Assembly: GCF_003173355.1 (NCBI RefSeq)
Contig: NZ_QGMY01000017.1
Span: 1 to 64,000, forward strand
DNA length: 64,000 nucleotides
Reading direction: 5' to 3'
From: Methanospirillum lacunae
GTDB taxonomy: Archaea > Halobacteriota > Methanomicrobia > Methanomicrobiales > Methanospirillaceae
Below are positions 1 through 64,000 of this stretch, piece after piece (position 1 is the first letter of the stretch; each line of letters begins with the position of its first letter). A program made the position numbers and the translations under genes. The notes under the pieces were generated by a model. It saw nothing but the letters and a program-made list of their open reading frames with translations, was not told the origin of the DNA and searched no databases.

Positions 1-1821
1 GTACTGACCTGCATAGAGGCTCTTGGTAGTTTCCTTGGTAACCTCGTACTCGAACGACATGTCATCGTTCACGGATTCGGTTGCGTAGATAACCTTGTTC
101 TTACCGAGGATCCACAGTGCAACTCCCAGTGATGGGTCGCCTTCTGCAGTACCTCTGACGTAGAGCTTGTCACCCTTTGCAACGACTGAGCCGGATGCAG
201 TTGCCTGGATGTATGGCTTCTTGATCACGAGTGAGACAGTGTCGTACTGTGCATCATTCAGGTGATCCTTGTCGTTTGGTGCGCTAACCGCGTAGATAGT
301 GTAGGTTCCTGCATCCATCTCGAGGTTTGCAGTCTGCCACTTGTACTCGTAAGTGTCGTCATCCTGAACATCAGCTACATCAAAGGACTGTGGCTGGTTG
401 TTGTTGACTTCTTTCTTTGGAGACTTGAGCATTGCACCTGCGGTTGGGAGGTTTGGACCAGTGATGAAGAGATAGGTAGTGTCAGTCTCGGAGTTAGTTC
501 CGGAGAGTTTGACTTCCTCACCAAGGTAGTAGCTCTGGTCGCCTGCAGCGACGATGGTAACATCGCCCTTCTCTACCTTGATATCGACCTCATCGGACTT
601 GTACTGGTTGCCGGACTTGCGCTCGACACGAACGGTGTACTTCTTGTCCTTGGTGTCTTTGGTTGTCTTGAACTCAACGGTTCGGGTACCACTGGAATTG
701 AGTTTTACCTGCGCGTAGCACTTGGTTCCATGGTAGTCGGGGTCGTCGGGGACATCTTGCTTAACGCTCTTCCCTGCGCCACCCTCGTACTGGTATTTTC
801 CAATCTCGTATGGGCCTGCTGGGTCATCCTGCTTGACGTTGTCCTGAGTGGTCAGGATCATCGGAGGCTGATCGCCAGTTGCACCGGTCATGGAGTTGGT
901 TCCCTTAACCCAGAGAATGTACTCTGCATTTGGAACACCAGTGATGGTGACGGAGAACGGATTGCCACGGACTACTGTGTCCTTGTTGGCTTCGATCTTT
1001 ACTTGATCGGTGGCAATCTGAACGCTCTTTACAGCGGAAACAGTCTTTCCGGTGTAGTCCGAGCCATCTGGTGCCTTGTACATATCCTTCATTGCATTGG
1101 CGTTACACTCTGCCCAGACCGTGTACACACCAGCCTTGTACAGGCGGTTGTTGTTCTGGTCTTCGGCTGCGGTGTTCCACCCGTCGTTCTTTGCGAACTT
1201 GGTGTGGTCACTGCCTTCTCCAACCCAGTACCAGAGTTGCTGGTTGACGGTCAGAGCATTAAGTGGCCATGATTTGCCGTTGTTTCCAACAAGCTGCTGG
1301 TATACACCGCCGTCTGAGGTCTTGACCTTCAGCTTGAACGGACCATCAGCTGCCTGGTACCCTGGACGGGTTGCAAGGCTCTGCATGTTGGTCTCAACTG
1401 CAAAGTTAGCGTAGTTGCCGACTGGAATTGCCTTGCCGGTGATATCCTCACCTGCGGTTGCATCCCAGATCTTAAGACTGAGAGAAGGCTCCTTCACGTT
1501 GAAGGCTGGGGAACCCTTTACAGTCCCATTCCACTGGTACCAGATACCGGTCTTACCGACAAAGATGTCTGGTGAAACGTAGAATGCTTTGTTATCGCTA
1601 ACTGTCTGAATGTCAGCAGGCTGCTCAGTATCTGAGTTGCTGCCTGGCTGCCACCATGCAATCTGCTTGGCGCCGCCGGTTGCTGCGCTCACATCAAGGT
1701 TCTTTTCTCCAAGGAAGATATCTCCTCCCTGGCTGACCTTGTTGAGGGCTGCAGATGCCGGAAGTGCAATAAATGCACATGCGACAAGCACCATCATTAA
1801 AACTACTATTCGTGCGTTCAT
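1..1821 (-). CDS. Surface-layer type secreted protein (C-terminal part lies beyond the window)
   Basis: An open frame of 607 codons runs from the ATG at 1821-1819 leftward to the window edge without a stop, so the C-terminus is missing. Residues 1-25 form a signal peptide (MNARIVVL..., a hydrophobic core, then ALPASA before ALNKVSQGG). The mature protein is rich in Lys, Asp, Thr, Gly and aromatic residues. It reads as tandem beta domains: an N-terminal domain with IFLGEKNLDV, YVSPDIFVGKTG and WYQW resembling the DUF3821 domain of Methanomicrobiales surface proteins, then repeated Ig-like segments with phrases such as YTVRVERKSG and KLYVRGTAEGDPS. A perfect GGAGG stands 6 bases before the start. 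The likely role is an S-layer or surface structural protein; the exact structure it forms cannot be told here. Frames on the plus strand in this region (for example 262-1272) are antisense shadows. Confidence 0.85.
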   Translation of the reverse strand, partial: MNARIVVLMMVLVACAFIALPASAALNKVSQGGDIFLGEKNLDVSAATGGAKQIAWWQPGSNSDTEQPADIQTVSDNKAFYVSPDIFVGKTGIWYQWNGTVKGSPAFNVKEPSLSLKIWDATAGEDITGKAIPVGNYANFAVETNMQSLATRPGYQAADGPFKLKVKTSDGGVYQQLVGNNGKSWPLNALTVNQQLWYWVGEGSDHTKFAKNDGWNTAAEDQNNNRLYKAGVYTVWAECNANAMKDMYKAPDGSDYTGKTVSAVKSVQIATDQVKIEANKDTVVRGNPFSVTITGVPNAEYILWVKGTNSMTGATGDQPPMILTTQDNVKQDDPAGPYEIGKYQYEGGAGKSVKQDVPDDPDYHGTKCYAQVKLNSSGTRTVEFKTTKDTKDKKYTVRVERKSGNQYKSDEVDIKVEKGDVTIVAAGDQSYYLGEEVKLSGTNSETDTTYLFITGPNLPTAGAMLKSPKKEVNNNQPQSFDVADVQDDDTYEYKWQTANLEMDAGTYTIYAVSAPNDKDHLNDAQYDTVSLVIKKPYIQATASGSVVAKGDKLYVRGTAEGDPSLGVALWILGKNKVIYATESVNDDMSFEYEVTKETTKSLYAGQY

Positions 1822-1832
1822 TACATGTCCTC

Positions 1833-1935
1833 CGAACAATCCGATTGTTCGAAAAGCACTGATCCAATAAACATCGCTGATCCAGACGATGTTTAACAGA
1901 CTTTGTGCCACATACTCCGAGATAATCGAAGTATG
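1833..1935 (-). promoter_or_regulatory. 5' leader of the surface-layer gene with three tandem stem-loops
   Basis: Three inverted repeats lie between the predicted transcription start and the ribosome binding site. At 1911-1935 an 8-bp stem (one G-T pair) encloses a 9-base loop. At 1870-1893 a perfect 7-bp stem encloses 10 bases. At 1833-1851 a perfect 8-bp stem encloses CGG. The last stem abuts the Shine-Dalgarno GGAGG at 1828-1832. The structure is seen in the sequence; a role in mRNA stability or translation is inferred. Confidence 0.6.
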
Positions 1936-1954
1936 ACTAGATATTTGTGAACCC

Positions 1955-1968
1955 CATATTATATCCTT
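1955..1968 (-). promoter_or_regulatory. TATA box of the surface-layer gene
   Basis: On the minus strand this reads AAAGGATATAATATGG, a good archaeal BRE/TATA element. A start about 25 bases downstream would fall near 1935-1937, giving a leader of roughly 115 bases. The start site is inferred. Confidence 0.55.
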
Positions 1969-2199
1969 TCTGGTTTCGTTAAGAAGAAAAAAGGCGAGAA
2001 TCAATGTCTAAACACTGTAGAATCCTCCAGGCCCAAATATTTCTGATCAATAGGTTCGGCTTTACCACCGATGCTGAACCAATAAACCAAGTCTGGAAAA
2101 CTTCCATATCGCGCAACATACAGGATGAAAAGATCTAGAGAAATGATCTTGTAAACAGCACAATTATATACTTCGAGTTAGAAAAATATGGAGGCACGA
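1969..2199. other. Intergenic region between the surface-layer gene and tRNA-Gln
   Basis: No open frame of note is seen. It holds an inverted repeat at 2053-2080 (GGTTCGGC and GCTGAACC, 8 pairs with one G-T, 12-base loop) of unknown role. It also holds an AT-rich TATA-like element (AATTATATA, 2162-2170) placed about 30 bases before tRNA-Gln, which is probably that tRNA's promoter. Confidence 0.5.
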
Positions 2200-2272
2200 A
2201 GCCCGATAGTGTAGAGGTCAATCATACGAGGCTCTGGACCTTGTGACAGCAGTTCGAATCTGCTTCGGGCTA
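2200..2272 (+). tRNA. tRNA-Gln (anticodon CUG)
   Basis: The acceptor stem AGCCCGA pairs with TCGGGCT, followed by discriminator A. The anticodon stem CGAGG/CCTTG encloses loop CTCTGGA, giving CUG. The T arm AGCAG-TTCGAAT-CTGCT is perfect. No CCA is encoded and no intron is seen. The last three bases overlap the stop codon of the convergent flpA gene. Confidence 0.93.
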
Positions 2273-2884
2273 TAATTCTTTTAAATCTCTTTTTTTACAG
2301 ACAATTGCTGCATGATCACGATGATACCTATCAAGCCATGTTACTTTGATATCATCAAGACCTGCATTCTGTAATTTAGAAACGGCTTTACTGCAAATCT
2401 GTTCAGGATCCTCTTGGGTAGCAACACTCCTCGTTTTTAGCATTAAAATTAAATAACCACCGGATTTCAGGAAAACCAGATTATTTAAAACGATTTCCAC
2501 CTGTTCTTTCTGTGCAATATCCTGGTAAAGCAGATCAACTGTGCTGACAAAAGGAGCGTAGACAAGAGGGGTTGCTGCATCAGCAGGAATTGGAAGAATG
2601 TTCATCCTATTATTACATACATCAAGCAACTTCGCAAGGGGTTCTGGAGCAATCTCAACCGCATACACGACATCTGCATAATCAGCGATAAACGACACTG
2701 TTGTTCCGGATGCAGCACCAAGGTAAAGAATTTGATCCGTTTTTATAATCTCCGGTCCAGAACCAAGATAATAGAGTGCAGCTAATTTGCTTCTCTCCGG
2801 TGGCCAGACACGAAGGGGCCCAATCATCCTGTCTCCTTTGATTGCCTTTCCGGTAGAGCACAATATCCCATCCTGCCAGATCAA
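2270..2884 (-). CDS. flpA: Fibrillarin-like rRNA/tRNA 2'-O-methyltransferase
   Basis: This is the 204-residue catalytic subunit of the archaeal C/D-box sRNP, which transfers methyl from SAM to ribose 2'-OH at sites chosen by guide RNAs. The SAM-binding GAASG motif is at residues 56-60, inside ILYLGAASG. The family phrase RVWPPERSKLAA is at 25-36, and a Rossmann methyltransferase fold follows. The start codon is TTG at 2884-2882 and shares TTGA with the stop of nop5, so the two are translationally coupled, as these partner proteins commonly are. The 3' end overlaps the tRNA-Gln gene by three bases on the other strand. Confidence 0.93.
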   Translation of the reverse strand: MIWQDGILCSTGKAIKGDRMIGPLRVWPPERSKLAALYYLGSGPEIIKTDQILYLGAASGTTVSFIADYADVVYAVEIAPEPLAKLLDVCNNRMNILPIPADAATPLVYAPFVSTVDLLYQDIAQKEQVEIVLNNLVFLKSGGYLILMLKTRSVATQEDPEQICSKAVSKLQNAGLDDIKVTWLDRYHRDHAAIVCKKRDLKEL

Positions 2885-3774
2885 GATTTCTTCCCCGCCT
2901 TTTCAATTCTTAATTGTGCTCTTTCTAGAAATGCAGAGTCTATCGTACCTCGGTAATAATCAATCCTAAACGCAATTATAAGATTTGAAGCAAGAGTCCG
3001 GGAGATCTTTCCCCTGATCCTCCGGGATGCAGCATGTATTCGCTTATGCTCAAATATAAGACCGTGTTTAGGAGGGGGAGATCCTGAAGACAGATGCGAG
3101 AAGAGAGCATTACGGGCTCCAAGAACCTGAATTTTTGAAGCAGGCATTCTGCACAAACGTTTCAGACTACCAGCCTCAAGCAACAACCTTGCAGCAACCA
3201 GAGGACCTACAATATTACTACAATTAGGGAGGAGTTTCTCACATCTCATTGAAATATCCCGGACGAGTTTACCCCTGCTCCCCTTCATGCTCACAAGATC
3301 ACGACAGAGTAGCGAAATACCATCATTTCCGGTACCTGATGCCATCTCCCTGATCGGATCTAACCCCTTTTTTTGCTTTACTGATGAATCCGAATCACTT
3401 TCTCTCATCGAGTCCCAGTTAATAATTTGTTCAGAAAGGCGACTCATCATCAGGTCCGTCTCACGAAGAACCAGCATAAGTTTTACCAGCCTGACTTCTT
3501 CAGATGAATTATACTTCTGCAACTTGTTCCTTGACCACATTAGGCAGATTTCACGGAGATAAAAATAATAATCATCCTTATCCTTACAGATTCCTTTGGT
3601 AACTGCCTCCTTCCAGGTCGGTAGAATAGAGAGTTTTCCCCCATTTTCAATGAACCGGGAATAAAAAACAGTTGGAATAGGTAAAGTTGAATCCCTTTCA
3701 ATCTTTAACTCATCATACCAATAGAAAGAAGAAACATGCAGGTCATCAGTCTTTTCAGATTGTTTTGAATCCAT
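2881..3774 (-). CDS. nop5: Nop5/Nop56-like C/D-box sRNP core protein
   Basis: This 297-residue scaffold of the archaeal C/D sRNP bridges fibrillarin and the L7Ae-bound guide RNA. The C-terminal Nop domain is clear: GPLVAARLLLEAGSL at 190-204, then KIQVLGARNALFSHL at 214-228 and PKHGLIFEH. The N-terminal half is divergent and the middle is predicted to be helical. The open frame extends upstream to 4170, but that extension lies over the permease gene and is not protein-like. The ATG at 3774-3772, which shares one base with the upstream stop (TGATG), is the sensible start. A basic tail (KAGKKS) ends the protein, as in the family. Confidence 0.92.
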   Translation of the reverse strand: MDSKQSEKTDDLHVSSFYWYDELKIERDSTLPIPTVFYSRFIENGGKLSILPTWKEAVTKGICKDKDDYYFYLREICLMWSRNKLQKYNSSEEVRLVKLMLVLRETDLMMSRLSEQIINWDSMRESDSDSSVKQKKGLDPIREMASGTGNDGISLLCRDLVSMKGSRGKLVRDISMRCEKLLPNCSNIVGPLVAARLLLEAGSLKRLCRMPASKIQVLGARNALFSHLSSGSPPPKHGLIFEHKRIHAASRRIRGKISRTLASNLIIAFRIDYYRGTIDSAFLERAQLRIEKAGKKS

Positions 3775-5000
3775 CAGAAACCCCAAAGTCCAAGTGAATA
3801 TAGAATAACCGGCAATGTTACAACCCCCATACATGGTACCCGTGACAGATTCAGGAATCCTGGAATAAGACCTATTCCCGTGGCACATACTAGGATGAAT
3901 AACCCAAAAGGACCACAGATCACCCCGCACAACAGGATCACAAATCCTGCAACCAGAGTATTCACCATTTTTCCATCCAATCCGGAGAACCATTTGGCAC
4001 ACGATGACATACTCAATGTAATCAGATACGCGGCACCTGATGCAATGATAACGATAAGGAGGAGAACCGGAAATGAAGGGGGGTCTAGCGAGGAGATCAT
4101 AACCATAACCCCGTTTCTGGTTCTTTCTATTCCATAGAATGCAGCAAGACCCACAACCACATTTGCACATGCTGCTGCACCGGCGGCGACCAGGTATGTC
4201 CGCCTGTTTGTATCATATTTTATTCTTGCATTTATCACAGCTGTCGCTGATGCCGTTGAAAGACCAGGGAGCCAACCAACCAACAACCCGGCAATTGTGC
4301 CTGAAAGTGAGGCATACAGAATACTTTTAGTCTCAAGTCCAAGATTTGCATACCGCTGCCGTGGAACCTGAGTATGGGAGGATACGATCAATACAGAAAG
4401 ACCAAAAAGCCCGGTTAGAAGAGGCATCAAAACAGCACTCTCACCATTCAGGTTCCAGACAAGATATTGAAACCTGAATGCAAAAAGCCCGAGAAGGCCT
4501 GATGATGCAAAGATCAAAAGAGCCCAGAGAACTGACCCTTCCTGAATAATTACCATCCCCATGATCAGAATCAGAAGAGGTCCACAGACCCAGTCAATAT
4601 ATGATTGGATGGGAGTCAGGAGAACATATGCCAGTATCGCCACCGGCACTCCGATAATTATACCATAAATACATCCAAGAGCAGATAGCCTGACAGCTTC
4701 TTCCCCTTTCCCTTCCAGTGTAAGAGCATGTGCCGGGAGCGTTGACAAGGCAGTCCCGGAATCAGGAATTCCAAAAAACGTAGACGGAATCAGATCTAGA
4801 AATGAGTGACCGATAAGCATGGAAATCAGTGCAGCAACAAGACCTTCAGCTCCGATTACGGGGAACAATACAGGAGAAAGACCTGCCATGATTCCTGCCA
4901 TCGTGTTTGAATGAATGCCTGGAATAAGGCCACTGATAACACCACACACAAGCCCGAACATAAGCCCTGACAGAAGAGGAATCATAGGATTCTCATGCAT
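3774..5000 (-). CDS. TctA-family (tripartite tricarboxylate transporter-like) permease
   Basis: This 408-residue polytopic membrane protein has about ten to twelve hydrophobic segments. Two internally related glycine/proline motifs mark the TctA family: ISGLIPGIHSNTMAGI near residue 21 and LVGWLPGLSTASATAV near residue 240. Bacterial TctA works with TctB and a binding protein TctC; neither is present nearby, which is usual for archaeal members. Substrate is unknown. It heads a leftward unit with nop5 and flpA (1-base overlap) and faces hemD across a 66-base divergent promoter region. Co-transcription with the sRNP genes is odd functionally and may be fortuitous. Confidence 0.8.
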   Translation of the reverse strand: MHENPMIPLLSGLMFGLVCGVISGLIPGIHSNTMAGIMAGLSPVLFPVIGAEGLVAALISMLIGHSFLDLIPSTFFGIPDSGTALSTLPAHALTLEGKGEEAVRLSALGCIYGIIIGVPVAILAYVLLTPIQSYIDWVCGPLLILIMGMVIIQEGSVLWALLIFASSGLLGLFAFRFQYLVWNLNGESAVLMPLLTGLFGLSVLIVSSHTQVPRQRYANLGLETKSILYASLSGTIAGLLVGWLPGLSTASATAVINARIKYDTNRRTYLVAAGAAACANVVVGLAAFYGIERTRNGVMVMISSLDPPSFPVLLLIVIIASGAAYLITLSMSSCAKWFSGLDGKMVNTLVAGFVILLCGVICGPFGLFILVCATGIGLIPGFLNLSRVPCMGVVTLPVILYSLGLWGF

Positions 5001-5066
5001 TATAAGTGTGAAGAGAGCTTAAAATAACCGCATATCTGGTCTGCTGACCAGTGATCAGGGGAAGGC

Positions 5067-5756
5067 ATGAAGATCGCAATAACCAGGCTTCGTGGCAAGG
5101 AACTGGATGATCAACAGAGATGCGCACGTCGTGGGCATGACTGTTACCCGGTTACACCACTAACAGGTGAGATCGACCAGGATCAAATTGATCTCTTCAT
5201 AGAACAGGTAAAGGAAGAACGATTTGATTGTATATTTTTTACAAGTGCCCTTCCAGCCCATAAGATCGGACCCCTCCTTGGAAATTGCCCACTTCCCCGG
5301 GTTATTGCCATAGGTCCCCAAACAGCAAAAGCCCTCAGAGAATCAGGTGTTCCTTGTGAAGTGTTACATGAGTATTATTCTCGGGCTTTTGTTCCATACT
5401 TAGGTGAATGGATATCTGGGAAAATTATAGGAATACCCAGATCTGATGCTCCAAATCCAGGACTATTGCATGCAATTACTGATGCTGGTGGGATTGTTGA
5501 GGAATTCACAATATATTCACTTATACCCACCTACGAGGAACTTAATCTGACATTTGCAGAAGCAATTCTCTTCACAAGTGCATTATCATTTAAATCGGCA
5601 ATATGGAAACGAAGAGAGGATCTGGTCATCGTTGCAATCGGAGAAGTAACCGCATCAGCCATGGAAGAGGCAGGGTTATCACCTGATGTTGTTGGCGACG
5701 GCTCCCTTGAAGGAACACTTGATGAATTAAACCTCTTTCTCCTGATGAATCCCTGA
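5067..5756 (+). CDS. hemD: Uroporphyrinogen-III synthase
   Basis: A 229-residue HemD family protein that would close hydroxymethylbilane with ring-D inversion to uroporphyrinogen III, the precursor of F430, cobamides and siroheme. It starts MKIAITRLRGKE and shows the poorly conserved but typical two-domain pattern: DCIFFTSALPAHKIGPLL (about 54-71), VIAIGPQTAKALRESG (78-93), then IIGIPRSDAPNPGLLHAI and ILFTSALSFKSAIW, with IVAIGEVTASAMEEAG near the end. No other hem gene is adjacent. It is followed after 6 bases by cbf5, so the two are probably co-transcribed. Confidence 0.88.
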   Translation: MKIAITRLRGKELDDQQRCARRGHDCYPVTPLTGEIDQDQIDLFIEQVKEERFDCIFFTSALPAHKIGPLLGNCPLPRVIAIGPQTAKALRESGVPCEVLHEYYSRAFVPYLGEWISGKIIGIPRSDAPNPGLLHAITDAGGIVEEFTIYSLIPTYEELNLTFAEAILFTSALSFKSAIWKRREDLVIVAIGEVTASAMEEAGLSPDVVGDGSLEGTLDELNLFLLMNP

Positions 5757-5762
5757 ATTATC

Positions 5763-6719
5763 ATGCAATCGATATCAGACATTAATCCAGTAAAAAAACC
5801 AGTAATCCCCTTACCCAACGGAGGAGGGATAATCCTTGTTGACAAACCAAGAGGACCGAGCAGCCATCAGGTGGCAGCATGGGTACGAGAGATGACAGGA
5901 GTTTCCCAGGTAGGTCATACTGGGACTTTAGATCCCCAGGTATCAGGTGTTCTTGTTGTGCTTCTCGGTAAGGCGGTCCGGCTGACTTCTATCCTTCATC
6001 TAGATGAAAAAGAGTATATCTGCCTGATGCGCCTGCAGGGGGATGTCAGTCAGCAGAACCTTGAAACCGCAATTTCAGAGTTTACAGGCAAAATATATCA
6101 GCGTCCTCCCCGTAGGAGTGCAGTTAAGCGTGCACTAAGAATCAGGGAGATCCTAGAACTTGAAATTTTAAGCCGTGAGGGGCGGCTGGTGCTACTCAGG
6201 GCCAGATGTGATTCTGGAACGTACATCAGATCACTTTGTCATCATATCGGAATGGCTCTTGGTGTCGGCGCACACATGCAAGAACTGCGAAGAAGCAGGT
6301 CTGCAGATTTCAGGGAGTCGCAGATTCATACTCTTCATGATGTCCGTGATGCGGTAGAAGCAGCAAAAGCTGGAAATCCGGATATTTTGTCTGGACTGCT
6401 TCTGCCGATGGAGAACTCAATAAAGCATCTGCCCACTGTAACAATCAAGGATTCAGCTGCCGGTGCAATATGCCATGGAGCACGCCTCTCAATGAGAGGA
6501 ATTGTAAAAACGGACTCATTCCAAATGGATGATTTTGTTGCAATCTTTACTGACTCCGGGGATCTGATAGGTATCGGTGAGGCACTTATGAGTGCATCCC
6601 GGATTATTCCCAACGAAAAAGGACTCGCTGTTGCCCCGCGAATCATATTTCCTGATGCTGATGCATATCCTGCGATATGGAAAGGCCGCACAACACCAGG
6701 TGAGACCAGCAAGGCTTAA
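5763..6719 (+). CDS. cbf5: Cbf5/TruB-type RNA pseudouridine synthase
   Basis: This 318-residue catalytic protein of the H/ACA sRNP converts uridine to pseudouridine in rRNA and also acts at tRNA U55. The catalytic Asp57 is in GHTGTLDPQVSG. Other family motifs are GIILVDKPRGPSSHQV (22-37), KEYICLMRLQGDV and CDSGTYIRSLCHHIG. A C-terminal PUA domain spans roughly residues 225-305. The gene lies 6 bases after hemD. Together with flpA and nop5 the region encodes core proteins of both archaeal guide-RNA modification machines. Confidence 0.94.
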   Translation: MQSISDINPVKKPVIPLPNGGGIILVDKPRGPSSHQVAAWVREMTGVSQVGHTGTLDPQVSGVLVVLLGKAVRLTSILHLDEKEYICLMRLQGDVSQQNLETAISEFTGKIYQRPPRRSAVKRALRIREILELEILSREGRLVLLRARCDSGTYIRSLCHHIGMALGVGAHMQELRRSRSADFRESQIHTLHDVRDAVEAAKAGNPDILSGLLLPMENSIKHLPTVTIKDSAAGAICHGARLSMRGIVKTDSFQMDDFVAIFTDSGDLIGIGEALMSASRIIPNEKGLAVAPRIIFPDADAYPAIWKGRTTPGETSKA

Positions 6720-6754
6720 ATCTGGAAGAGCTAACATTATAGGGCAATTCTTTT

Positions 6755-6838
6755 GCTGAGGTAGTCTAGTCTGGGAAGGCGCAAGATTGGAAATCTTGTG
6801 AGGCTTGCCTCTCGGGAGTTCAAATCTCCCCCTTAGCG
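6755..6838 (+). tRNA. tRNA-Ser (anticodon GGA)
   Basis: Acceptor GCTGAGG pairs with CCTTAGC (one G-T), discriminator G. Anticodon stem CAAGA/TCTTG holds loop TTGGAAA (GGA). A long variable arm (GAGGC..GCCTC) marks a class II tRNA, and the T arm GGGAG-TTCAAAT-CTCCC is perfect. A T7 run directly follows (6839-6845), a likely terminator. A TATA-like GCTTAAAT lies about 35 bases upstream. Confidence 0.95.
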
Positions 6839-6893
6839 TTTTTTTATAAACTGTTAATGTGAATAAGAGACTTCGGATCAATAAAAAAAAAGA

Positions 6894-8012
6894 TTATGCG
6901 GATTTTGAAATCCAGTTTGCAATCCAGTCGCCTACCCCACTTGTCGTGGCTGAACCACCCATATCACGGGTGACAATCCCGTTGGCGATAGACGCTTCAA
7001 TACCTTTAACGACTGCTTCACTTGCTTCTGCTTCTCCCAGATGGTCAAGCAGCAGTGCTCCTGCCCAGACAGTTGCAAGTGGATTGGCAACATTCAGACC
7101 TTTGTACTTCGGTGCTGAACCATGGATAGGTTCAAACATTGACGTTCCCTCGGGGTTGATATTCCCTCCAGGAGCAAGACCGAGCCCCCCCTGGATCATG
7201 GCACCCAGATCAGTGATGATATCACCGAACATATTTGGAGTAACAACCACATCGAACCATTCAGGGTTTTTAACAAACCACATGGTTATAGCATCCACAT
7301 AATTGAACTCTGTTGTAATATCCGGGTTTTGTGCTGCAACATCTCTGAATACATCCCTCCAGAGGCCATATACATCTGAAAGAACATTGGCCTTATCAAC
7401 CGAGGTCACTTTTTTCCTGCGTTTACGGGAGGCGTTAAAGGCATACTCCATAACTCGCCTTGAACCTTCCCGGGTCAGAACTCCAATCTGGTATGCAATC
7501 TCCTCTGCATCACTCTCAACATCAAGCCCAAACTTGACAGAATAGAGATTTCGCACGACCTCAAGTTGTTTCTTCTCTTTTCCCGAAAACCGGGATCCAA
7601 TACCGACGTAGAAGTCCTCGGTATTCTCTCTTACTACAAGGAAATCTATATCCTTCGGACCTTTTCCTGCAAGAGGAGTATCCACACCGGCAAGCATCTT
7701 AACCGGTCTTAGGTTTACATACTGATCAAAGGCAAACCTGAGAGTCAGCAGAATTCCTTTCTCGAGAATTCCCGGAGTTACCCGATCATCCCCGATGGCA
7801 CCGAAATATATTGCAGGGTATGAAGAGAGAGCATCAAGCTCTGCTTCACTTACCAGTTCTCCGGTCTTAAGATACCGTTCTGCACCAATATCAAAATCAG
7901 TCCAGCCGATCTCAAATCCATATCGCTCTCCTGCCGCATCAAGCACTTTACGACCAGATGCAATGATCTCAGGACCGATACCATCTCCACCAATGACAGC
8001 TACTTCATGCAC
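6894..8012 (-). CDS. leuB: 3-isopropylmalate dehydrogenase (isocitrate/isopropylmalate dehydrogenase family)
   Basis: A 372-residue NAD(P)-dependent beta-decarboxylating dehydrogenase. Motifs are GGDGIGPE at 8-15, [18 protein letters not shown] (substrate loop), [43 protein letters not shown] and [14 protein letters not shown]. The start is GTG at 8012, inside the end of leuD (13-base overlap), with GGAGTG about 7 bases upstream. It is the last gene of leuA-leuC-leuD-leuB. Methanogens have paralogous enzymes for leucine, isoleucine (citramalate route) and 2-oxosuberate (coenzyme B) synthesis. The complete four-gene cluster favours leucine, but the substrate cannot be fixed from sequence alone. 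Confidence 0.9.
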
Positions 8013-8488
8013 AGGTCTTCACTCCTTATCTGTTTTGCATATTCTACAAGCCCACCAGCATCAATAATCTGCTGTAGAAATGTAGGTACGGGTTCGATGT
8101 CGAGTCTTCTCCCTGAAACATCGATATATCCTTCTGCAAAGTGCCCGGTTATCTGATCCTGCTCTGAGATCTCTCCGGCACGGGGGCAAATAACAGGGAG
8201 AAGCCCAACATTTACACTATTACGGTAAAAAATCCGGGCAAATGACTCTGCAATGACCACGCTGACTCCCGATCCAGTAAGGGCCAGAGGAGCATGTTCA
8301 CGTGATGAACCACAACCGAAGTTGCGTCCTGCGACGATCATATCCCCTTTATTAACTCCTTGTGCAAACTCATCCCTGAATCCTTCAAAAGCGTGCTCTG
8401 AAAGACCCTTAGGATCATTAATGGTAAGGAACCTCCCCGGGATGATTGCATCTGTATCAATATTGTCGCCAAATTTCCAGACCCGCAT
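8000..8488 (-). CDS. leuD: 3-isopropylmalate dehydratase small subunit
   Basis: A 162-residue swivelling-domain subunit of the aconitase superfamily, working with LeuC in the isomerisation of 2- to 3-isopropylmalate. It has [19 protein letters not shown] near the N-terminus, then [17 protein letters not shown] with the family GCGSSREH motif, and [21 protein letters not shown] at 8494 could add two residues, but it is part of the Shine-Dalgarno GGAGGTG (8500-8494). ATG 8488, five bases after that site, is the better start. The gap to the leuC stop is 2 bases. Confidence 0.93.
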
Positions 8489-8490
8489 CG

Positions 8491-9741
8491 TCACACCTCC
8501 CGGGGATCAGTAATAACCCCGTTGATTGCTGTGGCAGCAGCCGTGGCAGCAGATCCAAGATAGACCTTTCCTTCTGTAGAGCCCTGCCGTCCCTTGAAAT
8601 TACGGTTAGATGTTGAGAAAGAGACCTCACCTGATGCTATGAGGCCAAACGAGCCTCCCATACATGGACCACAACAGGGTGCCTCAACAAGGGCTCCTGC
8701 TTCAACAAATCGTTCAATGATTCCTGCACGCAGGGTCTTCAGGTACTCAGGTTTTGACGCAGGAATAACCAGAACTCTGACATTGTCAGAGAAGGATCGA
8801 TCTCCCAGCACTTCTGCAACCTCCTGCATATCCTCAAACCTCCCATTAGTACAGGATCCGATGAAGACCTGATCTACAGGTGTGCCAGCAATCTTGTCAA
8901 CATCTACAACCTGATCAACGTTATGCGGAACAGCAACCTGTGGGACCAGATCACCTACATCAAACTCCATTCTGGACAAGTAAGAAGCACCATCATCACT
9001 CGTTAGATCTATAGGAGGACAGGAGGTCCTGCCCTTCAGATATTCAGTTGTAATCTGATCAGGCGGAACTATCCCGGCTTTTCCACCCATCTCAATAGCC
9101 ATATTACAGCAGGTCATTCTCCCTGGCATCGGCATCGAAGAGACTGTATCACCAGTAAACTCAACCGCTTTATAGGTCGCCCCGTCTACCGTAATCTCCT
9201 TGATAATCTTCAGAATGAGATCCTTTGCTCCTACCCGTTTCGCAAATTTCCCGGTAATATCTGCTCTGATGCTCTCAGGAACACGGAAATACAGGCATCC
9301 ATACCTGAGTGCAAACCCTAGGTCGGTTGAACCAACCCCGGTAGCGAACGCACCAACAGCACCGTAGGTACAGGTATGTGAATCACCACCGATGACAATG
9401 TCACCAGGGCAGACACGTCCCTTTTCCAGGGTAACCTGGTGGCAGACCCCTTCTTTTATGTCATAATTCAGGATACCCTGTTCCTTTCCGAACGCACGCA
9501 TCTTCTTCTGGTTTTCTGCAGCATTCAGTGAGTCAGCAGGGGTCTGGTGATCAAAGAGCATGATGACCTTCTTCGGGTCAAAAACTTTTGTGCCACCCAT
9601 CTCGTAGAATTTTTCAATGGCCAGCGGACCGGTGATGTCATGCATCATTGCACCGTCCACTGGGGCCATCACTACTTCACCTGCAAAAACATCTTTTTTA
9701 CATCGACGGGAGAAGATCTTCTCAACTATTGTCTGTTCCAT
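8491..9741 (-). CDS. leuC: 3-isopropylmalate dehydratase large subunit
   Basis: A 416-residue aconitase-like subunit carrying the 4Fe-4S cluster. The three cluster cysteines are recognisable in [10 protein letters not shown] and [11 protein letters not shown] (C-x2-C pattern). Other motifs are [22 protein letters not shown] and [22 protein letters not shown]. It overlaps the end of leuA by 20 bases and nearly abuts leuD, so the four leu genes form one leftward operon. The YLKGRTS segment follows the GIVPPDQ region that distinguishes the archaeal isopropylmalate/homoaconitase group. Because paralogs exist, homoaconitase function for coenzyme B synthesis remains a less likely alternative. Confidence 0.93.
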
Positions 9742-11266
9742 TCCGATACACCATATTTAATGCATTTGCCATTGCCTCTGCCGATGCCAGTACGATATCA
9801 TCCCCCGATGCAGCTGCATCGAACAGTTGCCCCTTATCATCCTGAACAACCAGGGCAACATGTGCTATCGCATCACTCCCTTCAGAGATCGCCGAGACGT
9901 TGAACTCCTTCAGTTCTGCATGCCTCGGGACAGTTCCGATCAGTGCCCTGACAGCTGCATCCACCGGCCCATTACCGGTGCAACTGCAAACCTTCTCTGA
10001 ACCATTCACCATGGCTCTGACAGTAGCTGTCGGGATCATATGATTCCCGGTCATGATGGCGATATCAATCAGATCAATAAACCGGCTGTGGGCTCCTGAT
10101 CCTACAACAGTCTCTGCAATCTCATAGAGATCCTGTTCAGTTATCTTCTTGCCTTTTGAGGCGATCTGCTTAACCCTTGCAATAATTGCATCGATCTGTT
10201 CCTCGTCGGGAATAATATGGACCTGGTTCAACATCTCCCTGACTGCATGTCTACCAACATGTTTTCCCAGTTTGAGCCTGCGTCGGTGCCCTACCATTTC
10301 AGGAGTCATGATGCCAGGTTCAAATGTACTGGCGTGTTCCAGTACACCCTGGGCGTGAATACCACTCTCATGAGAAAATGCATAGTCACCAGTTACAGGC
10401 CAGTTCGGAGGTACCATCAATCCAGAGAATCGTGAAATCATTCGGGAAGTTTCCACCAGCCGGGTAGTTTTGATCCCGGTGGTGTAGCCGAAGATAGATT
10501 CAATGATCATTGTGGTGCATGCCAGATCTGCATTCCCCGCCCTTTCACCAATGCCATTAACAGTTACCTGGACCTGGTCAGCACCTGCTTCTACCGCTGA
10601 TATGGTATTAGCAGTAGCCATCCCGAAATCATTGTGACAATGAACATCGATTGTGCAGGTTATCTCCTTCCTCAATGCAGAAATAAGAGATTTCATTGAG
10701 GTAGGAGTCGCAACACCGACCGTATCAGGTACGTTGATTGCCGTAGCCCCGGCATTAACCGCTGCCTTGAAAACCTCCATCAGTTCAGGCAGATCTGTAC
10801 GGGTTGCATCCATTGCTGAAAAGAGGACCTTATCAGCATGATCACGGGCATACCTGACGATATCACCAGTTATCGAGACAACTTCCTCGTGGGTCTTTCT
10901 GATGGTGTGGGTCCGCTGCACTTCAGAAGTGGGGATAAACACATGTACCATATCAACCCCGGCATCAATACATCGGTCAACGTCACCTTTCACTGATCTG
11001 GCCAGCCCACATATGGTCGATTCCAGACCTTCGGCTACAATTGCTTTGACCGTTGCATACTCGTCCTGAGATGATGCTGGAAACCCGGCTTCGATAACAC
11101 TGACACCGATATCAGATAACTGTCTGGCTATCTCGATCTTGTCAACAGTTGTAAAAGATACACCAGGAGTTTGTTCCCCATCACGGAGGGTTGTGTCGAA
11201 AACAGAGATCTTCTTTGCAGTAGAATTCTTATCGCTGGAGAAAGCGACCTGCCGAGTGTACAACAC
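9722..11266 (-). CDS. leuA: 2-isopropylmalate synthase (LeuA family)
   Basis: A 514-residue DRE-TIM metallolyase that condenses a 2-oxoacid with acetyl-CoA. The catalytic domain begins with [16 protein letters not shown] (about 23-38). It has the metal-binding [14 protein letters not shown] and the [14 protein letters not shown] region, then [15 protein letters not shown]. The C-terminal 130 residues form a LeuA dimer/allosteric domain ([15 protein letters not shown]...), so feedback control by the end product is expected. The start is GTG 11266. The domain content fits LeuA or citramalate synthase CimA; the neighbouring leuC-leuD-leuB favours LeuA. It is the first gene of the operon. Confidence 0.88.
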
Positions 11267-11380
11267 CGGCGCTCCCTGCCTCGAAAGTGTTCTGAGACAT
11301 GATCATACTAATCATCCCCATTCATATAAAGACTTTGGGTTTGTGGTGCAGATTCCTTCACGTCATGCACCAAAAAAAGA

Positions 11381-12997
11381 TCAGGATGCAGGACTGACAA
11401 CCTGATACACTTCAGCATCCCTGGTAGAGAATACTGGCTTGAATACAGCGGGAGATGAGAAATTTTTGTTGTAAGAAAAGAATTCATCTGCATTCATGTA
11501 CTGATCAGTGCTCTTTTTCCCATTGAGAGAGACAATCATTTGCCCTGGATTTAATTTTGAAAGTAATTTTTTAGCATAAGCAGTATTATCACGTTCAGGA
11601 AGGGGTATTATCAGTCTCGACATATGTAACTGCAATGCACGAGGATTGTTGCTAAAGATTTCCGCGCCATGAGGAGTGTTTTCCATCAGCCACTGATATT
11701 CCTCAACCGGTTCATTATACCAGGATGGATCAGTATAACTCTTGCCACCCTTATCAGAGATAACAGGGATTGCACCAATAATCTGACTGGAAAAGAAAGA
11801 GAGAACCAAAATGGTGCAGATAAACATGCAAACAATTTTCCAGACCCGATAACCCATATGGGCACATGCACCACGCATAAATGAAAATAATAAAACCACG
11901 ATAAATGGATATACGGGCAAGAGATACCGGGTTTGTATTGAGGCAATGTCCCCCATCCCAATCTCCAGCACCAGAAGCGATATAACATAAATCAGGGTGT
12001 AAGCAATCACAATGCGTTTATCGTAGAGAAATTTCTTAGCGGTGTTCTTAAATTGATTTTTATTCGAAAAATACACCCCATAAAGAAGAAAAATTGCAAT
12101 AATTACTAGAGACAGCAGGATGAGTATCTCTAATCCGAATGAAACCACTGAACTTGTTAGTGATCTAAACGGATTCAAATCAGATAGGGTAACATGTACA
12201 ATATCATTTGTTGTACCAAGAAAGGACCCAGATCCAGAACCTCTGTCTGCACCACTGAATTGGCCTTTATAAATTATATTTCGAAGAAAAACCAGGGAAA
12301 CAGGAATAGACGAGATTATGCCAAATATAAGAATCTGTTTTATACGGTCTTTTGGTTTCTTACAGGACTGAATTGCCAGGATCAGCACACCAGTCAGAAT
12401 CAGAGTAACCCCCATATAACGGGTTACTGCTCCTGCTCCACAGAATAGAGCGGACAATAAGATGAACCAGTTATCTCGTGAATTAAGAAAACGCAGCAGC
12501 AGATACAACCCAAGAAATGAAAAGAAGATATAGGGCATTTCTGTCATTGCCCACCGGGTCATTTCCCAGAATGAACTAAGACTCAAACAACAAATAGCCC
12601 ATAAGTAACCGGTTATTGGAGAATCAAGATCTCTACCGAAGAAAAATGAAACGATAACAATGCCTGCAAGTGATAGAATCGGGATCCACATTGCAGCGTT
12701 TACTGAGGTAAAACCCACCATCATGAAAGCAGCAATTAAAATAGGGTACAAAGGAGGCCAGACAGTTAATGGCCAGAAGGCATGGATATTATCTGATTCC
12801 CATCCACTGACTATTCCCTTCCCATGAACAATATTTTCCGCCACATTAATGTAATCAGAAGCATCCCAGTCAACCCAGGGGGCCTGGAAAGTAAGGCCCA
12901 TGCCAATGACAAATAAAGCGCAGCAGATGCAGAAGATCCAGGAAACATCCCGGCGTTTCATAAAGTCAGCATAATGCTGGCAGGTGTGTGCGTTCAT
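11381..12997 (-). CDS. Polytopic membrane glycosyltransferase (GT39/PMT-2-like)
   Basis: A 538-residue integral membrane protein with about twelve hydrophobic segments and a C-terminal extracytoplasmic domain (residues about 440-538). The luminal loop after the first membrane helix has WDASDYINVAENIVHGKGIVSGW, matching the D/E-containing first loop of the PMT/ArnT superfamily, followed by FWPLTVWPPLYPIL. Such enzymes use polyprenyl-phosphate sugars to modify proteins or lipids outside the membrane. With many surface proteins in the window, a role in envelope glycosylation is plausible but unproved. The ATG at 12997 has GGAG five bases upstream, which supports this start over an internal ATG at codon 13. 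Confidence 0.75.
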   Translation of the reverse strand: MNAHTCQHYADFMKRRDVSWIFCICCALFVIGMGLTFQAPWVDWDASDYINVAENIVHGKGIVSGWESDNIHAFWPLTVWPPLYPILIAAFMMVGFTSVNAAMWIPILSLAGIVIVSFFFGRDLDSPITGYLWAICCLSLSSFWEMTRWAMTEMPYIFFSFLGLYLLLRFLNSRDNWFILLSALFCGAGAVTRYMGVTLILTGVLILAIQSCKKPKDRIKQILIFGIISSIPVSLVFLRNIIYKGQFSGADRGSGSGSFLGTTNDIVHVTLSDLNPFRSLTSSVVSFGLEILILLSLVIIAIFLLYGVYFSNKNQFKNTAKKFLYDKRIVIAYTLIYVISLLVLEIGMGDIASIQTRYLLPVYPFIVVLLFSFMRGACAHMGYRVWKIVCMFICTILVLSFFSSQIIGAIPVISDKGGKSYTDPSWYNEPVEEYQWLMENTPHGAEIFSNNPRALQLHMSRLIIPLPERDNTAYAKKLLSKLNPGQMIVSLNGKKSTDQYMNADEFFSYNKNFSSPAVFKPVFSTRDAEVYQVVSPAS

Positions 12998-13048
12998 ACA
13001 TTCTCCAATTTTTTTAGAAGTCTGGATTCTGGTCTTACCCAGGGGGCC

Positions 13049-13627
13049 TTAATGGGTTGAACAAACAGCTCTTCCAAGGTCAAAAGCTTTGAGATTTAAC
13101 TCGATCGTCTTTTTGGGCACAGTCCTACTTACGGCATCTCGAAGAGATTGCTCCTGTAGCGGGAGATGAGAAGAGGCAGCTCCGAGAAGGACAATATTCT
13201 GGGTCAGAATACTTCCTGCCTCTTCAGCAAGTCTTCGTGCTTCCACAACGATAACCTTGTAATCCCCAATTAGCCCCATGATCATATGTTCATCAGGTGC
13301 AGGGAAATCCTGCGTAAATACGGACGTTGGAACTACATACTCTTGACTAGTAAAAATGAATCCACCTTTTTTGAGATAATGACAATACCGAGCTGCTTCC
13401 ATGAGATCAAAGGAGATAATGAGATCAGCGGTTCCGGGGGCTATCTGCGGACCATATTCCTGTCCAATACGGATCTGGCTTTCAACAGAACCACCACGTT
13501 GTGCCATCCCATGAGTCTCTGCACCACGAACGTGGATCCCTTCAATAACACACGCCTCTCCCAGGATGTTAGAAGTCAGAATAGTTCCCTGACCTCCGAT
13601 TCCTACAATCAGCACATCAAAACTCAT
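13049..13627 (-). CDS. iorB: Indolepyruvate:ferredoxin oxidoreductase, beta subunit
   Basis: A 192-residue gamma-type 2-oxoacid oxidoreductase domain: LIVGIGGQGTILTSNILGEA at the N-terminus, then ETHGMAQRGGSVESQIRIG, ADLIISFDLMEAARYCHYL and NIVLLGAASSHLPL. With IorA it decarboxylates aryl pyruvates to aryl-acetyl-CoA using ferredoxin. In methanogens it can also run in the biosynthetic direction for aromatic amino acids from aryl acetates. It shares 4 bases with the iorA stop, so translation is coupled. Confidence 0.93.
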   Translation of the reverse strand: MSFDVLIVGIGGQGTILTSNILGEACVIEGIHVRGAETHGMAQRGGSVESQIRIGQEYGPQIAPGTADLIISFDLMEAARYCHYLKKGGFIFTSQEYVVPTSVFTQDFPAPDEHMIMGLIGDYKVIVVEARRLAEEAGSILTQNIVLLGAASSHLPLQEQSLRDAVSRTVPKKTIELNLKAFDLGRAVCSTH

Positions 13628-15393
13628 TCTTTTACCTCAAGGGATATTGCAGATACCGGGCATATTTGAGTGCAGACACCACAACCGGAGCAAAGATCAG
13701 TAATCAGTGCAATGCCACTGTGAAGTTCTATCGCAGGACACCCGAATTTTATGCATGCTTTGCATCCGATGCAGATGTCACTGGATACCCTGTACTTGCC
13801 GCGGTTGATCTTCGCCCTTCTCTCGGTGATAACACAGGGCTGTTTTGCTATGATAACCTTGACTCCCTTGCGTGCTTTCGCATCTTTGAGAACCCCGGTG
13901 AACTGAACAAGATCAGAGGGGCTGACGGTCTCAACAAAAGAGACACCACACGACCTGCAAAGCATCTCAAGAGATACCGCCGGACGCTCAACCCCAGAAG
14001 CGGTTACACCGGTGGTTGGGTTAGGCTGGTGTCCTGTCATCGCAGTTATGCGGTTATCAAGGATTACCACTGTAATGTTTGCGTCGTTATACACTGCATT
14101 TAAAAGGCCCTGAATACCGGTATGAAGGAACGTAGAGTCACCAATGGTACAGACAATATCATGTTTTTCACCAGCCTGGGCCATCCCAGACGCCACCGTG
14201 ATAGAGGCACCCATACAGATAGTGGTGTCAACAACGCCAAGCTGAAGCCCTAGAGTGTAACACCCAATATCACTTGGAAAGATTCCATCCCTAAACACCT
14301 TTCGTATCGCATACATTGCAGTACGGTGCATGCATCCGGCGCACAGGATTGGTGGTCTGACAGGTAGACCAGCAGGTGGCTGTATAACTGGGTAATCTAA
14401 TTTTACCGGGATATCTGCTGCCTTGAGATACTGCGCTACCCGGCTTGGAGAGAGTTCACCTTCATAGGGAACATGCCCGGTCTTCTTTCCAAGTATTGGA
14501 ACCAATCCGGCCACCTGCCTGGAAACCTCCTCAATCACCGGGGCAAGTTCCTCTACTACAAGGATTCGTTCATGACTCCTGATAAAGCCAGAAAGCCACT
14601 CCTCATCGATTGGATAGGCACCAATGTGGGCAATGGAGACTGAATCAGAGACAACTTCATGAACATATGACGCAGCAATTCCACCGGTTATGACCCCTAT
14701 TTTCCCACGGATTGTAGATCTGTTATATCCAGACTCAACAAGCCTTTTTTTGAGAGAGGCCTGCTTTTCATTGAGTTGCTTGTGAAGGACACGGGTATGC
14801 GCCGGGATCACAACATACTGTCGGGGGTCTTTCTCAAAGGATGCCTGCCGGTCTAATGCGGCGACCTCACCCAGAGTCACATCACTTTTCGAATGACATA
14901 TGCGCGTGGTTGGCCGGAAGAGTACTGGAAGCAGAAATTCTTCTGAAAGGGAAAAGGCATCACGGACCATGTCGTGTGCTTCCTGAACAGAGCTTGGATC
15001 AAGACAGGGAATCCGTGCAAAAGCAGCATAACAGCGGCTATCCTGCTCATTCTGTGATGAGTGTGCAAATGGATCATCAGCAGACATGACCACAAATCCA
15101 CCTTTCACACCGGTATAAGCTGAGGTCATCAGTGGATCTGCAGCTACGTTGAGACCTACGTGTTTCATAGTCACAATAGACCTCATACCACACCAGGATG
15201 AGGCAAGCGCCTCTTCATATGCCACTTTCTCATTAACAGACCATTCAACATATGACTGGCGGTCAGGCCATGTTCTGAGAGTATCTATGACTTCAGATGA
15301 GGGGGTGCCCGGATATCCAAATGCAGTATCCAACGCTGCTTCAAGGCAGCCGTGGGCTATTGCCTCGTTCCCAAGGAGATATTTTACAACCAT
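13624..15393 (-). CDS. iorA: Indolepyruvate:ferredoxin oxidoreductase, alpha subunit
   Basis: A 589-residue thiamine-diphosphate enzyme. The N-terminal half has the pyrimidine-binding region (GYPGTPSSEVIDTL, SADDPFAHSSQNEQDSR). The middle has the ThDP motif GDSTFLHTGIQGLLNAVYND...NRITAMTGHQPNP, and CAGCMHRTAMYAIR precedes it. The C-terminus carries two ferredoxin-type clusters, CIGCKACIKFGCPAI and CSGCGVCTQICPVSAI. The length and domain order match the family. It forms a two-gene operon with iorB. Upstream lies the divergent tRNA-Ile gene. Confidence 0.95.
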   Translation of the reverse strand: MVVKYLLGNEAIAHGCLEAALDTAFGYPGTPSSEVIDTLRTWPDRQSYVEWSVNEKVAYEEALASSWCGMRSIVTMKHVGLNVAADPLMTSAYTGVKGGFVVMSADDPFAHSSQNEQDSRCYAAFARIPCLDPSSVQEAHDMVRDAFSLSEEFLLPVLFRPTTRICHSKSDVTLGEVAALDRQASFEKDPRQYVVIPAHTRVLHKQLNEKQASLKKRLVESGYNRSTIRGKIGVITGGIAASYVHEVVSDSVSIAHIGAYPIDEEWLSGFIRSHERILVVEELAPVIEEVSRQVAGLVPILGKKTGHVPYEGELSPSRVAQYLKAADIPVKLDYPVIQPPAGLPVRPPILCAGCMHRTAMYAIRKVFRDGIFPSDIGCYTLGLQLGVVDTTICMGASITVASGMAQAGEKHDIVCTIGDSTFLHTGIQGLLNAVYNDANITVVILDNRITAMTGHQPNPTTGVTASGVERPAVSLEMLCRSCGVSFVETVSPSDLVQFTGVLKDAKARKGVKVIIAKQPCVITERRAKINRGKYRVSSDICIGCKACIKFGCPAIELHSGIALITDLCSGCGVCTQICPVSAISLEVKE

Positions 15394-15530
15394 GTAAGTT
15401 CAGTTCCAAATATTCAGATATTGAATTTGAATTCTCATCCAGATATGAACCTTGATCAATCCACTGGCGAGTCAAGAAAAAATTTCACAAGATTTATTAA
15501 CTCATACTATCCACCTAATTAGAGCCTCTG

Positions 15531-15604
15531 GGGCCCGTAGCATAGACAGGTGGTGCACCCGGCTGATAACCGGGAGGTCGTGCGTTCGAATCGCACCGGG
15601 CCCA
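15531..15604 (+). tRNA. tRNA-Ile (anticodon GAU)
   Basis: Acceptor GGGCCCG pairs perfectly with CGGGCCC, discriminator A. The anticodon arm CCCGG-CTGATAA-CCGGG gives GAU, and the T arm is GTGCG-TTCGAAT-CGCAC. A TATA-like ATTTATTAA lies about 38 bases upstream. Its acceptor stem closely resembles that of the CAU tRNA at 27501-27573. Confidence 0.96.
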
Positions 15605-15641
15605 CTCTTCAATTTTAAAACTCTGTAACCAAACAGAGTAT

Positions 15642-16109
15642 ATGAATAAGAATATCCTCTTGACTGTTTTTCTTGGAATCGTTCTCACCCTGCTATCTCA
15701 GTTTTTCATAGAAACGGCTGCAGCAGGCATTGTAGCAGTAATTTTTCTCACAGTTTTACTCATTTTGCTGATATCAGAGGATGCCAAAAATAATGCACAT
15801 CCTGAGATCTCTGCAGTACTGGCTGATGATGCTGAAACTGTAATTGTTGAGAATCTTGGAACTGCACCTGCCAGATCAGCACAGGTTCGGATAATTCCAG
15901 ATGACATCAGATATGAGATAGGAGATCTGAATCCTGATTCAATACACAGATATCGCCTACCTTCTATGCTCCGTAATGCAAAAGCGGCAGTCTCATGGGA
16001 GCGGAAAGATGGATCGCGGACAGAGAGGATATTCCGGTTATCGGGTTATGAAGAGGAGACAGATCTTCTCAAACCATTATTTCCACTATTTAGCTGGAAA
16101 GAAAAGTAG
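15642..16109 (+). CDS. Small membrane-anchored protein of unknown function
   Basis: A 155-residue protein. Two hydrophobic segments at about residues 4-21 and 24-44 would form a membrane hairpin. The soluble remainder (about 110 residues) has an alternating pattern typical of a beta-sandwich: PEISAVLADDAETVIVENLGTAPARSAQVRI resembles a CARDB/DUF-like adhesion fold where the phrase 'VENLGTAPA' recurs. The C-terminus is charged (FSWKEK). No family could be named. It follows tRNA-Ile and converges on the next gene with a 9-base gap. Confidence 0.6.
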   Translation: MNKNILLTVFLGIVLTLLSQFFIETAAAGIVAVIFLTVLLILLISEDAKNNAHPEISAVLADDAETVIVENLGTAPARSAQVRIIPDDIRYEIGDLNPDSIHRYRLPSMLRNAKAAVSWERKDGSRTERIFRLSGYEEETDLLKPLFPLFSWKEK

Positions 16110-16118
16110 AAAAGAAGA

Positions 16119-16700
16119 TCACACAGGTTTTACCAGAAACTGAAGAGTTACCTCAAGAGCAGAAAGAAGACTTTCCTGCCCTTCAAGGTACTGCTTCATT
16201 CCTTTGTACAACATGAACACCGCATCGTATCCATAGAGATCAATCAGTTGACGTGGAGTAAGTTCTCCCATGTATGAGTCAACAATCAGATCATCAGCAC
16301 TATACATCACTTCGTAGAACTTGCCATCCTCACTGATGAGACAGAACTGATCAATGACCTGGCGTGACATGTTATCCGGACGGTATGGAGCAGGATCGGC
16401 ACTCTTCCCAAGAACAAAGACCTTTGAGGAATAATGCTTCGCATCATAAATATCACCTTTGTTATCCTTTTTTCCTTTTTCGAGAATGGTAATGCCCATT
16501 GTTTTAATAACAGAGGCAGTCAGAGCACCCATCCTTGCTACGAGTTCGGCCTCCTGTGCGCGAATCTCCTCACTGTTCTGATCGATCCTGGCATCCGTTG
16601 TCTGAATAAGATCAATGAGGCGATTATATCCATTGAGTATGACATCTTCCATGTATTTCACCAATGCAGGTACCGTCTCCCGGGTGAGGGAAAAATCCAA
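16119..16700 (-). CDS. Conserved hypothetical protein, soluble
   Basis: A 193-residue acidic protein not assigned to a family. The first 60 residues are helical with a heptad-like stretch (LIDLIQTTDARIDQNSEEI). The rest is mixed alpha/beta, with YSSKVFVLGKSADPAPYRP and GELTPRQLIDLYGYDAVFMLYKGMKQYLEGQ. The longest frame begins at a TTG (16700) 14 bases after the stop of the upstream methylthiotransferase. No good ribosome binding site is seen there, and an ATG at 16652 (codon 17) is an alternative. The close spacing suggests co-transcription with the methylthiotransferase. Confidence 0.6.
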   Translation of the reverse strand: MDFSLTRETVPALVKYMEDVILNGYNRLIDLIQTTDARIDQNSEEIRAQEAELVARMGALTASVIKTMGITILEKGKKDNKGDIYDAKHYSSKVFVLGKSADPAPYRPDNMSRQVIDQFCLISEDGKFYEVMYSADDLIVDSYMGELTPRQLIDLYGYDAVFMLYKGMKQYLEGQESLLSALEVTLQFLVKPV

Positions 16701-16714
16701 CTGACCGTTTTTGA

Positions 16715-17983
16715 TCAGAGTAGTGATCGTACAACTCTTCCAGTGAGGTAATGTGTCCGCTCTCCAGTGAATTCCGCCAGATGACGACTCCCTACCGGGA
16801 GGTCTTCAGCAATCACTATACCAGTATACGACCGGGTTCTTCCCATTACGGTGCCTTCCCTGAGTTTTTCAGTGATCACAACCTCCCCTGTCTTTCCCAC
16901 AAGCGCTGATTTCTTCTCCTTCAGGATACCATAACCGATGCGAATCAATTCACGTGAGCGATCTTTTCTGATCCGGTCAGGAAGTTCCCCGACTCTTGGC
17001 GCAGTGGACCCAGGTCTGAATGAATACCTGGTAACATTGATGCCATCGGGCTGAAGAGTAACAAGAAGATCACAGGTTTCTTTAAATTCATCTTCACTCT
17101 CAGCAGCAAATCCGACAATTAAATCAGTTGCAATAGAGATTTCAGGATTTTTTTTCCTGAGTATATCTACCAGCATAAGGTAGGTAGAGTGGTCGTATTC
17201 CCTCCCCATTCGGTTGAGAACGTGATCTGATCCTGACTGAACAGGGAGATGAACAAACGAAAAAAAATGATCATTATCCAAAGCATCAGCAACCTCGTGA
17301 ATGATTGGGAGCAGTGTTGCCGGATTCATCATACCCAGTCTGACAAAAAAAGTCCCCTCTATCTCTCCAATAGCCTGCAGAAGGATATGAAGAGAAGGCG
17401 TTCCCCAGTCATACCCGTATGCACTCAGATCCTGACCAGTCAGGCGGATTTCCACAGCTCCTCCCAGGACTGCTGCGCGAATCTGCGAGAGGATTTCCTC
17501 TATCGGATTACTTTTTATGTGACCTCTCGCGTGTCTCGTGATGCAATAGGTGCAGTGACCAAGGCAGCCAGAACCAATCTGAACAACTGTAATCGGACCG
17601 GACGGTGCGACATTATGATCCAGATCAACTGCATGAATACTATCAGGTGATAATACCCGGACATTAGGAAATTCAGTAAGAATTGCGGCACGTGCACCGG
17701 GAAGACAGCCGGTGACCCAGATTTCTTGCCCTTCCATATCCTTCAGCAACCTGATCATCTTGCGTTCAGTCTTCTCTATCACAATACAGGTGTTAAGAAT
17801 CACTGCATCCGCATCTTGAGGGTCCTCCACGAACAGAGAGCCTACACGCGTGAGAATTTGTCTGAGCCTATCAGAATCACCTTCATTATAGGTGCATCCA
17901 AAGGTCAGGATACAGATCTTCTGCCCTGAAAGAGCCTGAACCCATGATGGATAGGTAAAAGACTCGCCGGATAGTTCACCCAT
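16715..17983 (-). CDS. tRNA t6A37 methylthiotransferase (MtaB/CDKAL1-like)
   Basis: A 422-residue radical SAM methylthiotransferase. N-terminal UPF0004 cysteines C30 (LTFGCTYNEGD), C66 (NTCIV) and C93 (VTGCLPG) bind one 4Fe-4S cluster. The radical SAM cysteines C140, C144 and C147 (GCLGHCTYC) bind the second. HLPVQSGSDHVLNRMGREY and DLIVGFAAESEDEF are family signatures, and a C-terminal TRAM domain (about 362-420) ends the protein. The archaeal/eukaryal CDKAL1 branch converts t6A to ms2t6A at tRNA position 37. Divergent from nadX. Confidence 0.9.
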   Translation of the reverse strand: MGELSGESFTYPSWVQALSGQKICILTFGCTYNEGDSDRLRQILTRVGSLFVEDPQDADAVILNTCIVIEKTERKMIRLLKDMEGQEIWVTGCLPGARAAILTEFPNVRVLSPDSIHAVDLDHNVAPSGPITVVQIGSGCLGHCTYCITRHARGHIKSNPIEEILSQIRAAVLGGAVEIRLTGQDLSAYGYDWGTPSLHILLQAIGEIEGTFFVRLGMMNPATLLPIIHEVADALDNDHFFSFVHLPVQSGSDHVLNRMGREYDHSTYLMLVDILRKKNPEISIATDLIVGFAAESEDEFKETCDLLVTLQPDGINVTRYSFRPGSTAPRVGELPDRIRKDRSRELIRIGYGILKEKKSALVGKTGEVVITEKLREGTVMGRTRSYTGIVIAEDLPVGSRHLAEFTGERTHYLTGRVVRSLL

Positions 17984-18078
17984 TATCCGGAATATGGGAT
18001 CTGATGGCAGATAGGCCCAGCGATAAACCGATCACACTGTGCAAAGTTGTTTAATTATATTCGGCAAATATGTAGGCA

Positions 18079-18837
18079 ATGGTCAGAATTGGGCTCCTGG
18101 GTTGTGGCAACGTAGGAAAGATCATCGCAACTCATCAGGAGGGCTTTCAGGTTGTTGGAGTTTTTGACCAGTTGCATGAACACGCAGCGAGCCTTTCAGA
18201 ATTGACCGGAGCAAAGCCGTATTCAGATTTTAATGAATTCATCACTGCTGATTTCGATATCTGTGTTGAAGCAGCATCCATTGTTGCTGTAAGGGCATAC
18301 GCACTAAAAATTATTGAACACGGGAAAGATCTGGTCATCTTAAGTGTTGGTGCCCTCGCTGACGATGCCTTCAGAGAAGATCTCATTTCTGTGGCCAAGG
18401 AAAACCGAAAGCGGATTCACATTCCCAGCGGTGCAATCATGGGACTGGATAACCTCAAGATTGGCCAGATTAGCCATATTGAGAGCATTCTTCTCAGGAC
18501 TACTAAAAGTCCTGAGAGCCTTAAGATGAATGTCAGCACCAGGACATTGGCATTCAAGGGAAAGGCAAAGGATTGTATAAAGTTATTTCCAAAAAATATC
18601 AATGTATCAGTGGCTATCGCTCTTGCCAGTACTCATGAAGTTCAGGTTGAATTATGGGCAGATCCTGATGTAGATAAAAATATTCATGAGATATTTGTAA
18701 AAGGGGAGTTCGGGGAGTTGTATTCCAAGATAACGAATCTTCCATCCCCAGACAATCCAGCAACAAGTTACCTCGCTGCCCTTTCCGTCCTCTCACTACT
18801 GAAAAATATAAACAGTCCCTTGGTGATAGGGGCATGA
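18079..18837 (+). CDS. nadX: L-aspartate dehydrogenase
   Basis: A 252-residue enzyme that makes iminoaspartate for NAD synthesis in place of the oxidase NadB. The Rossmann motif GLLGCGNVGKII is at 5-16. FDICVEAASIVAVRAYAL and HIPSGAIMGLDNLK are family segments, as is KNINVSVAIALAS toward the C-terminus. It is the first gene of nadX-nadA-nadC, and its stop overlaps the nadA start (ATGA). A TATA-like TTTAATTATATTC lies 25-30 bases upstream. Confidence 0.93.
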   Translation: MVRIGLLGCGNVGKIIATHQEGFQVVGVFDQLHEHAASLSELTGAKPYSDFNEFITADFDICVEAASIVAVRAYALKIIEHGKDLVILSVGALADDAFREDLISVAKENRKRIHIPSGAIMGLDNLKIGQISHIESILLRTTKSPESLKMNVSTRTLAFKGKAKDCIKLFPKNINVSVAIALASTHEVQVELWADPDVDKNIHEIFVKGEFGELYSKITNLPSPDNPATSYLAALSVLSLLKNINSPLVIGA

Positions 18838-19748
18838 TGGCTCCTGATACCAGCCAGAAGATCAGAAGAATAAAAACTGAACTTAATGCGAAGATTCTTG
18901 CTCATAACTACCAGGTCGCAGAGATTCAGGATGTTGCAGATGTTGTAGGAGACAGCCTGGAGCTTGCTCTGGCAGCAAAGAGGTCAGATGCAGACATACT
19001 GATTGTCTGTGGTGTCAGATTTATGGCTGAAACCGCGAAAATTCTCAATCCTGATAAAAGAGTATTTATCCCGGTTCAGGATGCCGGATGCCCTCTCGCC
19101 GATTTTCTGACACCTGAATTGATTTTAGAGTACAGGCAAAAGTATCCTGACGCTGCTGTTGTAGTGTATGTCAACAGTTCTGCCGCCTGTAAAGCAGCTG
19201 CAGATGTTGTTTGCACTTCAGGAAATGCTGTTTCAATTGTCCAATCATTGCCCCATTTAAGGATATTATTCGGCCCTGATGCAAACCTTGCCGGTTATGT
19301 TCAGGAACAAATTCCTCAAAAGGAGATCATCATCATGCCCACAGATGGACACTGTTATGTCCACCAGCAGTTCAGTCTTGAAGACATCAATAATGCTCGT
19401 AAAACCGGAGGGCTCATCCTTGCACATCCAGAATGTCCTAAACTGATCAGACATAAGGCAGATATTGTTGCATCAACTGGTAAAATGATCAAAATTATCG
19501 AGCAGAGTGACGAGCGGGTGTGGCACATTTTTACTGAAGAGGCAATGGTTGTCCGGCTTAGGTCACTTTTCCCTGATAAAAAAATAATCGGGGTCAAAGA
19601 TGCAGTATGCAAGGATATGAGAAAAACAACCATAGAGGATCTCATCAGGTGCATCACGAACCTCCAGAATGAGATGGAAATTAATAAAGACACATTTGTA
19701 TCTGCACGGAGATCACTTGACCGGATGCTGGACGCATCTGTATCATGA
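18834..19748 (+). CDS. nadA: Quinolinate synthase
   Basis: A 304-residue 4Fe-4S enzyme condensing iminoaspartate with dihydroxyacetone phosphate. Family phrases are ILAHNYQVAEIQDVADVVGDSLELA (19-43) and CGVRFMAETAKILNP. The three cluster cysteines are expected in DAGCPLADF, HPECPKLIRH and DAVCKDMRKTT, all present. MPTDGHCYVHQQFS is also conserved. It shares four bases with both neighbours, so the three nad genes are tightly coupled. Two adjacent ATGs (18834 and 18837) are possible starts. Confidence 0.95.
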   Translation: MMAPDTSQKIRRIKTELNAKILAHNYQVAEIQDVADVVGDSLELALAAKRSDADILIVCGVRFMAETAKILNPDKRVFIPVQDAGCPLADFLTPELILEYRQKYPDAAVVVYVNSSAACKAAADVVCTSGNAVSIVQSLPHLRILFGPDANLAGYVQEQIPQKEIIIMPTDGHCYVHQQFSLEDINNARKTGGLILAHPECPKLIRHKADIVASTGKMIKIIEQSDERVWHIFTEEAMVVRLRSLFPDKKIIGVKDAVCKDMRKTTIEDLIRCITNLQNEMEINKDTFVSARRSLDRMLDASVS

Positions 19749-20587
19749 AATATCCAGATATTCCTTTGAGTAAACTCCTTAGTTTCATTGAAGAGGATGC
19801 ACCATTCGGTGATATCACCTCGGAGTATGTTCTAGATAAACAGACCTGTCAGGCAGACATCATTGCTAAAGAGGATCTCATCCTGGCAGGTATTTCAGAG
19901 ATATCCCGCATCTTCGAACATTTTAGAGTGAATATATCTCCCGGATACAAGGATGGAGACAAGATTGATTCAGATACAATTGTTCTCTCTCTTCAGGGTG
20001 ATGCCCATGCAATCCTCTTGGTTGAACGGACAGCCCTGAATCTGATAGGAAGGATGAGTGGAATTGCATCAGAGACCAGACGAGTTCAGGACCGTGTTAA
20101 TTCCGTCAACCCTGATTGTCGGATAGCCGCAACACGTAAGACAGCACCAGGGCTCCGATTACTGGATAAGAAAGCAGCGATGATTGGTGGAGCAGATACC
20201 CACCGGTTCTCACTCTCAGATGCAGTTCTCATCAAAGACACACACCGGACCCTGATTACAATTGGAGAAGCAGTCAGACGAGCCAAAAATGCCAGTGCTT
20301 ACCATCTCATCGAAGTAGAGGCTGAATCTGCTGAAGAAGCCATGCAGGCGGCACGAGCAGGTGTAGATATTATTCTGCTTGACAATATGACACCAGACCA
20401 GATCACTGGTGTTATGGATCTTCTCATAATCAGTGGATTAAGAGATAAGGTCCTGATTGAACTATCAGGCGGAATCAATCCAGACACCATTGAAAAATAT
20501 GCGGCAGTCGGGGCGGATCGGATAAGCCTCGGAATGCTTACTCATACAGTCAGAAACGCAGATTTTTCCCTCGAGATACGGAAATAA
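19745..20587 (+). CDS. nadC: Nicotinate-nucleotide pyrophosphorylase (quinolinate phosphoribosyltransferase)
   Basis: A 280-residue enzyme giving nicotinate mononucleotide from quinolinate and PRPP. It shows EEDAPFGDITSEYVL (16-30), ERTALNLIGRMSGIAS, AATRKTAPGLRLLDKKAAMIGGADTHR (active-site arginines, lysine and histidine), EVEAESAEEAM, and IELSGGINPDTIEKYAAVGADRISLG at the C-terminal phosphate-binding end. Start ATG 19745 overlaps the nadA stop. Its 3' end overlaps the convergent gene at 20550-20942 by 38 bases. Confidence 0.96.
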   Translation: MKYPDIPLSKLLSFIEEDAPFGDITSEYVLDKQTCQADIIAKEDLILAGISEISRIFEHFRVNISPGYKDGDKIDSDTIVLSLQGDAHAILLVERTALNLIGRMSGIASETRRVQDRVNSVNPDCRIAATRKTAPGLRLLDKKAAMIGGADTHRFSLSDAVLIKDTHRTLITIGEAVRRAKNASAYHLIEVEAESAEEAMQAARAGVDIILLDNMTPDQITGVMDLLIISGLRDKVLIELSGGINPDTIEKYAAVGADRISLGMLTHTVRNADFSLEIRK

Positions 20588-20942
20588 TCGAAATATCTCC
20601 AGAATCCTTTACAAGGATCTCACGCTTTCCTTTCCATATCTGCACGATTCCGTAGACATGAATGAAGTCTCCTGAAGAAATATTAGCCATACCTGCAGCA
20701 GGAGATGGAATGAAGATAGATACATCCCCCATATCAAGAATCAGATTACCACCTGTTGCAGTAGCGGTGACCTTCTGTACAATTCCCTGATGTGATACAA
20801 GGGATCCTTCTGGAGACTCGGAAGTATAATTCTGGGCAAATGGTCCTTTTCCTACCCCGTCACCAATCCATGTAAAGAGAGCACAGGATATGAATACCAA
20901 AAAAAGAATCAGCAGAGCAGTCCGTTCCTGCCGTTCAATCAT
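20550..20942 (-). CDS. Membrane-anchored OB-fold-like protein, unknown function
   Basis: A 130-residue protein. One hydrophobic segment at residues 8-26 (signal anchor) is followed by an extracytoplasmic domain. The pattern HQGIVQKVTATATGGNLILDMGDVSIFIP...DFIHVYGIVQIWKGKREILVKD is typical of an OB-fold of the nucleic-acid-binding type. Short secreted OB proteins of this type are common in methanogens, without known function. The C-terminus overlaps nadC on the other strand. Confidence 0.6.
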   Translation of the reverse strand: MIERQERTALLILFLVFISCALFTWIGDGVGKGPFAQNYTSESPEGSLVSHQGIVQKVTATATGGNLILDMGDVSIFIPSPAAGMANISSGDFIHVYGIVQIWKGKREILVKDSGDISIISVSRGKNLRF

Positions 20943-21023
20943 TACCGAATGGTTGTAGCCCGTTCATCATAGGATTGTCGATACGTAAAGCCGGGGAAGT
21001 TTATACAGTATCATTACAGATGC

Positions 21024-21617
21024 TTGTACATGCACAATATCCGATATCGGAGAGTTCTAATAACCGGACTCTGCTTTTTTCTAATTCTGATGACCATGGC
21101 AACCGCATCAGAGCAACCGAAAGAGGTGAGCAAGGTGGTTCCCAATCCTGACGTCAATGCCACTCAACCAAGTGACCCAGGCCTTGCCTGGACAAAAATA
21201 CCAATGACAGATGCAGTTACAGGAGAGCAATTTTCCATTGATCAAATCGCAAAGATGGGAAAACCCGTCCTCATCCATACCTTTGCAGTCTGGTGTCCTA
21301 CATGCTCAATGCAACTTGGAGAGAGCGAACAAATGCTGACAACATCCCCAGATTCATTCACGATTGTGGGTATTGACATCGATCCAAATGAGAATCAGAA
21401 CATGGTAAAGAAACATATAGAGAAAGAGAAGTATGCCGGCCACTTTGCAGCAGCACCAAAAGAATTAACTCGAGGGATGGTAGGAACATTCGGAACCAGC
21501 TTTGCACTAGAACTCCCACAGACGGTTATCGTATGTAATAAGACTGTGAACCACTTGGGATCAGGGTTGTTTAGAGCACAGACATTGAAGAGTGCCCTTT
21601 CCCAGGTCTGTGCATAA
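21024..21617 (+). CDS. Secreted thioredoxin-like (TlpA/ResA-type) redox protein
   Basis: A 197-residue protein with a signal peptide (about residues 8-28) and a thioredoxin fold. The active site is W90-C-P-T-C94 in HTFAVWCPTCSMQ. Typical later segments are FTIVGIDIDPNENQ and ELPQTVIVCNKT with the cis-proline (LPQT). It acts outside the membrane on thiols. It lies two bases before a CcdA-like gene, which would carry reducing power across the membrane to it. Other Cys residues near the C-terminus (VIVCNK, QVCA) could form a second disulfide. Confidence 0.88.
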   Translation: MYMHNIRYRRVLITGLCFFLILMTMATASEQPKEVSKVVPNPDVNATQPSDPGLAWTKIPMTDAVTGEQFSIDQIAKMGKPVLIHTFAVWCPTCSMQLGESEQMLTTSPDSFTIVGIDIDPNENQNMVKKHIEKEKYAGHFAAAPKELTRGMVGTFGTSFALELPQTVIVCNKTVNHLGSGLFRAQTLKSALSQVCA

Positions 21618-21619
21618 CC

Positions 21620-22297
21620 ATGGATTTCAGCCCTGAAACCTGGATCCTTTCATTTCTCGCAGGTCTGTACACCCCTCTCGGCGCTATGTGTGTCCTCCCA
21701 CTTTATCCCGGATACCTGGCCTTCCTGGCAGGGAGAACAGCCCAGGGAAAAAGGGTATCAACACTTCTGCTCGGCCTGGCTGTCACAGCAGGAGTTATTG
21801 GTGCGATGCTTGCATTCGGAGTAGTGTTTGTATCCGTTCTACAGGCATCTACCAGCCTTGTAATAGGATATCTCGGCCCGGTCGTATACCTGATCCTGGC
21901 CATCATGAGCATTGGTATGATACTGGGTGTTGATATCGGTAGAATATTTCCAACAGTTCAGACACCAGAGGCAAAGACTCCATGGATAACAGCCTGCCTG
22001 TTTGGTGCATTCTTCGGCCTGGTTGCACTTCCATGCAACCCGGCATCAATTATCATGCTCTTTGCCCTTTCCACGACGACCGCTGATTTTATTGCGAATT
22101 TTATCAACTTTGTCATATTCGGGATAGGTATGGCGACACCACTTCTGGTTCTATCGGCTTTTTCAATGGATGCAAACAGGAAGGCGGTCTCATTCCTTGC
22201 AAAATACCATCTTATCATCAACCGGGGTGCAGGGGTTCTGATGCTGGCGGTGGCTTTATACTACCTGATTTTTGTATTCCTCAGTGAATACCTCTGA
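21620..22297 (+). CDS. CcdA/DsbD-like transmembrane thiol-disulfide carrier
   Basis: A 225-residue protein with six hydrophobic segments. The two membrane-embedded cysteines of the family are in GAMCVLPLYPGYLAFLAG (helix 1) and VALPCNPASIIMLFAL (helix 4). It would take electrons from a cytoplasmic thioredoxin and pass them to the secreted TlpA-like partner encoded two bases upstream. No cytochrome c biogenesis gene is nearby, so protein disulfide control at the cell surface is a more likely role here than heme attachment. Confidence 0.88.
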   Translation: MDFSPETWILSFLAGLYTPLGAMCVLPLYPGYLAFLAGRTAQGKRVSTLLLGLAVTAGVIGAMLAFGVVFVSVLQASTSLVIGYLGPVVYLILAIMSIGMILGVDIGRIFPTVQTPEAKTPWITACLFGAFFGLVALPCNPASIIMLFALSTTTADFIANFINFVIFGIGMATPLLVLSAFSMDANRKAVSFLAKYHLIINRGAGVLMLAVALYYLIFVFLSEYL

Positions 22298-22302
22298 TTT
22301 TT

Positions 22303-23973
22303 TTATCTTCTGTGTCGCCACAGATACAGGATCGCAAGCATGCCAACGATCATTCCGGCAAGCCCTATCTTTGCGATGTCGGGCCCGGACTCATGTGATA
22401 ATGGCTGCTTTTTATAAGCGTTCCAATCTTGTTCAAAAACAGAGGCAAAGTACCCGGCAACATTGGGATCCTCAATAATCAGACCTGCTTCCCTATTGAA
22501 AGAGGGAGAATTTTCATTCCAGTTGATACTTGAGATCAATATAGAATCATCAGCGATCATGCCCTTTGCATGAAGCTTAAGGAGGCCGGTCCCTGAAAGG
22601 TCTAAAAGTCTCGCTTCAATTGGAATATGTTCACGATTGGCGATGGCTGTGATTTCAGCTGCAATCTCATCATTATCATTCTCTTCTTCGATGTTGTAGT
22701 AATACGAATCAAGGAGAATTTTAACTTCAACGCCCCTCCGGGCAGCATCTATCGCAGATTTAAGATAGGGGTTTCTCTTTCCATGTGACCAGTGTTTGAT
22801 ATAGGCTTCTTCAATATACAACCGGGATCTGGTTTCATTGATGAGAGACACGATAAGATCACTGGTATCTGGAGCAAGAACGGGAGTTACAGAAGAGTCG
22901 TTGAAATGAAGAGGTGCAAATACAGGTTTGTATGCCTCTGCAAAATATTCGGGAATTTCCGATCTGTTTCCCTGAATATCTGTGACGCCAGGTCCGTTTA
23001 GATCTGAGTAAAACACCTTTGAAAAGTAGGAACACAGATCAGGAGATGAGACCAGAACACCCCACCCCCGGTTTCCGGCAAAACCTGCCTTCTGAAAAGA
23101 ATGTTCTTTGAAATTTTCGGTTGTGAGAAGGAGATCTTTTCCATCAATAACCAGGTATTTTGCATGATCATACCGGAATGGAGCGTGATCTTCACCTGTC
23201 CCTGCCATAACCCGGACATTAATCCCGACTGAACATAACATAGCGATGACAGTCTGCTCTTCAGAACTTATCCCACCAACGGGTCCCCCCTCAAGAAGCA
23301 CAGTCACTTTCACACCACGAGAAAATGCCTGACAGAGTAAACCAGCCATCTCAGGGTCTGTAAACTCATACACATTGACCAGAATTTCGCGACGGGCAGA
23401 CGATACTGCCTGTTCAAAAACCGCACGTCCGCAATCTGGAGAAACAAAGGCTGTACCAGTAACATTGGAAAAGGTTACAGGCATAAACCGGCTGGCACCG
23501 GATATAAAAACACGTTTGTCCCATATGCCATCAGGACCAAGGACATGGACCTGCCCTTTACGTGGCTTGAATGTTCCTGGCCACGAAAGATTCTGAATAA
23601 GTATACCATGCTCCTTCAGCATGAGCTCATCTTTCTGGTTTGCCATCTGGAATTTTCCAGTAACCACAGGCTCTGGAACATCTGGGCTCATTCCAATCAG
23701 TTCATAATCCGGGTATCTGCCATTGACCTTGTAAAATGCTTCTCCATCACGGGCTATTGTTATTGAACCAGATGATACCGCACCTGCAGGAAAGGTAATC
23801 TGCCCTTCTCCATCAGTTACCTCAAGAGAACTGAGAGGTCCGTCTCCACTGATCACCAGGTATTCATCGGCATCGCCATCCAGATAGGTATCAGAGTATA
23901 CTTCAGTTATCTGAAATGCAGCAGTTGTGGTTACACAGATAAACACTACCAGGACCAGCGTGATGAGACGCAT
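22303..23973 (-). CDS. Secreted, membrane-anchored phospholipase D-like protein
   Basis: A 556-residue protein. The frame opens at 24039, but ATG 23973 begins a standard signal peptide (MRLITLVLVVFICVTTTAA) and avoids overlap with the divergent kinase gene. Residues about 20-130 resemble a lamin-tail-like beta domain (FQITEVYSDTYLDGDADEY). Two HKD motifs follow: HAKYLVIDGKDLLLTTENF and LHAKGMIADDSILISSINW, as in the PLD superfamily of phosphodiesterases and nucleases. A final hydrophobic helix (IGLAGMIVGMLAILYLW) with basic tail RHRR anchors it with the catalytic part outside. Substrate (lipid or DNA) is unknown. Confidence 0.8.
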   Translation of the reverse strand: MRLITLVLVVFICVTTTAAFQITEVYSDTYLDGDADEYLVISGDGPLSSLEVTDGEGQITFPAGAVSSGSITIARDGEAFYKVNGRYPDYELIGMSPDVPEPVVTGKFQMANQKDELMLKEHGILIQNLSWPGTFKPRKGQVHVLGPDGIWDKRVFISGASRFMPVTFSNVTGTAFVSPDCGRAVFEQAVSSARREILVNVYEFTDPEMAGLLCQAFSRGVKVTVLLEGGPVGGISSEEQTVIAMLCSVGINVRVMAGTGEDHAPFRYDHAKYLVIDGKDLLLTTENFKEHSFQKAGFAGNRGWGVLVSSPDLCSYFSKVFYSDLNGPGVTDIQGNRSEIPEYFAEAYKPVFAPLHFNDSSVTPVLAPDTSDLIVSLINETRSRLYIEEAYIKHWSHGKRNPYLKSAIDAARRGVEVKILLDSYYYNIEEENDNDEIAAEITAIANREHIPIEARLLDLSGTGLLKLHAKGMIADDSILISSINWNENSPSFNREAGLIIEDPNVAGYFASVFEQDWNAYKKQPLSHESGPDIAKIGLAGMIVGMLAILYLWRHRR

Positions 23974-24026
23974 AGTGCAGAATATACAGGCAGCCATAAA
24001 TGAATCTGCTGAAATAAACTTCTCAC

Positions 24027-24617
24027 ATGGTAAAGCCACTGGTGATCAAAGTTGGAGGCAGTCTATTGCCCCATGCCAGGCAGATCATCAGGACTGTTCT
24101 CAAATGCAACAGGGCTATCCTGATACTTCCGGGAGGTGGAATCTTCGCTGATGCAGTGCGGGAGACTGGCTCGGATGGAACGGTTGCACATTGGATGGCA
24201 ATCGCAGGTATGGAACAATATGGGTGGTACTTATCTGGATTTGGCGTTGAAACAACAAGATACCCAGAGTTTACAGATAAACCACGCGTGATGCTTCCGT
24301 ACCAGTACCTCATAGAGAAAGATCCGTTGCCCCATACCTGGGAGATCACCTCTGATACCATCAGCGCCTGGCTGGCTGATTATCTGGAAGCAGACCTTCT
24401 TATCCTGAAATCAATAGATCAGGTACGCGCAGATGGAGTCCCAATCGAAGTAATAAAAGCACAAATTAACACTTCTGACCTTGATCCCTTGTTCATCCCA
24501 TTTATTTTGAGTCATCCGGTAAATGGCGGAGTTATCAACGGGACTTTCCCTGAGAGAATTACTCTAGCCATGAAGGGAGAGAAGGTTGTTGGAACCGGTT
24601 TTGGCACCATAGTTTAA
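24027..24617 (+). CDS. mfnE: Amino-acid-kinase family protein, probable MfnE (methanofuran biosynthesis kinase)
   Basis: A 196-residue kinase. N-terminal VIKVGGSLLP (6-15) and ILILPGGGIFADAVRE are the nucleotide-binding glycine motifs of the amino acid kinase superfamily. WEITSDTISAWLADYLEADLLILKSIDQV matches the conserved D/S motif and the ADP-binding segment. The short length and these phrases fit the archaeal family that phosphorylates the aminomethylfuran alcohol in methanofuran synthesis; a different small-molecule kinase is possible. Divergent from the PLD gene; the zinc-ribbon and aEF1B genes follow. Confidence 0.7.
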   Translation: MVKPLVIKVGGSLLPHARQIIRTVLKCNRAILILPGGGIFADAVRETGSDGTVAHWMAIAGMEQYGWYLSGFGVETTRYPEFTDKPRVMLPYQYLIEKDPLPHTWEITSDTISAWLADYLEADLLILKSIDQVRADGVPIEVIKAQINTSDLDPLFIPFILSHPVNGGVINGTFPERITLAMKGEKVVGTGFGTIV

Positions 24618-24663
24618 GAGGATCAAGAAAGAATAAATTAAGCACCTTTGGAGACATCCGAAT

Positions 24664-24825
24664 ATGAGTCAAGAGAAATGTACCTCATGCAACGGCCCAA
24701 TGGCAGAGCAGGGATCAACCGAATTCGGTTGCCCAGCCTGTGGTGTCCGTATCAGCCGCTGTTACCGCTGCCGGGAACAGAGTGTCGAGTTCGTCTGCCC
24801 GACATGTGGGTTCCGGGGGCCTTAA
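24664..24825 (+). CDS. Small zinc-ribbon protein (HVO_2753-like)
   Basis: A 53-residue protein made almost entirely of four C-x2-C knuckles: KCTSCNG (C6, C9), GCPACG (C23, C26), RCYRCR (C33, C36) and VCPTCG (C45, C48). That arrangement binds two zinc ions. The family of very small archaeal double zinc ribbons is commonly encoded just upstream of aEF1B, as here (3-base gap to the next ATG). Function is unknown but translation-linked context is consistent. Confidence 0.85.
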   Translation: MSQEKCTSCNGPMAEQGSTEFGCPACGVRISRCYRCREQSVEFVCPTCGFRGP

Positions 24826-24828
24826 GGC

Positions 24829-25086
24829 ATGGGTGATGTGGCACTGATCATCAAGGCAATGCCGGAATCTCCTGAAGTAAACCGTGAAGATATCAAGAAA
24901 GAGATTCGTGCAAAGCTTCCACGTGTTCAGGACATTCAGGAAGAACCTATCGGGTTCGGACTTGTTGCACTCAAGGTTGTCGTTGTTGTTCCGGACGCAG
25001 AAGGACAAACCGATGCAGCAGAGGCCACACTGAATAGCATTCCCGGAATAGAGCGGGCCGAGATCATCGGATCGACGCTTGTCTAA
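24829..25086 (+). CDS. ef1b: Translation elongation factor 1-beta (aEF1B)
   Basis: An 85-residue guanine nucleotide exchange factor for EF-1alpha. The ferredoxin-like fold is shown by VALIIKAMPESPEVNREDI at the N-terminus, IQEEPIGFGLVALKVVVVVPD in the middle, and NSIPGIERAEIIGSTLV at the end. Full length for the archaeal family. It follows the zinc-ribbon gene and converges on malate dehydrogenase; a T-rich run at 25097-25106 may terminate it. Confidence 0.95.
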   Translation: MGDVALIIKAMPESPEVNREDIKKEIRAKLPRVQDIQEEPIGFGLVALKVVVVVPDAEGQTDAAEATLNSIPGIERAEIIGSTLV

Positions 25087-25113
25087 CTAAAAAAAACTCT
25101 TTTTTCAGATTAA

Positions 25114-26073
25114 CTACTCTGAATCTGATTGCTCAAGATTCTTGAGAATCTGATTAGTTAACCCACGAATCCGCTCAACAGAACGTTGAAATGCATGCAC
25201 CTCTAGTGGGTCAAGTCTGATTGATACCGGAAATACCCCATCTTTGTTTATTCGGGCCGGAACACCGATACAGACATCACCAATGTTATGCACTTCACTC
25301 TTAACATAGGCAGATAACGTCAGAATCCGGTTTTCGTTTCCAAGCAGGGTCTTAATGATCGTAGCGATTGCATCGCCCGGCCCCCAGACAGTAGCACCCT
25401 TACTAGCAATGATCTGCTGACCTGATGAGCGGACCTTCCCCATGATATCATCAATGGGCAAGTTACCAAACGAAGGCAGATTGGATATCTGAATACCACC
25501 GATCGTAGTTGCTGACCAGAGAGGTACCATACTCTCTCCATGCTCGCCAATGATGCGGGTATGCACTTCACTGACGTGAACCTGGAAGAACGAAGCTATC
25601 AATGATTTCAGGCGCATCGAATCGAGGTGTGTACCAAGACCAAATACCTGGTGAGGTTTTTTCCCGGAATACCGAAGTGCAACAGACGTCATGATATCAA
25701 CCGGATTGGTAACCATCATAATCATCGACTCCGGGGCGAACATCTGAACCTGCTTCGAGAGATCTGCTACAATTTTTGCATTCTCATGCGCGAGATCAAG
25801 ACGATCCTGATTAGGTTTGCGTGCTACCCCTGCCGTAATGATAACCACGTCAGACCCTTTCATATCTGCAAGATCACAGCTCCACCGTACAACGCTTGCT
25901 GTACCCGTAGCAGCAAATGAATCAATGAGGTCACGGGTAATTCCATCAAGGAGAGACTGCGATCCATCCCGGCCGTACAACTGGATCTCCCGTATGTACG
26001 GTATCCGTGATATCGAGAGGGCCGCATACTGACCAACCCGTCCGGTAGCACCAATGATCGTGACTTTTGTCAT
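25114..26073 (-). CDS. mdh: Malate dehydrogenase (LDH/MDH family)
   Basis: A 319-residue NAD(P)-dependent dehydrogenase. The Rossmann motif IIGATGRVGQYAALS is at 6-20, in the archaeal GATGRVG form. DVVIITAGVARKPNQDRLDL covers the mobile substrate loop. MVTNPVDIMTSVAL is conserved, and the catalytic histidine is in IIGEHGESMVPLWS. The loop residue pattern and archaeal context favour malate (oxaloacetate) over lactate. In methanogens it serves the partial reductive branch of the TCA pathway. SRP RNA lies immediately downstream of its start, on the same strand and upstream in transcription. Confidence 0.9.
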   Translation of the reverse strand: MTKVTIIGATGRVGQYAALSISRIPYIREIQLYGRDGSQSLLDGITRDLIDSFAATGTASVVRWSCDLADMKGSDVVIITAGVARKPNQDRLDLAHENAKIVADLSKQVQMFAPESMIMMVTNPVDIMTSVALRYSGKKPHQVFGLGTHLDSMRLKSLIASFFQVHVSEVHTRIIGEHGESMVPLWSATTIGGIQISNLPSFGNLPIDDIMGKVRSSGQQIIASKGATVWGPGDAIATIIKTLLGNENRILTLSAYVKSEVHNIGDVCIGVPARINKDGVFPVSIRLDPLEVHAFQRSVERIRGLTNQILKNLEQSDSE

Positions 26074-26094
26074 GAGAATCAGCGTATAAAAATA

Positions 26095-26402
26095 GGGACA
26101 CGTTCTCGGTCGACAGACCGTTGCAACCCTGGTCTCAAGCCTTCTCCTCCGCCCCGCAACCCCATGGGCGCCGAACGTTCACGGTAAGTCTGCTCCCTTC
26201 CGGGCCTGGACCGATCCCCGCGACAACAGGTCGTTCCTTCCTCCGAAGGTTGGATTGCTGGCCATCGACCTCACAGGACAGGGTTTCTTCGTTGAAAGCA
26301 TGGAGAATTCGGGCAGTACGTGTAAGCCTTCCTCGAACTTCGCCCCCTGCGTACCGGCGGTTTCAGGTTACAGGTGACGTCGATCCACCCGGGCTAGTCC
26401 CC
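26095..26402 (-). ncRNA. Signal recognition particle RNA (7S RNA)
   Basis: About 308 bases. The helix 8 signature reads CCAGGCCCGGAAGGGAGCAG on the minus strand (near 26191-26215). The Alu-domain motif TGTAACCTGAAACCG is near the 5' end (around 26357-26377). The ends pair: GGGAC at the 5' end with GUCCC at 26095-26099, forming helix 1 and fixing the boundaries. A U-rich run (TATTTTTAT) follows the 3' end. It scaffolds SRP19 and SRP54 for membrane protein targeting. Confidence 0.93.
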
Positions 26403-26418
26403 ATTATTATGCGAAGAC

Positions 26419-27453
26419 TCATGGAATAAAAACTTCCCCACCCACATCATTTTCCCAACCCTGCAAAAATGAATGATTTTGTCTAAACTTCTTTTTATTA
26501 AAAGGATCAAAAACAGTCAAAACATCATGATCATGGATTAAAGGAGAAAGTAACTCCATTCTCCCTTGAAATACCTCCACTTTTTTCTCTGCCCCAAATC
26601 CTTCAGCAACAGGGAGGGGGCCGTCAAGGAGCTTTTCGCGCGATAGATGGGGAAAATCCATTGCAAATTCGCATTCATCAAGACCCAGTGATTCTTTGTT
26701 GACAAGGAGATTGAACCCGGAAAAGTAAGCTGCCGCATACCAGGGATCGTTTAGTACAATATGGTGAACACCAAGGACTCCGCCGGTAATTCCCAATGTT
26801 CCCACCCCAGAACATGCGTCAACAAAGAGAGACGGGTGGACCCTTCGAATCGCAGTTTCCACAGAACGTATCTTTGGGTCAACGCCATGTGGAAACTCAA
26901 TATGACTTGCTCCCTGTTTTTTGTAAGCCACTACAGGACCATGACTGGTTGGAAACAGATCTGCCCGGACATCACAGCCACAGAGAAGACGATGTTCAGA
27001 ACATACATGTGATTCCGTATCAGCACAATCTCCGACCCCGGGAGGATCTTTTCCTTCTTTAAGAATGGCAGATATTTGAGGAATTTCATGATATGCACGA
27101 TGCGCGGAGTCATCATCAAAAACAGAAGAGATCAGAATGAGAGAACGAGTGGGAAGAAACGGGGGGGAACGTAGAAAAATGCCGGGATCAATCAGGGGAA
27201 TCCCCACAGCAGAGAGGGCTTCATCTCCTGAAAAAAGCCCGGCATCAACCAGAAGAAAGTAGAGCCTGGCATACACATCATCGATAAAAGCCCTGCCACA
27301 ATGACAGGGCGGAGGAGGTGAATCTTCTGGCGGACCGGTTTTATCTCTGACAGCCCTGCAACAATCAGAACATGGAGAAAAAATTTCGTGCCGCCTGCTG
27401 ATTAGGTCCTGCGCATAACAGATATGATCCTGACCACAGACGGGACAATTCAT
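26419..27453 (-). CDS. Putative SAM-dependent methyltransferase with N-terminal zinc ribbons
   Basis: A 344-residue protein. The N-terminus is cysteine-rich (MNCPVCGQDH, CSDCCRAV, CHCGRAF) and probably binds zinc. Further Cys/His residues (GVGDCADTESHVCSEH, LLCGCDVRADLF) lie near residue 140. The C-terminal half has a Rossmann-like motif I, LFVDACSGVGTLGI (about 213-226), and VLNDPWY after it, resembling class I methyltransferases that act on RNA or cofactors. DVLTVFDPFNKKKF could be motif IV. I cannot name the family. It lies between the CAU tRNA and SRP RNA on the same strand and carries the SRP promoter in its 3' end. Confidence 0.6.
   Translation of the reverse strand: MNCPVCGQDHICYAQDLISRRHEIFSPCSDCCRAVRDKTGPPEDSPPPPCHCGRAFIDDVYARLYFLLVDAGLFSGDEALSAVGIPLIDPGIFLRSPPFLPTRSLILISSVFDDDSAHRAYHEIPQISAILKEGKDPPGVGDCADTESHVCSEHRLLCGCDVRADLFPTSHGPVVAYKKQGASHIEFPHGVDPKIRSVETAIRRVHPSLFVDACSGVGTLGITGGVLGVHHIVLNDPWYAAAYFSGFNLLVNKESLGLDECEFAMDFPHLSREKLLDGPLPVAEGFGAEKKVEVFQGRMELLSPLIHDHDVLTVFDPFNKKKFRQNHSFLQGWENDVGGEVFIP
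26424..26432 (-). promoter_or_regulatory. TATA box of SRP RNA inside the preceding coding region
   Basis: TTTTTATT on the minus strand is centred about 26 bases before the 5' end of the SRP RNA. It lies within the last codons (Val-Phe-Ile) of the gene ending at 26419. Position fits an archaeal promoter well. Confidence 0.55.
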
Positions 27454-27500
27454 TCAGATAGTAACACTACGAGATCATCGAATAAAAAATAACCGGATGA

Positions 27501-27573
27501 TGGGCCTGATGCGATTCGAACGCATGACCGCCCGGTTATGAGCCGGGCGCTCTAACCACTAAGCTACAGGCCC
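27501..27573 (-). tRNA. tRNA with CAU anticodon (Ile2 or elongator Met)
   Basis: The minus strand reads acceptor GGGCCTG paired with CAGGCCC, discriminator A. The anticodon arm is CCCGG-CTCATAA-CCGGG and the T arm is ATGCG-TTCGAAT-CGCAT. The acceptor stem differs at a single base pair from that of tRNA-Ile(GAU) at 15531, and the anticodon stem is identical. That suggests tRNA-Ile2, whose C34 is modified to agmatidine, rather than elongator tRNA-Met. The identity is inferred. Confidence 0.9.
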
Positions 27574-27584
27574 AAAAAGAATAA

Positions 27585-27657
27585 CGCCGCCAACAGGACT
27601 CGAACCTGTGACATACTGGTTAACAGCCAGTCACTCTACCAACTGAGTTATGGCGGC
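27585..27657 (-). tRNA. tRNA-Asn (anticodon GUU)
   Basis: Acceptor GCCGCCA pairs with TGGCGGC, discriminator G. The anticodon arm ACTGG-CTGTTAA-CCAGT gives GUU; the T arm is ACAGG-TTCGAGT-CCTGT. It is 11 bases upstream of the CAU tRNA on the same strand, so both probably come from one precursor. Confidence 0.96.
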
Positions 27658-27716
27658 TCAGAGGTGCTCTATAATGTAGGATCAATTTCCATATAAATTT
27701 TATGAAATCGTTTTGG

Positions 27717-28028
27717 TCACGTTTTCTGAATGGATGATCTCATTCCGTTCAATAAAACGATTATTTCTTCAATATCAGTGTCCAAACTCGTGAACAACTC
27801 ATCAGCCTTTTCGGTAGCCACAGCACCGGTAGGAGAGGCGCGGATATATCCAAGCCCTTCCATAACACGGAGCGAGTACCGAATCCGATGCTGAGGGACG
27901 TTCATGACTTCAGACAATTTGATGATGCCTATCGGCTGATGCTGCGCTACAATAGACAGAACTTCAAGGTGTCTGCCGATTAATTCAATGTCCCCTTTTA
28001 TTTTCTTTAACATGGGCAGTTCACTCAA
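27717..28028 (-). CDS. Small winged-helix DNA-binding protein
   Basis: A 103-residue protein with a winged-helix pattern: HLEVLSIVAQHQPIGIIKLSEVMNVPQHRIRYSLRVMEGLGYIRASPTGAVATEKA, in which KLSEVMNVPQHRIRYSLRVME is helix-turn-helix and the following GYIRASPTG is the wing. The C-terminal helix (IEEIIVLLNGMRSSI) may dimerise. It overlaps the membrane-protein gene upstream by 4 bases, forming a two-gene unit. Probable transcriptional regulator; target unknown. Confidence 0.75.
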   Translation of the reverse strand: MSELPMLKKIKGDIELIGRHLEVLSIVAQHQPIGIIKLSEVMNVPQHRIRYSLRVMEGLGYIRASPTGAVATEKADELFTSLDTDIEEIIVLLNGMRSSIQKT

Positions 28029-28252
28029 GCATTCTTATCAAGCCATTCTTTTGTCTTCAGATACTGCCTTCTGAAAATTATCGTAAGAAGTAGTGCGATA
28101 AGAAGAGAAACAACTGAACCTGGAACCCTCCATTGCGACGGGAAGAGAAACAAGGCAATTACCCCGACAGCAAAGAAGAGGATTACTCCATTCAAAATTA
28201 CTGCAATGTGCCAGAATTTCCATTTAAACTGCTCTTTAGCAGACTCGTTCAT
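28025..28252 (-). CDS. Small two-helix membrane protein, unknown function
   Basis: A 75-residue protein with two hydrophobic segments (about 14-36 and 44-60) and charged ends (MNESAKEQFKWKF..., RRQYLKTKEWLDKNA). It is co-translated with the winged-helix gene that follows (4-base overlap). A one-component sensor split into a membrane part and a regulator is conceivable, but there is no direct evidence. Confidence 0.65.
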   Translation of the reverse strand: MNESAKEQFKWKFWHIAVILNGVILFFAVGVIALFLFPSQWRVPGSVVSLLIALLLTIIFRRQYLKTKEWLDKNA

Positions 28253-28311
28253 TATTCATACATCAATTTTATCATAAAAGTACTTGTGGTCTCATCAGCA
28301 ATGTGTAGAGG

Positions 28312-29442
28312 ATGGACTACCTCGATGATCTCATTCTTCGGTCCGGTACATCCGCATACTGTTTGTTTGCCTCATCTGATGACCCAGATATGCGTTACCT
28401 CACCCATTTTGTCACCAACGATCCTGTACCAGTCATAAAAAAAAGAGGGGAGAAACCCATCATGATCCTGCCTATCATGGAGGTTGACCGGGCAGAACGT
28501 GAATCAATCGCGCAAAGTATTACCCGGCAGCAGGCCGGGTTCCAGGAGATAATTGCAACAGAAAAAAATCCCTACAATATCACAGCTGCTCTGATTGAGA
28601 GATGTTCAGGAGGGGCAGTCATCGTTCCCCCTCAGTTTCCTCTTGCCCTGGCCCGGGCACTTGAGAAAAAAATACCGGTTATGCTAGATGACAAATCTAC
28701 AATCTCACAGATGCGATCTCAGAAAAGCAGCGATGAAATCAGCCACATATCAGTTGTGCAAAAAGCGACTGAAGAAGCAATGGAGAACGGAATAAATCTC
28801 ATCAGGGGATCCACAATGCGAAACGGGTTACTCTGGCACGGCGAAAAGCAGCTTACATCAGAACTAATACGGTATACTATTCATTCGGCTCTCCTTTCTC
28901 GCGGATGCGTTGCCAAAGATACCATAGTATCATGTGGAGAAGAGACTGCAATGCCTCATTGTACTGGAGAGGGACAACTCAAGGCCCACCAACCTATCGT
29001 GATTGATCTCTTTCCTAAAAGTGAAACGAGTGGCTATCATGCAGACATGACAAGAACTGTCTCAAAGGGAGAACCTTCAGGTAAGGTTTGTGAATTATAT
29101 AATGCAGTTCGCGATGCAGAGATCCTGGGAGAGAGTCTAATTTTAGCTGGTGTGAGCGGGGCTGAATGTTATCAGAAGGTCAGGGATTATTTCGATGACC
29201 AGGGGTTCAAAACAGATACTGAGGGATTTATTCATAGTCTTGGGCATGGAATCGGCCTGGAGGTACATGAAAAACCAAGCCTTTCACCAGCTGGTGAAGA
29301 GTTGAAAGAGGGACATGTTGTTACTGTAGAGCCAGGTCTCTATTACCGTGGAGTAGGAGGGGTCAGGATTGAGAACATGGGAGTAGTTACAAGAAGCGGT
29401 TTTAATCGGCTAACGAATTTCCCTGTGGAGATGATTCTTTGA
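28312..29442 (+). CDS. pepQ: Xaa-Pro aminopeptidase/dipeptidase (M24 family)
   Basis: A 376-residue metallopeptidase. Residues 1-130 are the creatinase-like N-terminal domain (RYLTHFVTNDPVPVI). The M24 pita-bread domain has five metal ligands: Asp in IVIDLFPKSETSGYHADMTRT (two aspartates), His in HSLGHGIGLEVHEKPSL, and two glutamates in VTVEPGLYYRGVGGVRIENM. It would release X-Pro dipeptides. The leader is very short (TATA-like TCATAAAAG about 36 bases before ATG). The stop shares TTGA with the following methionine aminopeptidase gene. Confidence 0.9.
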   Translation: MDYLDDLILRSGTSAYCLFASSDDPDMRYLTHFVTNDPVPVIKKRGEKPIMILPIMEVDRAERESIAQSITRQQAGFQEIIATEKNPYNITAALIERCSGGAVIVPPQFPLALARALEKKIPVMLDDKSTISQMRSQKSSDEISHISVVQKATEEAMENGINLIRGSTMRNGLLWHGEKQLTSELIRYTIHSALLSRGCVAKDTIVSCGEETAMPHCTGEGQLKAHQPIVIDLFPKSETSGYHADMTRTVSKGEPSGKVCELYNAVRDAEILGESLILAGVSGAECYQKVRDYFDDQGFKTDTEGFIHSLGHGIGLEVHEKPSLSPAGEELKEGHVVTVEPGLYYRGVGGVRIENMGVVTRSGFNRLTNFPVEMIL

Positions 29443-30314
29443 AAGAAGAGGTATTTGAACGATATATACAGGCAGGAAAGGTGGCATCCACCATCCTGCG
29501 AAAGGGAGGAGACCTGATAAGACCCGATGTATCACTTGCACTAACCGCTGCTGAGGTTGAACAGATGGTAATCGATGCAGGTCTTGGAGTGGCATTTCCA
29601 GTGAACATCTCATTGAATGAATCAGCAGCTCATGATACACCTTCACCTGAAGATGACCGGACATTCAAAGCAGGAGATATGGTAAAATTGGATCTGGGTG
29701 TACATCTGGATGGATATATCGCTGACACGGCATTAACTGTCGATCTTGGAGACCAGAACCTACTAGTGGAGGCATCAATTGCTGCGCGTGATGCAGCCAT
29801 TGCTAAAGTCAAACCCGGAGTTACCATTGGTGAACTTGGAACGGCTGTGGCAGCAGAGATCGGTTCACGCGGATACAGACCGATTGCAAATCTTACAGGA
29901 CACGGCCTTGACCAGTTCAGACTTCATATGGGGCCAAATGTCCCTAACGTCGGAGGAATCGGCGGGGCAGTGCTGGAAGAAGGAATGGCAATTGCAATAG
30001 AACCATTTGCTACAACAGGAACGGGTTATGTCAATGACCAGAAACGTGTTGAGATTTTCTCACAGATGGCCTGGAAGCCGGTAAGAATGCCTACATCGCG
30101 GAAGATCCTGAAAGAGATTGAACCATTAAACGGGCTTCCATTCGCAAGAAGACATCTTAAAACACCAAAGCCTGACCTTTCCCTGCTCAGACTTGTCAGA
30201 GAAGGGGTGCTTCACGCATATCCGGTCCTTGCAGATGTTCCTGGATCCTATGTATCTCAAGCTGAACACACCATGATTGTCACCAGTGATGGATGTGTAG
30301 TGACCACCGCATAA
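29439..30314 (+). CDS. map: Methionine aminopeptidase, type II
   Basis: A 291-residue M24 enzyme that removes the initiator methionine. Metal ligands are the two aspartates in VKLDLGVHLDGYIADTALT, His in NLTGHGLDQFRLH, Glu in AIAIEPFATTGTG, and Glu in SQAEHTMIVTSDG. The insert after the fourth ligand and the length match the archaeal/eukaryal type II group. The start is TTG (29439-29441), coupled to the pepQ stop. No other start in frame fits the conserved N-terminus (EVFERYIQAGKVASTIL). Confidence 0.95.
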   Translation: MKEEVFERYIQAGKVASTILRKGGDLIRPDVSLALTAAEVEQMVIDAGLGVAFPVNISLNESAAHDTPSPEDDRTFKAGDMVKLDLGVHLDGYIADTALTVDLGDQNLLVEASIAARDAAIAKVKPGVTIGELGTAVAAEIGSRGYRPIANLTGHGLDQFRLHMGPNVPNVGGIGGAVLEEGMAIAIEPFATTGTGYVNDQKRVEIFSQMAWKPVRMPTSRKILKEIEPLNGLPFARRHLKTPKPDLSLLRLVREGVLHAYPVLADVPGSYVSQAEHTMIVTSDGCVVTTA

Positions 30315-30373
30315 CCCCTGAATAAAAATAACACGTTCATCTGTGATCAGCACTAACGATATGAGTTATTGAC

Positions 30374-31654
30374 ATGGCCCGTGACGAGGAGATCCTGGAC
30401 CTGATCGAACTGCTTCTGGCGGCCGAGATATTTAACCAGAATCAGAATCTGGATATAAACGATCTAACCCCCATTGCACGTGAGGTATATGGCGTTCAGA
30501 GTATGGAAGGAGAACGGGGACCTGTTGTAGTTTCGGAAAGCGCGCTACAGAAGGTTCTTGGTATCCCTGACGCTCATCTGCGACTTGAAAAGCACCCACT
30601 CACGGTGTATGAAGAGTTTGGACACCGACTCAGAATAACAACTCTTCCGGCGGGATTCAACTGGTTTATCAAACACAATGGGGAGAAAAGAATTCGAAAA
30701 AACCCTGTTCTCGCCTGGTATGCGGAAAAAAATAATCTTCTATCAGATATTTCACATAGTGCATCTAGGGATATTAACCCAAGGTTTGAAGATAGCAGAG
30801 TGTCACTGGATCGCAGAATATCCAAGATGCTTGCAGATGATGAAAAATTAAGGGCGGGTCTTGATTTAATCATCATCAGTGCTCCGGAAGAAGTTGAACA
30901 GACGCTGGATGATATCATCTGCACATCTGACCAGGTTCAACGTATTCTCAAGCTGAAGGTTGCATTAGAAAACCTGGAATTTCTCAGGGCCCATCAGGTA
31001 TTTGATATTGGAAAACTACTCTTTATTGGCCCACCGGGAACAGGAAAAACATCACTCGCTTTTGCTCTGACCCGGGTTTTTCACATGCCAATTCTTGAGG
31101 TGAGACTCCCGATGGTTACCTCCCAGTACCTTGGTGAGACATCCAAGAACATCGACCGGATCTTTGAGGTTGCACGCTCTTTATCTCCTTGTATTCTATT
31201 TATCGATGAATTTGACTTCCTCGCAAAAAGTAGGATTGGTGACGATCATGGAGCCATGAAACGGGCTGTAAACGCACTTCTCAAAAACATTGACCGGATC
31301 GGCCTTATCAGAAATAATGTGCTTCTGGTAGGGGCAACCAACCACCCTCAACTTCTGGATGAAGCGGCCTGGCGCCGATTTGATGAAGTTATTCCCTTTG
31401 ATCTTCCAGACCTTGCAACAAGGCAACTTATTCTGGAGCGGCTTCTTCAGGGTTTTTCATCAGGATGCGATGTCAGCGCGGTAGCACGTGAGACTGATGG
31501 ATATTCAGGTGCAGATCTCAAGATGGTTGTCCGTGAAGCAATACTCACCGCACTCATAGATAGCAGAACTCAACTGACTAACGAGGATCTGACAACTGGT
31601 CAGAATCTTATCAAGAACAGGGATGCTAGCAGAAACAAAAACTGTCAGGGATAA
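30374..31654 (+). CDS. AAA-family ATPase
   Basis: A 426-residue protein with a single AAA module. Walker A GPPGTGKTS is at 219-227, Walker B ILFIDEFDF at 274-282, and LLVGATNHPQLLDEAAWRRFDEVIPF covers sensor 1 and the arginine finger. The C-terminal helical lid is GYSGADLKMVVREAIL. The N-terminal 190 residues are a poorly known domain rich in charged helices (EEILDLIELLLAAEIF), probably for substrate recognition. It is not a proteasome-activating nucleotidase, which would have a coiled coil and OB ring. The MBL hydrolase gene starts 5 bases after it. Confidence 0.85.
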   Translation: MARDEEILDLIELLLAAEIFNQNQNLDINDLTPIAREVYGVQSMEGERGPVVVSESALQKVLGIPDAHLRLEKHPLTVYEEFGHRLRITTLPAGFNWFIKHNGEKRIRKNPVLAWYAEKNNLLSDISHSASRDINPRFEDSRVSLDRRISKMLADDEKLRAGLDLIIISAPEEVEQTLDDIICTSDQVQRILKLKVALENLEFLRAHQVFDIGKLLFIGPPGTGKTSLAFALTRVFHMPILEVRLPMVTSQYLGETSKNIDRIFEVARSLSPCILFIDEFDFLAKSRIGDDHGAMKRAVNALLKNIDRIGLIRNNVLLVGATNHPQLLDEAAWRRFDEVIPFDLPDLATRQLILERLLQGFSSGCDVSAVARETDGYSGADLKMVVREAILTALIDSRTQLTNEDLTTGQNLIKNRDASRNKNCQG

Positions 31655-31659
31655 ATCAG

Positions 31660-32382
31660 ATGGAAATAACCCTGCTCGGTACTGGCGATGCAGTAGGCAC
31701 ACCCCATGTTGGGTGTGATTGTACACAATGTACCTATGCAAAAAAGAATGGCATCGAACGACTTCGAACCTCAATTCTAATTAGAAATAATGGCAATACC
31801 ATCCTCATCGATACATCTCCTGATTTGAGAAGACAACTGTTACAGAACGGATCCCCGCGGATAGATGCAGTCATCTGGACCCATGGGCATTATGATCATT
31901 TCATGGGGTTCGGGGAATTTTACCGTGTACAGAGGATTCCACCTGTGTACGCAGCACCAGCCGTGATGAAATATTGTGGGGAAATATACCAGTTCCTCAT
32001 TCATGATAAACATGAAATTCAGGTTTATACCCCCTTCACTCTTTTTGGCCTTGAATTCACACTGGTAGAAGTTACACATCCAAATGTGTATACCTGCGGA
32101 GTTATCTTCTCTGATGGAAAGGTCAGGATAGGTTATACGTCAGATACAAATGAGCACCTCCCCGAAAAGACCCGGGGACTCTTAACCGGGATGGATCTCC
32201 TCTTTATCGACGGCCTCTTTCCTTCATCTTTCAAAAAAGTCGCCAAGCATCTTAACTACGAGGAAGCAGTGGATCTTGCCGGAGAACTCAAGGCCAAGGA
32301 TTTTAGAGTTGTTCATATGAGCCATTACCTCCCATTCAACCTCCCTCATCAGGGCTATGATGGTGAACAATTCATCTTCTAA
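31660..32382 (+). CDS. Metallo-beta-lactamase-fold hydrolase (PhnP-like)
   Basis: A 240-residue protein. The metal motif H-x-H-x-D-H is at 75-80 (WTHGHYDH). Other ligand regions are VEVTHPNVYTCG, IGYTSDTNE and VVHMSHYLPF. The N-terminal CDCTQCTYAKKNG (C19, C21, C24) matches the zinc-binding CxC..C feature of PhnP-type phosphodiesterases (cyclic phosphate or nucleotide substrates). It is probably co-transcribed with the AAA ATPase upstream (5-base gap). Physiological substrate unknown. Confidence 0.85.
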   Translation: MEITLLGTGDAVGTPHVGCDCTQCTYAKKNGIERLRTSILIRNNGNTILIDTSPDLRRQLLQNGSPRIDAVIWTHGHYDHFMGFGEFYRVQRIPPVYAAPAVMKYCGEIYQFLIHDKHEIQVYTPFTLFGLEFTLVEVTHPNVYTCGVIFSDGKVRIGYTSDTNEHLPEKTRGLLTGMDLLFIDGLFPSSFKKVAKHLNYEEAVDLAGELKAKDFRVVHMSHYLPFNLPHQGYDGEQFIF

Positions 32383-32428
32383 AGAGATGGCTGTAAGTTT
32401 ATGAGTTTTGAAGACACACTAATCTGGA

Positions 32429-32704
32429 ATGAATATAACCGTTCTTGAACTGAGTGAAGATAAGGTTAAAATTACCCTGATCGGTCAGGGGCATACGTTC
32501 ATGAACGCCCTCATCAGTGAGATTCAGAAGGATCCAACTGTTGACGTAGCAAACTATGTCATTGAATTCCAATTCTCTGATCCGGTGCTTACCGTCACGA
32601 CTTATGACAAAAAGGATCCGATTGCACCGATTGTCGCTGCATGTAATCGTCTCTCTGCTTCATGTAATGAACTTTTAAAAGACGTAGAAGCAGTAAAAAA
32701 ATAA
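32429..32704 (+). CDS. rpoL: DNA-directed RNA polymerase subunit Rpo11 (RpoL)
   Basis: A 91-residue subunit that pairs with Rpo3 in the polymerase assembly platform. ITLIGQGHTFMNALISEIQKDPTVDVANYVIEFQFSDPVLTV is the alpha-like dimerisation fold of the family. The length is typical. It follows the MBL gene by 46 bases and converges on the aIF2-beta gene. Confidence 0.95.
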   Translation: MNITVLELSEDKVKITLIGQGHTFMNALISEIQKDPTVDVANYVIEFQFSDPVLTVTTYDKKDPIAPIVAACNRLSASCNELLKDVEAVKK

Positions 32705-32719
32705 CCTTATTTTCAGCCA

Positions 32720-33343
32720 TTATGGCTGTTCTGTAAATATAATCGATCCAGATATCTTTGCTATCCTGACTTTTAGTTTCTGACCTGGTTTTGCACCTTT
32801 TACATACACAATATACTTACCGATCTTAGCGACTCCATCTCCACGACGTGAGGTAGACTCGATATTGACTTCAACAATGTTTCCAGGCTCAAGACTACTG
32901 GTTGCCATTTCAGTCTTCGCTTTGCGTTTCCTGACCGGCCGATGACTTCCACAGGCTTCACATTTGATTACCAGAACTCGATCATCCTTGAACAATTTTG
33001 TATCAGGTTTGCCACACTCAGAGCAGATGACATAATCATCAACATAACTCTTGATGAGCGGGCTGAACATTGACTCCTCAAATTTTCCGTTTAATATGAT
33101 CCTGTTCCCATCGATCTTTCCGGCTGTACCAAGTTCGCCTAGGAAGAACTTCATGAGATGATCAGGGTCACGTCGGAGAGCACTGACAATATCGGTGAAA
33201 TTTTCAAGGATGGTCGTTTTGCCCTCGATTGTAATTCGGGGTTCGGGATATGACCAACGCTCACCATCCTCGGAGGGCTCAGTCACCTCCTCGTATGCCT
33301 TATGTAACAGGGCCTCATATGAATCGACCATGGTACCTATCAT
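32720..33343 (-). CDS. Translation initiation factor aIF2 beta subunit with C-terminal TRAM domain
   Basis: A 207-residue protein. Residues 5-140 are the aIF2-beta fold: PEPRITIEGKTTILENF, LMKFFLGELGTAGKIDG, and the zinc ribbon CSECGKPDTKL...IKCEACGSHRPV. Residues about 150-205 are a TRAM domain (VEVNIESTSRRGDGVAKIGKYIVYVKGAKPGQKLKVRI), which binds RNA. The fusion is seen in some methanogens; ordinary aIF2-beta is about 140 residues. Start 33343 has GGGAG 5 bases upstream and is preferred to the ATG at codon 5. Confidence 0.93.
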   Translation of the reverse strand: MIGTMVDSYEALLHKAYEEVTEPSEDGERWSYPEPRITIEGKTTILENFTDIVSALRRDPDHLMKFFLGELGTAGKIDGNRIILNGKFEESMFSPLIKSYVDDYVICSECGKPDTKLFKDDRVLVIKCEACGSHRPVRKRKAKTEMATSSLEPGNIVEVNIESTSRRGDGVAKIGKYIVYVKGAKPGQKLKVRIAKISGSIIFTEQP

Positions 33344-33636
33344 TTCTCCCGGGAACGGGATAAATATGAGGCCTTCACCAAGTACAATTCACGGTTTTTT
33401 TGTGGTGAGACCTTTTTATCTGCAAATCTTACCGAGAATATCAGAAAAAATTAAACATGTTATTATTAGTAGCACCCTAATTAGGAGATTTCCGTGCCAA
33501 TATCACCGTTTATTACTCATGGATACAATTCGATCTTTTTTCCCTCTATTTTTCAGACAGAACAATAGACAACCTATTAGTATCTCCAGTACTCAGATGT
33601 AGGAACCAGCTCAATCCCTACCATAAGAAAGGAGCG
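33344..33636. other. Intergenic region between aIF2-beta and mptA
   Basis: This 293-base AT-rich region holds the divergent promoters of both genes. No structured element or coding frame that I trust is visible; the plus-strand frame at 33195-33602 is a shadow of the aIF2-beta gene running into non-coding sequence. Confidence 0.5.
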
Positions 33637-34614
33637 ATGATCATAACAAAAAATGCAGAGCGGGCCTTTGTCAGGGAACTTCCCGATGTACAATCCACTA
33701 CCCCGGACGTAAGAATTAATCTCACACGGGTGGGAGTTAAAAACGTCAAAAAGATGGTGGAGGTATCCCGTCCAGGAAAGCGCCCGGTCATATTTATATC
33801 AAACTTTGATATCTTTGTTGACCTGCCAGGAAGCCTTAAAGGAGCAAATCTATCACGTAATTTTGAAGTGATTGATGAAGTACTCCAGCAGGCAATTGAA
33901 GGAGAAGTCAAAGAGATCGAAGAACTGTGTAGTATGGTAGCCAGAAAACTTCTCGATAAACATGAGTACGCAGACAGAACAGAAGTCCTCATGCGAAGTG
34001 AGTTCATGGTTGCCGGCGAGACCCCGGTTACACGGACAATATGTCAGGAGGTTGTAAAGGTATTTGCCAGTGCAATAGCCAAGAGAACCTTTAAAGATCC
34101 TATTGTCCGTAAAAGTATCGGGGCTGAAGTTACCGGGATGACTGCCTGTCCCTGTGCCCAGAACATCATGCAGGAACGGGCACGGGAGGTCATGGAAGGG
34201 CTCAATATTGACACTGAAACTATTGAGAAGTTTTTCCATGAGGTCCCAATGGCTACTCACAATCAACGAGGAAGAGGATTCCTTTCTCTTGAGACTGATG
34301 ATGAGAGCCATGTTCCACTCGATAAGATCATCAAGATATTAAAACAGTCAATGAGTACCCCCATCTTCGAACTTCTGAAACGGGGTGACGAGGGGCATGT
34401 GGTTCTTGCTGCACATAAAAACCCACGTTTTGTTGAAGACTGCGTAAGAGAGATGGCTCGTCGTGTTCACGCCGAGTTTGGTGACCTTCCAGGTGACTCG
34501 GTTGTGACAATAGCACAAGACAACGAAGAAAGTATTCATCAACACGATGCATTTGCCGAGCGGCAGGCTACAATTGCAGAGTTATCAGACGAGATCAATG
34601 GAGAAAACTCCTAA
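33637..34614 (+). CDS. mptA: GTP cyclohydrolase MptA (methanopterin biosynthesis)
   Basis: A 325-residue Fe(II)-dependent enzyme that makes the cyclic phosphate of dihydroneopterin, the first step to tetrahydromethanopterin. The family signature is the segment around GAEVTGMTACPCAQNIMQERA, with the metal-binding cysteine and MATHNQRGRG (histidine). The N-terminus DVQSTTPDVRINLTRVGVKNVKK matches the archaeal group related to FolE2. SD-like AAAGGAG lies just before the ATG. It ends two bases from the convergent HEPN-like gene. Confidence 0.95.
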   Translation: MIITKNAERAFVRELPDVQSTTPDVRINLTRVGVKNVKKMVEVSRPGKRPVIFISNFDIFVDLPGSLKGANLSRNFEVIDEVLQQAIEGEVKEIEELCSMVARKLLDKHEYADRTEVLMRSEFMVAGETPVTRTICQEVVKVFASAIAKRTFKDPIVRKSIGAEVTGMTACPCAQNIMQERAREVMEGLNIDTETIEKFFHEVPMATHNQRGRGFLSLETDDESHVPLDKIIKILKQSMSTPIFELLKRGDEGHVVLAAHKNPRFVEDCVREMARRVHAEFGDLPGDSVVTIAQDNEESIHQHDAFAERQATIAELSDEINGENS

Positions 34615-34616
34615 TC

Positions 34617-35141
34617 TCATCCTAAAAGAAAGATTACAACAAAGATACAAACCAGAAGTATTAACCCGGTAGCAAGAATCATTTGTTTTCGGGTAATCAT
34701 ACCCGTCCGGTTAAGTTCATTTCGTATTACTGTGACATAAGCCTCATACCTGGGAAGTGACTCAATAATCTCGTTTAGATCTTCTTTTGTTACTTCATGG
34801 AAATGATGTGAACACTGATTTCGAAAGTTTACAAGCATGAGAAGATCCTGACGGGTCGCCGGATCGATCACATCATAATCTGAAAGACGTTTGAAGATTA
34901 CTTTATTTCGTATCTCTTCTTCTGGACTTGCATATCCCCGATAGTAAACAGTCTCTCTTCCAAGATCAATCAGGCGATTTGCAAGAGCAAATAGCACCAT
35001 CGATAATGCATAAAAATTTCGATGATCCCGATCCTGGCGTGTCTGCTGAAGACTGATACTCTTGGCGTCTCCAAGATACTGATAGATATCTGATATGATT
35101 TTACCCTGTTCTGGAGTGAGACCGTTATCCATATCTCCCAT
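34617..35141 (-). CDS. HEPN-like (HepT/DUF86-type) protein with C-terminal membrane anchor
   Basis: A 174-residue, mostly helical protein. The core R107-N-Q-C-S-H112 (in VNFRNQCSHHFHEVTKED) matches the R-x4-H ribonuclease motif of HEPN domains, with an adjacent HxF where HepT toxins have HxY. A single hydrophobic helix at about 153-173 (MILATGLILLVCIFVVIFLL) ends the protein, so it is tail-anchored with the HEPN-like part in the cytoplasm. No nucleotidyltransferase (MNT) antitoxin gene is adjacent on either side. A role in RNA cleavage or stress is inferred only; a non-catalytic helical bundle is possible. Confidence 0.6.
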   Translation of the reverse strand: MGDMDNGLTPEQGKIISDIYQYLGDAKSISLQQTRQDRDHRNFYALSMVLFALANRLIDLGRETVYYRGYASPEEEIRNKVIFKRLSDYDVIDPATRQDLLMLVNFRNQCSHHFHEVTKEDLNEIIESLPRYEAYVTVIRNELNRTGMITRKQMILATGLILLVCIFVVIFLLG

Positions 35142-35597
35142 GTAGTTGGGCAGGGATCAGGATAAGCAGATCAGTAAACAAAATGTCGATAGTCTAGATC
35201 TCAAATATTCAACCTATCGAAAAAATATGCGGAATATTTTGCCTATTTCAAGCGCCAATCATTATTAATGACTTATATCAGAGAATGGTCCCAAAATGAA
35301 AGGGAAATTTTTAGTTCGAAAAAATTAAACAAATCCAATAATAAATGTATATAAAAATCTGATAAGTATTACACGAATAATTCAGATTGTTAGTGAAGAC
35401 CTTATTTTTCTCTTATTTACTAAAATTAATTCCGAAATCTAATTTTTTATTTTTTAGGATATTTTTCCTCTACAAAAACTATAGAAGATAATAATAGAAT
35501 TTATAAAATTAGTAACACAAATGGCATAATTAATATGGATTATTTTTACCAAAACTAAGGGTTTGGCGCGGTTTCTTTAGAAATTCGGGTTTCAAAT

Positions 35598-35637
35598 GAC
35601 AAATTAGATATATTGAAGTCTCAAATCACCATTTGTC
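35598..35637 (+). promoter_or_regulatory. frh promoter with inverted repeat flanking the TATA box
   Basis: The TATA element TTAGATATATTG is at 35604-35615. GACAAAT at 35598-35604 and ATTTGTC at 35631-35637 form a perfect 7-bp inverted repeat 26 bases apart that brackets the TATA box and the predicted start (near 35635). A second small palindrome, CAAAT-CACC-ATTTG, is at 35622-35635. Either could bind a regulator; the arrangement is seen, the function inferred. Confidence 0.5.
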
Positions 35638-35644
35638 GTACACT

Positions 35645-35675
35645 GGTACGGTCGTACCCTCAGATCTCCTGAGGG
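35645..35675 (+). promoter_or_regulatory. Tandem stem-loops in the frhA mRNA leader
   Basis: GGTAC-GGTC-GTACC (35645-35658) and CCCTCAG-ATCTC-CTGAGGG (35657-35675) are both perfect. They share two bases, so they cannot both form fully. They lie about 10-40 bases after the predicted transcription start, in a leader of about 100 bases. Possibly a stabiliser or a two-state regulatory leader. Confidence 0.55.
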
Positions 35676-35733
35676 CTCTCTCGCGATGAGTGGTATAGCA
35701 CTACGAACAAACCAATAATGAAAGGCGATTCTC

Positions 35734-37101
35734 TTGTCCAAAGTAGTAGAAATTTCCCCAACCACAAGACATGAGGGGCATTCCAAGCTCGTACTCAAAG
35801 TCAACGATGAGGGAATTATTGAGCGAGGAGACTGGATCAGTATAACCCCGGTTAGAGGTCTGGAAAAACTGTGTATCGGAAAGACGATGCACCAGGCACC
35901 AAAGATCTCATCCCGTGTCTGCGGTATCTGCCCGATTGCACACACCCTGGCAGGTATCGGAGCAATGGAAGCCTCAATCGGCTGTGAGATTCCACAGGAT
36001 GCATATCTGCTCAGGCTTATCCTCCAGTGCGCAAATAAACTTCACAGTATTGCACTGCACGACATCCTTGCACTGCCTGATATGTACATCCCAGGCACCG
36101 AGACAAAGATCAATCCGTTCACTGCGGAAGAACCAGTCAGAACCGTTGCAAAGCGGATCCAGCGGCTCCGTGAGATCGGACAGACGATCGGTGAGATTGC
36201 CGGAGGAGAACCAGTTCACCCAAGCAATCCACGTGTCGGTGGAATGTATTACAATATCAGCCCACAGGCAAAGCAGAAGCTCTTTGACCTCGCAAAGGAA
36301 GCCCTCCCAATGGCCATCGCCCAGATGGACTTCATGAACGCTGTCTTCAAGAACTTCGAGAAGAGGGAGACCGTTACCGTCGGGAAGACCACTGTTGATA
36401 TGCCAAAGGAATTCGGATACCACAACCAGGGATACATGGCTGTCGACTCGATATTCCAGTCATCAAGCCTTGACTTTGACCCCAAGTGGGATCCAAACCG
36501 CTGGACCGATGTAACCCCCTGGGACTGGTACATGGGCGAGTGCGAAGTTTCACTTGAGGACCCAGACTACCCAATCGGTGGAACCTCCAAGATCGGAACC
36601 AAGGCATGGCCACAGATGCAGGCCTGCACCTCCATTCCACTCTACGATGGCCAGCCAGTAGAAGTCGGTCCACGTGCCCGTATGGTCACCTTCAAGAACT
36701 TCGATCACAAGGGAGCCATGGGTCAGAACATTGCACGTGAGATGGAGTACCCAGACTGCCTATACACTATTATCGATGCTCTGGATGCCCTTGACTGTAA
36801 TGGGTCTGTCCTTGCTGATGAGATCCCACAGGGAGACGGTAGCCTTGGATGGAACGCCAACGAAGCACCTCGTGGAACCGATGTTCACCTCGCTAAGGTC
36901 AAGGATGGAAGAGTCCAGATGTACAACCTGCTTGTGCCAACCACCTGGAACTTCCCGACCTGTAGTCGAGCTCTCGAAGGAGCACCCTGGCAGCTCGCAG
37001 AGGTTATTGTACGTGCCTATGACCCCTGTGTCTCCTGTGCAACCCACATGCTGGTCGTAGACGAGAACAAGAAGATCATCGCCCAGAAACTCGTCCAGTG
37101 A
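35734..37101 (+). CDS. frhA: Coenzyme F420-reducing hydrogenase, alpha (large, NiFe) subunit
   Basis: A 455-residue group 3a NiFe-hydrogenase large subunit. The active-site cysteines are C63/C66 (RVCGICPIAH) and C432/C435 (DPCVSCATH). The sequence ends with 17 residues after H438, the peptide removed by the maturation protease FrhD. The protein begins SKVVEISPTTRHEGHSK, which fixes the start at TTG 35734. The ATG at 35718 is out of frame, so this important gene uses a non-ATG start with only a weak ribosome site (AAAGGCGA). Codons in the operon are strongly biased (C-ending and CCA proline), as expected for high expression. It heads frhA-frhD-frhG-frhB. Confidence 0.97.
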   Translation: MSKVVEISPTTRHEGHSKLVLKVNDEGIIERGDWISITPVRGLEKLCIGKTMHQAPKISSRVCGICPIAHTLAGIGAMEASIGCEIPQDAYLLRLILQCANKLHSIALHDILALPDMYIPGTETKINPFTAEEPVRTVAKRIQRLREIGQTIGEIAGGEPVHPSNPRVGGMYYNISPQAKQKLFDLAKEALPMAIAQMDFMNAVFKNFEKRETVTVGKTTVDMPKEFGYHNQGYMAVDSIFQSSSLDFDPKWDPNRWTDVTPWDWYMGECEVSLEDPDYPIGGTSKIGTKAWPQMQACTSIPLYDGQPVEVGPRARMVTFKNFDHKGAMGQNIAREMEYPDCLYTIIDALDALDCNGSVLADEIPQGDGSLGWNANEAPRGTDVHLAKVKDGRVQMYNLLVPTTWNFPTCSRALEGAPWQLAEVIVRAYDPCVSCATHMLVVDENKKIIAQKLVQ

Positions 37102-37114
37102 GAGAGTCTCGCGC

Positions 37115-37663
37115 ATGTTATTTCAGGAGATCGTGATATGCGGGTGCGGTAACCCGCTCTTTGCTGACGACGGGTTCGGTCCGGAAGTAGTAGAGGAATT
37201 AAAGAAGATCTCACTGCCTGAAACAGTGAAGGTGATAGATGCAGGTCTTGGTGGCCCACATTTTATCTTCACCTTGCTGGACCAGTCTGAAGAACCGGTG
37301 AAGAAGATAATCATCATTGATATTGCAGACTTTGGTGGAAATCCTGGAGAGATAACTCTGTTAACTCCTTATGATCTGCCTCCAGGCAAATACCGGGATG
37401 CCCATTCATGGGACCTTGCAGAACCACTTCACCGCATAAAAGACAAGATCGATATCACGATCATTGGATGTCAACCCAAGCGTGTTACTGCTCCTGATTT
37501 AGAAATCGGACTCTCGGATGAGGTTGCAAGCGCGATTCCACGAACAGTACAGTTAGTACTGAAGTTGTTGGAGGAGCATTATGGGACTACTATCGCTAAT
37601 ATTCGGGAGGAAAGAGAAGAAACCGGTGGAGGTAAAACCACCACAGCCGGTTGCAACTCCTAA
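37115..37663 (+). CDS. frhD: Coenzyme F420 hydrogenase maturation protease
   Basis: A 182-residue endopeptidase that removes the C-terminal peptide of FrhA after nickel insertion. ICGCGNPLFADDGFGPEVVEEL holds the first nickel-sensing acidic residue. VIDAGLGGPHFIFTLLD, IDIADFGGNPGEI and DAHSWDLAEPL carry the other family positions. The last 25 residues (after LKLLEEHYG) are a polar tail that overlaps a possible early start of frhG. Located between frhA and frhG, the usual place. Confidence 0.93.
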   Translation: MLFQEIVICGCGNPLFADDGFGPEVVEELKKISLPETVKVIDAGLGGPHFIFTLLDQSEEPVKKIIIIDIADFGGNPGEITLLTPYDLPPGKYRDAHSWDLAEPLHRIKDKIDITIIGCQPKRVTAPDLEIGLSDEVASAIPRTVQLVLKLLEEHYGTTIANIREEREETGGGKTTTAGCNS

Positions 37664-37709
37664 ACCCGTGGCGAGTGTGAAACAAGAATCACATAAGGAG
37701 GAAAGACCT

Positions 37710-38501
37710 GTGTCTAACAAAATTACTCTCGGACATGTGCACATGAGTGGGTGTATAGGATGCTGTGTCTCAATTGCGGACACCTATGGGGGCCTGTTCA
37801 CTCTGCTTGATAATTACGCAGATTTGGTTTACAGCCTAACACTGGTGGATGTAAGACACATCCCGAAGATGGATGTCGCCCTCGTTGAGGGATCTGTATG
37901 CCTGCAGGATGAACTCTCAATTGAAGAGATCAAGGAAACCCGTGAGAGGGCAACTGTCGTGGTGGCTCTCGGTGGATGTTCAGCATACGGAAACATTACC
38001 CGGTTCAGCCGCGGCGGTCAGTTCAACCAGCCACAGCACGAGTCCTATGTACCAATTTCCAAACTGATCGATGTAGATGTCTACATTCCAGGCTGTGCAC
38101 CAAACCCAGAAGTTATCAGGAACGTTGCTGTAATGGCATACCTGCTGCTGAAGGGTAATGACGCACAGAAGAAACTGGCAACAGCATACCTTGCACCACT
38201 GATGGCTCTTGCAAAGGACGGATCCCGCATTGAGTCCGACAGCGAGGCCTGTGGCTGTGACATTATGCTCAAGGTCATCAACCAGGGACTGTGTATGGGC
38301 TGTGGAACCTGTGCAGCATCCTGTCCGGTCTTTGCAATCAGTATGGAGTATGGTAAACCTAACATTGACCGCGAAATGTGTATCAAGTGTGGTGCCTGTT
38401 ATAGTTCTTGCCCACGGAGCTTCTTCAGCTTCGATGTATGTGGCGATTACGAAAACATTCTCGGCGCAATTACTGCTGCAATGAACCCAGGGGGCAACTA
38501 A
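37710..38501 (+). CDS. frhG: Coenzyme F420-reducing hydrogenase, gamma (small) subunit
   Basis: The small subunit, 263 residues from GTG 37710, carries three 4Fe-4S clusters. The proximal cluster uses HMSGCIGCCVSIAD, ALGGCSAYGNI and IPGCAPNPEV. Two C-terminal ferredoxin motifs are CMGCGTCAASCPV and CIKCGACYSSCPR. GTG 37710 has a perfect AAGGAGG 8 bases upstream and matches the family N-terminus (NKITLGHVHMSG). The frame also extends upstream to ATG 37581, itself preceded by GGAGGAG, adding a 43-residue Lys/Pro-rich leader (MGLLSLIFGRKEKK...) that overlaps frhD. Both starts are credible. Confidence 0.93.
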   Translation: MSNKITLGHVHMSGCIGCCVSIADTYGGLFTLLDNYADLVYSLTLVDVRHIPKMDVALVEGSVCLQDELSIEEIKETRERATVVVALGGCSAYGNITRFSRGGQFNQPQHESYVPISKLIDVDVYIPGCAPNPEVIRNVAVMAYLLLKGNDAQKKLATAYLAPLMALAKDGSRIESDSEACGCDIMLKVINQGLCMGCGTCAASCPVFAISMEYGKPNIDREMCIKCGACYSSCPRSFFSFDVCGDYENILGAITAAMNPGGN

Positions 38502-38502
38502 C

Positions 38503-39369
38503 ATGGATATGCTCGGCAAGTACAAAACCTGTGTTGCAGCACGCAGCACCAGCAGTGAGATTCTGAAGTCGTCCCAGGATGGTGGAATTGTCACCCAGAT
38601 GTTCATCTATGCTCTTGAAGAGGGCATCATCGACGGTGCAATTGTCGCAGGACCTGGAGACGAACCTTGGAAACCAAAACCCATGGTCGCAACAACTCCT
38701 GAGGAGATACTTGCAGCCAGGGGAACCAGGTACAACATCTCACCAAATATGGCTGTCATTAAGGAGTCAGTCCGGAAGTATGGCCTTGATAAGGTCGGTA
38801 TTGTCGGAACTCCCTGCCAGATGCAGGCACTCCGTAAGGCTCAGCTCTACCCGGTCGGAATGCGGTATGTCACTGACAAGATCGCTCTCGCAATGGGTAT
38901 CTTCTGTATGGAGAACTTCTCCTACCAGAGCATGAAGCAGATTGTAGAAGACCACTGCAATGTGGATCTGCACTCTCTCAAGAAGACTGATATCGGAAAG
39001 GGTAAGTATTGGGCATACACCAACCGTGGTGCAGTCTCCCAGATCCCCCTGAAAGTTACTCACAAGTACGAGCAGCCAGGCTGCCACGTCTGTCTGGACT
39101 ATGTCGCCAACATGGGTGACATTTCAACCGGTTCAGTCGGTTCACCAGACGGATGGAGCACTGTCTTTGTCAGAAGCACCAACGGTGACAATATCTGGAA
39201 AAAGGCAGTAGAAGCAGGTGTCTTTGAAGTTAAAGCAATTGACAGTGTCAAGCCAGGCTTGGACCTTGTAACCAAACTCGCCACTGAAAAGATCACCAAG
39301 AACCAGAAGGAACTTGAACACCGTGCAAAGATGGGTGTAAACAAGGGCCTTCGCAACCCATATATCTAA
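38503..39369 (+). CDS. frhB: Coenzyme F420-reducing hydrogenase, beta subunit
   Basis: A 288-residue FAD- and F420-binding iron-sulfur subunit that passes electrons to F420. VAARSTSSEILKSSQDGGIVTQMFIYAL is the FrhB/FdhB N-terminal domain. GTPCQMQALRKAQLYP, GIFCMENFSY and the cysteine pair in PGCHVCLDYVANMGDIS provide cluster ligands, and the C-terminal half has the FrhB_FdhB_C fold. It follows frhG after 1 base. A hairpin GAACC-T7-GGTTC (39370-39386) and T-runs follow the stop. Confidence 0.97.
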   Translation: MDMLGKYKTCVAARSTSSEILKSSQDGGIVTQMFIYALEEGIIDGAIVAGPGDEPWKPKPMVATTPEEILAARGTRYNISPNMAVIKESVRKYGLDKVGIVGTPCQMQALRKAQLYPVGMRYVTDKIALAMGIFCMENFSYQSMKQIVEDHCNVDLHSLKKTDIGKGKYWAYTNRGAVSQIPLKVTHKYEQPGCHVCLDYVANMGDISTGSVGSPDGWSTVFVRSTNGDNIWKKAVEAGVFEVKAIDSVKPGLDLVTKLATEKITKNQKELEHRAKMGVNKGLRNPYI

Positions 39370-39400
39370 GAACCTTTTTTTGGTTCATTAATCTTTTTTA
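39370..39400 (+). terminator. Terminator of the frh operon
   Basis: Directly after the frhB stop, GAACC and GGTTC flank seven T residues (39370-39386), followed by a CTTTTTTA run at 39392-39400. Archaeal termination needs mainly the T-tracts, both of which are present. Confidence 0.5.
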
Positions 39401-40612
39401 TAATCTAGTTCTACTGAAATCTCATATTTAACTGCTTTGGTCACTGCCTGGTTTTTATTGTTGAAATCCAACTTTGCCAATAATAAAATAAAATGTAATT
39501 AGTGATGTTTGAATTGTCCAAAATGTGAAGCATATCTCAACAAAATTCACCAAAAATAGCGTTATCGAATTTGACTGTTATGATTATTCGTGAATGAGGA
39601 ATAACAAAAAAGTTCATTCATTCCAATTTTGATGCCATCATCATAGTTATTTTTGGACATAGTGGTGGTTACGTTAAGTTTTGAGGGAAACTTCAACTGT
39701 CAAATACAGTTTCCTAATGAAATTCGGGAAAATTAGATCGTAATAGTGGATGAACTCATTAATCTCAAAAGTCAAAGTGGCAAAGTAAGGTTGAAACGAT
39801 GCTAATTAATTACATAACAATCAATTAAACTATATAGTGATATACATAAGAAACAGATTGCACAAAGGAGACTGTTTTTCCTAATCATGCAGATTTTTTT
39901 CCAAAACAAACATCATGGAATTCGGTTGCCATATGGCTTCATTTAATTCATGTTTTTACTCCAACCGGGGAATGTGAGTTCCATCACTTTCAAGACAAAA
40001 CTTACGACGATTAGTTTGATATCTTTCTTAGAAAACAAGATGTCGATGCAATACTGTTAGAATTCCTCGGGAAGATAACAGAAAAAGAAGAATATTTTGA
40101 AGTATTGACAAAGAAACAAGATATGATTCAGGTCAACAAAGTTCAGGATCTATTGATGCGTAAATACTTGAGAAAAATTGTCATTAATTTCATCGGGCAT
40201 TACTCATTTAGGGTTCGAATTTGAACTTAAAATCTTTATATTTTCAATAAATCCGGATTAATCTAAATTTAATACCATAATCAGGATAAAAGGACAACTA
40301 CAGTGATTCTTAGCATGATTTTACTCCAGAGGACAGCTAAAAACCCCACATTTTTTTCATTGGGCAATGTAACCTCAATGGTGAGTTATTTTTTCTCTTC
40401 GGTGAAAACAATCCTCTATCGTATGAAAGGCCACCATTGAATTTGAGTAAACCTATGATTACTATCCTTCATACAACTGTTTATAGGTAATCTTTAACGT
40501 CCTTATCAAGATACATACCGAATGGCCTAAAGACACCTATAAAACGTAAAAGAATATAACAAAGAACAAAATTTTATAAAAGATCGAAAAAAAGGAATAT
40601 GCATTTATTCAA
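39401..40612. other. Gene desert with decayed reading frames
   Basis: About 1.2 kb, AT-rich, with no intact gene. Three segments still read like protein. One at about 39610-39805 has a frameshift after HSGGYVKF, continuing EGNFNCQIQFPNEIREN, then a stop, then DELINLKSQSGKVRLKR. One is listed separately at 39850-40224. One at 40341-40490 has 49 open codons without a start, with CNLNGELFFLFGENNPLSYE. None was recognised as a known family. They look like remnants of lost genes. Confidence 0.45.
39850..40224 (+). pseudogene. Degenerate protein-coding remnant with internal TAG
   Basis: An open frame of 124 codons interrupted once, by TAG at 40012-40014. Before it are the segments WNSVAIWLHLIHVFTPTGE and CEFHHFQDKTYDD; after it are FDIFLRKQDVDAILLEFLGK, ITEKEEYFEVLTKKQDMIQ and LLMRKYLRKIVINFIGHYSF. 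No good start codon is present. The residue composition downstream is protein-like (helical, charged). Stop read-through is unlikely, since no pyrrolysine system is expected in this order. A decayed gene is the simplest reading. Confidence 0.35.
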
Positions 40613-40843
40613 TTAAGCGAAAGTTGAGTTAAATGGTGAACTCGTTTCCTGCATGCTCTTGACATCACTTGAGTTGAACTTTGCTGTTTCCTGCATGCTC
40701 TTAACATCACTTGAGTTGAACTTCTGTGTTTCCTGCATGCTCTTAGGCCAAAGAACATCATCATCAGCACATGCAATTCCCACAATACTCAGTATAAGGG
40801 CGAAAATTACACCTGAAACCAATACCATACTCGTACGCTTCAT
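40613..40843 (-). CDS. Small secreted protein with tandem 14-residue repeats and N-glycosylation sequons
   Basis: A 76-residue product from ATG 40843 (GAGG 8 bases upstream); the frame runs on to 40897, but the added 18 residues are not signal-like. Residues 1-26 are a signal peptide (MKRTSMVLVSGVIFALILSI, ending IACA). The mature part starts DDDVLWP and then repeats KSMQET(Q/A)KFNSSDV twice, ending KSMQETSSPFNSTFA. Each unit contains an N-S-S or N-S-T sequon, so a mature peptide of about 50 residues would carry three potential N-glycans. It is not a known family. The neighbours on the same strand are two secreted paralogs. Confidence 0.65.
   Translation of the reverse strand: MKRTSMVLVSGVIFALILSIVGIACADDDVLWPKSMQETQKFNSSDVKSMQETAKFNSSDVKSMQETSSPFNSTFA
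40646..40745. repeat. 42-bp tandem DNA repeat inside the small secreted protein gene
   Basis: Units begin TTTCCTGCATGCTCTT at 40646, 40688 and 40730 (plus-strand reading), exactly 42 bases apart. The first two are nearly identical over the whole unit; the third is partial. The in-frame period (14 codons) means unit number can change by slippage without breaking the frame. Confidence 0.9.
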
Positions 40844-40914
40844 ATCAGGATTCCTCACATTATGTTGATGGATATCGTATTTAATCTTACTATCCATTAT
40901 GGAGAAATATTCGT

Positions 40915-40950
40915 TTAATCATTATTAATCATTATTTTATAAGAGAATCT
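40915..40950 (-). promoter_or_regulatory. Promoter region of the repeat-protein gene with a 10-bp direct repeat
   Basis: TTAATCATTA occurs twice in tandem (40915-40924 and 40925-40934, plus-strand reading). It lies next to a TATA-like element CTTATAAAATAAT (minus strand, about 40931-40943). Position about 75-100 bases before the gene start suits a promoter with an adjacent operator. Inferred. Confidence 0.35.
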
Positions 40951-41018
40951 GGTCTTGCACAGTGCAAACCATCCAAAGGTTAATTTTTTTGCTGATATTT
41001 GAGGACACAAGGTAAATT

Positions 41019-41039
41019 ATAAAAAAAGGGTAAAAACCC
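41019..41039 (-). terminator. Terminator of the distal secreted paralog
   Basis: On the minus strand GGGT-TTTT-ACCC (41028-41039) is followed by T7 (41021-41027), just after the stop of the gene starting at 41887. Confidence 0.6.
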
Positions 41040-41041
41040 AA

Positions 41042-41887
41042 TCAGACTTTAAATCCTGATTGATAAGTAAATGCTTTCTGGAAATTCTTTATTCCACCAG
41101 TTGCAGTCGTGGAATCTTTCCATGTGTTGGTAACAGATGTCTTGTTCCAGGTTGCAGATGCTGAATTATAATTACTATCACCACCATCACGGGCTTCCAT
41201 AATGCTTCCAGCAAAGACAGTTTTCACTGTTCCTTCAGCATATCCACTTCCCGAGTTAGAATCAGGAGTGACTGCAATCTGGTAGTTCAGACCAGCAGGC
41301 ACACCAGCATCAGAAGCAACCGCTCTTATCTGACCTTTACTTGAGATTTGAGCACTATTTACATTGATAAGGCTGCTCTTTGCTGACACTATATTGCAGA
41401 AGGCCGGAAGAGCATTATTTGCACTGTTTGAAAAGACACACCTAATGTTTCCGTCACCAGAAGCATAATTGCCTGCTACAGAGAGGGTGTACTCTTCCTC
41501 ACCAACAAGATGTGCACCTTCAGTACTGGCATAGGTCAAAACCTTCTGGGATTCAAGATTGTATAGCCCACTCGACTGATCCTTAGAACTAAAATCAAAG
41601 TTCTTGTTCATACTGAGTTTACCACCATTTGTCATGATAGAATCACGATATGTGATGTCTGCAATCGATTGAGAAGCACCAAGAATACCAGTAGGAATTG
41701 CTCCTGGTGAGGCAATAACCCAGGACAACATAGTATTATCAGAAACAAAACCTGTGACATCAATTACAGTATCAATTGAAAAAACCTGATTTTCCGGTGT
41801 CTGATTGGGAAGCCTATCACCAGCGACCTGACCTATAACAGCCACAAAAATCACCAAGCCAGCATATAACATAACTCTATAATTCAC
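41042..41887 (-). CDS. Secreted protein, paralog of the gene at 42091-42930
   Basis: A 281-residue protein starting at GTG 41887 (GGGGT about 7 bases upstream) or at ATG codon 6. A signal peptide ends at about residue 23 (VAGDRLPNQ). It shares an estimated three quarters or more of its residues with its neighbour, including PENQVFSIDTVID, LTYASTEGAHLVGEEEYTLS, GTVKTVFAGSIMEARD and the shared last residues FTYQSGFKV. Two cysteines (NIRCVFS, LPAFCNIV) are conserved and may form a disulfide. The codons are more AT-rich than in the paralog, suggesting weaker expression. A secreted structural or surface protein is likely; no family was recognised. Confidence 0.8.
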   Translation of the reverse strand: MNYRVMLYAGLVIFVAVIGQVAGDRLPNQTPENQVFSIDTVIDVTGFVSDNTMLSWVIASPGAIPTGILGASQSIADITYRDSIMTNGGKLSMNKNFDFSSKDQSSGLYNLESQKVLTYASTEGAHLVGEEEYTLSVAGNYASGDGNIRCVFSNSANNALPAFCNIVSAKSSLINVNSAQISSKGQIRAVASDAGVPAGLNYQIAVTPDSNSGSGYAEGTVKTVFAGSIMEARDGGDSNYNSASATWNKTSVTNTWKDSTTATGGIKNFQKAFTYQSGFKV

Positions 41888-41905
41888 AATAATACCCCAC
41901 TCCCA

Positions 41906-41924
41906 TACCTGAAACCCCCAGGTA
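41906..41924 (-). promoter_or_regulatory. Leader stem-loop of the distal secreted paralog
   Basis: TACCTG and CAGGTA flank seven bases, a perfect 6-bp stem. A TATA-like element (ACTTATTTCTC on the minus strand, 41945-41955) predicts a transcription start near 41925, so the hairpin would be at the very 5' end of the mRNA. The sequence is unrelated to the hairpin of the paralog at 42950-42968. Confidence 0.5.
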
Positions 41925-42050
41925 ATAAGGATACATTATGATCAGAGAAATAAGTAGTTTCTGAAAAACTCTTGTACAGCGAATTAACCAAAAATATCAA
42001 TTAAAGCGCTAATAGGCAGATAAAGAACAACAGAATTCACACAGAGTAAC

Positions 42051-42073
42051 AAAAAAAGGTTCCCTAAAGGGAA
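42051..42073 (-). terminator. Terminator of the proximal secreted paralog
   Basis: On the minus strand TTCCC-TTTA-GGGAA (42060-42073) is followed by CC and T7 (42051-42057), 18 bases after the stop codon. Confidence 0.7.
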
Positions 42074-42090
42074 ATTATGAGGTATTAAGA

Positions 42091-42930
42091 TTATACCTTG
42101 AATCCGGACTGGTAGGTAAAGGCCTTCTGCAGGGTCTTTATGCCGCCGGTGACTTCGGTGTTGTCTTTCCAGCTGTTGGTTGCAGAGGTCTTGTTCCAGG
42201 TTGCTCCTGCTCCATTGTCGTAGTTACTGTCACGGGCTTCCATGATGCTGCCTGCGAATACAGTCTTGACAGTACCCTCTGCAAAGCCGCTGCCGGAGTT
42301 TGCATCAGGAGTAACTGCAATCTGGTAGTTCAGACCTGCTGGAACATCAGCGGTGTCTGCAGTTGCACGGATCTGTCCCTTGGTGGAGACCTGTGCACTG
42401 TTAACATTTACAAGACTGCTCTTTGCAGAGACAATGTTGCAGAATGCTGGGAGCATTGAACCATTAAGGGTTGAGAACACACAGCGGATGTTGTTGTCTG
42501 CGCTTGCAAAGTTACCTGCAACAGACAGAGTGTACTCTTCCTCGCCGACAAGGTGTGCACCTTCGGTGCTGGCGTAGGTCAGAACCTTCTGGGACTCAAT
42601 GTTGTAGAGGCCGCTGCTCTGGCTCTTTGAGTTGAAATCAAAGTTCTTGTTCTCAGCGAGCTTTCCACCGTTGGTGAGGATTGCATCCTTGTAGGTAACG
42701 TCAGAGATTGTCTGGCCTGCTCCAAGGATTCCGGTTGGAATCTTACCTGGATTTGCAATTACCCAGGACATGGTGGACTTGTCGTCGACTGCACCAGTTG
42801 CGTCGATGACGGTGTCAATTGAAAAAACCTGATTCTCTGGGGTTGCGTTGGGCAGACGGTCTGCTGCTGCAAACCCGGTAACTGCCACAAGGGCAACCAG
42901 TGCAACAATTGCTGCAAATACGAACTTCAT
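42091..42930 (-). CDS. Secreted protein, probably abundant at the cell surface
   Basis: A 279-residue protein with a standard signal peptide (MKFVFAAIVALVALVAVTGF, cleaved near AAADRLPN). The mature protein is beta-rich, with many Ser, Thr, Asn and Ala residues and two conserved cysteines. Several N-x-S/T sequons are present (PNATPE, TLNGSM, TWNKTS). The ribosome site AGGAGGAAATAA directly before ATG is the strongest in the window after frhG. Codon choice is strongly biased to C/G third positions, like frh, so high expression is likely. A tandem paralog lies downstream with its own promoter and terminator. It may be a sheath, plug or S-layer component; I could not match it to a named family. 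Confidence 0.82.
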   Translation of the reverse strand: MKFVFAAIVALVALVAVTGFAAADRLPNATPENQVFSIDTVIDATGAVDDKSTMSWVIANPGKIPTGILGAGQTISDVTYKDAILTNGGKLAENKNFDFNSKSQSSGLYNIESQKVLTYASTEGAHLVGEEEYTLSVAGNFASADNNIRCVFSTLNGSMLPAFCNIVSAKSSLVNVNSAQVSTKGQIRATADTADVPAGLNYQIAVTPDANSGSGFAEGTVKTVFAGSIMEARDSNYDNGAGATWNKTSATNSWKDNTEVTGGIKTLQKAFTYQSGFKV

Positions 42931-42949
42931 TTATTTCCTCCTACATTTC

Positions 42950-42968
42950 ATGCTGATACTCTCAGCAT
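42950..42968 (-). promoter_or_regulatory. Leader stem-loop of the proximal secreted paralog
   Basis: ATGCTGA and TCAGCAT flank five bases, a perfect 7-bp stem. It lies between the predicted start (near 42975) and the ribosome site at 42934-42944. Confidence 0.55.
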
Positions 42969-42994
42969 CAACATAGACACGTTGTCGGTAACGA

Positions 42995-43006
42995 GTTATA
43001 TATTTT
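42995..43006 (-). promoter_or_regulatory. TATA box of the proximal secreted paralog
   Basis: The minus strand reads AAAATATATAAC, close to the archaeal consensus, 65-75 bases before the ATG. Predicted start about 42975. Confidence 0.6.
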
Positions 43007-43077
43007 CTGAGTTTTCGAACTCAGCAAATTGTGGTTAACCTCAAATTCAATTCAAAAAATGGATAATTAGTGCCGGA

Positions 43078-43803
43078 TTACTTCCGCATTATCGTGATAT
43101 ATCCGCTATGACAAACACGGGTTGAAGGTCTTGTTCCTCGTTCTCCCCGGTCCATATCACGCATAATACACTCGTATGAAGAACACTCAACAAACAAGTT
43201 TTTAGCACTATCAAATGCCAAAGCCATTTGTTCAAAAAAGGGTGTGTAACAAGCCAGGTATCCACCGGGTTTGAGAACAGAGTGGGCATGGATTACATGC
43301 TCTTTTGTAAGGCCAAGATCCAGGTGAACCACATCGTACATCCGTGTTTCTTTCAGAATATCACCGGATATTATCTCCAGGTTCTGTATACCTGCATCAG
43401 AAACAGTCAATCGGGCCTGTTCTGCAGATTCGGCCCTTCGCTCGTATGAGGTTACGTGTGCTGCCACTCCTGCAAAAAAGATTGCCGATATCCCACTACC
43501 AGTACCTGCATCCAGAACATGATCATGCTTGTTCATCCCGGTCAAACCTATCACAAGGCCAATATCACGGGGAAGCATAGGAGCGGTACTTCTTTTTGCA
43601 TACTCAAAAAAATCAGTAGACCTGGGAAGACGTATGGAAAGTTCTCTCCCCGAATGCGTACATATGACATCACCAGGCTCCTTTCCAACTATCTGTTCAA
43701 GATCGACAAGTCCAAGATCGGTGCCTAGTTTCCCATCTGATGGACGGACAAACCATGATTTACCATTACTAGAGATAATGACCCGATCAGAAAGCCCAAT
43801 CAT
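43078..43803 (-). CDS. trmI: tRNA (adenine-N1)-methyltransferase, TrmI family
   Basis: A 241-residue class I methyltransferase. The N-terminal beta domain is followed by STAPMLPRDIGLVIGLTGMNKHDHVLDAGTGSGISAIFFAG with SAM motif I (DAGTGSG). MYDVVHLDLGLTKEHVIHAHSVLKPGGYLACYTPF covers motifs IV to VI. Archaeal TrmI makes m1A at tRNA positions 57/58. The start overlaps the NAC gene stop by 4 bases; it is the last gene of DHH-PUA-NAC-TrmI. Confidence 0.92.
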   Translation of the reverse strand: MIGLSDRVIISSNGKSWFVRPSDGKLGTDLGLVDLEQIVGKEPGDVICTHSGRELSIRLPRSTDFFEYAKRSTAPMLPRDIGLVIGLTGMNKHDHVLDAGTGSGISAIFFAGVAAHVTSYERRAESAEQARLTVSDAGIQNLEIISGDILKETRMYDVVHLDLGLTKEHVIHAHSVLKPGGYLACYTPFFEQMALAFDSAKNLFVECSSYECIMRDMDRGERGTRPSTRVCHSGYITIMRK

Positions 43804-44144
43804 TCAGCCTTTCCTGTTAGGTTCAGGATTGCATCGGCAATATCGCCATTCGATTTTTCAAGGGCTGCTCTCGCGTTTTCTACTGGCACACCAGCCTGTT
43901 CTGCAACGAGTGATATATCCTCATCAGGTATTGTCAGAGCTGCTTCCTCAAACCGTGGTTCACCGGTAATTTGCCAGGTAGTAATCCCCTGCATTTTCAT
44001 TATCGCAACTTCTGCCTGGTCAAAAACATATTTTCCTTGAGGCGTTGTGATCACAATCTCCTGGACATCATCTACCGGTCGGACATCCATTCCGAGTTGT
44101 TTCATCATCTGCTTCATCTTCCGGGGGTTCATTCCAGGTATCAT
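43800..44144 (-). CDS. nac: Nascent polypeptide-associated complex protein
   Basis: A 114-residue archaeal NAC. The N-terminal methionine-rich segment (MIPGMNPRKMKQMMKQLGM) precedes a NAC beta-barrel (QEIVITTPQGKYVFDQAEVAIMKMQGITTWQITG). A C-terminal UBA domain follows (EDISLVAEQAGVPVENARAALEKSNGDIADAILNLTG). It binds emerging chains at the ribosome. Four-base overlaps with both neighbours show a tight operon. Confidence 0.95.
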   Translation of the reverse strand: MIPGMNPRKMKQMMKQLGMDVRPVDDVQEIVITTPQGKYVFDQAEVAIMKMQGITTWQITGEPRFEEAALTIPDEDISLVAEQAGVPVENARAALEKSNGDIADAILNLTGKAE

Positions 44145-44605
44145 TCCTTATCCTCCTGATTTTTTCCTTTTCGCACAGATACTGCCACTCCAGATTCTGA
44201 CAAAACCATCTCTCTTCCTGATATCATGGCATCACCTACAGCTTGAAGAGTCCCATCACCAGACATGACAAGTACCTCATCTCCTGCCTGAATATCCAGA
44301 GAGGCTTGAGTTACATGCTTTGCAAAAACGCTCTTCCCATTAGCAATGTATGGGCAGACATCTTCACGGACTATCACTCTGGTTCGGGATGGATCCAGAA
44401 TTCGAGACAGCCGTTCTGCACCTAATAGACCCAGCGTTAGTCGTCCATCATGGGCCCGAAGGGTTGCAAGCCGTCGGCCATCAAGCATAACCTGCCTGAC
44501 TCCTCCCCTCCGGGAAGTAATAAACCGGCAGGTTTGAGGAAATAACTGAACACCAACACCCTTTCCAAACTGATAGTCAGCAAGAATCTGAACTCTTTTG
44601 AGCAT
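44141..44605 (-). CDS. PUA-domain RNA-binding protein
   Basis: A 154-residue protein. The C-terminal 80 residues match a PUA domain (SRTRVIVREDVCPYIANGKSVFAKHVTQAS...AGDEVLVMSGDGTLQAVGDAMIS). The N-terminal part (LADYQFGKGVGVQLFPQ...RQVMLDGRRLATLRAHDGRLTLGLLGAERL) is the pre-PUA domain seen in archaeal relatives of ArcTGT domain proteins. It overlaps the DHH gene by 29 bases and NAC by 4. RNA target unknown; translation-linked by context. Confidence 0.85.
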   Translation of the reverse strand: MLKRVQILADYQFGKGVGVQLFPQTCRFITSRRGGVRQVMLDGRRLATLRAHDGRLTLGLLGAERLSRILDPSRTRVIVREDVCPYIANGKSVFAKHVTQASLDIQAGDEVLVMSGDGTLQAVGDAMISGREMVLSESGVAVSVRKGKNQEDKE

Positions 44606-45977
44606 ATTGCTGTTTTATTATTCGGTTGACATCTTCGATAAACTCTCGTTCAGCTTCACGTGGAATAAATGCCCCTGCTGCTATCCGGTGGCCACCACCA
44701 GACGAACCGTCAAATCGCTCACATGCTATACAAAGAGCTTTCTGAAGATCAACTCCTTTATCCACGACTTCAGGCTTTGTTCTCATTGAGATCTTGGTTT
44801 TGGAGGGATCTAGAGAATCTTCACACATTATTAATATCGGCTTTTCAGGATTAAGCCTGGAGAGTGACATCCCAGCACCGATCCCAACAATAGTATCAGG
44901 GAACCGATCTCCAACATGAATATAAAGTAGATGAGAGAGTTCCGAGACTCCGGTATCGGTTATATACTCCATCACTTCCCTGATCTTTGTCCGATGGTTT
45001 TTAAGCATCTGTTCAGCCTCCCGGTATGCTGTCACCCTGTCACCACGACATATTGCCCCTCCGAGTTCTGGCCTTTTCCATCTTCCACATGAATTGAGGA
45101 GGGTCGCATATTCAGAAGCATTTCGGAGGGTTGCCTGGATTTTACTCTCGTCAGGAAAGAGATAATGATCCGCAAACAGCCTATCAAGATTCTTTTCACA
45201 GGCCATCATCTGATCAATAATAGAACAGACAATTATCTGTTTTTCTTCAATCGTTAGTGACTCCCAAACCGGCCATCGGTTTGCAGAAACCGGCCTGATA
45301 CCTATCCTTTCAAGGAATCGTCTTGCACCATCAGGATCATGGGACACCCCGGGTATGTCAATATCATCAGAATATGCAAGCGCATTTGGGAGAGGCCTGG
45401 TGGATATACCATAAATATTGAGATCATGTTCCCAGACCTCAACATTTCCATAGCCCACCCCGTCTGACAATATCTCATGAGCAGGACCTGATAATTTCAG
45501 GTTCTCCCTGTCCATCATATCTCCGATATTGCCAATGACTGCAAGTTTTGCAAGATCACGATTAATCTCATCCATTTCACGGGCAACAAGATAGGCTACC
45601 CCGGCAGCACTCATCTTTTCAAATCCATGGAGAAGACAATTTACCTCTAGATACCCAGCATCTGCAGGCTGACTTACGTGATGATCGATGATAACAACAT
45701 CTTTCGACCGAATCCCTTTCTCCTGCAACATTGTCTGTTGACCTGAACCAAAGTCTGAAAAAATCTTGAGAGAATCATCATCAGGAATCTCATGAAGGGT
45801 GAGGGGATCCAGTTGCCTGATATAGATGCTCCGGACAGGGATTCCCGCACGCGAAATCGCCTGTGAAAGAATAGATTCGCTAGATATACCGTCAGCATCA
45901 ATGTGAGAGATGACAGTTGCCGATTTGCAAGAAAGAACCATTTCGGCAGCAGACCGTACATCCTTATCAAGACTCAT
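44577..45977 (-). CDS. DHH-family phosphoesterase, RecJ-like
   Basis: A 466-residue protein. DHH motifs are ISHIDADGISSESIL (D27, D29), SDFGSGQ, VIIDHHVSQP and IGNIGDMMD. The C-terminal DHHA1 domain ends with GGGHRIAAGAF. Archaeal RecJ homologs include the GINS-associated nuclease GAN and other single-strand DNA or RNA exonucleases; which role applies cannot be told. First gene of the DHH-PUA-NAC-TrmI operon, whose other members are all RNA or translation related. Confidence 0.87.
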   Translation of the reverse strand: MSLDKDVRSAAEMVLSCKSATVISHIDADGISSESILSQAISRAGIPVRSIYIRQLDPLTLHEIPDDDSLKIFSDFGSGQQTMLQEKGIRSKDVVIIDHHVSQPADAGYLEVNCLLHGFEKMSAAGVAYLVAREMDEINRDLAKLAVIGNIGDMMDRENLKLSGPAHEILSDGVGYGNVEVWEHDLNIYGISTRPLPNALAYSDDIDIPGVSHDPDGARRFLERIGIRPVSANRWPVWESLTIEEKQIIVCSIIDQMMACEKNLDRLFADHYLFPDESKIQATLRNASEYATLLNSCGRWKRPELGGAICRGDRVTAYREAEQMLKNHRTKIREVMEYITDTGVSELSHLLYIHVGDRFPDTIVGIGAGMSLSRLNPEKPILIMCEDSLDPSKTKISMRTKPEVVDKGVDLQKALCIACERFDGSSGGGHRIAAGAFIPREAEREFIEDVNRIIKQQYAQKSSDSC

Positions 45978-46094
45978 TTAATGTATGATATGGGACCTAC
46001 GCAGAAAAGGATGAGCACCTGTATGATGTGATCCAATTGAAATTCTATGCAAAAAGAACTCAATTAATATATAAAGAGATTTTTAAAACCCAAA

Positions 46095-47549
46095 GTGTTC
46101 CGAACCCCACTTGAAGCAGATGATAATATGAGATTTTGGGCAGATTCAAACCAGATAAAAAAGTATCGTGACGGGCAGATCATCTCCCCCGAAAGGATGA
46201 GGGTGATAGATTCAAATGCAATGGCCCTTGGAGTTAGTGATCTTCAACTTATGGAGAATGCCGGACATGCCCTCGTGAACGTCGTCCGTAGATATCATCC
46301 GGCCTCGATACTCATCCTTTGTGGTTCAGGTAATAACGGAGGAGACGGAATGGTTGCTGCACGGCTTCTTGCACATGAGACAGATGTCACAGTCATCTAT
46401 CATAATAGTTCAACCATGTCCCTTGCATGCAAAACACAATTGTCTATTCTTGAAAACTGTGCAGTGAGACTTCTCCCAGTACGATGCAAGGACGATGTTC
46501 ATTCCATAAAATACCTCTTCTCACAATCTACCCTGATACTAGATGCCCTATTGGGAACTGGTATGGCAGGAGATGTAAGAGAACCTCATAAGAGTTGTGT
46601 AATCCTCGCTAATGAAACAAAATTACCGATAATATCTGCGGATATGCCTACCCCGGGCATTATTCCCACAATAATATGTTCATTCCACAGAGCAAAGTCA
46701 GAAGGTGCAGAAAATGCTGACATAGGTATCCCAGTTCTTGCAGAGATCTGCACGGGACCCGGTGATTTGCTCATGATCCCGGACAGGAATCCTTCAGCAC
46801 ATAAAGGAATCGGAGGCTCGATCCTTGTCATAGGGGGAGGACCTTACCAGGGAGCACCATATCTTGCAGGTATGTCTGCACTCAGGGCAGGAGCAGACAT
46901 CGTCCGTGTAGCATCACCCTCTCCTCTCCAATTCCCTGACCTAATTCACATACCAACCAAGAATGAACAGGTATCAGAAGATGACATTGATATTCTTGCC
47001 AACCTGTGTGAGAATTCTGATGTTGTCATCTGTGGAATGGGACTCGGACCTGATTCTCATGAAGTTGTCACTAAAATCGCACCTTTTTGCAAAAAAGCAG
47101 TATTTGATGCGGATGCCCTGCGTCTTCCCCTTCCGGTCGCAAAAGAGAGTTTATATACTCCGCATACTGGCGAATTTACACGAATTACCGGGATTAATCC
47201 AGGGACAGAGATTCATGCCCGGGCTGATGCAGTTAAAAAGGCATCAGATAACGGAACTATACTCCTGAAAGGAGAAACGGATATTATATCAGATGGAAAC
47301 CGGATCCGATTTAACCGGACCGGAACACCTGCAATGACAACAGGCGGGACCGGGGACGTTCTTGCAGGCGTATGTGGGGCATTATTTGTTGTGCTTCCAG
47401 CATTTGATGCAGCATGCATCGGAGCTTATGCAACCGGATCTGCTGGAGAGCTCGTAACAAAGCAAACCGGTTACGGACTCACTGCTCAAGATATTATTCC
47501 TGCCATTCCTCAAATTCTCTACAGACATATTATAGAGAGGGACCCATGA
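46095..47549 (+). CDS. nnr: Bifunctional NAD(P)HX epimerase/dehydratase
   Basis: A 484-residue fusion that repairs hydrated NADH and NADPH. The N-terminal YjeF-N epimerase domain has ISPERMRVIDSNAMALGVSDLQLMENAG, ILCGSGNNGGDGMVAARLL and LDALLGTGMAGDV. The C-terminal YjeF-C dehydratase domain has HKGIGGSILVIGGGPYQGAPYLAGMSALRAGADI, VFDADALRLP, LYTPHTGEFTRITG and MTTGGTGDVLAGVCGAL. The longest frame starts at GTG 46095. ATG 46128 is equally possible, as neither has a clear ribosome site. moaC follows with a 4-base overlap. Confidence 0.93.
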   Translation: MFRTPLEADDNMRFWADSNQIKKYRDGQIISPERMRVIDSNAMALGVSDLQLMENAGHALVNVVRRYHPASILILCGSGNNGGDGMVAARLLAHETDVTVIYHNSSTMSLACKTQLSILENCAVRLLPVRCKDDVHSIKYLFSQSTLILDALLGTGMAGDVREPHKSCVILANETKLPIISADMPTPGIIPTIICSFHRAKSEGAENADIGIPVLAEICTGPGDLLMIPDRNPSAHKGIGGSILVIGGGPYQGAPYLAGMSALRAGADIVRVASPSPLQFPDLIHIPTKNEQVSEDDIDILANLCENSDVVICGMGLGPDSHEVVTKIAPFCKKAVFDADALRLPLPVAKESLYTPHTGEFTRITGINPGTEIHARADAVKKASDNGTILLKGETDIISDGNRIRFNRTGTPAMTTGGTGDVLAGVCGALFVVLPAFDAACIGAYATGSAGELVTKQTGYGLTAQDIIPAIPQILYRHIIERDP

Positions 47550-48016
47550 CGGAATTTACACATATTACAGATGATCGCGTCCGTATGGTTGATGTTTCAT
47601 CAAAGAACGAAGTCAGCCGAGAAGCGGTAGCTTCGGGAACAATCATACTGCGTCCAGAGACACTAAAAGCAATTGCATCAGGATCTACCATAAAAGGGAA
47701 TGTTCTCGCAACAGCACGGGTAGCAGCAACCCTTGCAATAAAGGACACGTTTAGAATTATCCCAATGTGCCACAATATTCCGGTCCATGGAATTGACATT
47801 AATTTTGAACAAGATGAAACATCCATTACAGCGCGTGTGAAGGTAGTCTCAAGCGGAAAGACAGGAGTTGAAATGGAGGCGCTTGTTGGGGTCAGCACAG
47901 CACTTCTAACCATATGGGATATGGTAAAATCTGCAGAAAAAGACGATAACGGACAGTACCCTGTCACTCTTATTAAAGAAATCCGGGTAGATGAGAAACG
48001 GAAGGGCCAGCACTAA
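47546..48016 (+). CDS. moaC: Cyclic pyranopterin monophosphate synthase MoaC
   Basis: A 156-residue enzyme for molybdenum/tungsten cofactor synthesis, needed for formylmethanofuran dehydrogenase. RMVDVSSKNEVSREAVASGTI is at the N-terminus, MCHNIPVHGIDINF holds the active-site segment, and GVEMEALVGVSTALLTIWDMVKSAEKD is highly conserved. The ATG at 47546 overlaps the nnr stop (ATGA). The frame extends back to 47414 inside nnr but that part is not MoaC. Confidence 0.95.
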   Translation: MTEFTHITDDRVRMVDVSSKNEVSREAVASGTIILRPETLKAIASGSTIKGNVLATARVAATLAIKDTFRIIPMCHNIPVHGIDINFEQDETSITARVKVVSSGKTGVEMEALVGVSTALLTIWDMVKSAEKDDNGQYPVTLIKEIRVDEKRKGQH

Positions 48017-48027
48017 TAAAGGAACGG

Positions 48028-48037
48028 CAATAAATAG
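48028..48037 (+). promoter_or_regulatory. TATA box of rpl15e
   Basis: CAATAAATAG, 84-93 bases before the rpl15e ATG. A start about 25 bases downstream would be near 48058, directly before the leader hairpins. Confidence 0.45.
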
Positions 48038-48060
48038 CAGTGGTTCCCATAAAGTAAGGA

Positions 48061-48105
48061 AGACGGGACAAGTCCCGTTTAGGAATGTAGCCTGATTACA
48101 GGCTG
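48061..48105 (+). promoter_or_regulatory. Tandem stem-loops in the rpl15e leader
   Basis: AGACGGGA-CAAG-TCCCGTTT (48061-48080) is an 8-bp stem with one G-T pair and a tetraloop. TAGCCTG-ATTA-CAGGCTG (48088-48105) is a 7-bp stem ending in T-G, also with a tetraloop. They sit at the predicted mRNA 5' end, upstream of GGAG at 48112-48115. They could be an autoregulatory site for the ribosomal protein, or a stability element. Confidence 0.6.
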
Positions 48106-48120
48106 AACCTTGGAGATATT

Positions 48121-48711
48121 ATGGCAAAATCGATGTATGCATACGTCAGAGATGCATGGAAAGTTCCGGCAAAGTCCGGAGTTCGTGCCCTCCTCTGGGA
48201 ACGTATGCAGGTATGGCGCAGGGAGGGCAGCGTAGTGCGTGTCACCCGGCCAACAAGAATTGACCGGGCACGTTCACTCGGCTACAAAGCAAAACAGGGT
48301 ATAGTTGTTGTACGAGTGAAAGTCCGCCGTGGCGGTCGAAGGGCGTCCCGGTACGTCAGAGCCCGTAGAACTGCTCGGATGGGTATCAATAAGCGCACCA
48401 TGGGTAAGAGCATTCAGCGGATCGCAGAAGAGCGGGCCAGCAGAAAATACCCGAACATGGAAGCATTGAACTCATACTGGGTTGGTGAAGACGGAAAACA
48501 GAAGTGGTATGAGGTCATTTTAGTTGATCCACATCACCCGTCGGTCATCAATGATTCTAATCTCAACTGGATCAGCCAGACCGGGCACCGTGGCCGTGCA
48601 GAACGTGGAAAAACCAGTGCTGGTATGAAAGGCCGTGGAATGGGCAAGCGTGGAATTGGTACCGAAAAGTGCCGCCCCAGCGTCAGGTCCAATGCCAACA
48701 GGGCCAAATAA
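48121..48711 (+). CDS. rpl15e: Ribosomal protein L15e
   Basis: A 196-residue basic large-subunit protein. [32 protein letters not shown] at the start, [32 protein letters not shown] in the middle, and the Arg/Gly-rich tail [21 protein letters not shown] are diagnostic. Full length. It opens a rightward run of RNA and protein-quality genes that ends at tRNA-Leu. Confidence 0.97.
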
Positions 48712-48720
48712 CTTTTTTTA

Positions 48721-49371
48721 ATGCAGTATATCGACGGCTGTGTTTTCTTATTTCAATCAGGTTCCTGTTCTATCAATCGTGCGATCAGCGAATTGAAAGA
48801 ACTTGGATACAACGGGATGGTTGCCTGCGGTATAAACCAAAATCAAATACCTAAAGATAATTTTCAGATAATTCCAGCCCGGTATATCAAAGGGGCTAAT
48901 CTTAAAAAAATCCAGAGAGATGCCCAGGACCCTATAGGAAAAGATCAATACTGCATGGCCCAGGCAGGAGAAAACGGGTTAAATCGCTCTCTCTTAACCC
49001 TTTCCGGGGTTCACACCCTATGTGATCTCCATATTGCCCCAAAAAATGCATTTGACCGATATTGTGCACAACTTGCCGCTGAAAGAAATATTGCAGTAGA
49101 TATCAGGGTCAGACCACTCTGGGAACTGAGAGGAGTATCAAGACAGAGGGTGATTCGAGCTTATGAAGAAATCCTTCTATTGCAGAACAGGTATGAATTT
49201 CCCCTCACTATCTCAACCGGCGCCCTAACACCTTATGATATGAGGAGTGTCAGAGCCGTAAAGGTCCTTCTTGCAGAGATCGGGATGGACATGGATCTTA
49301 TCAACAGGTCATTTTCATCTGTTCCCAGCCTTCTAATAAAAAATAAATCAGTTCAGGAGATTTTTGAATGA
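48721..49371 (+). CDS. rnp3: RNase P protein component 3 (Rpp30)
   Basis: A 216-residue TIM-barrel-like subunit of RNase P. The family is shown by ELKELGYNGMVACG, NRSLLTLSGVHTLCDLHIAPKNAFDRYCAQLAAERNIAVDI and the C-terminal LTISTGALTPYDMRSVRAVKVLLAEIGM. Its gene is 9 bases after rpl15e and overlaps rnp2 by four bases; the products form a heterodimer-based subcomplex. Confidence 0.93.
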   Translation: MQYIDGCVFLFQSGSCSINRAISELKELGYNGMVACGINQNQIPKDNFQIIPARYIKGANLKKIQRDAQDPIGKDQYCMAQAGENGLNRSLLTLSGVHTLCDLHIAPKNAFDRYCAQLAAERNIAVDIRVRPLWELRGVSRQRVIRAYEEILLLQNRYEFPLTISTGALTPYDMRSVRAVKVLLAEIGMDMDLINRSFSSVPSLLIKNKSVQEIFE

Positions 49372-49856
49372 GGCTCAGACCCTCAATGCGGGAGAATTAT
49401 CGGTATATTCTCACAAGAGTTGTATCAAAAGAGCAAATTGATGCAAAAGATATCTACCTATCAATCTCTGATTCATTTATTTCACTTTTTGGAGAAGTTC
49501 AGGCATCATATGCCTGGGTTGCGGTCATGGAGTACTCACAGCCATATACTATTATCAGGTTCAGAAGAGGATATGAACAGAAAGTTGAGACTGCAATGGC
49601 TGCCGTTACCAATGTAAAAGGAATAGCAGCAGTTCTGCACCCGCTGAAAACATCAGGTACTATCAAAACAATCAGAGAAGAGATCTCAAAGGGAGAGAAT
49701 TCGTACAGATCGTGCAGAGTTAAGTATCATGACGAATGGTTTTCTGTAAGAATTTTACCACAGGGATGGATCGATTTGAAAGAGAAGGGAATTAATCCTA
49801 ATATACCCCTCTATATAACAGAAGAGGATATCGAGGACCTGCACTATGATGAATAA
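49368..49856 (+). CDS. rnp2: RNase P protein component 2 (Pop5/Rpp14)
   Basis: A 162-residue RNase P subunit, partner of Rpp30. RLRPSMRENYRYILTRVVSKEQI is the classic N-terminus, followed by GEVQASYAWVAVMEYSQPYTIIRFRRGYEQKVETAMA. The archaeal protein is usually about 120 residues; the last 30 ([23 protein letters not shown]) form a modest extension. It overlaps psmA by 11 bases. Confidence 0.92.
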   Translation: MRLRPSMRENYRYILTRVVSKEQIDAKDIYLSISDSFISLFGEVQASYAWVAVMEYSQPYTIIRFRRGYEQKVETAMAAVTNVKGIAAVLHPLKTSGTIKTIREEISKGENSYRSCRVKYHDEWFSVRILPQGWIDLKEKGINPNIPLYITEEDIEDLHYDE

Positions 49857-50568
49857 TAACCAAGCTGCATATGATCGTGCGATAACCGTCTTCAGTCCTG
49901 ACGGACGACTTTATCAAGTTGAATACGCCCGTGAAGCGGTCAAAAGAGGAACCACTGCTGTAGGAATTAAATGCCAAGATGGAGTGGTTCTGATCGTTGA
50001 CAAACGAATCAACTCCCGCCTTCTTGAAGCAAACTCGATTGAGAAGATCTTCAAGATTGATGAGCACATCGGAGTTGCTTCTTCAGGACTTGTAGGTGAT
50101 GCACGAGCTCTGGTAGACAGAGCACGAGTCGAGGCACAGATAAACCGTATCTCATATGACGAACCCATTGATGTCGAGACGCTATCAAAGAAACTCGGGG
50201 ATCATATGCAGACATATACCCAGTTTGGTGGAGCCAGACCATATGGGACAGCTCTATTAATTACGGGTATATCTGATGGTGAGTTCAGACTTTTCGAAAC
50301 TGACCCCAGCGGCACACTTCTGGAGTACAAAGCAACAGGGATAGGTACCGGAAGACCGGCTGTAATGAAACTCTTTGAAGAAGAGTATACGTACGAGTGT
50401 TCGCTGGATGACGCAATAAAACTCGGACTAAAAGCACTCCATGAAGCTACAGAAGGGAAGTTTGATGTCTCTACTGTAGAAATCGGAGTTATTTCACGAA
50501 GTGAAGGCATCTTCAGAAAGATGACCCGCGAAGAAGTCGCAACATATATTGATCAGCCCGCCGCGTAA
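49846..50568 (+). CDS. psmA: Proteasome subunit alpha
   Basis: A 240-residue alpha subunit of the 20S core. The N-terminal gate helix [47 protein letters not shown] is diagnostic. [24 protein letters not shown] and [18 protein letters not shown] are conserved. Two adjacent ATGs (49846 and 49849) are possible starts. It lies in the classical archaeal proteasome/RNase P cluster. Confidence 0.97.
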
Positions 50569-50594
50569 GCGGGGCAACAAGAGGGGATGAGAGG

Positions 50595-51290
50595 ATGATA
50601 CCACTAGATCATGCAGTGGTTGCCAGAATTGAAAGCCATGGAGAACGGTTTGAAATTCTGGTAGATCCAGATATCGCAGCAAAAATCCGCCAGGGAAATC
50701 AAATTGAGATAGAGGATGCAGTAGCAGCCCTCTACATATTCGAAAACGCATCGCAGGCAGAGAAAGCATCAGATGAATCTCTTAAGAAAGCATTCGGAAC
50801 TACTTCTTTCCAAGAGATTGCTACTAAGATTATAACTAAGGGAGAGATTCACCTTACTGCTGAGCAGCGCAGGGCAATGATAGCAGAAAAACGCCGGCAA
50901 GTGATATTCTTCATAGCGCGAAATGCAATCAACCCACAAACGGGTCATCCACATCCCCCTCAGAGAATTGAAATGGCAATGGAAGAAGCCAAAGTAAACA
51001 TCGATCCCTTCCGCAGTCTGGAAGAACTTGTAAAGGACACGATGAAACTGCTTCGACCACTCATACCAATAAAATTCGAGGAGGTCAAGGTTGCGGTCCA
51101 TATTCCCGCTGATTATGCACCCCGTGCATATGGTGAAATTCAGTCTTCTGCTTCAATAGAGCAACAAGAATGGCAGAAAGATGGTTCGTGGATCTGTGTT
51201 GTAACTATCCCAGCAGGAATACAGAACGAATTCTATGATCTCATCAACAAGATTAGTCGTGGAGAAGCAGAGACCAAACTTATCAAGTAA
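50595..51290 (+). CDS. Ribosome maturation protein SDO1/SBDS
   Basis: A 231-residue three-domain protein that releases aIF6 from the 50S subunit. The N-terminal FYSH domain ([15 protein letters not shown]...[32 protein letters not shown]) contains the acidic/basic motifs of SBDS. The middle domain follows with [51 protein letters not shown]. The C-terminal domain is ferredoxin-like ([31 protein letters not shown]). Directly after it, where the exosome genes rrp4-rrp41-rrp42 lie in many euryarchaea, there are only 53 bases. Confidence 0.95.
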
Positions 51291-51343
51291 CTATAAGTGG
51301 ATTCAGAACATATAACAAAGGACATTCGATAGAGGTATCTTGT

Positions 51344-51631
51344 ATGGGTAGTGTCAAGACAAAGGCCAAAGGAAGGGTTTCCGGATCAACAGGTCGCTTT
51401 GGCCCACGATATGGTAGATTTATCCGCAAACGTGTTCGTGAAATTGAAGTAATCTCAAAAGCTACTCACACATGTCCACGGTGCGACAATATTTCTGTCC
51501 GGAGAGTCGGAACAGGGATCTGGGAATGTAAAAAGTGCCAGTTTAAATATGCTGGTGGCGCATACGTCCCGGTTACTCCAAACCTGAAAATTGCACTCCG
51601 CGCAATTGAACGTACAGTAAAGGAGGGATAA
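51344..51631 (+). CDS. rpl37ae: Ribosomal protein L37Ae
   Basis: A 95-residue zinc-binding large-subunit protein. [21 protein letters not shown] precedes the zinc ribbon [22 protein letters not shown], then [17 protein letters not shown] lies about 8 bases before ATG. The Rpo12 gene follows after 7 bases. Confidence 0.95.
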
Positions 51632-51638
51632 ACCTACC

Positions 51639-51773
51639 ATGCCAGGCTCATATAAATGTGCCCGGTGCAAACAGAAGGTGGAGATCGATATAAATGTCCG
51701 CTGTCCATTTTGTGGGCATCGGATACTCTTCAAAGAACGAGGAGCAGCGATCAAAGAACTGAAAGCCCGATGA
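51639..51773 (+). CDS. rpoP: DNA-directed RNA polymerase subunit Rpo12 (RpoP)
   Basis: A 44-residue zinc-ribbon subunit. The CARC (C7, C10) and CPFC (C22, C25) knuckles, then [19 protein letters not shown], match the RpoP/RPB12 family, including the strictly conserved GxRI(L) turn. The stop overlaps the next start (ATGA), and AAAGGAGG lies about 11 bases upstream inside the L37Ae end. Confidence 0.93.
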
Positions 51774-52174
51774 CTCTGGTAACCACATCACGCCGTTCAA
51801 CCACTGAAAGCAGAGGTGTGGCAAAGGATCTCGCATTTGCTTTAGGGGCAAGGTATGTCGCCCGTGGTAAACGAGGTATTCGGGAATTTTTAGATACGGA
51901 ATCATCTTTTTTCATCATCTCATATGACGAGAAAGGCCTCATGTTACGTTGGTACTACAACGGTTCTCCTGAACTTGAACGTAAAATTACTACATATGAA
52001 TGTAGAACACGTGAAGGAGTGTTAACCAGAGGAATAATAACGTCAGATAAGGGACTATATGAAAGACTAAACCCATTATTTCCGGTTTTTATTCAGGATG
52101 ATGAAATTCCAGTTCTTATTATCGATGGCCCACAACGTCGTCAGAGTTTTTTGAAACTGGGAAAGACGGATTAG
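51770..52174 (+). CDS. Brix-domain ribosome biogenesis protein
   Basis: A 134-residue protein, a minimal archaeal Brix/IMP4-type domain: [38 protein letters not shown] and later [16 protein letters not shown]. It is expected to bind pre-rRNA during large- or small-subunit assembly. The open frame begins at 51656 in rpoP, but the ATG at 51770, which overlaps the rpoP stop, starts exactly where the conserved sequence begins. Confidence 0.88.
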
Positions 52175-52180
52175 AATATC

Positions 52181-52456
52181 ATGCATTCTGCATTATTCAG
52201 GATAGAGACAGATTCTGCATTAATTATATGCGAATCTGTTGCTCCTGAAGAAGAGGATGAAAAAAATGGACTTCGATCTCAGGGACAATGCCGGATGATA
52301 TCTCATGAATGCCTGGAGATATCAATTTCTGCCGCAGACCTTCCTGCACTCCGTGCATCATTAAACTCATGGCTTCGTCTTATACAGGTTGCATCCGAGA
52401 TGATTGATAGCACTCAAATCAGAGCAGGTATAATGATAGAGGGAACCTCATTATGA
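52181..52456 (+). CDS. pcc1: KEOPS complex subunit Pcc1
   Basis: A 91-residue dimerising subunit of the KEOPS complex that makes t6A at tRNA A37. HSALFRIETDSALIICESVAPEEEDEK and LEISISAADLPALRASLNSWLRLIQVASEMIDS are the typical beta-beta-alpha pattern. It fits well with the methylthiotransferase at 16715-17983, which acts on t6A. The start of prefoldin beta overlaps its stop by 4 bases. Confidence 0.88.
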   Translation: MHSALFRIETDSALIICESVAPEEEDEKNGLRSQGQCRMISHECLEISISAADLPALRASLNSWLRLIQVASEMIDSTQIRAGIMIEGTSL

Positions 52457-52815
52457 ATTCAATTCCACCCAAGGTGCAAAATCAGATAAATATGCTGCAA
52501 CAATTGCAGCAACAATTACAGACTGTAGTAAACCAAAAAAACCAGTACGAACTTGCTGCTCAAGAGGCAAGAAGAGCGAAGGAAGAACTAGGTGATGCTC
52601 CTGAGGGGGCCGCAGTTTACATGACAGTTGGAACTATTGTAATTGAAAAACCGCGCGAGCAGGTACTGGAAAAACTGAATGAGAAAGTGGAAACATTCGA
52701 AGTCAGAATCAAGTCCATCGAGCGTCAGGAAAAAGCACTTCAAGAGAAATTTGAAAAACTTCAGGCACAGGTTAGACAGGTCCTCGACGGGGGAAGCACC
52801 CCGGAAGCTGCCTGA
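52453..52815 (+). CDS. pfdB: Prefoldin beta subunit
   Basis: A 120-residue chaperone subunit. Two long coiled-coil helices (residues 5-50 and 72-112) flank a beta hairpin (AVYMTVGTIVIEKPREQVLEKL). VQNQINMLQQLQQQLQTVVNQK is the characteristic N-terminal helix. It delivers unfolded proteins to the thermosome. Last protein gene of the cluster before tRNA-Leu. Confidence 0.96.
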   Translation: MNSIPPKVQNQINMLQQLQQQLQTVVNQKNQYELAAQEARRAKEELGDAPEGAAVYMTVGTIVIEKPREQVLEKLNEKVETFEVRIKSIERQEKALQEKFEKLQAQVRQVLDGGSTPEAA

Positions 52816-52846
52816 CATCCCTGATAATCCTCTATCTCATTATTGC

Positions 52847-52931
52847 GTGGGAGTATCCGAGCCAGGTCAAAGGAGTAGGATTTAGGGTCCTATCGCGCAG
52901 GCGTTCGGGGGTTCGAATCCCTCCTCCCACA
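52847..52931 (+). tRNA. tRNA-Leu (anticodon UAG)
   Basis: Acceptor GTGGGAG pairs with CTCCCAC, discriminator A. The anticodon arm TAGGA-TTTAGGG-TCCTA gives UAG. A long variable arm (CGCGCAGGCG) marks a class II tRNA; the T arm is GGGGG-TTCGAAT-CCCTC with one G-T pair. T6 follows the 3' end as terminator. Confidence 0.95.
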
Positions 52932-53057
52932 TTTTTTCCCGAAATAAAAAATGCCTCATCAAAATAACGGTGATACTACCATTATCTTTTTTATCTTGTT
53001 TATTGCTCAATTCATTGAATAAAAACAAGATCAATAACTATACTTTTTTATTGTCAC

Positions 53058-53106
53058 ATAATATAATAACTGAAAGGATATATTATGGAAGATATCCATT
53101 CTGGAT
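53058..53106 (+). promoter_or_regulatory. Promoter and leader of the beta-helix surface protein
   Basis: A TATA-like ATAATATAATAA (53058-53069) predicts a start near 53088. ATCCA-TTC-TGGAT (53094-53106) is a 5-bp hairpin just downstream. An alternative pairing GGATAT/ATATCC (53076-53081 with 53092-53097) exists in the DNA but would begin before the predicted start. Confidence 0.35.
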
Positions 53107-53118
53107 GGGGGTTAAGTT

Positions 53119-54906
53119 ATGGATTCGGAAAAGGGGAGATGGGGAAATCCCCTAATATTACCAGACTATAAAAGATTACTACTCCTTTTTTGGGTAATAA
53201 TAATTGGAGTTACATCTCTTTCAACAGCAGGGATTCCACCATTGAGTGGCAATATAACAACAGATACTTCACTGGCTGTAAAAATTGTTGATGTTTCTGC
53301 AACAATAGATGTGAGCCAAATCGGTGATATTCCGCTGGGTCAGATACCTGATGAACGAATTTCGATCTCCACATCAGTGGTAAATACCGAAGCCAATGTG
53401 CTATCCGGGCTGCGGATCAAAACATTCCTGGTGAAAGAGGGACGAGAGGATACTATTAGCACCCAGTTGGGAAGCGATTTCAGGAATGTTGAATTAAAAC
53501 CTGGGGAGGTGAAAGTTTTCACTAATAACTATATGGTATCAAAAAGCCTCAAACCAGGTAATTACAAGGTGATGATTCGAATTGATTCAGATGAAAAAGG
53601 GAGTAATTCATTTGTCCAATACATCAGTGATCATCCAGTAAAAATCGGAGCATATGCAGAGGCAGGAGGATCTGTACCAATATACTCTCCCAGTACAATT
53701 GATAATTCGGGATCATACCTGCTGATGAGGGACATCCAGGTTGGGGATCGGAATGCTGGAATAAAAATTGCCAGTTCAGACGTGACAATTGATGGAGGAG
53801 GACACATAATACAGGGAATTTCCACCGGGTTTACTTCAGCAATATATGCAGACGGAGGTAACACAATTAAAAATATTAATATCAGAAACTGTGTGCTTGA
53901 CGGAGTTGATTTCGGGATCTGGTTTTATCGTATTGAGGGCGGATCCATTGTAAATTGTACATTTAAAAATTGTAAGAATATCGGCATACGTCTGGATCAA
54001 TCACGTTCCATGTCAATTTCGGATAATATCCTTGAAAATAATGTAATGGGTATCGGGGCATTCCAGTCAGTGGGTAATAAAATCTTTAATAATTACCTGA
54101 AAAATCAGTTCAACGCTGCTGCCAACGATGATCAACGTAACTTCTGGAATAGTGAAAAGCAGGCAGGGACCAACATCGCAGGCGGTAGTAGTAAGGGAGG
54201 TAATGTGTGGCTAGATTTAAATGGAACCGGATATTCTGCTTCGAGCCCGGATCAGAACCATGATGGAATTATCGATGTGCCTTACACAATCAACGCAAAT
54301 AATATCGATTATTACCCCATATCTATCAATCAGAATGTTACAGCCCAACCATCCGTTACACAAACACCCAATATTTCAGATATTCAGACAGAACCTGAGA
54401 TAAATATATCAAACAATCTCTCTATTTCAACAACAGATATTGCAGATAACCAATCAAATACCCAAAAAGAAGAACCGATAACCAATTCTTCCCAACCAAA
54501 TATAAAAGAAACAGAGAAAAAAGAACCGAATAGTGCATATTTTGCAGAGTTGGTTTTAAGCAATCTGAATGCTACTGATAGTGTTTGTAGGACATCGGGT
54601 CTTCCTGTAACTTGTTTGGTAGAAAACATTGGAGATCTAGGGGCCAAATACTTCTCAGTTCATTACTACCTGTCTGACGACCAGGTAATTACCGGTACAG
54701 ATAAAGAACTCGGATACCACATGATTGAAAATCTTAACCCTCACGACAAACGAGAGCTTACTGATACCCTCCAGATACCTGCTGGAACACCTGCAAAGAT
54801 GTACTTTATCGGTGCAATAGCGGACCCATCCAATAACATCTACGAAAAGGATAAGATAAACAATACAGTGCTCCTCAACCACCGGGTACAGATCAGAGAT
54901 TGTTAA
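53119..54906 (+). CDS. Secreted surface protein with beta-helix repeats and a C-terminal CARDB-like domain
   Basis: A 595-residue protein. A cytoplasmic tail of about 18 residues precedes a signal or anchor segment (LLLLFWVIIIGVTSLSTAG). Residues about 50-175 look like a first CARDB-like beta domain (ISISTSVVNTEANVLSGLRIKTFL). Residues 200-400 are a right-handed parallel beta-helix of the NosD/CASH type (GSYLLMRDIQVGD, ASSDVTIDGGGHII, NINIRNCVLDGVDFGIWF, NCTFKNCKNIGIRLDQS). A Ser/Thr/Asn-rich linker with many sequons follows (410-475), and a second CARDB domain ends the protein (LVENIGDLGAKYFSVHYYLS). GGGGG lies 7 bases before ATG. An adhesin or polysaccharide-binding role is plausible. Confidence 0.8.
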   Translation: MDSEKGRWGNPLILPDYKRLLLLFWVIIIGVTSLSTAGIPPLSGNITTDTSLAVKIVDVSATIDVSQIGDIPLGQIPDERISISTSVVNTEANVLSGLRIKTFLVKEGREDTISTQLGSDFRNVELKPGEVKVFTNNYMVSKSLKPGNYKVMIRIDSDEKGSNSFVQYISDHPVKIGAYAEAGGSVPIYSPSTIDNSGSYLLMRDIQVGDRNAGIKIASSDVTIDGGGHIIQGISTGFTSAIYADGGNTIKNINIRNCVLDGVDFGIWFYRIEGGSIVNCTFKNCKNIGIRLDQSRSMSISDNILENNVMGIGAFQSVGNKIFNNYLKNQFNAAANDDQRNFWNSEKQAGTNIAGGSSKGGNVWLDLNGTGYSASSPDQNHDGIIDVPYTINANNIDYYPISINQNVTAQPSVTQTPNISDIQTEPEINISNNLSISTTDIADNQSNTQKEEPITNSSQPNIKETEKKEPNSAYFAELVLSNLNATDSVCRTSGLPVTCLVENIGDLGAKYFSVHYYLSDDQVITGTDKELGYHMIENLNPHDKRELTDTLQIPAGTPAKMYFIGAIADPSNNIYEKDKINNTVLLNHRVQIRDC

Positions 54907-55147
54907 ATTGTGACAATTCTCTCCAGAATATACCCGTGTCTATTTTTATCTATCAGTTCTGTATGATACAAGGTTAAAATGAATTCAAATTCCTATTTTA
55001 CACAAAAATGAGCACTAACTAATTCTTTGAGATTTAACATTTTTGTTGAATTCACTATCCTCATCGATGAAACAGTATAACGATGACTTTTGAGTGAATG
55101 TCGTGAAACGAGATATTACAAACGAGAATAACTGAAATAAAAAAGGG

Positions 55148-55888
55148 TTAGAGGCTGTTCTTCCCAGTTGCTGGCTGCTGAGAAGAGGAAGACTGACTTT
55201 TTCCTGATGCATCAACAGGAACCTGAACTGTCTGGTTTTGTTGTTGCTGAAGGTTCTTTACCATCTCTTCGACTTCTTTTGCAGGAGTAAGGTTTACCAG
55301 AGTGATATCGAAGGTGAGGGTCTGCCCAGCAAGCTGACTATTCAGATCAAAGGTAACATTCGTTGAATTCATTGCGATGATCTTTGCCGGGAAGTATGCC
55401 TGACCATTGAACAGAGTTACTGTGTCACCAATGGTAATATTTCCCTTCTCCTCTTTCGGAATGAAATCAATTGGCATTGATTTAATCAGGGATGGATCAT
55501 ACTGACCATATGCCTCTTCAGGACTCAGGGTGAACTTTTTGTTCTGACCGGTCTTCATACCCTTAATCTGGTTCTCAAATCCGACAATAGCAGTACCTTC
55601 TCCAATGATAAACTGGAATGGGCCGCGGTCTTTGGAACTGTCAAATACAGATCCATTAGCAAGAGTTCCTGTGTATTCTATCTCAACAAGGTCTCCATTC
55701 TGAACACCTTCTCCAGGAGCTGCAGACTGGACTGCCTGTGATGGCTGTGCTGATTGGGATGCTGTTGCTGGTGATTTTGTTGCATCTTTGCTGGTACACC
55801 CGGCTGCCAGCAGGGCAAGGGCGAGAAGAACGACGCAGACAACTGTGAGATATCTATGTCTGCGGGGAATGATCTGAGATCTGTCCAT
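55148..55888 (-). CDS. FKBP-type peptidyl-prolyl isomerase, lipoprotein
   Basis: A 246-residue secreted protein. A signal sequence ends in the lipobox LLAAGC (C about residue 31), so it should be lipid-anchored outside the cell. A low-complexity linker rich in Ser, Ala and Gln follows. The FKBP domain has VEIEYTGTLANGSVFDSSKDRGPFQFIIGEGTAIVGFENQIKGMKTGQNKKFTLSPEEAYGQYDPSLI, with the insert-in-flap of archaeal SlyD-like proteins after it. The tail is Gln/Ser rich. It likely assists folding of exported proteins. Confidence 0.9.
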   Translation of the reverse strand: MDRSQIIPRRHRYLTVVCVVLLALALLAAGCTSKDATKSPATASQSAQPSQAVQSAAPGEGVQNGDLVEIEYTGTLANGSVFDSSKDRGPFQFIIGEGTAIVGFENQIKGMKTGQNKKFTLSPEEAYGQYDPSLIKSMPIDFIPKEEKGNITIGDTVTLFNGQAYFPAKIIAMNSTNVTFDLNSQLAGQTLTFDITLVNLTPAKEVEEMVKNLQQQQNQTVQVPVDASGKSQSSSSQQPATGKNSL

Positions 55889-55955
55889 ACTCAGCTATAG
55901 CACAGGTTTGGTCAAATAGTATTCCCTCCTAGTCATTCAGATCTTCCTCCCTGAA

Positions 55956-57098
55956 TCAGCCATCTGAATAATTATCGAATGAACCGGGCAAACTAGTGGG
56001 ATCTCTGCCGGGATCAAGAAGCAGTTCAGCAGGAAGCCCCACCAGTGCGACTGCTGCAAGAGCGCCGATTATACCCTCGCCACCAGATAACATAACCGAA
56101 AAAGATTCAGCTATACTTTTGGCAGTTGAATAGGACACTACCTCACGCCGGGCGGTAAGACCGAATAACCTTAATTTATCATTGATCTTAAGCCCGGACC
56201 GGATCGCTACACCCCAGGAAGGGGAGACACTCTCATCGCTTACAAACCTGATAGTTTCAGAGAGAATCTGTTCGACCATGCCTGAATCAACAGCCAGTTC
56301 AATGGCACTGCATGAATTGCCTGCTGTTTTTCTGCGAACATCAGGAAATAGCATCATTACATGGTGAGTTATTGGAAACACTCCGGAGAACCCGCCAAGA
56401 TGTTGCAGGAGGGCAATTGCCAGTGCAAATGTTGCACCACCACCCTGGGAATCTGTGTCATCAATTCCAATAGTCAGATGTGATAGTGCCTTTGTGCGAA
56501 TAATTCCTTTAGTACATGAACCATCCTTACTTGTTTCCACGCCGAGAACACCCCGGGCAAGACCCATCATACCTGATAGAGAGAATGCAGGACCACCTAC
56601 TGATTTTATTCGTTGGATGACCTGATCATTTTCCAGATACACACCAGTCACTGCCACTGCTGAGTGAGGATAGAGTCCAACTGTGGCTTCATTCTCTCCA
56701 AGATGGATAAACTCACGAAGAAGAGTACCGTCTCTGACTATAGAGATCCGGTTTTTGCTACCAAGTTCATGATGATAACCACAGAAACCTGCACATGCAC
56801 TGCTCATACATTCATGTACGATCTCAACGAGATCTCCATCAACTGAGGTAAAAATTCGTTTGCATGCACTTTTTGGAAGGGCGCTCGTTGCTGCATACTG
56901 GGCGGGAGTCCGACCTCTTGGAGGTTGGAGGACGACAACACACCCTTCTTCACTCAGACGAAGAACCCAGTCCTGCACGGTACTGCGTGGAACCCCAGTC
57001 TCCTGCTGAATCTCCTGAACAGTAAAAAACCCTTTTTCAAGGGTCAGCCTACGCATGAGCTGGAGATACGTCCGACGTCGCTCAATTACCCCCTGCAT
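55956..57098 (-). CDS. TiaS/methanogenesis-marker-11-like protein with N-terminal winged helix
   Basis: A 380-residue protein from ATG 57098 (the frame runs to 57125, further into homoserine dehydrogenase). Residues 1-65 form a winged-helix domain (FFTVQEIQQETGVPRSTVQDWVLRLSEEGCVVVL). A cysteine/histidine segment follows (HECMSSACAGFCGYHHELG). The C-terminal half contains LTIGIDDTDSQGGGATFALAIALLQHLGG, close to the TIGIDDTD motif of the agmatidine synthetase TiaS and of methanogenesis marker protein 11, and HHVMMLFPDVRRKTAGNSCSAIE. Full TiaS has extra OB and zinc domains that are absent. Function unknown; nucleotide or cofactor chemistry is likely. It overlaps hom by 17 bases. Confidence 0.6.
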   Translation of the reverse strand: MQGVIERRRTYLQLMRRLTLEKGFFTVQEIQQETGVPRSTVQDWVLRLSEEGCVVVLQPPRGRTPAQYAATSALPKSACKRIFTSVDGDLVEIVHECMSSACAGFCGYHHELGSKNRISIVRDGTLLREFIHLGENEATVGLYPHSAVAVTGVYLENDQVIQRIKSVGGPAFSLSGMMGLARGVLGVETSKDGSCTKGIIRTKALSHLTIGIDDTDSQGGGATFALAIALLQHLGGFSGVFPITHHVMMLFPDVRRKTAGNSCSAIELAVDSGMVEQILSETIRFVSDESVSPSWGVAIRSGLKINDKLRLFGLTARREVVSYSTAKSIAESFSVMLSGGEGIIGALAAVALVGLPAELLLDPGRDPTSLPGSFDNYSDG

Positions 57099-58074
57099 CC
57101 ATATCCCTGATTGAGAGAATATCACCTATCACAGCACTAGCAGTTTCAAGTGATCCTGCCCCTTTCCCTACAAACAGAAGATCACCCGCGAGATCTGTCC
57201 TGACAATTATTGCATTAAGCGAACCCTGAACAACAAGGGGATGTTCTTTAGGAATTATCCGGGGACAGAGCCGGTATACATTATCTTCAGGTATTATCTC
57301 TCCGATAAGTCTGATCGTGGCATCCTGCTGCTCGGCAAGCCGTAGTGCTTCTTCAGTCAGAAGATCAATCCCTGTCACATCAACATCATCCAGACTGACA
57401 TTCTTCTTCCAAATGGTATTTGCAAGGATTACAAGTTTGATCGCTGCATCAATACCTTTCACATCATACGTTGGATCAGCCTCGGCATATCCAAGTGTAC
57501 GAGCTTCATCGAGAGCCTGCTTGTACGTGAGTTTCTCTTCAGCCATCCTGGTGAGGATGTAATTGCATGTACCATTCAGAACACCATACAGGGATTGAAT
57601 CTCATTTCCCCCGAGATTATGCATGAGTGTTTGAAGAATGGGAATTGCTCCCGCTACTGTTGCTTCAAACCTGAACTGGACATTGTTCTTTAGTGCAAGT
57701 GTGAAGAGTTCATGATAATGAAGGGCAACCGGACCCTTATTGGAAGTGACCACATGACAGCCCCTCTTCAATGCTTCCTTGATATATGATGTCGCAGGTT
57801 CTCCTTTCCTTGCATCGGTTGGGGTGATTTCTACGAGAATGTCATATGGTGCAGTCTGAACAATTGCTTCTGCATTGATGCTTGTATCGCCGCAAATACC
57901 GATTTTTTCTTTCCTGTCGAGGAGTTCCTTAAGGTTCAGGCCATTAGGATCGATACAACCGGACCGTGAATCGGCTACTGCTGTTATAATCAGGCCAAGG
58001 TTTTTTTCGGCAACCGCATGGATGATACCGCGTCCCACTGCACCAACACCAAGTAACGCTAGGCGAACAACCAT
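57082..58074 (-). CDS. hom: Homoserine dehydrogenase
   Basis: A 330-residue enzyme reducing aspartate semialdehyde to homoserine for threonine, isoleucine and methionine. The NAD(P) motif ALLGVGAVGRGI is near the N-terminus. GCHVVTSNKGPVALHYHEL, FEATVAGAIPILQTL, GVLNGTCNYILTRM and GYAEADPTYDVKGIDAAIKLVILAN are signature segments. It lacks the C-terminal ACT domain of bacterial enzymes; a separate ACT protein is encoded one base upstream. ATG 58074 with GGAG about 8 bases before is preferred to the upstream GTG/ATG options. Confidence 0.95.
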   Translation of the reverse strand: MVVRLALLGVGAVGRGIIHAVAEKNLGLIITAVADSRSGCIDPNGLNLKELLDRKEKIGICGDTSINAEAIVQTAPYDILVEITPTDARKGEPATSYIKEALKRGCHVVTSNKGPVALHYHELFTLALKNNVQFRFEATVAGAIPILQTLMHNLGGNEIQSLYGVLNGTCNYILTRMAEEKLTYKQALDEARTLGYAEADPTYDVKGIDAAIKLVILANTIWKKNVSLDDVDVTGIDLLTEEALRLAEQQDATIRLIGEIIPEDNVYRLCPRIIPKEHPLVVQGSLNAIIVRTDLAGDLLFVGKGAGSLETASAVIGDILSIRDMDAGGN

Positions 58075-58075
58075 T

Positions 58076-58573
58076 TCAGATCTCCAGTGGTTCAATCAGA
58101 AGGAATTCTTTCTGTTTTGCCACCTGCCTGAGTATATGAAGAGCCTGTTGCATATGCTCACGGGTCAGAGATTTGATAACAAATTGAGCAGACGTTCGCT
58201 CATTAATCGCAGGCATCGCCAGACTCATGTAGGTTACCTCGGCAAATCCTGTCTTATCGATACGATCTATAGTATCACCCAGATCTGTATGAACAAGATG
58301 ACCAATCAGAATGACACTCTGACGGTAACTCATCCTCTCTTCTCCAAGCCGGAGGACATTGATTCCTCTTTCTCGCAGCCTCACAATCAATCCATCAAGG
58401 AGTTCAGGAGGTATCTCGATTACCACCTCTACACTCAAAACATCCTTGCCTGAAGTATGTTCATGCTCATGGATGACAGTTTTAATATTACCACCCATAT
58501 CTGAGATCGGCATAAGGGCAGCAACAAGTTGCCCTGGAGAATCATGGAGCTCAAGTTTCATCGATACCTGCAC
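58076..58573 (-). CDS. ACT-domain protein, probable allosteric partner of homoserine dehydrogenase
   Basis: A 165-residue protein. The N-terminal ACT domain is shown by MKLELHDSPGQLVAALMPISDMGGNIKTVIHEHEH, and a second ACT-like region follows (VTYMSLAMPAINERTSAQFVIKSLTREHMQQALHILRQVA). The GTG start 58573 has GGAGGGT 6 bases upstream. Immediate coupling to hom (1-base gap) suggests it senses an amino acid end product (threonine or similar) and regulates the dehydrogenase; this is inferred from context. Confidence 0.8.
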   Translation of the reverse strand: MQVSMKLELHDSPGQLVAALMPISDMGGNIKTVIHEHEHTSGKDVLSVEVVIEIPPELLDGLIVRLRERGINVLRLGEERMSYRQSVILIGHLVHTDLGDTIDRIDKTGFAEVTYMSLAMPAINERTSAQFVIKSLTREHMQQALHILRQVAKQKEFLLIEPLEI

Positions 58574-58708
58574 GAGTTACCCTCCATCATAAAGATACAG
58601 ACCTTATCATACGTCTGTCAGATCACCTTAAAAGTTGGATGACTGGTTGAAAAGCCTTATCTTAAAAGGTATGTCTGAATTGATAAAAAAGAAGAGACAG
58701 TCATTAGA

Positions 58709-59686
58709 TCAATGATCAGTCATGATGACCATGACGTCATACCCATCGCCCAGGGTATTGTTCGTGACAATCGTTGAAACTTTTAAATTTTTATAATTGT
58801 TCGTTTTTGGAGAAGTTTCACTTGAGTTGTTTAGGTGAATATATGACGAGCCAGATACATCATTACCTGAAGTTTTTATAACACCGCTTCCAACATCAAT
58901 CGCAACATCAGGACCTGTAGAAGTATTGGTACCGGTCTTTGTATATGCCAGATGAGATGATTCATAAACTCCAGGAATCAGATCAAAGAGAGCTGAACCA
59001 CCGCTTTTTACATTGGATCCATCACTAAGGGTAATATCAAAGGAGACATCCCGATCAGCAGTAACATATGCCTCCATCGTTTCGTTTTGATACCCTTCCT
59101 TACTTAAGTTTACGATATAAGGACCTTCCTTAAGTCCAGCCACTTTATTAGGAGTTACACCACGGAGGGTATTATTAATATAAATATCAGCACCTTCTGG
59201 GTTTGTAGATATCATGATATTACCAGTACCACCTTTCCGGATCTGGGGATGGTCAGTACCAATTCCCCGGGCACCAATAACCTGACTCATACATGGAGCA
59301 TAATCATCTGTACCAATAAACTGGACACGAAGATATTCAGGAGGTGAACCTATTGATCGTAAAAATTCATATCTTCCATTTCTATCGGTCACGACCATAT
59401 CTATAGCAGAATAACTGTCATTATCATCTCTGTTTTTTTCCGAGGAGTCAAGGAGAATACGTTTGTTTCCGAGGATTTCTCCTCCTACAGAAGTCAGGGT
59501 CCCAGAAATTCGAAATGACTGGTTTATTGTTGGATCAACAGGAAGCGCATTTATAGTCAGAGAAGTAGGTATCTTCTCCGAAGCGAGCCCTGCTATTGCG
59601 CCAACCGAAGATGTGAGAAGAACCAGACAGATTAGCAGAGAATATCTGATTAAGGTGTAAAGGGGTTTTGAACCGAAGAGCGACAT
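58709..59686 (-). CDS. Secreted PEGA-domain protein (larger paralog)
   Basis: A 325-residue secreted protein with a signal peptide (about 13-33, ending VGAIAGLA). Residues about 40-135 form an Ig-like domain (TSLTINALPVDPTINQSFRISGTLTSVGGEILGNKRILLDSSEK). Residues 145-215 are a PEGA domain (GNIMISTNPEGADIYINNTLRGVTPNKVAGLKEGPYIVNLSKEGY). The C-terminal 100 residues are Ser/Thr/Asn-rich (GSGVIKTSGNDVSGSSYIHLNNSS) and absent from the paralog at 59791-60459. Probably a surface protein. Confidence 0.8.
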   Translation of the reverse strand: MSLFGSKPLYTLIRYSLLICLVLLTSSVGAIAGLASEKIPTSLTINALPVDPTINQSFRISGTLTSVGGEILGNKRILLDSSEKNRDDNDSYSAIDMVVTDRNGRYEFLRSIGSPPEYLRVQFIGTDDYAPCMSQVIGARGIGTDHPQIRKGGTGNIMISTNPEGADIYINNTLRGVTPNKVAGLKEGPYIVNLSKEGYQNETMEAYVTADRDVSFDITLSDGSNVKSGGSALFDLIPGVYESSHLAYTKTGTNTSTGPDVAIDVGSGVIKTSGNDVSGSSYIHLNNSSETSPKTNNYKNLKVSTIVTNNTLGDGYDVMVIMTDH

Positions 59687-59790
59687 GAATATTAGATATT
59701 TTGGTTTATACAGGCATGAAGATATCTTTTCGAAGGTTCCATCTTAACAGTTAAGAAATAAAAAGAGAAAAAGAGTGGATTTCAGGGATT

Positions 59791-60459
59791 TTATTGTTTA
59801 AGAGTAATAGTTAGGGATGCATCAAATTTTGGACTTATGTATACATCCTGAGTTTCATTTCGGTACCCTGTCTTTGACAACGTTACATTATGAGTGCCTT
59901 CTGAAAGACCGCCTGCATGATATGGAGAGACACCACGCAGAATATCATCAATATAGACATCTGCTCCCGCCGGGGTCGAGTAGATCATAACAGTGCCAAC
60001 CTTTCCGGTTACTACCTGTGGATGATCAGTTCCAGCTCCCCTTGCACTAATGACTTTGCTCACGATTGGGGCAAAATTATCATTTCCTAAAAATTTTGCT
60101 TGCAAAAACTCTGGAGGAGTATCAACAGGGCGGAAAAAATCGTATTTCCCCTCTGCATCGGTATCTTTGGTTCCTAATACTTTAAAACTCTCTGAATCGG
60201 ATGCACTTTTCTCTGATGATTCAAGAGTGATGTGTTTATTCCCAAGAGGTTTCCCATCTGAAGACGACAGTATCCCCGAGACATGGAATGACTCATTCAC
60301 TGACGGTTCTGCCGGTGATAGGCCGATTGTGAGGTTTGTCTGAGTTTTATCTGCAGTAACCACGGCAGTTACTGTAATCACACTCACAATGAGGATGAGA
60401 CAGATAATTGTCCTGAGGCGGAGAGGATTTTGAACGTGAATTGATCGAACCCGTGACAT
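59791..60459 (-). CDS. Secreted PEGA-domain protein (smaller paralog)
   Basis: A 222-residue secreted protein, same layout as the gene downstream: signal peptide (about 17-36), Ig-like domain (NLTIGLSPAEPSVNESFHVSGILSS), a shared ARGAGTDHPQV junction, and a PEGA domain (VMIYSTPAGADVYIDDILRGVSPYHAGGLSEGTHNVTLSKTGYRNET). It stops directly after the PEGA domain (ITLKQ). The two genes are a tandem duplication with diverged C-termini. Confidence 0.8.
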   Translation of the reverse strand: MSRVRSIHVQNPLRLRTIICLILIVSVITVTAVVTADKTQTNLTIGLSPAEPSVNESFHVSGILSSSDGKPLGNKHITLESSEKSASDSESFKVLGTKDTDAEGKYDFFRPVDTPPEFLQAKFLGNDNFAPIVSKVISARGAGTDHPQVVTGKVGTVMIYSTPAGADVYIDDILRGVSPYHAGGLSEGTHNVTLSKTGYRNETQDVYISPKFDASLTITLKQ

Positions 60460-60575
60460 ACATACCGGGGTTGGATATCAGAAAAGATGAAGGTATCTGG
60501 TTCAACAGTGTAATCCCAAAACAACCTGATGTAAAGACTAACGACAATAAAAAAGGATGAAGATACCACGTATAA

Positions 60576-61154
60576 TTAAAATGAAAATCCAGCCTTACTT
60601 TGCGTTGCTACAAACTCAGGATTGCCGTCATGATACTGCACAATCAGTTTTGCAAACTCTACCGATACTTCAAGGCCGTTGGCAGTGACGATTCTGTCCT
60701 TATATACTAATGGTTTATTCACGATGATCGCATCATCGATCATCATCTCCCTGACTGTCTGACCGGGAACTACCGTTGCTTCTTTCTTTTTCAGGAGCCC
60801 TGCCTTGGCAATTACAATAGGTGCATTGTCTATTCCGGCTACGACTTTCCCTTTGGTATTAAATATCCGCGCAAGTTCATGGAGGTGGGTATTGTTCCAT
60901 AGATGAACCATCGTCCCCGGCCCCCCGATGATCATCAAGGCATAGTACTCATCCACACCTTTCAGAAGAACATCTTCAAAAGTCCGGTTTACTTTTGCTT
61001 TCTTGCCAAGAACACCCATTACTACTCCGACATGGGTTGAAACAAGTTCAAATTTTACCCCTGCTTCCTGAAACACCTGCACAGGCTGGAGGAGTTCTTC
61101 GTCCCTGAACTTCTCAGGAGGGATTGCGATGAGTACCTTCATGTTAGTAACCAT
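60576..61154 (-). CDS. DJ-1/PfpI superfamily protein lacking the usual nucleophile
   Basis: A 192-residue protein. MKVLIAIPPEKFRDEELLQPVQVFQEAGVKFELVST contains the conserved glutamate region, and GVDEYYALMIIGGPGTMVHLWNN the central sheet. At the nucleophile elbow the family reads AAIC-x-x-P, but here it is VVAGIDNAPIVIAKAGLL: the cysteine is replaced by aspartate. The fold is intact (TVREMMIDDAIIVNKPLVYKDRIVTANGL). The start could be ATG 61154 or 61142; a TATA-like CTTATATCAAT near 61185 would give a nearly leaderless transcript for 61154. Confidence 0.82.
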   Translation of the reverse strand: MVTNMKVLIAIPPEKFRDEELLQPVQVFQEAGVKFELVSTHVGVVMGVLGKKAKVNRTFEDVLLKGVDEYYALMIIGGPGTMVHLWNNTHLHELARIFNTKGKVVAGIDNAPIVIAKAGLLKKKEATVVPGQTVREMMIDDAIIVNKPLVYKDRIVTANGLEVSVEFAKLIVQYHDGNPEFVATQSKAGFSF

Positions 61155-61240
61155 TTTTTCAGCAGAATTATTAACAGTATTGATATAAGACAGGTAATTA
61201 GAACGAACCTATCAAATTCCTACAAAACCCTTAATTATTA

Positions 61241-62200
61241 ATGTCAAATTTAAATATCGTAATAATAGGACCTGAAGATTTCGGAAAGGAGATTGGAAAG
61301 AAAGGAACATCAACAGATATCACGTTCTATAACCTTAAGAAAGGTGAAGCAACCCTCACACTTATAGAGCCGTCCCGGTATCCAGAAAAGTTGTCATCAC
61401 TCTTTTACGCAGTCTCGCTTGCTGATGTAGCAGTTGTTGTCATCGATAAAGTAACTGCCCAGCTCGGTGAATGTATTCTTGAACTGAACTGTGCCCATCT
61501 ATCACGTGGATATCTGATTCTCAGGAATTACCTCGATGCGGCACAGATATCTCCTCTTATCAAAGGAACTGTCCTTGAACAATACAAGGTACTTCCTGAT
61601 GATCTAAATGTCCTTCGTGAAACACTTCTGGATGATGCTGCTGCACTTCCAGCAATTAAGACGGATTCTCCTGGAATAATCCCTATCGACCACCATTTCA
61701 ACGTGAAAGGGATCGGGACCGTAATACTTGGCTGTGTACAGGATGGCACGGTGCACAAACACGATCAGGTGACGATTCATCCGCTCGGTAAATCTATCCA
61801 GATTCGCTCTATACAAAAACACGATGACGATGTGAATGAGGCCCATGCAGGAGACCGGGTCGGGCTTGCTCTCAAGGGGATTGAATCTGATGATCTTGAC
61901 CGGGGATATGTGCTTACTGCATCATCAGGTATTCAGAGTAAATGCGAAATTACCGGGACAGCGAAGATCATTCAGTACTGGCCTGAACCGCTCAAGGAGC
62001 AGATGGTTCTCTACGCAGGCCACTGGATGCAGTTTCTGCCCTGCCGGGTTCAGAAGGTTGCTGCCGGAGGAGACTGGAGGTCAGCAGAGATAACCCTCTC
62101 ATTTGAGAAAGAACTCATCTTTAAATCAGGATCAGTTATTATCCTTCATTATCTGGAAGGAGAAAAACTCAGAATTGTGGGAACCCTCGAGCTTGCTTAA
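61241..62200 (+). CDS. EF-Tu/SelB-like protein with degenerate GTPase domain
   Basis: A 319-residue protein. The first 130 residues resemble a translational GTPase domain (NIVIIGPEDFGKEIGKKGTSTDITFYN...DVAVVVIDKVTAQLGECILELN), but the P-loop GxxxxGK(S/T) is altered and no NKxD motif is seen (a RNYLDAA segment stands there). Residues 145-235 match EF-Tu domain 2 (FNVKGIGTVILGCVQDGTVHKHDQVTIHPLGKSIQIRSIQKHDDDVNEAHAGDRVGLALKG), and a domain 3-like barrel follows. Related to archaeal SelB/EF-1alpha, but probably not a working GTPase. No ribosome site precedes ATG, so the transcript may be leaderless. Confidence 0.75.
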   Translation: MSNLNIVIIGPEDFGKEIGKKGTSTDITFYNLKKGEATLTLIEPSRYPEKLSSLFYAVSLADVAVVVIDKVTAQLGECILELNCAHLSRGYLILRNYLDAAQISPLIKGTVLEQYKVLPDDLNVLRETLLDDAAALPAIKTDSPGIIPIDHHFNVKGIGTVILGCVQDGTVHKHDQVTIHPLGKSIQIRSIQKHDDDVNEAHAGDRVGLALKGIESDDLDRGYVLTASSGIQSKCEITGTAKIIQYWPEPLKEQMVLYAGHWMQFLPCRVQKVAAGGDWRSAEITLSFEKELIFKSGSVIILHYLEGEKLRIVGTLELA

Positions 62201-62209
62201 TACGAGCCC

Positions 62210-64000
62210 ATGATACCGGTCATGAGAGGACAACAGGAGAGAACCCATCTCCCACAGCCTGATTTTCTTCCTGTTTCCCGGGATGAACTTGAGAGTATCG
62301 GGATTGATCATCCTGATATCATCCTCGTTTCAGGAGATGCATACCTTGATCACCCTGCATCTGCGACCGCCCTTCTGGGAAGATCACTCTGGGATGCCGG
62401 ATACACAGTGGGAGTTATCTCTCAGCCAGATATCAGAAATCAAGAGTCATTCACTACATTGGGTCCACCACGCCTCTTTTTTTCAGTATCAAGCGGATCG
62501 ATGGATTCGATGGTGGCCCATTACACACCGGCACGGAAACGCCGGCGTGAGGATGCTTTTTCTCCTGGAGGCCGCCTGTTAAGACCTGACCGTGCAACCC
62601 TCGTGTATGCTGATCTGATACACAGGATCTATCCAAGCTCACCTCTTGTTCTTGGAGGAGTTGAGGCATCCCTGCGAAGATTTGCTCATTATGATTACTG
62701 GTCAGACAAGATTCGCCAGTCCCTCTTTGCAGATGCACCAGCCGACCTCCTGGTCTTCGGGATGGGTGAACAACAACTCATAACCCTTTCCGATGATCTC
62801 GAAAGCGGCAAAGATATAAAGACAATTCATGACCTTCCCGGTACCTGCTGGAAGATCGCCCCAAAGAAGTGGGAAGAGAAGAAGGAAGAGATAAACCAGG
62901 AAATTCTTGAGATTCCCTCATTCACTGATGTCAGTTCAAACCCCCTCCTGTATGCACAAAGCCATATTCAGATATTGAATGAACAAAACCCATACCAGGG
63001 AAAGATAATACTACAGCGTCACCCTAAAACCTTCATTATCCAGAACAGGCCTGCACTCCCTCTCTCTTCGGAGCGGCTTGATCAGATCTATGATCTCCCA
63101 TACAAACGGAGGGCACATCCATCATACCAGGATCCGATTCCTGCACTCGAATCGATCAGGTTTTCAATAACTTCTCACAGGGGTTGTTATGGGAACTGTT
63201 CATTCTGTGCTCTCGCCATGCACCAGGGGAGAATTATCCAGAGCAGGAGTAGGGAGTCAGTACTCAGAGAAGTATGCCGGATTGCAGATATGAAAGAATT
63301 CAGAGGAACGATCTCTGATATCGGCGGACCAAGTGCAAACATGTACGGTGACTGGTGTGAACGGTGGAGTTCACAGGGGGCTTGTTCTGATCGTGAATGT
63401 ACTACTTGCCAGGCCCGGAGATCTGGGATCTCCCAGTACCTTTCTCTTCTTCGGGAAGCCCGGGAGGTTCCCGGGGTTAAACATGTCTTCATCGGTTCCG
63501 GCCTAAGATACGACCTGATCCCTGACGAACCGGACATCATGCAACAGATATGCTCCCATGTTTCAGGACAACTGAAGATTGCCCCTGAACATATCAGCCA
63601 CGATGTAACCATTCTGATGAACAAGCCAGACCTTAACGTGTTTGATTCATTCAGAAAAAAGTTTGAAGAGGCACAAAAAGGGAGAGATTCACGGCAGTAT
63701 ATTATCCCATATCTGATGGCAGGTCACCCGGGATGCACTGTCACGGATATGATCAAACTTGTAGAATATCTCCGTGACCATCATCTTTATACAGAACAAG
63801 TACAGGACTTCACTCCCACACCCATGACAACCTCGACATGTATGTATGCAACAGGCATCGATCCAAGGACAGGAAAAAAAGTGCATGTGCCAAAGGGGGA
63901 GGAAAAGAGGATCCAGCGGGCGTTTTTATCCTGGCGTGATCCTGCCGGATATGACCTTGTCAAAACAGGACTCAGGCAGGAGAGACGTGAAGACCTTATA
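62210..64000 (+). CDS. YgiQ-family radical SAM protein (C-terminal end beyond the window)
   Basis: Open from ATG 62210 to the window edge, 597 codons without a stop. The N-terminal domain (FLPVSRDELESIGIDHPDIILVSGDAYLDHP, GGVEASLRRFAHYDYWSDKIRQS) and the central radical SAM core define the UPF0313/YgiQ family. The core has C326-x3-C330-x2-C333 in RGCYGNCSFCALAMHQG. ISDIGGPSANMYG, APEHISHDV and YLMAGHPGCTVTDM are conserved. Members are usually 570-650 residues, so little is missing. Substrate unknown. It begins 9 bases after the SelB-like gene. Confidence 0.92.
   Translation, partial: MIPVMRGQQERTHLPQPDFLPVSRDELESIGIDHPDIILVSGDAYLDHPASATALLGRSLWDAGYTVGVISQPDIRNQESFTTLGPPRLFFSVSSGSMDSMVAHYTPARKRRREDAFSPGGRLLRPDRATLVYADLIHRIYPSSPLVLGGVEASLRRFAHYDYWSDKIRQSLFADAPADLLVFGMGEQQLITLSDDLESGKDIKTIHDLPGTCWKIAPKKWEEKKEEINQEILEIPSFTDVSSNPLLYAQSHIQILNEQNPYQGKIILQRHPKTFIIQNRPALPLSSERLDQIYDLPYKRRAHPSYQDPIPALESIRFSITSHRGCYGNCSFCALAMHQGRIIQSRSRESVLREVCRIADMKEFRGTISDIGGPSANMYGDWCERWSSQGACSDRECTTCQARRSGISQYLSLLREAREVPGVKHVFIGSGLRYDLIPDEPDIMQQICSHVSGQLKIAPEHISHDVTILMNKPDLNVFDSFRKKFEEAQKGRDSRQYIIPYLMAGHPGCTVTDMIKLVEYLRDHHLYTEQVQDFTPTPMTTSTCMYATGIDPRTGKKVHVPKGEEKRIQRAFLSWRDPAGYDLVKTGLRQERREDLI

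Follow-up and report, generated by a model that had tools for sequence, protein, structure and literature searches.

We analyzed a 64,000-nucleotide stretch of the Methanospirillum lacunae genome (the window) and found in it a small gene composed largely of tandem repeats. Specifically, a 76-codon open reading frame on the minus strand at 40613–40843, with its ATG at 40843 and its stop codon at 40613–40615, encodes the product MKRTSMVLVSGVIFALILSIVGIACADDDVLWPKSMQETQKFNSSDVKSMQETAKFNSSDVKSMQETSSPFNSTFA. Its designation as a gene draws on the frame and its translation, on orthologs in the genus, and on pN/pS values below 0.3 against those orthologs. Residues 1–26 (40766–40843, minus strand) form a predicted signal peptide cleaved between GIACA and DDD; we called this boundary by eye from conservation, as a hydrophobic N-terminus ending in A, with DD after the cut, is common to all members of the family. 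The initial annotation had described the product as secreted, and the signal peptide supports that description. The mature chain of approximately 50 residues consists of DDDVLWP followed by three minus-strand units: KSMQETQKFNSSDV (unit 1, 40703–40744), KSMQETAKFNSSDV (unit 2, 40661–40702), and KSMQETSSPFNSTFA (40616–40660), a degenerate terminal unit that retains the sequon NST. The protein therefore comprises two full 14-residue units and one degenerate unit, together carrying three sequons (NSS, NSS, and NST). In the DNA, Tandem Repeats Finder reports a 42-bp array at 40644–40745 (2.4 copies, 95% match), the sole array in the 64-kb window.

The sequences preceding the gene are conserved as well. 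A Shine-Dalgarno-like GAGG lies 9 nt before the ATG (40853–40856, minus strand) and is found near the start in nine of nine complete copies aligned, and a putative TATA-like element, TTAAATA, lies approximately 40 nt upstream (40878–40884, minus strand), with motif and distance alike in the same nine copies. An alternative in-frame ATG at 40897 would yield a 94-residue reading. Because the orthologs share the MKR...SMV start and the GAGG 9 nt upstream of it, ATG 40843 is the likely start. An opposite-strand ORF at 40653–40868 was also considered as a gene and rejected, since, family-wide, the five frames other than the coding frame have stops and higher pN/pS. Between frhB and the repeat gene (39370–40609) lie approximately 1.2 kb with no ORF of at least 50 residues; the equivalent region in genome G007 is shorter, and blastn similarity between the two is confined to the first 100 bases. 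We searched 39370–40609 for remnants of a sheath gene or of aglB and found none.

The sequons of the window protein are not accounted for by chance. At least three sequons arise in 1.5% of shuffles of the 50-residue mature chain, and sequon density is approximately 6 per 100 residues in the mature protein versus 0.55 per 100 residues in the long ORFs of the window. The initial annotation further anticipated that a chain so decorated would be mostly sugar by bulk. An archaeal N-glycan is approximately 1 kDa, and three of them on a chain of approximately 5.5 kDa would amount to roughly a third by mass; that estimate is thus not supported.

The repeat gene was found in all seven Methanospirillum genomes with a completeness of at least 90%: G000 (the window genome, 3.74 Mb in 25 contigs), G001, G003 (M. 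hungatei JF-1), G007, G008 (the M. hungatei metagenome-assembled genome M59), G009 (M. stamsii Pt1), and G010. Among the fragmentary genomes of the genus, G002 carries the gene, G005 carries a terminal fragment, and none was found in G004, G006, or G011. Searches of 199 genomes of the order, 393 genomes of the phylum, and IMG/VR returned no convincing relative outside Methanospirillum, including no viral relative in IMG/VR, and a scan of GTDB contigs with the repeat protein matched Methanospirillum only. Weak matches in other genera (G179 and G037) were judged to be chance, as no F-N-x-S/T repeat ORF was seen there. Within the databases covered, the family thus appears restricted to Methanospirillum. 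Pfam and NCBIfam gave nothing above cut-off for the window protein. Matches of its relatives to motilin/ghrelin and zinc-finger models span 10 residues each and were taken as spurious, and marginal phmmer matches to coronavirus spike coiled coils among PDB sequences (E of 0.007 and worse) were judged to be chance. Text searches of the literature returned no paper describing the protein. We found no described family to which it belongs; the kind it would represent, a secreted surface protein with a variable number of repeats, is already known.

Members share a signature, which the window protein fits: a signal peptide ending in A before DD, followed by units of the form [KAS]-F-N-x-S-[EDM]-[IV]-x-[ST]-[MT]-x-x-x-x (a peptide such as FNSSEIGTMQNSQK is expected from the M. 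hungatei JF-1 proteins). One sequon per repeat, as initially proposed, holds in 108 of 108 full units family-wide, a count that overstates the independent evidence because units inside one gene are homogenized. Across these units F2, N3, and S5 are invariant, and position 4 is S in 105, T in two, and G in one, so the motif is FNSS, rarely FNTS or FNGS. The third sequon position is Ser in every full unit, never Thr, and for that reason structural constraint could also explain the F-N-x-S motif. The b-type repeat genes carry an additional NST or NSS directly after the array. The N- and C-terminal tails are conserved among members, and no complete member, on inspection, shows a PGF motif or the C-terminal hydrophobic stretch of a PGF-CTERM anchor.

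Unit number, which the initial annotation had proposed to compare across strains, differs from 2 to 20. The window member, with two full units, is the shortest found, and its relatives have 7 to 20: 8 in G007 and 10 in G002, the syntenic orthologs, 7 in M59b, and, for pairs of genes, 13 and 8 in JF-1, 20 and 10 in G001, and 11 and 9 in M. stamsii.

Comparison of the copies indicates coding constraint. For orthologous arrays, pN/pS is 0.18 between the window and G002, 0.25 between the window and G007, and 0.09 between G002 and G007. It is 0.16–0.35 among the remaining same-type pairs and higher between types (0.40 for JF-1 a versus b; 0.56 for G007 versus JF-1a). When all repeat genes are pooled in six frames, with the proviso that units homogenized within each gene are not independent counts, the coding frame has the lowest pN/pS (0.43) and alone lacks stops. 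The antisense frame at offset 1 is near to it (0.52) and is interrupted by stops in 9 of 98 units. By this measure, the repeat protein is shown to be under purifying selection. Frame disruption in close strains, named at the outset as the finding that would speak against the gene, was not encountered; in each complete relative, the ORF is unbroken. Together, the low pN/pS, the intact frames, and the upstream TTAAATA/GAGG arrangement favor a functional protein.

The two genes preceding the repeat gene belong, by alignment with the JF-1 protein Mhun_2271 and by gene position, to the MspA/SH sheath family. The first (42091–42930, minus strand, 279 residues) is the positional ortholog of JF-1 mspA, lying beside the same methyltransferase gene and lacking the cap domain of approximately 100 residues. 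The second (41042–41887, minus strand, 281 residues) is a paralog that aligns with MspA and is 79% identical to the first; it too lacks the cap. We identify both as MspA family members because their position is conserved and because the JF-1 counterpart, a 377-residue protein, carries the published MspA/SH residues D43, T86, S144, N157, C271, and K363 (PMC6242892, PMC10593813). The family occupies 19 places in the window genome, and M. lacunae is reported to have the most sheath homologs (PMC6242892). Both neighbors being sheath proteins, the envelope context proposed initially is borne out. The accompanying claim of two secreted paralogs nearby stands in part: these are paralogs of each other and not of the repeat protein. 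With the JF-1 MspA cap as query, we found no match in the window genome and weak matches only in M59 and G006; across Methanospirillum, the cap is hypervariable or absent.

Upstream of the mspA-position gene lies an invariant 35-nt leader, TTGATGCTGAGAGTATCAGCATGAAATGTAGGAGG (42937–42971, minus strand), whose hairpin, TGCTGA-GAGTA-TCAGCA, precedes the Shine-Dalgarno sequence and folds at −10.6 kcal/mol. It is identical at 35 of 35 positions, present once per genome, and always before the mspA-position gene in eight genomes (the window genome, G001, G002, G003, G007, G008, G009, and G010); allowing three mismatches, it was not found at other sheath paralogs. The leader possibly belongs to a very highly expressed gene and serves in its regulation or in the stability of its mRNA.

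Gene order differs across the genus. In the window genome, G007, and G002, which form one clade, the order is methyltransferase, sheath, sheath, and repeat gene, the last directly downstream of the sheath genes. In JF-1, M. stamsii, G001, and G010, the order is methyltransferase, mspA, AglB/STT3, and sheath paralog, and in M59 mspA, AglB/STT3, and a sheath paralog occupy one contig. AglB thus lies between mspA and the second sheath gene in five genomes (L033, L073, L074, L075, and L076). The JF-1 copy (L033 2219–4741) contains STT3, AglB_core, and AglB_L1 domains. The copies in the other four are 36–55% identical to it, versus 66–75% for the adjoining mspA; AglB at this locus has therefore been replaced or is fast-evolving. 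The window genome has three STT3 genes above the Pfam cut-off. The repeat genes of JF-1, M. stamsii, and G001 lie away from the mspA locus; there they are paired in tandem behind a TRM5/TYW2-like gene, as they also are in M59, judging from its fragments. A TPR protein follows the pair where the contig extends that far (JF-1, G001, and M59). The JF-1 pair occupies 3489356–3490671 of the 3,544,738-bp chromosome. Because adjacency of repeat and sheath genes is the property of one clade, the link of the repeat protein to the sheath is only suggestive.

What might such a protein do? M. hungatei shows cell-surface glycoprotein staining, and unassigned densities link its S-layer and sheath (PMC11641113). 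Counting against an envelope role for the repeat protein, the proteins reported from JF-1 sheath preparations, in the accessible text of the two papers, are MspA (PMC6242892) and S-layer paralogs (PMC11641113). The notion is that the repeat protein would be exported via Sec and its signal peptide removed, that each 14-residue unit would expose the Asn of F-N-x-S for N-glycosylation by AglB, that unit number would set the length of the sugar-decorated chain, and that the chain would be built into the sheath/S-layer envelope as a structural spacer or as part of its coat. From the sequences, we infer export, glycosylation, envelope location, and the spacer or coat role: sequons lie on a chain with predicted export, the genome encodes STT3, and association with the sheath or S-layer is plausible. 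On balance, we favor an envelope protein that is exported, probably carries an N-glycan at each F-N-x-S, and would function as a coat or spacer whose length can be adjusted. We put forward more tentatively a genus-specific "glycan comb" in which each unit of the secreted protein would bear exactly one N-glycan and unit number would tune the length and sugar load of a layer lying between the S-layer and the amyloid sheath, or else those of the end plugs. The linker, plug, or signaling-peptide roles offered initially are guesses.

A different possibility, which we regard as rather unlikely, casts the units as β-strands. Stacking or co-assembling with the sheath, they would serve as a minor amyloid or as a seeding subunit; F-N-S-S would be a structural ladder, and glycosylation would be absent or incidental. 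The Methanospirillum sheath is itself amyloid-like (PMC6242892, PMC10593813), and the invariance of F, N, and the second S would suit a ladder. AlphaFold, with six related rows in each run, predicts a β-rich M. stamsii member (mean pLDDT 75, pTM 0.65), in which, along much of the array, each 14-residue unit contributes one strand of 10–11 residues; however, two of its five models are poor, and the G002-type protein L029, the relative closest to the window protein, is predicted to be disordered (pLDDT 50, pTM 0.12). Repeat arrays are, moreover, prone to invented solenoids in structure prediction. A Foldseek comparison of the M. stamsii model with PDB folds returned nothing with E below 0.6, and the window copy would supply just two full units to such a stack.

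That same shortness, set against the 8 and 10 units of the syntenic copies, and the altered terminal unit could instead mark the window gene as what is left of a longer gene now in decay, no longer relevant in this species. We consider this improbable: the frame, signal peptide, upstream elements, and sequons are intact, even the degenerate unit keeps its sequon, and pN/pS against orthologs is 0.18–0.25. The window copy is better described, from these comparisons, as a contracted yet still constrained member of its family. A signal peptide followed by near-identical tandem units would also befit a precursor from which small secreted peptides are released, whether signals, pheromones, or bacteriocin-like, with one product per unit. 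No obvious processing site separates the units, though, and no peptidase, transporter, or receptor gene was recognized adjacent. Furthermore, the N- and C-terminal tails are conserved, so a single intact chain fits better, and we hold a peptide precursor to be very improbable.

A small secreted repeat family universal to the genus, and within the sheath locus in one clade, represents a concrete candidate for a missing envelope part. Its single sequon per unit would also make it a simple natural substrate on which to examine AglB with a repeated acceptor.

Known systems offer partial parallels. MspA/SH (Mhun_2271, WP_011449234.1) is likewise a secreted Methanospirillum envelope protein, and its family adjoins the repeat gene in the window clade, but it has imperfect repeats of approximately 80 residues, a β-arch fold, and no N-x-S/T sequon in JF-1. 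The JF-1 protein (L033 4901–6034) lacks sequons despite its adjacent AglB gene; the window sheath paralogs have two and three. In a sheath-protein search of the window genome, 40613–40843 was absent among the matches listed, and the repeat protein is unrelated in sequence to MspA/SH. Fam_103_42_3, an M. hungatei 42-bp satellite family catalogued, in the accessible part of that report, as DNA satellites only, shares repeat length and species with the repeat-gene arrays and is possibly the same DNA (PMC6749651). Curli CsgA resembles the repeat protein in having short repeats, in being secreted, and in the proximity of an amyloid system; its unit is approximately 19 residues versus 14, and no csg-like partners were seen. 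Finally, eukaryotic mucin-like or VNTR surface glycoproteins likewise present tandem units in variable number, with a glycosylation site in every one. Mucins are O-glycosylated and far longer, and we know of no homology between them and the repeat protein; the resemblance is in how they work.
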